DNA of 25,282 nt from a virus: positions 1-25,282 of IMG/VR virus record IMGVR_UViG_3300025889_000871, one strand, 5' to 3'. The position numbers and the translations under genes are program-made. This document shows, one piece after another, positions 1-25,282 of the stretch (within the stretch, counting starts at the first letter, position 1; every line of letters starts with the position of its first letter). The notes beneath the pieces were generated by a model. The model saw only the letters and a list, made by a program, of their open reading frames with translations, did not search any database and was not told the origin of the DNA.

Positions 1-2
1 AA

Positions 3-266
3 CCGGAATCAATGCCAAAAACAGAGCGCGAACTTTTCGTTAACGACTGGCAACCATCGTATTTGTTGGTGTTGTATTCGGTTTGGTCTTACAAGCCCGG
101 ATGCGGCAGCAAGCTAGTGAATGCGCTGGTTAAAGAAATCAGAAAACAAGGATGGTTTCGGATTGTCACCATGTCACCGCAGACTGAGATGGCAAGGCAA
201 TTCCACTTGAAGAATGGCGCAAAGCTGCTGCAAACAAACAAGACAACGGTGAACTATGAATACTAA
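3..266 (+). CDS. GNAT-like acetyltransferase, 5' truncated by window edge
   Basis: The reading frame is open to the left window edge, so the ATG at 12 may be internal and the N-terminus may lie outside. The visible C-terminal half has the stretch YKPGCGSKLVNALVKEIR, which resembles the acetyl-CoA binding turn and helix of GNAT proteins (a G-x-G/A turn followed by a helix). It then has a strand with RIVTMSP and a segment AEMARQFHLKNGA-like (actual TEMARQFHLKNGAK), which resembles the 'xxFYxxxGF' region of GNATs. This is a family-level inference; the substrate cannot be read. It overlaps the next gene by 11 bp (ATG at 256, stop at 264-266), so the two are probably translated from one transcript. 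Alternative: a phage protein with a GNAT fold that has lost enzymatic function. Confidence 0.55.
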   Translation, partial: PESMPKTERELFVNDWQPSYLLVLYSVWSYKPGCGSKLVNALVKEIRKQGWFRIVTMSPQTEMARQFHLKNGAKLLQTNKTTVNYEY

Positions 267-462
267 AGAAATTATTGAAAACGCCATCATTGAAACCGCG
301 ATCCAAGTCCATGCGTCCACCCGCGATGCTATCCGGTGGGCAATTCAGAAAGAGCGCGGGGCGTGTGCGTTGGTAGCTGAATATGAGGCTGCAAAACGGC
401 CCGAAAGTAGAGAGCTATGCGAATTTATCGCCGCCGCTATCCGAGCAAGGGGGAATAAATGA
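256..462 (+). CDS. Hypothetical small protein (68 aa)
   Basis: I do not recognise this protein. It is a short, mostly helical, Ala/Glu/Arg-rich polypeptide with no signal peptide or membrane segment. Its start overlaps the end of the GNAT-like gene by 11 bp, and its TGA overlaps the ATG of the NinB gene (459-462), giving the ATGA-type coupling seen throughout this operon. The tight coupling at both ends is the main reason to accept it as real. It sits in a module of DNA-recombination genes, but nothing in its sequence shows a role in recombination. Confidence 0.65.
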   Translation: MNTKEIIENAIIETAIQVHASTRDAIRWAIQKERGACALVAEYEAAKRPESRELCEFIAAAIRARGNK

Positions 463-758
463 ATGACCGCACCCTAGACCAAAACGCGGCGCAATGGCCC
501 ATCCTCGATGCTTGGGCTAAGCAAAAAATATGGGTGGTTAACGGCGCAAAAACGCGCATGAGCGCCGAGGAATGGAAGGACGTACTGACAGCCGCTTTCG
601 AAGGCGAAACGTCGCCACGGCTGGCTATGGGGCTAAATGGAGGGGTTGTTATGCTTGGCAGGCGAACGAGCAAATACACCAAGGCTCGATTCTCTGAATG
701 GCTGGACTGGCTGATGGCAGCAACGCACCACGCGGGAGTAACTCTTGACGAAAGCTGA
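459..758 (+). CDS. ninB: NinB-family recombination protein
   Basis: This 99-aa protein carries the hallmark opening of the lambda NinB (Orf) family, RTLDQNAAQWPILDAWA, followed by a central EEWKDVLTAAFEGE segment and a GGVVMLGRRTSKYTKA segment with the conserved G-x-R-T-S-K signature. Lambda NinB binds SSB-coated single-stranded DNA and supports RecBCD- or Red-dependent recombination, acting like a RecFOR mediator. Length is slightly shorter than the lambda protein (about 146 aa), so it is the core domain without an extended C-terminus. It overlaps the upstream gene by 4 bp (ATGA). The next gene, a Ref-like nuclease, starts with TTG at 745, inside the NinB 3' end. The neighbourhood supports a phage recombination module. 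Confidence 0.85.
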   Translation: MNDRTLDQNAAQWPILDAWAKQKIWVVNGAKTRMSAEEWKDVLTAAFEGETSPRLAMGLNGGVVMLGRRTSKYTKARFSEWLDWLMAATHHAGVTLDES

Positions 759-1038
759 ACGGAAATGGCATGCCAAGGTCAGAGACTTGGGCTGTATTGT
801 GTGCCGGTTGTTCCACGGCGTGCGATCCGATGGGGACATTCACCACGTTCTGTCGGGCAGCAAACGGGCGGGTGAAATGTTTGTGATATGCCTATGTCCG
901 ACGCACCACAGGAGCGGACGCAATACGCCGGAATATGTGAGCCGACACCCCTGGCGCAAGGAATTCGAGAAGCGATACGGGACAGAGCAAGAATTGTTAC
1001 AACAAACGGAGCAGCTATGTGCCAATTTTCAACGGTAA
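745..1038 (+). CDS. Ref-like HNH nuclease (RecA-dependent nuclease family)
   Basis: This 97-aa protein has a zinc-binding HNH-type layout: CIVC at residues 17-20, HH at 33-34, CLCP-x-HH around 49-55, then a C-terminal stretch FEKRYGTEQELL. This order (CxxC, HH, LCPxHH, HPW, F-x-x-RYG-x-x-x-x-L) matches the phage P1 Ref family, whose members are RecA-dependent nucleases that stimulate recombination. The start is TTG at 745, because there is no in-frame ATG before the conserved cysteines and GGGAG lies a few bases upstream. It overlaps NinB by 14 bp. Alternative: a generic phage HNH protein such as NinG-like or DUF968-like; the RYG motif argues for Ref. Confidence 0.75.
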   Translation: MTKAERKWHAKVRDLGCIVCRLFHGVRSDGDIHHVLSGSKRAGEMFVICLCPTHHRSGRNTPEYVSRHPWRKEFEKRYGTEQELLQQTEQLCANFQR

Positions 1039-1247
1039 GCGGGCGGGAAGCCTTAGAAGTGCTGCATGGGATTTGCTCGGCTGTTCTCGCGTTTGGTCAA
1101 GCGCAAAGCGATTACACCGAAACAGAACTTTCTGACGGTGTACGTTTGGAATTGCTAGTCAATGATATGCGAATCACAATTGAGACCGGGCCGGAAGTCA
1201 TGGCAGAGATTGAGGCGGCTAAAGCGATTGAGAAGGCATCCCATTGA
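1017..1247 (+). CDS. Hypothetical protein (76 aa)
   Basis: I do not recognise the family. The frame is open from an ATG at 888, but I chose ATG at 1017: GGAG sits about 6 bases upstream, the longer version would lie almost entirely on top of the Ref-like gene, and its extra N-terminus is low-complexity. The chosen protein starts MCQFSTVSGREALEVLHG, is helical and acidic, and ends in an Ala/Glu/Lys-rich helix. It overlaps the Ref-like gene by 22 bp. Its TGA at 1245-1247 overlaps the TTG start of the VRR-NUC-like gene (TTGA). It is probably cotranslated with the recombination genes; the function is unknown. Confidence 0.6.
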   Translation: MCQFSTVSGREALEVLHGICSAVLAFGQAQSDYTETELSDGVRLELLVNDMRITIETGPEVMAEIEAAKAIEKASH

Positions 1248-1540
1248 GACGCGCCGCTAAAGTCGATGCTAACCATCAGGAAATCGTCACAGAGTTCAAA
1301 ATGCGGGGCTGTGCGGTGCTATCCCTTGCGGCGATGGGAAAGGGCGTGCCTGACCTTCTCGTCGCTTTTGGAGGGGTTACATGGCTGGTTGAGGTCAAAG
1401 GCCCAAAAGGTAAAGAGACTGAGGATCAACAAAAGTTTGCGCTGCAATGGACTGGATGCAGGGCAATCGTTCGGGATGTGCAGGGTGTGAAAGATACGGT
1501 GGAAATCATGATTGCCCAAATGGTCAAATTACGGGCTTGA
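1244..1540 (+). CDS. VRR-NUC-like endonuclease (PD-(D/E)XK fold)
   Basis: This 98-aa protein has the compact PD-(D/E)XK nuclease pattern of stand-alone phage VRR-NUC domains. A helix carries E13; GVPDLLV at 34-40 supplies the catalytic Asp (D37); LVEVKGPKG at 48-56 supplies the E-x-K pair (E50, K52); and Q62 lies in DQQKFALQW. Family members are structure-specific nucleases that act on branched DNA, including Holliday-junction-like substrates. The start is TTG at 1244, in a TTGA overlap with the preceding stop; no ATG occurs before the catalytic core. With NinB and the Ref-like nuclease it completes a three-gene recombination set. The exact DNA substrate is inferred only from the fold. Confidence 0.8.
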   Translation: MRRAAKVDANHQEIVTEFKMRGCAVLSLAAMGKGVPDLLVAFGGVTWLVEVKGPKGKETEDQQKFALQWTGCRAIVRDVQGVKDTVEIMIAQMVKLRA

Positions 1541-1551
1541 CACCATGAAAA

Positions 1552-1571
1552 ATCCCGAATATCATCGGGAT
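1552..1571 (+). other. Intergenic hairpin
   Basis: A perfect 7-bp inverted repeat, ATCCCGA (1552-1558) and TCGGGAT (1565-1571), with a 6-base loop, lies in the 52-bp gap between the VRR-NUC-like gene and the next gene. No U-tract follows, so a classical intrinsic terminator is unlikely. It may be an mRNA processing or stability element. It also lies inside a possible 13-codon ORF from the ATG at 1545, which has no convincing ribosome binding site. Confidence 0.35.
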
Positions 1572-1592
1572 ATTGCTGAAAAAGGGTGAAAA

Positions 1593-1961
1593 ATGTCGAA
1601 ATACAACGAATCAGCGGCGGCGTTTGTTAGTGTTCTTTTTCACTCGGCAACCGTGACGCACTTCATGCACCTGCAAACCAAGAGTTTCGCGCAGCACATG
1701 GCGCTTGGTGAGTATTACGACGCAATCGTAGAGCTTGCCGACAAGTGGGCAGAGGCTTATCAGGGGTGCTACGACCTCATCACGAACTACCCCAAGGACT
1801 TCCACTTAGCCACAGAGCCGGTCAAGTATCTGACGCAGATTAAGGACTTTGTGGACGACATTCGCAAGGATTTGCCCGAAGAAAGCCAGCTGCAGAACAT
1901 CGTGGACGAGATTGCGGATCAGATTGATTCGACCCTCTATAAGCTACGGTTCTTGAAATAA
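1593..1961 (+). CDS. Phage helical-bundle protein (ferritin-like/DUF5856-like)
   Basis: This 122-aa, largely helical protein contains HSATVTHFMHLQTKSFAQH, then EYYDAIVELADKWAEAYQG and a C-terminal LQNIVDEIADQIDSTLYKLRFL. The spacing of His, Glu and Asp on helices looks like a four-helix bundle of the ferritin/Dps type. I recall a phage family of this form (DUF5856), but no metal centre has been shown that I know of. The start has an AAAGGG-like ribosome site 5-10 bases upstream. The TAA at 1959-1961 overlaps the ATG of the following 53-aa gene. Role in the phage is unknown; DNA protection or metal handling would be inference only. Confidence 0.65.
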   Translation: MSKYNESAAAFVSVLFHSATVTHFMHLQTKSFAQHMALGEYYDAIVELADKWAEAYQGCYDLITNYPKDFHLATEPVKYLTQIKDFVDDIRKDLPEESQLQNIVDEIADQIDSTLYKLRFLK

Positions 1962-2122
1962 TGCCCAGCACATCCCCACAGCAAGCTAGGCTCATGGCAG
2001 CCGCCGCTCACGACCCAAAATTCGCCAAAAAGGTCGGCGTGCCGGTCAAAGTAGCGAAGGAATTCAACCAGGCTGACAAGGGCAAGAAGTTAGCCGAAGC
2101 CATGAAACGGATGGGTAAGTAA
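1961..2122 (+). CDS. Small basic phage protein (53 aa)
   Basis: A 53-codon gene that begins with ATG at 1961 inside a TAATG overlap with the preceding stop and ends at TAA 2120-2122. The protein starts MPSTSPQQARLMAAAAHDP and continues with KFAKKVGVPVKVAKEF, then a DKGKK segment. Small proteins with the opening 'S-x-x-Q-x-x-x-M-A-A-A-A/V-x-x-x-x-x-F-A-K-K-V-G-(V/I)-P' occur widely next to phage terminase genes. Their function is unknown to me; the strong positive charge would suit a DNA- or virion-associated role. It ends directly before the regulatory-looking gap at 2123-2187. Confidence 0.75.
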   Translation: MPSTSPQQARLMAAAAHDPKFAKKVGVPVKVAKEFNQADKGKKLAEAMKRMGK

Positions 2123-2150
2123 CCACTAACTAACATTAGTGGGCACTAAC
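2123..2150 (+). promoter_or_regulatory. Inverted and direct repeats ahead of terminase genes
   Basis: In the 65-bp gap before the terminase genes, CCACTAA (2123-2129) and TTAGTGG (2136-2142) form a perfect 7-bp inverted repeat with a 6-base loop. The heptamer CACTAAC also occurs twice in direct orientation (2124-2130 and 2144-2150), 20 bp apart, near two helical turns. This could be an operator for a late-gene regulator or an RNA hairpin. No U-tract follows, so it is not a typical terminator. Confidence 0.35.
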
Positions 2151-2159
2151 TCAAGTATG

Positions 2160-2189
2160 TTGACAATTTTACTTGCAAATCAATGATAT
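2160..2189 (+). promoter_or_regulatory. Weak sigma70-like promoter candidate for the late operon
   Basis: A perfect -35 hexamer TTGACA occupies 2160-2165. The best -10 candidates at a 17-18 bp spacing are ATGATA (2183-2188) or TGATAT (2184-2189), both poor matches to TATAAT and both overlapping the TerS start codon. The location is sensible, in the only sizeable gap before the packaging genes, but the poor -10 keeps confidence low. Confidence 0.25.
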
Positions 2190-2427
2190 GGCGGCGAGGA
2201 AGCGAAAGATAACTTTATCTGACTCATGGCGGGAAAAGATTCAAGCCAGTCAGATTATGAATCGCCTTCTAAAGCACGTTGAGGGCGAGATTGAGCTATC
2301 GAACAGCCAAGTCAAAGCAGCGGATATTTTGCTGAAAAAGGTCGTACCTGACTTGGCTAGGACTGAAAACGTAGGTGATGAGGGCGGGCCACAGGAGATG
2401 ATAATCCGATGGGCCGATCCGAAATAA
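2188..2427 (+). CDS. Terminase small subunit-like protein
   Basis: This 79-aa basic protein (MAARKRKITLSDSWREKIQA) has a helical region with SQIMNRLLKHVEGEIELSNSQ-like content and then QVKAADILLKKVVPDL. The layout resembles phage small terminase or DNA-binding proteins of the 'ATQIINRLxDHxxGxVxLSxSQVRAAExLLKKxxPDL' type. Such proteins recognise the packaging site and hand DNA to the large subunit. The upstream TTG at 2173 is an alternative in-frame start; I chose ATG at 2188 because the basic MAARKRK opening looks natural. Neither start has a clear ribosome site. The gene overlaps the large terminase by 19 bp, as expected for the pair. Confidence 0.7.
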   Translation: MAARKRKITLSDSWREKIQASQIMNRLLKHVEGEIELSNSQVKAADILLKKVVPDLARTENVGDEGGPQEMIIRWADPK

Positions 2428-3740
2428 TCCTACCCTATGCGCCGAGACGGGCTTTTCTCCCCTTCCATGCCCGCACGCAGCGGTGGGGCTGTTTAGTCGC
2501 CCACAGACGCGCAGGCAAGACAGTAGCGGCTATCAATGACGTAATCAGGGCAGCGGCTACCTGTAAAAGCACTTTCCCGCTGTTTGGCTACATCGCACCA
2601 TACCGAAGCCAGGCGAAGTCGGTGGTTTGGGACTATCTCAAGACCTTTGCCGCGCCGATCATCCTTGATAGCAATGAGGCTGAACTGACGGTTACGCTGA
2701 TGAACTTGGCGAAGGTTAGGTTGTTCGGTGCTGACAATGCCGATGCTATGCGTGGCCTTGGCTTTGACGGTATCTACATGGACGAGTACGGAGACTTCAA
2801 GCCTAGCGTATGGGGAAACGTTATCCGTCCAGCATTGTCTGACAAGCAGGGGTGGGCGGTGTTTGGAGGTACGCCGAAAGGAAAGAATCAGTTTTGGTCG
2901 ATTTATGAAAACGCCATTCGTTCCCCTCACGAATGGTTCCTGCTGCGCCTGCCCGCTTCTTCGTCGGGATTGTTGCCACCATCCGAACTTTCGGCAGCAA
3001 AAGCGCAATTGTCCGAGGATCAGTATTTGCAGGAATACGAATGCTCATTTGAAGCTGCAATCCTCGGAGCTTTTTACGGTACAGAATTCAGAGAACTTGA
3101 GCAGCAAGGGCGTGTAACAAGCATTGATGTTGACCCGAGCGTGCCGGTGCATACCGCGTGGGACTTGGGCTATCGGGACGATACGGCTATATGGTGGTAT
3201 CAAGTCTTGCGGGGAGAAATCCATGTTATCGACCATTACTCGGTATCGGGCGCAAACATTGAAGAACTCGCGCAGGTTATCGAGAGCAGAGGTTATCGCT
3301 ATGGTAAGCATTGGCTACCGCACGACGCGAAAGCCAAGACCCTTGCTAGCGGCGGCAAATCCATTATCGAGCAGCTTGGGGCGCACTTGGGGATTTCCTC
3401 GTTGGCTATCGTTCCTGATTTGTCGATCCAAGACGGCATCCAGGCAGTAAGGAAGATGCTCCCGATTACTTGGTTTGACAACAAATGTTACGAAGGCATC
3501 GAGGCATTGAAGCAGTATCAGCGCGAGTATGACGAGGATAAGAAGGCATTCAGACAGACTCCGCGGCACGATTGGACTAGCCATCCCGCGGATGCTTTTC
3601 GTATGATGGCAATCGCATGGAAGCAAGAGCCGGTAGTCAGAGCGCCGGACAGAGAGAAGCCTCTGATGGTAGGCCCGCAAAACACAGTTACCCTTAACGA
3701 TATGTGGTCAACTGTTAAACCTAAAGGAGCAAGAATATGA
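2409..3740 (+). CDS. terL: Terminase large subunit (packaging ATPase/nuclease)
   Basis: This 443-aa protein has both halves of a phage packaging motor. The ATPase domain shows a Walker A motif AHRRAGKT at 31-38, Walker B GIYMDE at 121-126 with its catalytic Glu, and a coupling motif GGTPKGKN at 153-160. The C-terminal RNase H-like nuclease domain shows WDLGYRDDTA at 251-260 (first Asp), HDAKA at 305-309, and DWTSHPADAFR near 388-398 (last Asp). It cuts concatemeric DNA and pumps it through the portal. Length is normal for this family. The ATG at 2409 has AGGAG about a dozen bases upstream. Its stop overlaps the next ATG (3737-3740). Confidence 0.96.
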   Translation: MGRSEIILPYAPRRAFLPFHARTQRWGCLVAHRRAGKTVAAINDVIRAAATCKSTFPLFGYIAPYRSQAKSVVWDYLKTFAAPIILDSNEAELTVTLMNLAKVRLFGADNADAMRGLGFDGIYMDEYGDFKPSVWGNVIRPALSDKQGWAVFGGTPKGKNQFWSIYENAIRSPHEWFLLRLPASSSGLLPPSELSAAKAQLSEDQYLQEYECSFEAAILGAFYGTEFRELEQQGRVTSIDVDPSVPVHTAWDLGYRDDTAIWWYQVLRGEIHVIDHYSVSGANIEELAQVIESRGYRYGKHWLPHDAKAKTLASGGKSIIEQLGAHLGISSLAIVPDLSIQDGIQAVRKMLPITWFDNKCYEGIEALKQYQREYDEDKKAFRQTPRHDWTSHPADAFRMMAIAWKQEPVVRAPDREKPLMVGPQNTVTLNDMWSTVKPKGARI

Positions 3741-4042
3741 GTGGCGTTTCTTACCCGTACGCGTATGCGTATGAAACCGTAGCAGCAAGTCAAACCGCGC
3801 AGGTGTTGGGCGGTACTGGTGCTAAAGGCGATTATGTTCATCGCTTGATCGTGGTCGCAGCGAACAACACCGCGTCGAACGTCACGCTGATTGATGGATC
3901 GACCAGCATCGTCATTACCGGTGCAACGACCCCCGTTGGTACTTACAGCCTCGAATTGAACATGGCAGCGGCTACCGGCCCGTGGAAAGTTACGACTGGC
4001 AGCGGTGCAACCGTCATTGCTGTTGGAATCTTCACAGCATGA
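3737..4042 (+). CDS. Hypothetical virion-like beta-rich protein (101 aa)
   Basis: This 101-aa protein is rich in Thr, Val, Ala and Gly, with segments such as HRLIVVAANNTASNVTLIDGS and GPWKVTTGSGATVIAVG that predict beta strands. Small proteins of this style are often found between terminase and portal genes and may be minor head or decoration proteins. This is inference from composition and position; no catalytic motif is visible. It starts in an ATGA overlap with the terminase stop and ends at TGA 4040-4042, overlapping the next ATG. Confidence 0.7.
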   Translation: MSGVSYPYAYAYETVAASQTAQVLGGTGAKGDYVHRLIVVAANNTASNVTLIDGSTSIVITGATTPVGTYSLELNMAAATGPWKVTTGSGATVIAVGIFTA

Positions 4043-4197
4043 TGAACAAGCCGGGGCTGTATGCCAACATCCTAGCCAAGCAGGAACGGATTAAGCATGG
4101 ATCAGGCGAAAAGATGCGTAAGCCTAGCGATCCCGGTGCGCCGACTGCAAAGGCTTTCCGCGAATCTGCTAAGACTGTGAAGCCGGAGAACAAATGA
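4039..4197 (+). CDS. Small basic phage protein (52 aa)
   Basis: The protein starts MMNKPGLYANILAKQERIKH, followed by GSGEKMRKPSDPGAPTAKAF and a basic tail ending KPENK. The motif 'LYANIxAKxxRIxxGSGEKMRKPGxxGAPTAxxF' is a familiar small conserved phage protein of unknown function. The frame is open from an ATG at 3982, but I chose ATG at 4039 (an ATGATGA junction with the previous stop), because the longer form would overlap the upstream gene by 61 bp and lose the conserved start. It overlaps the next gene by ATGA at 4194-4197. Confidence 0.8.
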   Translation: MMNKPGLYANILAKQERIKHGSGEKMRKPSDPGAPTAKAFRESAKTVKPENK

Positions 4198-4484
4198 GCG
4201 CAGCATGGACACGCAGCGAGGGCAAAAACCCCGAGGGCGGCTTGAACGCCAAAGGACGAGCCAGCTATCACGCGGAGACTGGCGGCACGCTTAAGCCTCC
4301 CGTTAAGGCTGGCGATAACCCGCGTCGCGCGTCTTTCCTTGCTCGCATGGGCAATATGCCTGGCCCAATGGAAAAAGACGGCAAACCTACTCGATTGGCG
4401 TTAGCTTTGAAGGCGTGGGGCGCTTCCAGTAAGGAAGATGCCCGCGCTAAAGCAAGAGCGATCTCGGAGCGTAATCGTGACTGA
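4194..4484 (+). CDS. DUF6321-like phage protein
   Basis: This 96-aa, basic, Gly-rich protein starts MSAAWTRSEGKNPEGGLNAK and continues with GRASYHAETGGTLKPPVK, then RRASFLARMGNMPGPM. The pattern 'AWTRxEGKNPxGGLNxKGRASYxxETGGxLKxP' and 'RxSFxARMxxM' is typical of a conserved phage domain that I recall as DUF6321. Function is unknown. It lies between packaging and portal genes in many phages and could be a head-associated protein. The start overlaps the previous stop (ATGA). Its end overlaps the next gene's GTG start by 8 bp. Confidence 0.8.
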   Translation: MSAAWTRSEGKNPEGGLNAKGRASYHAETGGTLKPPVKAGDNPRRASFLARMGNMPGPMEKDGKPTRLALALKAWGASSKEDARAKARAISERNRD

Positions 4485-5508
4485 ACAAGAGCGCATAGCG
4501 GCGGCGCTGGCGTATCAACAGGCGCAGCAACCGGCAATGATGAACCCGAACCTAGCGCGTCAAGGTGCGCGAGGGCGGGAAAACATGATGCCGCCCACTT
4601 CGGTGATGGACGAGCGTTATCCGGCTTTTAAGCGCAATCAGGAAGATGTAGAGAAGCTGATGCTCGGACTAGACATCGTTGGCTCGGCTATCCCGCTTGC
4701 TGGCCCTGCGGCTAAAGGTGCGGTGGCGCTTGGCAAGTACGCTGCGCCACAGATCGCGCAAGGCTTGGAAAACTACGCATTCAGAACCGGCATGGCTTTG
4801 CCGATGGACGTATGGCATGGCACGCCGCATAGATTCCCGCCGACTGCCAAGAATCCGCTAGGTGAGTTTGACCCGACTAAGATCGGAACGGGCGAGGGCG
4901 CGCAAGTTTATGGTTACGGGCATTACTTTGCAGAAACGCCTGATGTTGCAAAAACATATCAACCAAGAGATTTAAAAAACGAACAACAATTGTTGAAAAT
5001 GTATCAAGCTGCTGAATCAAGGCGCGATTACGCAGCAATGGAAGTGCTTGAAAATGCCATGATGCACAAAACTCCGAACGAGTTAAGGCAAATGCACGGC
5101 AAAGAAGCCGAAAAAATCATTGGACAAATTGAAAAATTGCCTAGAACGGTGGGAAGTATGTACAAAGTAGACCTACCCGATGAAGTAGTGCCGCAAATGT
5201 TGAACTACGACAAACCAATTAAAGAACAGCCTGAGATTCTAAAAGCATTCCGCGCAAGACTGCCCGAAGATATGCTGAAAGCGTTTGACACAAATGTGGA
5301 ATCGGGCATAAGTGGTGCAAATGCAATGCAAAATTGGTTGTGGAATTCGGGAAAAACCGACGCAAGCAGATCAGAAACGTTGCGACAAATGGGCATTCCC
5401 GGCATTCAATACCTAGACGCTGGATCACGCGGCGCAGGCACAGGAACACGCAATTTCGTTGTATTCCCTGGCAATGAAGGTTTGCTGAATATACTAGGAC
5501 GAGAATAA
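4477..5508 (+). CDS. Putative ADP-ribosyltransferase-like protein
   Basis: This 343-aa protein carries a domain resembling the ADP-ribosyltransferase (ART) domains of phage polyvalent proteins. VWHGTPHRF around 112-120 (His114), FDPTKIGTGEGAQVYGYGHY at 131-150, FAETPDVAKTY at 151-161, and a C-terminal GIPGIQYLDAGSRGAGTG followed by NFVVFPGNE match the usual order 'HGSPh-F-IGTGEGxQxxGxGLYFAE-GIxGIxYLD-SR-TxNxVVF'. Such enzymes transfer ADP-ribose from NAD+ to a target. The N-terminal 100 residues hold a Gln-rich stretch and a hydrophobic segment (61-85). I chose GTG at 4477 with GGAG 7 bases upstream; an ATG at 4438 would overlap DUF6321 by 47 bp. The gene ends directly before the portal. Whether it is packaged or acts in the host is unknown. 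Confidence 0.7.
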   Translation: MTEQERIAAALAYQQAQQPAMMNPNLARQGARGRENMMPPTSVMDERYPAFKRNQEDVEKLMLGLDIVGSAIPLAGPAAKGAVALGKYAAPQIAQGLENYAFRTGMALPMDVWHGTPHRFPPTAKNPLGEFDPTKIGTGEGAQVYGYGHYFAETPDVAKTYQPRDLKNEQQLLKMYQAAESRRDYAAMEVLENAMMHKTPNELRQMHGKEAEKIIGQIEKLPRTVGSMYKVDLPDEVVPQMLNYDKPIKEQPEILKAFRARLPEDMLKAFDTNVESGISGANAMQNWLWNSGKTDASRSETLRQMGIPGIQYLDAGSRGAGTGTRNFVVFPGNEGLLNILGRE

Positions 5509-7782
5509 ATGGACGAACCGCAAAGCACAGGTTTGCAGAAGCTGCTGCACAATGTTGCAGCCTATGACAACGACTTTAAGAAGTGGGAAGCCCGCGCTCA
5601 GAAGATCATCAAGCGTTATCGGGATGACAACCGCAGTCAAAACACTAACGAGACTGCTAAGTTTAACATTCTATGGTCGAACGTTCAGACGCTGATTCCT
5701 GCGGTCTATGCGCGTCTGCCAAAGGCTGATGTATCGCGTCGCTTTGGTGACAATGACCAAGTGGGGCGAGTGGCTTCCCTGTTGATAGAGCGGGCGCTGG
5801 ACTTTGAAATTGAGCATTACCCCGACTTTCGCAGCACGATGAAACACGCAGTCGAGGATCGTTTCCTCGGAGGGCGCGGTACATCTTGGGTGCGGTATGA
5901 GCCACACGTTCAAGCTGTCGGTATGCCCGAGGATGGGCTGGAGATTACCGAGGACATTGACGAGCCGGAGGCGAACAATCAATCTTTGGCTGGCGAAGAA
6001 CCGCTAGAGGAAATCGAGTACGAATGCGCTCCCGTCGATTATGTTCATTGGAAGGACTTCGGGCACTCTGTTGCGAGGACATGGGAAGAAGTTACCGCGG
6101 TGTGGCGATGGGTTTACATGACTCGCGAGGCATTGGTAGAGCGGTTCGGTGAGGAAGTCGGCAACAAGATTCCTTTCGATGCAGGCCCGGACACTCTCAA
6201 GCAATACGGGCAATCCACCAAGGAACACACCCGCGCAAAGATTTGTGAATACTGGGACAAGGAAACCGGTAAGGTTTATTGGTTCAGCAAGTCGATGCCT
6301 AACATCATTGACGAGCGCGATGACCCGCTAGAGTTGGAAGGATTCTTCCCTTGCCCGCGTCCGCTGTACGCCACCGTCACAAGCGATACCCTAGTCCCTG
6401 TTCCTGACTTCGTGCTGTATCAGGATCAGGCGAACGAGCTGGATATTCTGTCCGACCGCATCGATGGGCTGGTTAAAGCTTTGCGTGTGCGCGGTGTATA
6501 CGACGCTTCACAGCCTGCATTGCAGCGACTGATGACCGAGGGCGAGAACAATGCTCTGTTGCCGGTCGATACTTGGATGGCGTTTGGCGAGAAAGGTGGC
6601 TTAAAAGGCGCGATTGACTTCCTGCCTATCGACATGATCGCCGCTACGCTGATTCAATGCTATCAAGCGCGAACGGAAATCAAGAATCAAATCTATGAAA
6701 TCACAGGTCTGTCGGACATTATCCGAGGATCGTCGTTTGCGTCCGAGACGGCTACCGCGCAGCAGATCAAGGGGCAATATGCCTCGATTCGGTTGCGTGC
6801 CATGCAAGAGGATGTGGCGCTGTTTGCGACGGGCTTGCTTCGTCTTAAGGCGCAGGTTATCTGCACCAAGTTCACACCCGAAACGATTCTCATGTACGCC
6901 GCTGCCAATCAAATGCAACCTGATGACCAGCAATTGATTCCTCAGGCACTTGCGCTGTTGAAAGACAAGCCCCTGCGTAACTTCCGCATCGATGTGGCAG
7001 CGGATTCGCTGGTGCAGTTGGACGAGCAAAAAATGAAACAAGAACGCGGCGAATTCTTGCAAGCGTTTGGTTCATTCTTGCGCGAAGCCTTGCCGTTAGG
7101 TCAACAAGCGCCGGAAATGATCCCGATGATAGGCGAGCTGTTGAAATTTGGCGTTACCGCGTTTAAAGGTGCAAGGCAGATTGAGGGTGCGATTGACCAA
7201 AGCATTAACAGACTGGTCAATAAGCCTGCTGCACAGCCGCAACCCGACCCCGAAATGCTCAAAATGCAAGCCGATCAGCAGATGGCACAAGCGAAGATGC
7301 AAGCCGACGCACAGCTTGAACAAGCCAAGATGCAAGCCACCATGCAGATTGAGCAGGCTAAATTGCAGCTTGAGCAAGCAAAAACGCAGCGCGAGGTCGA
7401 AATTGAGCAAATGCGGGCGCAAATGGATGCTCAGAAAATGGAGTTTGAGCGCCAAAAGGTCGAAATGGAGGAGCAATACAACCGCTGGAAAACGGAACTG
7501 GATGCAGCAACAAAAGTAACCGTGGCGCGAATTGGAGCGAATCCCGGCGTGGATATCCCGCTGGTCGAGGCTGCAACTGCCTCTGCTGAGCGCATGACCG
7601 CTGAGCTAGGTAACGGCGTGCAAATGGCGCTGCAAAACGTCGAGCGGTTACAGCAGGACATGGCGATGCTGCACGATCAGACTGCGGGCAAGATCGACAA
7701 CCTGATGAATGTCATGGCTGCACCGAAACGCATCATCCGTGGGCCTGATGGTAAAGCTGTCGGGGTTGAAATCGTTACATGA
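5509..7782 (+). CDS. Portal protein (P22-like) with C-terminal coiled coil
   Basis: This 757-aa protein fits a large portal of podoviruses: an N-terminal helix-rich region (KIIKRYRDDNRSQ), NILWSNVQTLIPAVYARLPK, EDRFLGGRGTSWVRYEP, a WKDFGHSVARTWEEV stretch, then SDRIDGLVKALRVRGVYDAS and the crown-side GLSDIIRGSSFASETATAQQ. This last motif, G-x-S-D-I-x-R-G-x-(T/S)-x-x-x-E-T-A-T-A-Q-Q, is diagnostic for the family. The dodecameric portal is the DNA channel and docks the terminase. After about residue 577, repeated QAKMQAD and EQAKxQ units form a long coiled coil of about 85 residues, like the P22 barrel extension. The gene abuts the preceding stop and its TGA overlaps the next ATG. Confidence 0.93.
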   Translation: MDEPQSTGLQKLLHNVAAYDNDFKKWEARAQKIIKRYRDDNRSQNTNETAKFNILWSNVQTLIPAVYARLPKADVSRRFGDNDQVGRVASLLIERALDFEIEHYPDFRSTMKHAVEDRFLGGRGTSWVRYEPHVQAVGMPEDGLEITEDIDEPEANNQSLAGEEPLEEIEYECAPVDYVHWKDFGHSVARTWEEVTAVWRWVYMTREALVERFGEEVGNKIPFDAGPDTLKQYGQSTKEHTRAKICEYWDKETGKVYWFSKSMPNIIDERDDPLELEGFFPCPRPLYATVTSDTLVPVPDFVLYQDQANELDILSDRIDGLVKALRVRGVYDASQPALQRLMTEGENNALLPVDTWMAFGEKGGLKGAIDFLPIDMIAATLIQCYQARTEIKNQIYEITGLSDIIRGSSFASETATAQQIKGQYASIRLRAMQEDVALFATGLLRLKAQVICTKFTPETILMYAAANQMQPDDQQLIPQALALLKDKPLRNFRIDVAADSLVQLDEQKMKQERGEFLQAFGSFLREALPLGQQAPEMIPMIGELLKFGVTAFKGARQIEGAIDQSINRLVNKPAAQPQPDPEMLKMQADQQMAQAKMQADAQLEQAKMQATMQIEQAKLQLEQAKTQREVEIEQMRAQMDAQKMEFERQKVEMEEQYNRWKTELDAATKVTVARIGANPGVDIPLVEAATASAERMTAELGNGVQMALQNVERLQQDMAMLHDQTAGKIDNLMNVMAAPKRIIRGPDGKAVGVEIVT

Positions 7783-8126
7783 ACGGGGGATGGGACACCG
7801 GCACATGGGATGAAGCAACGTGGGACTACGTTCCCACGCTGATTGACCTTGATACCCATGACGGCGACAAGCTGAAAGATCGCTTTGCAAGGGAAAAAGC
7901 GGTACGGGAGGAGCGTCGCAAGGAAGTTCTCGCCCTATATGAAAGAATTGTTGAGGGCAAAGAGGATATTCCCGAAGTCGTTGAGCCGCTGAATTACATT
8001 ACCAAGCAAGAGATTTTGACAAGCAACCTTGATTTTGATAAGTTGATTGCCGATCTTAAGAATGCTGAACAAATTTGGCAGCGGCACGTTGAAATCGATG
8101 ACGAGGAAATTCTGTTACTTCTATGA
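7779..8126 (+). CDS. Hypothetical protein (115 aa)
   Basis: I do not recognise this family. The N-terminus has a Trp-rich repeat (GGWDTGTWDEATWDY), the middle is a charged helix (DRFAREKAVREERRKEVLAL), and the C-terminus is strongly acidic and ends in EEILLLL. It starts in an ATGA overlap with the portal stop and overlaps the next ATG (8123-8126), so it is part of the head-gene transcript. Position between portal and scaffold suggests a morphogenesis role, but no motif shows one. Confidence 0.7.
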   Translation: MNGGWDTGTWDEATWDYVPTLIDLDTHDGDKLKDRFAREKAVREERRKEVLALYERIVEGKEDIPEVVEPLNYITKQEILTSNLDFDKLIADLKNAEQIWQRHVEIDDEEILLLL

Positions 8127-8464
8127 GAAAACGCTGGATTTATGTTGACGGTGAAGCAATAGAAGTTGGTGAGTACCAACCGACTCCCTTGCACCATGTA
8201 ATGCCCGACATTCAGCCTTATCAGTCCATGATTGACGGATCGATGATTACCAGCCGCAGTCGCCACAGGGAACACCTGCAAGCGCATGGCTGCATTGAAG
8301 TTGGCAACGAAAAGATGGAAACGAAAGTTGCTCCGGTCAAGGATAACCGCAGAGAAGTATTGCGGGCGCAACTAGCAAACATGACTCACGCAGATGCAAA
8401 CAAGATGTTGAACAAACTGCGCGATGACGCACGATTTACCCGTAACCCCCACAGGGAGAGATAA
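8123..8464 (+). CDS. Conserved phage head-region protein (113 aa)
   Basis: This 113-aa basic protein begins MRKRWIYVDGEAIEVGEY and has the segment DGSMITSRSRHREHLQAHGC, followed by IEVGNE and a C-terminal helix. The arrangement 'I-x-S-R-(S/T)-(K/R)-H-R-E-(H/Y)-(L/M)-x-x-x-G-C/V' is shared by small proteins found between portal and scaffold genes of many short-tailed phages. No function is established that I can name. It overlaps the upstream gene by 4 bp and its TAA is directly followed by the ATG of the scaffold gene, which suggests translational coupling. Confidence 0.75.
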   Translation: MRKRWIYVDGEAIEVGEYQPTPLHHVMPDIQPYQSMIDGSMITSRSRHREHLQAHGCIEVGNEKMETKVAPVKDNRREVLRAQLANMTHADANKMLNKLRDDARFTRNPHRER

Positions 8465-9448
8465 ATGAGCGATCTAAACGCAATAGCACCGGTTGAAGAT
8501 ACCCGCAGAGAAAAACTGCTGGAACAGTTTGAGCAAGTCGAAAGCGCCCCCGAAACTGTCCGCGAGGATGTGCCCCGCGACGAGCAAGGCAAGTTTGCAG
8601 CGAAAGAACCCGAACAGACGATGGTGCAGCAGGCGCAAGAGCCTGTTGAAGAACCGGTGTGGAAACGCCCACCGGCTTCGTGGAAGAAGGATTACCACGA
8701 CGTTTGGCAAACCGCTGATGACAGGATGAAGGAATACGCCTGGCAGCGCGAAGAACAGATGAAAGCAGGGGTACAGCCCCTGATGGAAAAAGCCCGCATT
8801 GCAGACCAGTTTAACGAGGTCTTGAATCCCTACATGGAGACAATCCGTGGGTTGGGGATGGATGCACCGAAGGCTGTCAAAGCCTTGATGGAAGCAGATC
8901 ACGCATTACGGTATAGCGATCCGCAGCAAAAGCAACAACTTTTTATGCGACTCGCGCAGCAGTACGGTGTAAATTTGGGTGACATGAGCCAACTGCCACA
9001 ACAGATGGTTGATCCCAATATCTCAGCGCTTCAGCAGGAACTGAATCGAGTTCGGGGCGAGGTGTTGAGTTGGAAAGAGCAACAAGAGCAAGTGCAGAAC
9101 CAGTCTTTGCTAAGCGAGATTGACAGTTTCGCTATGCGGGCTGAGCATTTTGAAGAAGCGCGCCCGACAATGATTAGTTTGCTGCAAAGCGGTGTAGCAA
9201 CGACATTAGAGGATGCGTATGAAAAAGCATTACGCCTAGACGATAACCTTTATCAGCAAGTTCAACAGAGCCGACAAGCCCAAGTTGAAACTCAGCAAAA
9301 GGTCGTAGCAAATCAAGCTGCGAAGAAAGCTAGAGCGGCAGCGGTTAGTGTCAGAAGTGCCGCACCCGGCGCGACAACGGCTACCAAAGCGCAAGATCGC
9401 CGATCCCTGCTTGCCGAACAATTCGACAGCATGGCAGATCGACTCTAA
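8465..9448 (+). CDS. Scaffold-like head assembly protein
   Basis: This 327-aa, highly charged, Gln/Glu-rich protein has a disordered N-terminus containing DEQGKFAAKEP, then KRPPASWKKDYHDVWQTADD, long helices rich in Glu and Gln, and a basic C-terminus (AAKKARAAAVSVRSAAPG). The 'PxSWxKDxxxxW' element and the position directly before the capsid gene are typical of a scaffolding protein that templates procapsid assembly and binds the coat through a basic C-terminal helix. Sequence similarity to P22 scaffold is not visible, so the assignment rests on composition, that motif and context. The ATG at 8465 follows the previous stop immediately with an AGGGAGAG ribosome site. Confidence 0.85.
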   Translation: MSDLNAIAPVEDTRREKLLEQFEQVESAPETVREDVPRDEQGKFAAKEPEQTMVQQAQEPVEEPVWKRPPASWKKDYHDVWQTADDRMKEYAWQREEQMKAGVQPLMEKARIADQFNEVLNPYMETIRGLGMDAPKAVKALMEADHALRYSDPQQKQQLFMRLAQQYGVNLGDMSQLPQQMVDPNISALQQELNRVRGEVLSWKEQQEQVQNQSLLSEIDSFAMRAEHFEEARPTMISLLQSGVATTLEDAYEKALRLDDNLYQQVQQSRQAQVETQQKVVANQAAKKARAAAVSVRSAAPGATTATKAQDRRSLLAEQFDSMADRL

Positions 9449-9468
9449 AAACCTGATAGGAGAAAACC

Positions 9469-9549
9469 ATGGCATTCGCCAATAGTTCTATCAGCGACAT
9501 TATCGCTACTAACATCCAAAGCCGTAGCGGTGAGCTTGCTGATAACGTT
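9469..9549 (+). CDS. Major capsid protein, exon 1 (codons 1-27)
   Basis: ATG at 9469 has GGAG (9459-9462) 6 bases upstream. The exon reads MAFANSSISDIIATNIQSRS and then GELADNV, the normal N-terminus of a phage coat protein family ('MAFxNxIxDIIAxxIQxRxGxLADNV'). Without splicing, translation ends at TAA 9550-9552 after 27 codons. The exon end is set by P1 pairing: ATAACGTT (9542-9549) pairs with GACGTTAT (9559-9566), and the last base U9549 forms the required U-G wobble with G9559. Joined to 10253-10419 and 10678-11431, it gives 1002 nt, a continuous 333-aa protein. Confidence 0.9.
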
Positions 9550-10252
9550 TAACATATAGACGTTATAAAACTCCGTGAATTCGGTGAAAAGCTGAGATGC
9601 CAACACCGAGCCAAACCGCAAAGGATAACCAAGGGTTGCGGAAGGTGTAACGACTAGGATGCGACGGAAGTCAAGTCCCACGAGCGCGGAGCGTAAGTAT
9701 TAACCAAAGAGGGGAATCCCAAATGGTAACGATCTACGGATTAGAAGATGCAAGTACCGGCGCGGCTTATGTAGGCTGCACATCAGGCAAGATAGGTAAG
9801 CGGATGCGCGAGCATCGCAGCCTGTTGAAATCCGGGAAACACACTTCTAGACGGTTGCAAGAAGCGTGGAACGATCACGCTGGTTTGTTTCAAATGAAAG
9901 TCTTAGAAACAATGCCAGCAGATGTATCCGTGATTGAGAAGCGCGAGCGTGAGTTGTCTTGGATGAAGCATTACAGGGTGCAAGATTTGTTGCTAAACGA
10001 AAATGAACTATCGTTTAGACCCCCTGCGGATGCTCCAAAAAAGGCAGCGGCGGCACGAGTAGCCAATGGTTACCGTCCTAGCGCGGAAAGCAACTTAAAG
10101 CGTAGATTGGCGCAGCTTGGAAAGCCGAAAGGTCACGGTGCAAAAATTAGCGCCACCAAGCAAGCGAAAAACTTACGATGAGATAGTCTGCTCTGCATGG
10201 AAGAAAACATGCAGGAGCTTCGGATAAAGAGCCGAGGACATGAACAAAAAGG
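9550..10252 (+). mobile_element. Group I intron 1 (T4-like, IA2-type) with GIY-YIG gene
   Basis: The 703-nt intron interrupts the capsid gene between codons 27 and 28. Core elements: P1 (9542-9549 with 9559-9566), a conserved GAATTCGGTGAAA block (about 9579-9591), ACCGAGCCAA (9605-9614), the P7 5' strand GACTA (9652-9656), the P7 3' strand TAGTC (10184-10188) inside AGATAGTCTGCTCTGCAT, a P9 hairpin CTGCAT/ATGCAG (10193-10198, 10209-10214), and a further hairpin CTTCGG/CCGAGG (10218-10223, 10232-10237). The GATAGTCTGCTCTGCAT block matches my memory of the T4 td intron. The 3' end is placed at G10252, so exon 2 resumes as TNNNALLRRL. I saw no clear P10 helix for this intron. The endonuclease gene lies between the P7 strands, so probably in a P8-side loop. 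Confidence 0.88.
9723..10181 (+). CDS. GIY-YIG homing endonuclease in capsid intron 1
   Basis: This 152-aa protein has the GIY-YIG nuclease layout: IYGLEDASTGAAYVGCTS with the two signature strands (IYG at 4-6, YVG at 16-18), KRMREH at 26-31 holding the catalytic Arg27 and His31, and ERELSWMKHY near 75-84 holding the metal-binding Glu77. The basic C-terminal tail (RPSAESNLKRRLAQLGKPKG) looks like NUMOD3-type DNA-binding segments. It would cut intron-less capsid alleles and drive intron spread. The ATG at 9723 follows GAGGGGA. Its TGA (10179-10181) abuts the conserved AGATAGTC block of the intron core, so gene and ribozyme are tightly packed. Shorter than I-TevI (245 aa), with a correspondingly small DNA-binding part. 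Confidence 0.92.
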   Translation: MVTIYGLEDASTGAAYVGCTSGKIGKRMREHRSLLKSGKHTSRRLQEAWNDHAGLFQMKVLETMPADVSVIEKRERELSWMKHYRVQDLLLNENELSFRPPADAPKKAAAARVANGYRPSAESNLKRRLAQLGKPKGHGAKISATKQAKNLR

Positions 10253-10419
10253 ACAAACAACAACGCCCTGCTGCGCCGACTGAAGGAACGCGGAAACGTC
10301 AAGACCTTCTCAGGCGGTAACGTAATCTTGCAAGAGATTATGTATAACGACAGCGCCACCAACAACACCAATAGCTATAGCGGCTATGAAGTGCTCAATG
10401 TGAGCCAAAACAGTCCCAT
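10253..10419 (+). CDS. Major capsid protein, exon 2
   Basis: The exon has no start codon of its own and is invisible to standard gene finders. Read in the frame set by exon 1 it gives TNNNALLRRLKERGNVKTFS, then GGNVILQEIMYND, SATNNTNSYSGYEVLNVSQ and NSPI. This matches the early region of the coat family ('VTxNNALLxRLKxxGxVxxxSGGxxILQE...SGYxxLxVs'). The 3' boundary, after AT of the Ile codon at 10419, is supported by P1 (CCAU 10416-10419 with GUGG 10430-10433) and by restoration of the family spacing PI-SAAQF. Reading through would hit TGA at 10454 within intron 2. Confidence 0.88.
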
Positions 10420-10677
10420 TAATGCATTGGTGGCCTTGCAGAGAAATCTGCATTGAAAAACTTTGTGAATTCGGTGAAACCCTGACCATTAAGTTGAAGG
10501 CAATACCGAGCCAAGCCCGCAAGGGAAGGTGTAACGACTAGAGGGTGACTCCTCGTAGAGCCAAGTGGCTCGAAGTGCAAAGAACCCGCAAGGGTTGTGA
10601 GATAGTCTGCTCTGCATAGAAATATGCAGCAGTCCGAAAGGGCGGCAAGGAATTAACGAATCCTTGTGAACACATGG
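10420..10677 (+). mobile_element. Group I intron 2 (T4-like, IA2-type), no endonuclease
   Basis: A 258-nt minimal intron. P1 pairs CCAU (10416-10419) with GUGG (10430-10433), with U10419-G10430 at the splice site. P10 pairs intron TGCATTG (10423-10429) with exon-3 TAGTGCA (10678-10684), contiguous with P1 and fixing the 3' splice site after G10677. The GTGAATTCGGTGAAA block, ACCGAGCCAAG, GGTGTAACGACTA with P7 5' GACTA (10536-10540), AGATAGTCTGCTCTGCAT with P7 3' TAGTC (10603-10607), and a P9 hairpin CTGCATA-GAAA-TATGCAG (10612-10629) with a GNRA tetraloop are all present. GTCC-GAAA-GGGC (10632-10643) and CAAGGA/TCCTTG (10646-10651, 10661-10666) form further hairpins. It shares its core blocks with intron 1. 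Confidence 0.9.
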
Positions 10678-11431
10678 TAGTGCAGCACAGTTCTCGATCA
10701 CCCAGTACGCTTCGGCAGTTTCGATCAGCGGCCTGGAAATGATTCAGAACAGCGGCAAAGAGGCGATCATTGACCTGCTGGACGGTCGTATGAACGTTGC
10801 TGAAGCGCAACTGGCTAACCGCATCAGCGGTGACCTGTATCTTGACGGTACTGGGAACGCTGGTAAGAACCTGACCGGCTTGGGCGCTGCTGTGCCTGAT
10901 GCTCCAAGTTCGGGCACTTACGGCGGCATTGATCGTGCTACTTGGTCGTTTTGGCGCTCGGTGTCTTATTCCGGCGTGACCAACGGCGGCGCTGCGGTCA
11001 CCTACAGCAACATCCAGCAATACATGGATGCAGTCGCTGTTCAGTTGATTCGTGGAACGGACAAGCCTGATCTGATCGTGGCTGACAACAACTACTATCG
11101 TCTTTACCTGCAATCGCTGCAAGCGATCCAGCGGATTACCGATAGCGGTTCGTCGATGGCCGGTGCTGGCTTTGCCTCGCTGAAATACTTCGGCGCTGGT
11201 ATGGCTTCGGATGTGGTGCTGGACGGTGGTATCGGTTCTTCCGCTACCGCTAACCATATGTTCTTCTTGAACACTAAGTACCTGATGTTCCGTCCGCACG
11301 CTGATCGTAACTTTGTTCCGATTGGTGGCGAGCGCCAAGCAGTCAACCAAGATGCAATCGTTAAGCTGATTGGTTGGGCCGGTAACTTGACTAGCAGCGG
11401 CCCGCAGTTCTGCGGCGTGCTGATTGCTTAA
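10678..11431 (+). CDS. Major capsid protein, exon 3 (main part)
   Basis: Exon 3 starts at T10678, completing the Ile codon, and reads SAAQFSITQYASAVSISGLE, then MIQNSGKEAIIDLLDGRM and ends at TAA 11429-11431. Segments such as TGLGAAVPDAPSSGTYGGID, RATWSFWRS, FLNTKYLMFRPHADRNFVP and GWAGNLTSSGPQFCG are typical of a phage coat protein family with an HK97-like fold that builds the icosahedral head. An unspliced reading would start at the internal ATG 10739 and give only 230 aa, missing the N-terminal 103 residues. With exons 1 and 2 the protein is 333 aa, close to the family's usual 320-340. The next gene starts 12 bp downstream with GGAGA in between. Confidence 0.94.
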
Positions 11432-11443
11432 GGAGAAAACAAC

Positions 11444-11923
11444 ATGCCTACTTTCAGCGTAAGTAATACCGCAGGCGTTACCCTGACCAACGTGGATCAG
11501 ACTTCGCAATTCACGACTGGTACGGTGGTTAATCTGTCTGACGGCGGTCAAGCCGTGTACGTTCAAGCTCTGTCTGAAATCTCTGCCTATGCTGCTGTCG
11601 CAATTTATGACACGCAAAAGGCTCAGATGATGACCACGACTCTTGCAGCCACTTGCAAGCGCGTGGGCTTCGCTCAGACTTCCATCGCTTCGGGCTACTA
11701 CGGTTGGGTGCAAATGGGCGGCAAGGTGCAAGTGAACCTGGCTGCTAATTGCGCCCCGAACGTCCCGCTCTACACCACCGCAACCGCTGGCGTGCTGGAT
11801 GACGCTGTTGTTTCGGGTGGCGCGGTGTTTGGCCTTGTGGCTACCACTTCGATTTCCAACGCGACTGCGGTTACCTGCATTGCCGGTTACCCGCATATCG
11901 CTTCGGGTGTTGCAGGTACTTAA
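11444..11923 (+). CDS. Virion structural protein-like (159 aa)
   Basis: This 159-aa protein is rich in Thr, Ala, Val and Gly, with alternating beta-strand segments (TGTVVNLSDGGQAVYVQALS; YYGWVQMGGKVQVNLAANCA; GAVFGLVATTSISNATAVTC). Proteins of this type directly downstream of coat genes are often capsid decoration or minor head proteins. The GWVQ-x-x-G-x-V-x-V element followed by 'L-x-T-x-x-x-G-x-(L/V)-D-D' resembles small beta-barrel domains of such proteins. The gene has a strong AGGAGA ribosome site and codon choices like the capsid gene, consistent with high expression. Its TAA overlaps the next ATG at 11923. The specific role is inference. Confidence 0.75.
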   Translation: MPTFSVSNTAGVTLTNVDQTSQFTTGTVVNLSDGGQAVYVQALSEISAYAAVAIYDTQKAQMMTTTLAATCKRVGFAQTSIASGYYGWVQMGGKVQVNLAANCAPNVPLYTTATAGVLDDAVVSGGAVFGLVATTSISNATAVTCIAGYPHIASGVAGT

Positions 11924-12699
11924 TGAATAAACTGGAAATCTCTGTGCGGGCTGCTGGTACGCCCGACGAAAATTCGGCTTACATCCGCTCTGCGCTTGCG
12001 CGGGGACTTCCGGAGCTACAACCCGCTCCCGCTCGGCACGATGGAACACTTGTGCTGGTCGGGAGCGGCCCATCGATGCCTGAGTTCGTTGATGAGATAC
12101 GACAGCAACGCGAACAGGGCAGGACGATCTGCGCTATTAAAGGCGCACACGATTTCCTATGCGACAACGGCATAAAACCTGATTTGTGGGTTGATCTTGA
12201 CCCACGAGACAGGACTAACTGCATTCAGAAAAAGAACGATCACACGGTTTACATGGTGGCATCCCGATGCCCGCCGGTGATGTTCGACTGGCTTGCTGAC
12301 AAAAATGTGCTGCTTTGGCATTCGTGGTCGCAAGACGCTGAATGCGAGGCGATAGGCAAAAGGCTTGCAGTAGGCGGGGGAACGACTTCCGGCTTGCGGG
12401 CTATCAACATCGGTTACTTGCTAGGCTTCCGCAAGTTCATCCTGTACGGCTATGACTCTTGCATCCGCGAGGATGGGACGAAACGATTTACGGGTGAGAA
12501 AGCTGGTCGCACGATTGAGATTTATGTGGGTGAAGCGCCGCACCGCAAGAAGTTTGTGAGCAACATGGCTATGGCGCAGCAAGCAAACGAGTTCCAACTG
12601 GTGTTTAGCGTGATGCCGGACATTACAATCGAAGCGCGGGGCGACGGACTGATAGCCGAAATCCTGCGGGTAAGGAGCGCATGGAAGCTCGCAGCGTAA
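11923..12699 (+). CDS. MAF/DUF115-like (6-hydroxymethylpterin PPK MptE-like) protein
   Basis: This 258-aa protein resembles the DUF115/MAF_flag10 family: LVLVGSGPSMPEF at 43-55 (nucleotide-binding G-S-G-P-S turn), ICAIKGAHDFLCDNGIKPDL at 69-88, WVDLDPRD at 89-96 with acidic residues, and later LAVGGGTTSGLRAINIGYLL and FILYGYDSC. In bacteria these proteins add nonulosonic sugars to flagellin (Maf), or in archaea act in pterin synthesis (MptE). In phages their substrate is unknown; virion-protein glycosylation is one option. It starts in a TAATG overlap with the structural gene and overlaps the following glycosyltransferase by 19 bp, so the three modification genes are coupled. Confidence 0.8.
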   Translation: MNKLEISVRAAGTPDENSAYIRSALARGLPELQPAPARHDGTLVLVGSGPSMPEFVDEIRQQREQGRTICAIKGAHDFLCDNGIKPDLWVDLDPRDRTNCIQKKNDHTVYMVASRCPPVMFDWLADKNVLLWHSWSQDAECEAIGKRLAVGGGTTSGLRAINIGYLLGFRKFILYGYDSCIREDGTKRFTGEKAGRTIEIYVGEAPHRKKFVSNMAMAQQANEFQLVFSVMPDITIEARGDGLIAEILRVRSAWKLAA

Positions 12700-13517
12700 C
12701 CTGGCTGCATCGCGGGGGTGCTGAGATGGCATCCTACCGATTGAGGGCGCAACTGCCCTCGGCGTATTGCAAACACAAATCAAAGCTGAATGCTCAAGGC
12801 GCGGATATAGCGGTCTTTGCCAAGCCGCACCCCGATGATGCAATGTTGTTCCATCACATGAAGGGGCAAGGCGTAAAAATGGTGGTCGATATTTGCGATG
12901 ACCATTTTGAGAATCCGCAGTTAGGTAAACTTTATGAAGAAATGGCTAGAGAAGCTGATGCGGTTGTGTGCCCGACTGAGGAAATGGCGCGACGAATTCG
13001 CCGCCATGCGGAAAGGGATGCTCAAGTAATCCCCGATTCGTGGGAAAACCGAGGTCAACCGCACGCAGACGGCAATAAATTTTTGTGGATGGGGCATCAG
13101 AGCAATCTGAAAGAAATATTGCCTTATCAACAAATGTTGAAAAAGTACGATATGACCTACTGCACAGGGAAAAATGACCTGATTGATTGCGTGCCGTGGT
13201 CTAACAGCGCACAAGAGCAACTGCTGCACCAAAGCAACATTGTTTTGCTACCGAATGCCGAGGAAACCTACAAAAGCCCCAATCGACTCATTAACGCAGT
13301 CATGGCGGGTTGCTTTGTAATCGCGAGTAAGATTGTTATAAACAAGGAATTTAGGCACTTTTGTTACCTTGGGCCAGTCAAGGGTGGGTTGCAGTTCTCG
13401 CAAGCCTACAGGCACGAATTAAACGCCTTAGTGCGGGAAGGCCAACGATACATTCAAATGCACTACTCACCTGAACAGATTGGAGCGGCATGGGATACGC
13501 TATTCGACTCCATTTAG
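12681..13517 (+). CDS. GT-B-like glycosyltransferase
   Basis: This 278-aa protein has the layout of a small GT-B glycosyltransferase. The N-terminal half has RGGAEMASYRLRAQLPS at 11-27, a VFAKPHPDDAM segment, VVDICDDHFENP near 68-79 and EADAVVCPTEEMARRI at 91-106 (the typical 'A-D-x-V-x-x-x-T' end of the acceptor domain). The C-terminal half has FLWMGHQSNLKE at 134-145 and ETYKSPNRLINAVMAGCFVI at 195-214, equivalent to the 'K-x-x-N-(R/K)-x-x-E-x-x-x-x-G-x-P-V-(I/V)' donor-sugar region. It is shorter than most bacterial GT4 enzymes (350-400 aa). It overlaps the MAF-like and methyltransferase genes on both sides. The acceptor is unknown; a virion or host-surface glycan is possible. Confidence 0.78.
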   Translation: MEARSVTWLHRGGAEMASYRLRAQLPSAYCKHKSKLNAQGADIAVFAKPHPDDAMLFHHMKGQGVKMVVDICDDHFENPQLGKLYEEMAREADAVVCPTEEMARRIRRHAERDAQVIPDSWENRGQPHADGNKFLWMGHQSNLKEILPYQQMLKKYDMTYCTGKNDLIDCVPWSNSAQEQLLHQSNIVLLPNAEETYKSPNRLINAVMAGCFVIASKIVINKEFRHFCYLGPVKGGLQFSQAYRHELNALVREGQRYIQMHYSPEQIGAAWDTLFDSI

Positions 13518-13966
13518 GGGCGGGGGATCGATCATGGCCCGGCTGGATCAACGTCGATTGCGTTGGGGATCAGGATTTGCTGTCCGATGTAACAAAGCTT
13601 GACTTGCCGGATGACCATGCCGACGAGATTTCTGCGATCCACCTGTTTGAGCATATTGAACGCTTGAAGGTGAAACAAACCTTACAGGAATGGCGGCGGG
13701 TGCTAAAGCCAGGCGGTCAGTTATCGCTTGAGATGCCGTGTCTTGATAATGTGATTGCCTTGTGGAATGCGGGCTATCGGCATGATGACTTGATCGGGCG
13801 AGCATTGTTCGGAATGCCCGAACCTGATACGATGCGGCATCATTGGTGCTACTCTAAAGCCGAAATCGGTGCGTTGTTGACCGAAGCAGGTTTTCAGAAT
13901 GTGCGATTTGAAGAACCTTTTTTTCATATTCCGCAGCGAGATTTGCGCGTTTTAGGATTCAAATGA
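13490..13966 (+). CDS. SAM-dependent methyltransferase
   Basis: This 158-aa protein is a compact class I methyltransferase of the Methyltransf_11 type: motif I RLHLGAGDRSWPGWINVD at 6-23 (SAM-binding GAG loop and acidic strand end), SDVTKLDLPDDHADEI near 32-47, HLFEHIERL at 51-59 and WRRVLKPGGQLSLEMP at 68-83. It lacks extra substrate domains. The opening 'LxLGxGxxxxxGWINxD' and 'HxxEHxxx' form is typical of methyltransferases in sugar or O-antigen clusters, where they act on glycans. It overlaps the glycosyltransferase by 28 bp and the next structural gene by ATGA (13963-13966). The start ATG at 13490 is the only candidate before motif I. Confidence 0.85.
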   Translation: MGYAIRLHLGAGDRSWPGWINVDCVGDQDLLSDVTKLDLPDDHADEISAIHLFEHIERLKVKQTLQEWRRVLKPGGQLSLEMPCLDNVIALWNAGYRHDDLIGRALFGMPEPDTMRHHWCYSKAEIGALLTEAGFQNVRFEEPFFHIPQRDLRVLGFK

Positions 13967-14328
13967 GCATACCTTCGCGGGTTCTCGGTTCGGGTGTCAG
14001 TCAACTATCCACGGTTTCAATTTGCGGGGATGGCAAAGACGAAATTACGGCTACCGGATCGACAAGAACAGATGCGAAGCAGTTGGTAAGCGTGTTCAAT
14101 TCGGTGGACACGGTTGCATCAGGAACAGGCGTAAAACTTCCCCCGACCGAAATGGGGGAGGTGATTTACATTTCAAACAGCGGCGCTAGTGCGCTGAAAG
14201 TTTACCCGTATGAATCAACATCAACAATTAACCAAACGACTTCAGCAAGCGTAGCCAAAGATCATACAAGCATTTTTTTTGCAGTCAATAATAGTATGTG
14301 GTACAGCATTGTCGGCACGAAAACCTAA
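13963..14328 (+). CDS. Hypothetical structural-like protein (121 aa)
   Basis: This 121-aa protein is rich in Ser, Thr and Val, with beta-strand-like segments (QLSTVSICGDGKDEITATGS; KLPPTEMGEVIYISNSGAS; SIFFAVNNSMWYSIVG). The 'G-x-x-x-L-P-x-x-x-x-G-x-x-x-x-I-x-N-x-G-x-x-x-x-x-V-Y-P' pattern is common in small phage structural proteins of unknown role. The start overlaps the methyltransferase stop (ATGA). An inverted pair CCCCC/GGGGG within the gene (about 14142-14158) could form a hairpin in the mRNA but is coding. Role inferred only from composition and position. Confidence 0.7.
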   Translation: MSIPSRVLGSGVSQLSTVSICGDGKDEITATGSTRTDAKQLVSVFNSVDTVASGTGVKLPPTEMGEVIYISNSGASALKVYPYESTSTINQTTSASVAKDHTSIFFAVNNSMWYSIVGTKT

Positions 14329-14346
14329 TCCCCACAGGAGAACGTT

Positions 14347-14913
14347 ATGGCACTCGATTCAGATATCAATAACGCAGATTCGCAACTCTATGTTGAGTTT
14401 TACAACTACGAGAAAGACCCCTACAAGGGCAAGCCGTTCGTGCGAATTGTAGTGCCAGGAGACAAGACCACAATTATTGACCAGCCGGTGCGGGATGACC
14501 ACAAAGAGCGGTTTCCCCGTCAATGGCTGCATTTTCAGATGCAAAGCGGTGATGGCCCGGTTATTGGCGTGCCGCTGAAAGATTGGTTTCAAGACCGTCC
14601 TGATGAGCTGAGCGACAATCAACTGGCTGAGTTGCAGATTCTCAAGTTTCAGACGGTTGAACAAGTCGCCACAGCAAGCGATAATCAGCTTCAACGGATT
14701 GGCATGGGTGGCGTAGGATTGCGCGAACGTGCGCGGAATTACTTGCTGAACAAGAATCAAAAGGTTTCTAGCGGTGAGTTGGAAGAAACCCGCGCAAAAC
14801 TGAGAGAACTTGAGGCGCAGATGGCGATGCTATTGGAGCAGCGCAAACCTGGCCGACCGAGGAAAGAGAATGTCAACGACAACGATGCTGGAGTTAGTGC
14901 AGCAAGTAACTAA
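14347..14913 (+). CDS. Conserved phage protein with C-terminal AT-hook-like motif
   Basis: This 188-aa protein starts MALDSDINNADSQLYVEFYN and has VRIVVPGDKTTIIDQPVRDD, HKERFPRQWLHFQ, and RPDELSDNQLAELQILKFQT followed by a QLQRIGMGG helix-hairpin-like stretch. This matches a conserved phage neck-region family ('x-V-x-I-x-x-P-G-D-x-x-T-x-x-x-x-x-x-x-x-D-H-K-x-R-F-P-x-x-W'). The C-terminus has a coiled-coil segment (LEETRAKLRELEAQMAMLLE) and a KPGRPRKEN tail that resembles an AT-hook. Function is unknown. GGAGAACGTT precedes the ATG. It overlaps the adaptor gene by 44 bp. Confidence 0.78.
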   Translation: MALDSDINNADSQLYVEFYNYEKDPYKGKPFVRIVVPGDKTTIIDQPVRDDHKERFPRQWLHFQMQSGDGPVIGVPLKDWFQDRPDELSDNQLAELQILKFQTVEQVATASDNQLQRIGMGGVGLRERARNYLLNKNQKVSSGELEETRAKLRELEAQMAMLLEQRKPGRPRKENVNDNDAGVSAASN

Positions 14914-15778
14914 CGAGCTTGGCGTTGCAACCCCGACAAGCGTAGCAGGCAACACAAATCAGGACGTAATCCAAATACTCGCGTTAATGAACGCGAACGG
15001 ATACGAGTTTCTGCGCCGTCACGCTTGGCGGGAATTGACTAAACCGCACGCGTTTTATACGCAATACATCACGACCACAGGCACTTGGACAACCGCAGCC
15101 CGCACGATCACGATGGCATCGACTGCGGGACTTGATACAACGTATCAGGTTCAAGGTACAGGCATCAATCAGAACACCTACATTGTTTCGGTTGACTCAG
15201 GTACACAAGTCACAGTCAATCAGGATTTTGCTGCAAGTGCAGCAGGTGCTACTGCTTACTTTCAGAAAATCAAGTATTCGCTACCAAGCGATTACGAAAG
15301 CCTTGTCCCGCGCACGATGTGGGATAAATCCAAACATTGGGAAATGCTTGGCCCGGAAGATGCACAGCAATGGGAATGGTTGCTGTCGGGCTATATCTCA
15401 ACTGGCCCGCGTATCCGTTGGCGCTTGCTTGGTGCGTACTTTCAGATTTGGCCCGGTATGTCGACGGCTGAATACCTTGGCTTTGAGTACCGCAGCAAAG
15501 GATGGGCGCAAGCTGCGGATGGGACTGTCAAGAATTCCTTTACTGCCGACACCGATACCTGTATCTATCCCGACCGGCTGATGGTCAACGCTACAAAGCT
15601 AAAGTATTTTGAGGCTAAAGGCTTTGATACCACAGCGATGATGCGGAACTATCTGACCGAGTTGGAAGCAGCGAAAGCGCTGGATATGTCCTCCGCTAAC
15701 CTGTCCCTCGCTCCGCGTCCGGGCACAGTTCTTATTGGTTACGACAACATTCCTGATAGCGGTTACGGAACGAACTGA
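14870..15778 (+). CDS. Head-to-tail adaptor (P22 gp4-like)
   Basis: This 302-aa protein opens with TTMLELVQQVTNELGVATPT, then QILALMNANGYEFLRRHAWR, and later SLPSDYESLVPRTMWDKSKH, EMLGPEDAQQWEWLL and YLGFEYRSKGWAQ. This is the pattern of the P22 tail accessory factor gp4 family, which forms a ring under the portal and closes the head after DNA packaging. Residues 68-130 (TGTWTTAARTITMASTAGLD and onward) look like an inserted beta-rich domain absent from short homologues. The frame is open from 14810, but I chose ATG at 14870: AGGAAAGAG is directly upstream and the extra 20 residues are out-of-frame-like sequence. The TGATG overlap with the nozzle gene implies coupling. Confidence 0.88.
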   Translation: MSTTTMLELVQQVTNELGVATPTSVAGNTNQDVIQILALMNANGYEFLRRHAWRELTKPHAFYTQYITTTGTWTTAARTITMASTAGLDTTYQVQGTGINQNTYIVSVDSGTQVTVNQDFAASAAGATAYFQKIKYSLPSDYESLVPRTMWDKSKHWEMLGPEDAQQWEWLLSGYISTGPRIRWRLLGAYFQIWPGMSTAEYLGFEYRSKGWAQAADGTVKNSFTADTDTCIYPDRLMVNATKLKYFEAKGFDTTAMMRNYLTELEAAKALDMSSANLSLAPRPGTVLIGYDNIPDSGYGTN

Positions 15779-17343
15779 TGGCAACGAGCGCACGCCGTCG
15801 GATGATGATCCAAGGCACAGCGGCGCAAGTCGCTTCCTTGCCTGCGCCTATTGGTGGCTGGAATGCCCGCGATTCCTTGGCAAACATGGAGCCGACGGAT
15901 GCTGTCCAGCTAACCAATATGTTCCCGACGGTATCAAGCGTCAACCTGCGGGGCGGCTATCAGCAATTTGCGACAGGCATTACAGGACAAGTCGAAAGCC
16001 TGTTTAATTATTCTGGCGGTGCGACTGAGCGGCTTTTTGCAGTTGCTGGTGGCAAAATTTACGACGTAACCGCAGGCGGTGCTGTTGGCGCTGCTGTTGT
16101 CTCAGGACTGACTAACAGCCGGTGGGAATACGTCAACGTTTCCACGCCTGGCGGTGCGTATATGTATTGCGCCAACGGTTTAGACGCTCCCCTGCTTTAC
16201 AACGGCACAACGTGGACTTCGATTACAGGCGCATCGACCCCCGCGATAACGGGCGTTACAACGACTTCGCTTGACGATGTGACGCTGTTCAAAAACCGCG
16301 TTTGGTTCATTGAGAAAAACACCCTCAAGGCATGGTATCTCCCGACTTCCTCCATCGGCGGTGCTGCTGAACAGTTAGACCTGAGTTCTATCTGTCGGTT
16401 CGGTGGCTACCTTGTTTCCGTAGGAACGTGGACGATTGATGCTGGCTATGGTGCTGATGATAACCTAGTGTTTGTGACCAGCACAGGCGAGATCGTTGCG
16501 TATCGAGGCACAGACCCTGCAAGCGCCTCGACATGGGCGCTGATAGGCGTATGGAAGCTAGGCACGCCAATTGGCAAGCGGTGTATGTTCAAGTATTCGG
16601 GCGATCTGTTGATCCTCACGCTTGACGGTCTTTACCCTCTTGCGTCTGCTGTGCAGAGTTCGCGGCTTGATCCGAGGATTGCGCTATCCGACAAGATTCA
16701 AGGCGCGTTTGCACAAGCGACTAGGACTTACCAAAATAACTTTGGTTGGCAGATTCTTTACAACGCAAAAAACAATGCGCTGTTTGTCAATGTGCCAACT
16801 TCCGAAGGTTCGCAGCAGCAGCAGTATGTAATGAACAACATCACAAAAGCATGGTGCAACTTTACCGGTTGGAATGCTAATTGTTGGGAAATCTACAACG
16901 ATGATCCTTACTTCGGCGGGAATGGATTTGTAGGCAAAGCATGGACGTTAGATTATCAAGACAACGCTGCAAACATCCCTGCGAACACATTGCAAGCGTT
17001 TAACTACTATGGTTCTCGCGGCGTTAAGAAGTATTTCACTCGCGCAAGGCCGAGCCTGTTTACCAACGGGCAACCGGCTATTTTTGTCGGCATGAACGTC
17101 GATTTTGACATTCAAGACACTACCGCTGCGCTGTCTTATAGCCCTCAAAGCTATGCAACTTGGGGCACATCCTTGTGGGATGTTGGTGTATGGGGTTCGG
17201 ATTCGACTATTACGAACAACTGGCAAGGCATTACCGGCATTGGATACTGCGGCGCAATTCAGTTGAAAAGCGCCAGTAGCGGCATTCAGATTGAATGGGC
17301 ATCAACGGACGTGGTGTATCAAACCGGATGGGCTGGCATATAA
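15778..17343 (+). CDS. Tail nozzle/packaged DNA stabilisation protein (P22 gp10-like)
   Basis: This 521-aa protein begins with SLPAPIGGWNARDSLANMEP followed by DAVQLTNMFPTVSSVNLRGG, the common N-terminus of P22 gp10-like proteins in environmental phages ('P-x-x-G-x-N-x-x-D-x-x-x-x-M-x-x-x-x-A-x-x-L-x-N-x-(F/W)-x-x-x'). Repeated strand-turn units such as GVTTTSLDDVTLFKNRVWFI, LVFVTSTGEIVAYRGTDP and GDLLILTLDGLYPL fit a beta-propeller. Such proteins form the hexameric nozzle that plugs the tail below the adaptor ring. Length is close to P22 gp10 (472 aa). It starts one base inside the adaptor stop. Its last 16 bp overlap the GNAT gene. Confidence 0.87.
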   Translation: MATSARRRMMIQGTAAQVASLPAPIGGWNARDSLANMEPTDAVQLTNMFPTVSSVNLRGGYQQFATGITGQVESLFNYSGGATERLFAVAGGKIYDVTAGGAVGAAVVSGLTNSRWEYVNVSTPGGAYMYCANGLDAPLLYNGTTWTSITGASTPAITGVTTTSLDDVTLFKNRVWFIEKNTLKAWYLPTSSIGGAAEQLDLSSICRFGGYLVSVGTWTIDAGYGADDNLVFVTSTGEIVAYRGTDPASASTWALIGVWKLGTPIGKRCMFKYSGDLLILTLDGLYPLASAVQSSRLDPRIALSDKIQGAFAQATRTYQNNFGWQILYNAKNNALFVNVPTSEGSQQQQYVMNNITKAWCNFTGWNANCWEIYNDDPYFGGNGFVGKAWTLDYQDNAANIPANTLQAFNYYGSRGVKKYFTRARPSLFTNGQPAIFVGMNVDFDIQDTTAALSYSPQSYATWGTSLWDVGVWGSDSTITNNWQGITGIGYCGAIQLKSASSGIQIEWASTDVVYQTGWAGI

Positions 17344-17765
17344 CGAAAGGCCCGGCTATCGGGCATTGGGTAGCTAAACGTGTTGAAGGCGGCTACTTTG
17401 AAGGAAGAAGCGAAGCGATTGGATTGTGTAAGGACGATCAGATTGTTGCAGGCGTAATCTATGAGAATTGGAACAGAAAAAGTATTTGGTGTCATATAGC
17501 AATCGAAGGACGGATAACAAGCGCATATTTAGCAGCAATTTTCGATTATCCGTTCAACGTGTGCCAAGTAGATAAGATTATTGTGCCAGTAGGAAGCGAC
17601 AACGCAGTAAGCATCAAGCTAGTAACAAATATGGGATTCGCAGAGGAAGGCAGAATTAAGGACGCAAGGGTTGACGGTGACATTGTTTTCTTTACAATGA
17701 AGCATGACTCTTGCAGGTTTTTGACTGATAAATACCGCAAGAAAATAGGAGTTCATTATGGGTAA
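17328..17765 (+). CDS. GNAT-family N-acetyltransferase-like protein
   Basis: This 145-aa protein has GRSEAIGLCKDDQIVAGVIY, followed by WNRKSIWCHIAIEGR, YLAAIFDYPFNVCQVDKIIV, PVGSDNAVSIKLVTNMGF and an EEGRIKDA stretch. The order matches GNAT acetyltransferases of the RimJ/RimL-like type: a beta-bulge strand, a helix, 'SxNxxSxxLxxxxGFxxEGxxxxA'. The 'YENWN' and 'FDYPF' elements are familiar from phage GNAT proteins in the tail module. The substrate is unknown. I chose ATG at 17328 (16-bp overlap with the nozzle gene) rather than ATG at 17295 (49-bp overlap); neither has a good ribosome site. It overlaps the next gene by 8 bp, so it is embedded in the structural operon. Confidence 0.85.
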   Translation: MGWHITKGPAIGHWVAKRVEGGYFEGRSEAIGLCKDDQIVAGVIYENWNRKSIWCHIAIEGRITSAYLAAIFDYPFNVCQVDKIIVPVGSDNAVSIKLVTNMGFAEEGRIKDARVDGDIVFFTMKHDSCRFLTDKYRKKIGVHYG

Positions 17766-18696
17766 AGGTTCTTCAGCACCGCCGCCGCCGCCCGCGCCTG
17801 ATTATGCTGGCGCTGCACAAGCACAGGGCGCTGCAAACGTAGAAACCGCTCGCGTTCAAGGAAGAATGTCGAACCCGAACATTATTTCTCCGTTGGGCAC
17901 GCAAACGATCACTTATGAAGGCGATCAGCCCACAATCACGCAAAAATTGACTCCGACTGCCGAGGAAACGCTTGCCGCACAGCAGCGAGTTCAAAAGCTG
18001 TTGGCAGGTCTTGGGGAAACGGGCACGACGCAGGCGCAAAAAGTCATTGGTTCGCCGTTTTCGCCGACTGGCACAGCAGGTCAAGGACTGCAAACCCGCC
18101 TTGACTTGTCCAATCTCGCGCAAATGCCGGTCAATGCAGGAATGACGGGGCAACAAGCGATTATGGCGCGGTTAGAGCCGCAACTGCAACGCCAGCAAGC
18201 CGCGATGGAGAATCAGCTTGCCAATCAAGGCATTACGCCAGGATCGGAGGCATATCGGGTTGCACAAACGCAAGCAGCGCAGAACCGCAATGATTTGTTG
18301 AGCCAAGCGGCATTGCAAGGCATCAGCTTAGACACAGGCGCACGCGCTCAAGGATTGAACGAACAGCAAGCAATCTTGGCAGCGCAAAATGCAGCGCAAC
18401 AACAAGAGTTGCAACGACAAGCCTACTTGCGTCAACAGCCGTTAAACGAAATTACCGGACTCATGTCGGGATCGCAAATTCAGATGCCGCAGTTCCAAGG
18501 CTATCAAGGGCCATCGGTTGCGCCAGCCCCAATCTTTGCAGGAGCGCAAGCGCAAGGGCAAGCAGCGATGAATCAATATGGCATCAATGCAGCGCAACAA
18601 AATGCAAATATGGCGGGTCTTGGAAGTTTGCTAGGCGCAGGTCTTGGTGCATACGCATACAATCCGACAGCGGTCAAAGGGCTGTTTGGCTTTTAA
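17758..18696 (+). CDS. Probable internal virion/DNA ejection protein (312 aa)
   Basis: This 312-aa protein starts MGKGSSAPPPPPAPDYAGAA and continues with QAQGAANVETARVQGRMSNP, NIISPLGTQTITYEGDQPTI, then becomes a Gln/Ala-rich helical protein (LQRQQAAMENQLANQGITPG; AILAAQNAAQQQELQRQAYL) with a Gly-rich hydrophobic C-terminus (GLGSLLGAGLGAYAYNP). The opening 'GKG-x-x-PxPPPAPDYxxAAxxQGxANxxxAxxxxxxxNPN' is common among phage tail-region proteins located after the nozzle. Ala/Gln-rich helical proteins with a hydrophobic tail are often ejected with DNA to form a trans-envelope channel, as P22 gp7/gp16/gp20. That role is inferred from context. AGGAG precedes the ATG. Confidence 0.75.
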   Translation: MGKGSSAPPPPPAPDYAGAAQAQGAANVETARVQGRMSNPNIISPLGTQTITYEGDQPTITQKLTPTAEETLAAQQRVQKLLAGLGETGTTQAQKVIGSPFSPTGTAGQGLQTRLDLSNLAQMPVNAGMTGQQAIMARLEPQLQRQQAAMENQLANQGITPGSEAYRVAQTQAAQNRNDLLSQAALQGISLDTGARAQGLNEQQAILAAQNAAQQQELQRQAYLRQQPLNEITGLMSGSQIQMPQFQGYQGPSVAPAPIFAGAQAQGQAAMNQYGINAAQQNANMAGLGSLLGAGLGAYAYNPTAVKGLFGF

Positions 18697-18711
18697 TTTG
18701 GAGCACTAACG

Positions 18712-20307
18712 ATGGCTGAACAAATTAGCTTTACCGTACCGAACCCCTATCAGTCTGAATTGGCTGATATTGCTCGCCGTCAAAAAATGGCTGAACTGAT
18801 GCAGCAACAGGCTTTCCAGCCCGCCGAAACATTTAGCTACGGCGGCATACAGGCTAGGACTTCGCCGCTTACGGGTCTTGCCAAGGCGTTGCAAGGGTAT
18901 ATGGCCGTTAAGACTCAAAAAGATTTAGCGAATGAGCAGAAAGCATTGGGCGAAAGAGCGCAGCGGGAAAGTGCATCCGACTTTGCTAAATTGTTTGAGC
19001 ATATGAGAGGGCAGGAAGCAATGCCCGCCCGTGAACCCGCAACGCCGCATGATGACGAAGGTAATTTCATGCCTATGGTGGCTGCTACTCCTGCGCGTGA
19101 ACGCGGCTTTGTTGATCCAAGCATTTTGCCGACTTTGCGCGATCCGCAAGCGCGTCAACTTGCCATGTCGCAAATGCTGTCACAGATGCGCCCACAAGCG
19201 CCTATCAGCGTGAAGCCTGGCGAAATATTGGTTAACCCTCAAACATTACAACCTGTTTATACCGCTCCAAAAGATGAAGAGTTTGGCACTACTCCGCACT
19301 ACGAATTGAATGACAAAGGAGTGCCGCAGTCGGTAGTGTATTCAAAAACAGGTGTTCGCAAAGTAATTGGTGATGCTGTGCCACAAAATACATTTAATGC
19401 TATGCCACTTGAAGGCAAAGCACGGCTGTATTTTGACATGTACAGAAATCAAACACTTAGCGCGGATCAACTTGCAAACCTTGCCATTAGTAATGCTCAA
19501 CTTGGTGTGGCAATTCAAAAGTTAATTGATGAAACAGGACAAGGGCCTGCCGGCGGTGTGCCGTTGCCACGTCAAGGTCAAATTCCTCAAGCATTGATAA
19601 ATATGTTGCAAGGGAATCCACCGATTGCAGGGCAAACAGTAATGAATCAGCCCATGGCACAACCTAGCTCGCAACCTGCTATAAATCCTATGGCACAGCC
19701 TGCTGTTCCTGTTCGTGCTCCTGTAACGCAATCGCCTGTTTCACAAACCCCGGCTATACAAACGCCCGTAACGACTGCTGGAACAGATCAAAACATTCCG
19801 GCTAAGTTGCGGCGGGATATTGTGAAAAGCCGACTTGAATCAGAAAGCAAAAAAACAACTGCAATGGAAGGATTGGGCGAAGCTTTAAATGAAGCAGAAG
19901 CAATTCTGACAAGCAAAAAAGTAAAGCCAACTCAGTCCGGTTTGGGTACGGCAATGGATACAGCAGCAGCATTTTTTGGTAATGCTCCAGCAGGTGCAGC
20001 ACAGGCAGATCAACTAAGAGCAATTGCTGGAATTGTTACGGCAAAAATGCCGCGTATGGAAGGCCCGCAATCTGACAGAGATGTAACGTTGTATCGTGAA
20101 ATGGCTGGCGATATTGGAAACTCAACTCTTCCAATTTCGCGTCGTCTTGCAGCATTGCAAACGGTGCGTGCATTAAATGAAAAGTATATTGGCAAACAAA
20201 AGCCCGAAGCAGGTGGATTGTCAGAAGATGAAAAAGCATTGCAATGGGCAAATTCCAATCCTAAAGATCCTAGAGCAGCCGCTATTAAGAAAAGGCTTGG
20301 TCAATAA
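18712..20307 (+). CDS. Probable internal virion protein, Pro/Gln-rich (531 aa)
   Basis: I do not recognise a named family. The N-terminus (NPYQSELADIARRQKMAELM; QQQAFQPAETFSYGGIQART) is common in phage internal proteins. The middle is a Pro/Gln/Ala/Val low-complexity linker (about residues 305-360: repeated QP and TP units). The C-terminal third is helical (RRDIVKSRLESESKKTTAME; GEALNEAEAILTSKK) and ends in DEKALQWANSNPKDPRAAAI, a tail seen in several phage proteins. No enzyme motif or transmembrane helix is obvious. Location between two other probable ejection proteins supports an internal head role. GGAGC precedes the ATG at 18712. Its TAA overlaps the next ATG. Confidence 0.72.
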   Translation: MAEQISFTVPNPYQSELADIARRQKMAELMQQQAFQPAETFSYGGIQARTSPLTGLAKALQGYMAVKTQKDLANEQKALGERAQRESASDFAKLFEHMRGQEAMPAREPATPHDDEGNFMPMVAATPARERGFVDPSILPTLRDPQARQLAMSQMLSQMRPQAPISVKPGEILVNPQTLQPVYTAPKDEEFGTTPHYELNDKGVPQSVVYSKTGVRKVIGDAVPQNTFNAMPLEGKARLYFDMYRNQTLSADQLANLAISNAQLGVAIQKLIDETGQGPAGGVPLPRQGQIPQALINMLQGNPPIAGQTVMNQPMAQPSSQPAINPMAQPAVPVRAPVTQSPVSQTPAIQTPVTTAGTDQNIPAKLRRDIVKSRLESESKKTTAMEGLGEALNEAEAILTSKKVKPTQSGLGTAMDTAAAFFGNAPAGAAQADQLRAIAGIVTAKMPRMEGPQSDRDVTLYREMAGDIGNSTLPISRRLAALQTVRALNEKYIGKQKPEAGGLSEDEKALQWANSNPKDPRAAAIKKRLGQ

Positions 20308-21830
20308 TGGCAACATTCGACCCTGATGCTTATCTAGCAGAGCAGCCTGCATTCGACCCTGATGCTTACTTGGCATCGGTAAAAGAATCGCCTGCTGCAT
20401 GGCAAGTGGGAGTAAATGCCATCAACAAAGGCATGGCTAACACGATTGATATGCTGCTGAATGCTCCGCAAAACGTGGCAAACCTTGCGCGTGCGGGAGT
20501 AGGTACGGCTGCAATCGCTGCTGGACGACCCGATCTTGCGCCAGAACTTCGTCCGACCCCTGACCTAGCCCGCAGAGCGTTCACCGCCCTCGGTGGTATT
20601 CGCCCTGAGTTTGAGCCGTCAACCACAGGACAACGGGTGCTAGACGTTGCAGGACAAGGCGTAGGCGGCGGCGTAATGTCTCCGGCTGCATCGTTAGGTG
20701 GCATGGGTAGAAACGTCGCTATAAGCGGCGTAAGCGGGGCAACGGGGCAAGGAACAACCGAAGCCACAGGAAGCCCGCTGGCCGGAATGCTTGCGAGCAT
20801 GACAACCCCAAGCGTAATGAGTGCAGCGGGTAATCGAGCACAAGCTGCTGTCAATCAAGCAAGAATGCAAGAAGCAGAACAAGGCTTGCGAAATCAAACA
20901 TTGCGAGCAGGACAAGAAGCGGGATACATGATTCCCCCTTCGACTGTTAACCCGTCTGCGGTCAATAAAGTTCTTGAAAGCATTTCGGGAAAAGCGGCTG
21001 TTGGGCAAGAGGTTAGCCTACGCAATCAAGAAATTACCAACAGATTAATGCGTCAAGAATTGGGGCTTCCCGAAGGAACTCCAATAACGAAAAAAGAATT
21101 GTCGGATTTTCGGGCTAGGGTTTCTCAACCTTATCAAGACATCGCAGCCATATCGCCATTGGCAAAAAGCACGCTAAACAAGCTAAAAGATGCTCGATTT
21201 GAAGCAAAAACTCAATGGGATTATTACGACAGAAGCGCCAAACCCGAAGCATTGGCTTTAGCAAAACAGCTTGACAACAAAGCCGATATGCTGGAAACAA
21301 CTTTAGAAAAAATTGCTGCAAAGTCGAATCAACCGCAGCTAGTTGATGATTTGCGAGAAGCGCGAAAGCAAATAGCAAAATCATACAACATTGAGAACGC
21401 GCTAAACATTGGAACTGGCAACATTTCAGCGCCAATCCTTGCGAGGCAAATGGACAAAGGTGCTTTGTTTACTGGCAACCTAGCGACAACAGGTCGGTTT
21501 GCAAATGCGTTCCCATCGTCAATGCGTGAGGGTGAAAGAATCCCTACGCCTGGCGTAAGTGCGGGCAATGCTTTGGCTGCCGCATTGCTTGGAACGATTG
21601 GCGGCACACAGTTAGGGCCTATGGGAACACTAGCGGCTACATTACCTTATGCAAACATTCCGGCGAGGGCGCTAGTAACGTCTCCTGCATATCAAAGGAT
21701 GATGGCGCAACCTAACTATTCGCCAGGCATGACTAATCGCGCACTTGCTCCGTTAGGTGGCATGCGGCCCGAAGAAGAAGCATTACTAAGCGCACTTGCG
21801 GCAGCAAGACAACAAGGAGCACAACAATGA
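20307..21830 (+). CDS. Probable DNA ejection protein with N-terminal FDPDAYLA repeat
   Basis: This 507-aa protein begins with two copies of FDPDAYLA separated by four residues (encoded by an exact 18-bp repeat at 20315-20332 and 20351-20368). After this comes VNAINKGMANTIDMLLNAPQ and a Gly/Ala-rich hydrophobic region (VGGGVMSPAASLGGMGRNVA; GVSGATGQGTTEATGSPL), a long helical middle (about residues 180-380), and another Gly/Ala-rich hydrophobic segment (ALAAALLGTIGGTQLGPMGT). Two hydrophobic segments flanking helices fit a membrane-active ejection protein such as P22 gp16/gp20. This is inference from architecture and neighbours. The start overlaps the previous stop (TAATG) and the end overlaps the next ATG (ATGA). 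Confidence 0.75.
   Translation: MATFDPDAYLAEQPAFDPDAYLASVKESPAAWQVGVNAINKGMANTIDMLLNAPQNVANLARAGVGTAAIAAGRPDLAPELRPTPDLARRAFTALGGIRPEFEPSTTGQRVLDVAGQGVGGGVMSPAASLGGMGRNVAISGVSGATGQGTTEATGSPLAGMLASMTTPSVMSAAGNRAQAAVNQARMQEAEQGLRNQTLRAGQEAGYMIPPSTVNPSAVNKVLESISGKAAVGQEVSLRNQEITNRLMRQELGLPEGTPITKKELSDFRARVSQPYQDIAAISPLAKSTLNKLKDARFEAKTQWDYYDRSAKPEALALAKQLDNKADMLETTLEKIAAKSNQPQLVDDLREARKQIAKSYNIENALNIGTGNISAPILARQMDKGALFTGNLATTGRFANAFPSSMREGERIPTPGVSAGNALAAALLGTIGGTQLGPMGTLAATLPYANIPARALVTSPAYQRMMAQPNYSPGMTNRALAPLGGMRPEEEALLSALAAARQQGAQQ
20315..20368 (+). repeat. Exact 18-bp tandem-type repeat encoding FDPDAY
   Basis: ATTCGACCCTGATGCTTA occurs at 20315-20332 and again at 20351-20368, 36 bp (12 codons) apart, inside the start of the 507-aa gene. 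Both copies are in the same frame and encode the repeated FDPDAYLA unit. It is a recent in-frame duplication or a retained binding motif at the N-terminus. Confidence 0.85.
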
Positions 21831-22831
21831 GCTACAATGGCAGCGGGACATTCCAAATCAACACGGCGGGGCAACCTGTCGTTGCAGGCACAGTTATTAG
21901 TTCGACAGCGTTTAACTCGCTGACGGCTGACCTTGCAAACGGACTTAGTACCGCAATCACTAAGGACGGGCAAACGACTGTTACCAACAACATCCCCATG
22001 GCGGGATTTAAGATTACAGGTCTTGGGGCTGCAACGGTTGGAACGGATGCCGCTCGGTACTCGCAGATTCAAGGCGGGACGGACAAGCTCATCACGGTGA
22101 CGGGTACTGACACGCTTACCGGATCATTGACCCCTGCGCTTACGGCTTACGCTGCGGGCAATCAATTTTCATTTGTAGTTGCCAACACCAACACCGGCGC
22201 GGTGACGATCAACATCGATGGCGTGGGTTCAAAGTCAATCACTCGCACCGGATCAACTGCGCTAGTCGCTGGCGACATGGTGGCTGGTCAAGTGGTGCTG
22301 ATTGAATACGATGGCACTCGATTCCAACTGCTGAACGGTAATAGTTTTACGAATCTGAATGTTTCGGGAACGCTCGGCGTTACTGGCGCGACTACGCTTA
22401 GCGCGGCTTTGACCTATGGCGGTGTGACGCTGACCAATGCGGTTACGGGCACAGGCAAGATGGTGTTGGATACCAGCCCAACCGTTAACAATCCGACCGT
22501 TACTAACTATGTTGAAAGCGTAGTCACGATTGGTACGGTTACATCGTCTAACACTATCGCGCTGACAAATGGCACGGTTCAAACCGCGACGCTTACCGCT
22601 TCGACGGCTTGCACGTTCACGATGCCCACAGCAACGGCTGGTAAGTCTTTTGTGTTGTTGCTCAAGCAAGCAGCTTCGACGGGTAACGGTACTGCGACGT
22701 TTACCGGCGTTAAGTGGGGTACTGCTGGCGCTCCCACAATTACTGCAACAGCCGGAAAAATGGACATTCTGACCTTCATCGCTGACGGAACGAACTGGTA
22801 CGGCAGCATTGCACAGGGATACACCCCATAA
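21827..22831 (+). CDS. Tail fibre-like protein (334 aa)
   Basis: This 334-aa protein has the N-terminal pattern SYNGSGTFQINTAGQPVVAG, TVISSTAFNSLTADLANGLS and TAITKDGQTTVTNNIPMAGF, followed by KITGLGAATVGTDAARYSQI. The elements 'G-x-(V)-x-A-x-x-x-N-x-x-x-x-D-(I/L)-x-x-x-L-(S/T)-x-x-x-x-x-(D/N)-G-x-x-x-x-x-x-x-(I/L)-P-M-x-(G/N)-x-(K/R)-I-T-(G/N)-(L/V)' are a well-known phage tail-fibre repeat. The remainder is a Thr-rich beta-structured shaft (VSGTLGVTGATTLSAALTYG). It probably makes the tail-attached part of the host-binding apparatus, with the following glycine-rich gene as tip. It overlaps both neighbours by 1-4 bp. Confidence 0.82.
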   Translation: MSYNGSGTFQINTAGQPVVAGTVISSTAFNSLTADLANGLSTAITKDGQTTVTNNIPMAGFKITGLGAATVGTDAARYSQIQGGTDKLITVTGTDTLTGSLTPALTAYAAGNQFSFVVANTNTGAVTINIDGVGSKSITRTGSTALVAGDMVAGQVVLIEYDGTRFQLLNGNSFTNLNVSGTLGVTGATTLSAALTYGGVTLTNAVTGTGKMVLDTSPTVNNPTVTNYVESVVTIGTVTSSNTIALTNGTVQTATLTASTACTFTMPTATAGKSFVLLLKQAASTGNGTATFTGVKWGTAGAPTITATAGKMDILTFIADGTNWYGSIAQGYTP

Positions 22832-24540
22832 TGTTTGCAGCTAAAAACTTTTTCCTAGCCGGTGGTGCTGCGGGAATTACTGCCGATTTCCTTGTTGTAG
22901 CGGGTGGCGGCGGTGGTGGTGGATTTGGTGGCGCGGGTGCAGGCGGTTACCGCACAAGCGCAGGAACTAGCGGCGGCGGTGCGTCTGCCGAATCGCAGTT
23001 AACGCTATCGTATGGTATTGCGTACACAGTCACAGTTGGCGCAGGCGGGGCGGGCGTAATTGGCGGTGGTTCGGGGGCTTCCGGCTCTAATTCGGTTTTC
23101 AGTTCTATTACGTCAACCGGTGGTGGTTTTGGAGCTGATGGCAATGGAGGAAGCGGCGGCTCGGGCGGCGGCACAGTCACAAGCACAGTTGGAAGTGGAA
23201 CATTAGGGCAAGGCTACAATGGAGGCACAGGCCACAACAACGGCGCGGGCGATGTTGTTGGCGGCGGCGGCGGTGGAGCAGGCGCAGTTGGAGTAAGTTC
23301 CCCATCAGGCAATGCGGGCAACGGCGGGGCGGGGGTTGCGTCAACCATTACCGGCTCAAGCGTCACCCGAGCAGGCGGCGGCGCAGGGGGTGGAGACGGT
23401 CGCGGCGCAGCCCAAGGTGGAACGGGTGGCTCGGGCGGCGGCGGCAATGGCGGTGGGGCAAATGGAGACGCAGGTACTGCCGGAACAGTTAACACGGGCG
23501 GCGGCGGCGGCGCTGGCGGGTATCAAACAAGTTCGTATTACGCTGGCAAAGCAGGCGGCTCTGGCATCGTCATCATCAAAGTGCCGGATACGGTTGGCGC
23601 AGTATTTTCAAGCGGCGTTACATATAGCTTGACAACATCGGGCGGTTTTAACATATGGACAATTACAGCAACAAGCACCACCAGCGAAACCGTTACATTT
23701 AAATTATCTTTTTCGGCTGATTTTCTTGTAGTTGCAGGTGGTGGTGGTGGTTCTCGCGCAACTGCTGCTGGAGGAAGTGGCGCGGGTGGTTTGCGATCTT
23801 CCGTGACAGCTACTGGTGGCGGTGGAACGCTTGAAACTGCTTTAACAATTATTCCCGGAAAAAGTTACACGGTAACAGTAGGTGGCGGTGGTGCTGGCGG
23901 TGGATCGGATGGCGCTATCGGAGCAAATGGAAGTAATTCGGTATTTAGCACAATTACGTCAACCGGCGGTGGAACTGGAAGGACAACCGCAAGTGGTGGT
24001 CCTTCGACTGGCGGTTCAGGCGGCGGTTACAACTACGAAACGGGAACGGGCGCAAGCGGCACAGCTAATCAAGGCTACAAAGGCGGCGATGGAATTTCAT
24101 CGTTTTATGCTAGCGGTGGTGGCGGTGGCGCAGGCGCAGCGGGAGGAAATGCAACGTCAACTGCATCGGGCAATGGCGGTGCTGGTGTTGCTGTATCAAT
24201 TTCCGGCTCATCCGTAACCTATGCTGGAGGCGGCGGCGGTGCAGCCAACGGCAAAACGGCAGGCACAGGTGGCGCTGGTGGCGGTGGTAATGGTGGTGTA
24301 GATGGATCGTCAGATGGCACATCGGGCACGGCAAACACGGGTGGCGGCGCTGGAGGAAACAGAGTAACGGCAGGAAGCACTCCAAACGGCGGTTCAGGTG
24401 TTGTCATCATCAAGATTCCTAGCACCTACACTGCAACCTTCTCCGGTGGTGTGACGCAGACTTCTACTACCAGTGGCGGCTTCAAGATTTATACAGTTAC
24501 CGCAACATCAACGACCAGCGAAACAGTATCGTTTGCTTAA
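22831..24540 (+). CDS. Glycine-rich duplicated adhesin/tail tip candidate
   Basis: This 569-aa protein is dominated by glycine runs. It contains two copies of one module: ADFLVVAGGGGG opens at about residue 18 and again at about 296, each followed by a YTVTVG strand, SNSVFS(S/T)ITSTGGG, long Gly-rich stretches, SGIVIIKVP or SGVVIIKIP, and TTSGGFNIWTITATSTTSET or TTSGGFKIYTVTATSTTSET. Runs of Gly with periodic Ala, Ser and Asn resemble polyglycine II sandwich regions of phage adhesins such as gp38 of T-even-like phages, and the glycine-rich domains of environmental phage fibres. Likely role: receptor binding at the fibre tip, inferred from position and composition. It begins in a TAATG overlap with the fibre gene. 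Confidence 0.78.
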   Translation: MFAAKNFFLAGGAAGITADFLVVAGGGGGGGFGGAGAGGYRTSAGTSGGGASAESQLTLSYGIAYTVTVGAGGAGVIGGGSGASGSNSVFSSITSTGGGFGADGNGGSGGSGGGTVTSTVGSGTLGQGYNGGTGHNNGAGDVVGGGGGGAGAVGVSSPSGNAGNGGAGVASTITGSSVTRAGGGAGGGDGRGAAQGGTGGSGGGGNGGGANGDAGTAGTVNTGGGGGAGGYQTSSYYAGKAGGSGIVIIKVPDTVGAVFSSGVTYSLTTSGGFNIWTITATSTTSETVTFKLSFSADFLVVAGGGGGSRATAAGGSGAGGLRSSVTATGGGGTLETALTIIPGKSYTVTVGGGGAGGGSDGAIGANGSNSVFSTITSTGGGTGRTTASGGPSTGGSGGGYNYETGTGASGTANQGYKGGDGISSFYASGGGGGAGAAGGNATSTASGNGGAGVAVSISGSSVTYAGGGGGAANGKTAGTGGAGGGGNGGVDGSSDGTSGTANTGGGAGGNRVTAGSTPNGGSGVVIIKIPSTYTATFSGGVTQTSTTSGGFKIYTVTATSTTSETVSFA

Positions 24541-24549
24541 AGGATAATT

Positions 24550-25017
24550 GTGACTACGCAAGAGCGTCTGAAAGAATTGTTCGATTATCAAGACGGACAA
24601 TTTATTAACCGCAAAACAAATGCGGTGAAGGCGCTTGTGCCAATTACAAAGCACCATCGTTATTGTAGAGTAGTCATCGATGGCAAAGCATATGCATTTC
24701 ATCGCATGGTATTTTTTTATCACAAAGGTTATTTGCCAAAAATTATTGACCACATGGACAATGACCGCACAAACAATCGCATTGAAAACTTGCGAGAAGT
24801 AACTCAACAACAAAATTGCCTAAATCGTGTTGCACACAAAAATAATCAATCTGGTTATAAAAATGTGCATTGGGATAAAGCAATGAACAAGTGGTCAGTT
24901 CAAATAAGCATCAACCGGAAACGTTGTATATTTGGTTATTTTGATGATCTTGAATTAGCGGGTCTTGTTGCTGTAGAAGCGCGAGACAAATATCATGGTG
25001 AGTTTGCTTGCCACTAG
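24550..25017 (+). CDS. HNH homing endonuclease with AP2-type DNA-binding domain
   Basis: This 155-aa protein has an HNH_3-type nuclease core: AFHRMVFFYHKGYLP (His51), IIDHMDNDRTNNRIENLREV (His68, Asn residues at 75-80), and then a C-terminal AP2-like domain: NNQSGYKNVHWDKAMNKWSV, followed by INRKRCIFGYFDDLELAGLV and AVEARDKYHGEF. HNH plus AP2 is a standard mobile endonuclease of phages. The start is GTG at 24550, with AAAGGA upstream. It sits between tail genes with a lower GC content than they have (many AAT, AAA, TAT codons), which suggests separate origin. I see no intron core in its flanks, so it looks free-standing. Confidence 0.9.
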   Translation: MTTQERLKELFDYQDGQFINRKTNAVKALVPITKHHRYCRVVIDGKAYAFHRMVFFYHKGYLPKIIDHMDNDRTNNRIENLREVTQQQNCLNRVAHKNNQSGYKNVHWDKAMNKWSVQISINRKRCIFGYFDDLELAGLVAVEARDKYHGEFACH

Positions 25018-25035
25018 CCAAATGGAGATTTTAAA

Positions 25036-25282
25036 ATCGCACACTTCGCAAAACTTGATTCAAACAATGTTGTAATTTTTGTGACTGTTGGACGGGACGA
25101 GGATAACGGCAAAGAAGCTGAACTGTCGGCGCGTACTGGTGACGTTTACAAGCAAACTTCATACAACACAAGCGGCGGTGTTCACTTGTTAGGAGGCACG
25201 CCATTCCGCAAGAATTACGCAGGAATCGGCTACACCTATGATGAACAGCGCGATGCTTTTATTCCTCCGCAACCGTTCCCGT
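25036..25282 (+). CDS. Tail-region conserved protein, partial, with no ordinary start codon
   Basis: The frame reads (I/M)AHFAKLDSNNVVIFVTVG, then YKQTSYNTSG and FRKNYAGIGYTYDEQRDAFI, and continues past the right edge. Phage proteins with 'MAHFAKLDxNNxVxxV', 'WKQTSYN', and 'RKNYAGIGYTYDxxRDAFIPPxP' are very common near tail-fibre genes of marine and freshwater phages; the function is unknown. In place of the family ATG there is ATC at 25036, with GGAG (25024-25027) 8 bases upstream. An ATG at 25022 is in a different frame and would require a -1 shift at TTTAAAA (25030-25036). The frame also has no stop back to the TAG of the HNH gene (25015-25017). Confidence 0.75.
   Translation, partial: MAHFAKLDSNNVVIFVTVGRDEDNGKEAELSARTGDVYKQTSYNTSGGVHLLGGTPFRKNYAGIGYTYDEQRDAFIPPQPFP

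Follow-up and report, generated by a model that had tools for sequence, protein, structure and literature searches.

The DNA analysed here, referred to throughout as the window, is the 25,282-base IMG/VR virus record IMGVR_UViG_3300025889_000871. It carries a major capsid gene split into three exons by two group I introns, the first of which encodes a homing endonuclease and the second of which, intron 2, is the subject of this report (Table 1). When the three exons are joined the coding sequence is open over 333 codons, and its product matches the major head protein family phrog_9953 (E 3e-107). The best 80 IMG/VR matches align across capsid residues 1-333 and most of them are uninterrupted, the closest being L002, with 99% amino-acid identity to the window protein. 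Because homologues encode the protein without interruption, both capsid junctions in the window are fixed. A plasmid search gave zero matches. Host labels came from eight metagenome-assembled bins, and as these labels are mutually unrelated (Armatimonadetes, Lysobacterales, Chloroflexota and others) a host cannot be assigned from them. Two side observations concern the records themselves. A 34.6 kb contig, IMGVR_UViG_3300027193_000023, begins with the 35 terminal codons of another, different capsid allele (L210:2-106) in addition to its capsid gene (L211), the former with 97% and the latter with 85% identity to the window protein, an arrangement that hints at a chimeric or strain-mixed assembly. 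Near the start of the window, a 97-aa ORF (745-1038, plus strand) weakly resembles phrog_2321, Ref-like RecA filament endonuclease.

Table 1. Features of the capsid locus in the window and intron sites in the capsid gene of the phage group.
Feature	Position	Strand	Evidence or remark
Major capsid gene exon 1	9469..9549	+	Codons 1-27; spliced CDS open, intronless homologues collinear
Intron 1, group I, 703 nt	9550..10252	+	RF00028 34.9 bits, E 7.6e-7; ends in G
Intron 1 P1	9542-9549 x 9559-9566	+	Pairing
GIY-YIG homing endonuclease ORF in intron 1, 152 aa	9723..10181	+	PF01541 E 6.5e-6, over cut-off; PHROG homing endonuclease
Major capsid gene exon 2	10253..10419	+	End falls in codon 83; L002 and other intronless homologues are collinear
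Intron 2, ORF-less group I intron, 258 nt	10420..10677	+	RF00028, 17 further copies at site, covariation
Intron 2 P1	10416..10433	+	Exon CCAU 10416-10419 x guide GUGG 10430-10433; invariant in 14/14 distinct copies
Intron 2 P10, 5' strand	10423..10429	+	Pairs with exon-3 bases 10678-10684; 7/7 pairs in window
Intron 2 catalytic core	10461..10607	+	All helices 100% paired over 14 copies
P3	10461-10465 x 10578-10582	+	Drawn from window sequence
P4	10471-10475 x 10505-10509	+	Drawn from window sequence
P5, P6	Within core 10461..10607	+	Drawn from window sequence
P7	10536-10540 x 10603-10607	+	Drawn from window sequence
P7.1	10541-10544 x 10551-10554	+	Between P7 and P3
P7.2	10558-10562 x 10567-10571	+	Between P7 and P3
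P8	10583-10587 x 10592-10596	+	Drawn from window sequence
P9	10612-10618 x 10623-10629	+	GAAA loop
P9.1	10632-10643	+	GAAA loop
P9.2	10646-10666	+	Both-side change seen
Major capsid gene exon 3	10678..11431	+	Remainder of codon 83 to stop; open spliced CDS, PHROG match
HNH_3 endonuclease gene	24550-25017 (match 24691-24816)	+	PF13392 E 3.8e-16, phrog_99; near window right end
Intron site	Codon 27/28		Intron 1, with endonuclease
Intron site	About 53/54		L097 contig (L214:10580-10810); ORF-less
Intron site	About codon 72		L123, L140, L148; ORF-less
Intron site	83/84		Intron 2; ORF-less
Intron site	About codon 309		L070, L091, L140; ORF-less

Judged from its sequence, intron 2 is an ORF-less group I intron, a well-known kind of element. 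A first-pass annotation of this DNA had proposed a 258-nt group I intron with the same splice sites, and both the match to Rfam RF00028 (64.2 bits, E 2.3e-14, above the gathering score of 50) and the uninterrupted homologues agree with it. The annotation had also read the intron as lacking an ORF, and this holds as well, since several in-frame stops are present and no sense-strand ORF of 60 aa was found within it. T10420 and T10678 are the same base, which by itself leaves the boundaries ambiguous between 10420-10677 and 10421-10678; the terminal G (G10677) together with the U.G pair at the 5' splice site favours 10420-10677. A 70-aa antisense frame (minus strand of window 10489-10701) was considered as a gene and rejected, its conservation being due only to the scarcity of indels in the intron.

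To describe the fold, a P1-P10 structure was drawn from the window sequence and then scored on 14 distinct intron copies. Standard pairs form in 98.6% of the 1050 helix cells, compared with 34-41% in slid controls. The P3/P7 pseudoknot core (P3-P8) is present and fully paired in every copy, and P3, P4, P7 and P8 show no variation. Five pairs are changed on both sides (two in P7.1 and one each in P5, P9.2 and P10), although most of the changes come from two related lineages and therefore represent few independent covariation events. P7.1 and P7.2, lying between P7 and P3, assign the intron to the T4-like IA class (IA2 subgroup). The P9 hairpin with a GAAA tetraloop and the later short hairpins noticed before were recovered as P9, P9.1 (again GAAA) and P9.2. 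That the element is instead a decayed, non-splicing structure leaving a broken capsid gene has a probability we regard as next to negligible; the window is an assembled metagenomic record, but the core helices are intact in 14 copies with compensatory changes, and both downstream exons are open and conserved.

The guide region was examined pair by pair. All four P1 pairs between CCAU and GUGG were found exactly as previously read (script-checked as C10416-G10433, C10417-G10432, A10418-U10431 and U10419.G10430), the last being the G.U pair that marks the 5' splice site and, like G10677, invariant across copies. With zero variation in P1, its pairing is neither supported nor weakened by covariation. 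The reading of TGCATTG as the strand pairing with 10678-10684 also stands for the window, where P10 consists of seven consecutive pairs, two of them G.U, that directly abut P1; the chance of a preset 7-pair register matching, G.U allowed, is about (6/16)^7 = 0.001. Across the copies, the inner four pairs, which adjoin the splice site, persist in all copies examined, two of them through one-side changes from G-U to A-U or C-G. The outer three are variable; most copies besides the window's have breaks there, each pair being broken in some, and the outermost (10423-10684) changes on both sides from U-A to C-G. P10 is 4-7 consecutive pairs long in every copy and reaches the full 7 bp only in 4 of the 17 listed copies (the window and three close copies). 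As only the inner four pairs are universal, the perfect 7-bp P10 is not general, and the general rule, as read from these alignments, is a P10 of 4 bp, its usual size. The covariation check of homologous introns that the first-pass annotation had put forward is thus positive overall (five both-side changes in 14 copies) and mixed in the guide region, where P1 is uninformative and the one both-side and two one-side changes in P10 are set against the often broken outer three pairs.

Copies of intron 2 in other viruses were sought with two patterns, a degenerate one that combines the exon 2 terminus with the intron core (pattern 1) and one lying wholly inside the intron (pattern 2). Pattern 1 found 16 further capsid genes with intron 2 at the same position; its match in L086 arose by chance, and L086 was rejected as a carrier. 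Pattern 2 recovered the identical 16 plus L238, also at the same site, giving 17 further IMG/VR contigs, most of them fragments. Since both patterns match at one site only, sequences this close to intron 2 are confined there among 2.9 million viral contigs. Including the window there are 18 copies, 258-261 nt in length and all ORF-less, which fall into three sequence classes (258, 260 and 261 nt) that roughly track capsid lineages. In about a dozen large Vibrio phages, such as 166E36-1 (L228:2501-2793), a stretch with 78% identity to intron 2 separates a hypothetical gene from a tail fibre gene. The annotation there gives a hypothetical protein only, and the stretch is probably an unannotated group I intron.

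Intron 2 is one of several insertions in this gene. Intron 1 is found in 37 other related loci, at 693-703 nt and with a GIY-YIG ORF in every copy, in a nearly constant exon context (GAYAACGTT upstream and ACAAAYAAC downstream); no P10 could be drawn at its 3' exon. The cores of the two introns are related (segments 71-100% identical), whereas intron 1 is 703 nt with a GIY-YIG ORF and intron 2 is 258 nt without one. A local duplication of intron 1 into intron 2 was considered and is not indicated by similarity scores, because the putative Vibrio phage introns match intron 2 with a better BLAST score than intron 1 does. Within the phage group, introns occupy at least five sites of the capsid gene. 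At four of these the copies read are ORF-less, with lengths of about 230-290 nt (Table 1), and the L140 capsid gene contains three introns simultaneously. In a distant capsid relative (L139:7074-8437, 54% identity), a GIY-YIG ORF 64% identical to that of intron 1 lies directly upstream, perhaps as an older form of intron 1.

Comparison of introns with the exons around them strongly supports lateral movement of intron 2 between diverged phages of the group. L082 and L085 have identical introns (0/260) and capsid exons that are 86.7% identical (13.3% different). The introns likewise show 0/258 differences between the window and L084 (exons 93.1% identical, 6.9% different), 0/258 between L083 and L087 (92.0% identical, 8.0% different) and 1/258 between L089 and L097 (90.9% identical, 9.1% different). 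Taking the most divergent carrier pairs (about 9% intron versus 25% exon difference) as calibration for the intron rate, one would expect 12.7, 6.6, 7.6 and 8.6 intron differences for these four pairs, in the same order, and the excess intron similarity has P = 3e-6, 1e-3, 5e-4 and 2e-3. Both sets of figures presuppose vertical descent in the deep pairs and an exon divergence little more saturated in them than in close pairs. Were there saturation, fewer differences would be expected in close pairs, and L082/L085 is therefore the strongest single case. In the capsid tree, carriers are interspersed among intronless relatives, and the nearest relative of the window, L002 (97.4%), has neither intron 1 nor intron 2. 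Vertical inheritance with many losses, the intron being unusually conserved since an ancestor, would fit the rough tracking of capsid lineages by the three length classes and may account for the pattern at depth, but it leaves the recent pairs unexplained: introns with zero differences at 7-13% exon divergence, set beside about 9% intron difference between deep lineages, and the excess similarity in each pair (P about 3e-6 to 2e-3) make it very unlikely.

The exons at the insertion site carry a signature of their own. AGT CCC AT/T AGT (the slash marking the site) is present in every carrier whose sequence can be read through the site; this haplotype is found in 0/115 intronless alleles, and codon 86 is GCA in 14 of 16 carriers as against 3 of 115 non-carriers, counts that are non-independent in that the alleles are related. 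Pattern 2 imposed nothing on the exons, so the haplotype was not created by the search. Exact formation of both P1 and the inner P10 is possible in just 1 of 117 intronless alleles. The simplest reading is co-conversion, in which intron 2 brings a short donor exon segment along; the splicing partners for P1 and P10 would thereby be assured in the new home. In T-even phages, co-conversion is the hallmark of transfer begun by an endonuclease (PMC2988022). A route by which the free intron reverse splices into capsid mRNA, with the product then reverse-transcribed and recombined, would make an endonuclease unnecessary and would draw on an ability of group I introns known from literature that PMC3984707 cites. 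We consider it extremely improbable, as it leaves the recipient exon unchanged, yet so few intronless alleles pair with the guide; moreover, codons 81 (AGT) and 86 (GCA), both outside P1/P10, are common to carriers, which points to a co-converted exon, and the pattern search found intron 2 at one site only.

The extent of the shared flanks, compared in flanks extracted directly from the DNA (in the codon table the L084 and L095 rows are outliers upstream of codon 83, owing to overlapping tblastn pieces), bears on how the transfer may have occurred. Bins of pairwise exon identity, which contain the same upstream artefact, were excluded. In L082 and L085 the exons are identical up to 32 nt before the site and 5 nt after it, beyond which divergence is at background level, while the flanks of window/L084 and L083/L087 stay similar for at least 100 nt on one side. 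The longer flanks are what would be seen if the intron had been passed on by ordinary homologous recombination among co-infecting phages, with no endonuclease and with patchiness arising from exchange and loss; the highly similar capsid DNA common to the phages makes such recombination plausible, and no endonuclease was found in the carriers. The L082/L085 tract around an identical 260-nt intron is, however, so tight that passive double crossovers are unlikely, and the rare exon haplotype in every carrier argues in the same direction, leaving passive transfer rather unlikely as the explanation.

A search for the mobilising endonuclease covered the carrier contigs. GIY-YIG genes were found in 0/16 of the carrier contigs searched, which led us to reject the intron 1 enzyme as a general mobiliser of intron 2. 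The carrier contigs also contained no HNH, LAGLIDADG_3 or Endonuclease_7 gene, the Endonuclease_7 search having been run without a positive control. One carrier has an HNH_3 gene some 9 kb away from the intron, and HNH_3 is likewise present in the window and in two intronless relatives; that of the window is absent from most of 27 relatives examined. When four 30-35 kb carrier contigs were compared with five intronless contigs, no carrier-specific gene was found other than antisense intron frames, and the comparison otherwise yielded poor-quality antisense frames and ordinary variable genes. An endonuclease ORF is absent from the interior of all 18 copies of intron 2. The first-pass annotation had offered two options, an intron that lost its endonuclease or one mobilised by an endonuclease encoded elsewhere. 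With no endonuclease-bearing form among the copies, the former has no direct support; the latter fits the lateral spread, though none was found in the carriers. Co-infecting phages may encode the enzyme, or it may be of a family not recognised so far; it may also have escaped detection, since most contigs are fragments.

Overall, we consider it probable that intron 2 is an ORF-less IA-type group I intron that spreads by break repair started by a trans-acting endonuclease (collaborative homing). On the sequence features described above, splicing would begin with a guanosine bound in P7 attacking 3' of U10419, which is positioned by the U.G pair of P1; exon 2, now free, would then attack 3' of G10677, with exon 3 aligned by P10. 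This would restore ...AGT CCC ATT AGT GCA..., with the ligated junction AGTCCCATTAGTGCA. For mobility, an endonuclease, which we infer to act in trans, would cut both strands of an intronless capsid allele, and the break would be repaired by copying from an intron-bearing co-infecting phage, a short flanking exon stretch travelling with the intron and supplying the P1 and P10 partners. A bolder version, which we regard as possible although doubtful, is that intron 2 is mobile without any endonuclease of the phages that bear it, using breaks made by other elements of co-infecting phages or an unrecognised endonuclease family, and that the capsid gene is a landing platform shared by at least five insertions, of which four lack an ORF.

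ORF-less group I introns are usually viewed as immobile relics. The 18 copies at one site would constitute a natural record of recent transfers of such an intron, and what is new here is the lateral movement, cleanly recorded in the absence of an encoded endonuclease; the concentration of introns in one gene adds to this. As the donor exon, the empty sites and sister phages are all on hand, travel without an endonuclease becomes testable. There is also a warning for annotation, in that this highly expressed structural gene is in up to three or four pieces in some genomes, where mis-calls will result.

Intron 2 can be compared with several known systems. Like it, the group IA2 introns of T4 td, nrdB and nrdD have a core with P7.1/P7.2, a 5' U.G pair and a terminal G, lie in phage genes and have exon flanks that are co-converted on transfer (PMC2988022); they differ in encoding endonuclease ORFs and in residing in nucleotide-metabolism genes, whereas intron 2 has no ORF and lies in a capsid gene. 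The capsid location has precedents in mycobacteriophage LittleE and lactococcal phage Tuc2009, both with a group I-type intron in the major capsid gene (PMC3706429). Splicing of the LittleE intron was demonstrated by RT-PCR, but that intron is 819 bp long with an endonuclease frame (PMC3706429), and its phage group and site are unrelated to those of intron 2. ORF-less introns of 265 bp are found in tail genes of BAKA and Optimus (PMC3706429). The psbA intron of cyanophage S-PM2, with its free-standing endonuclease F-CphI (PMC6083498, PMC3984707), is like intron 2 an ORF-less, laterally transferred group I intron at a fixed site; in S-PM2 the endonuclease gene adjoins the intron-bearing gene, whereas none was found beside intron 2.
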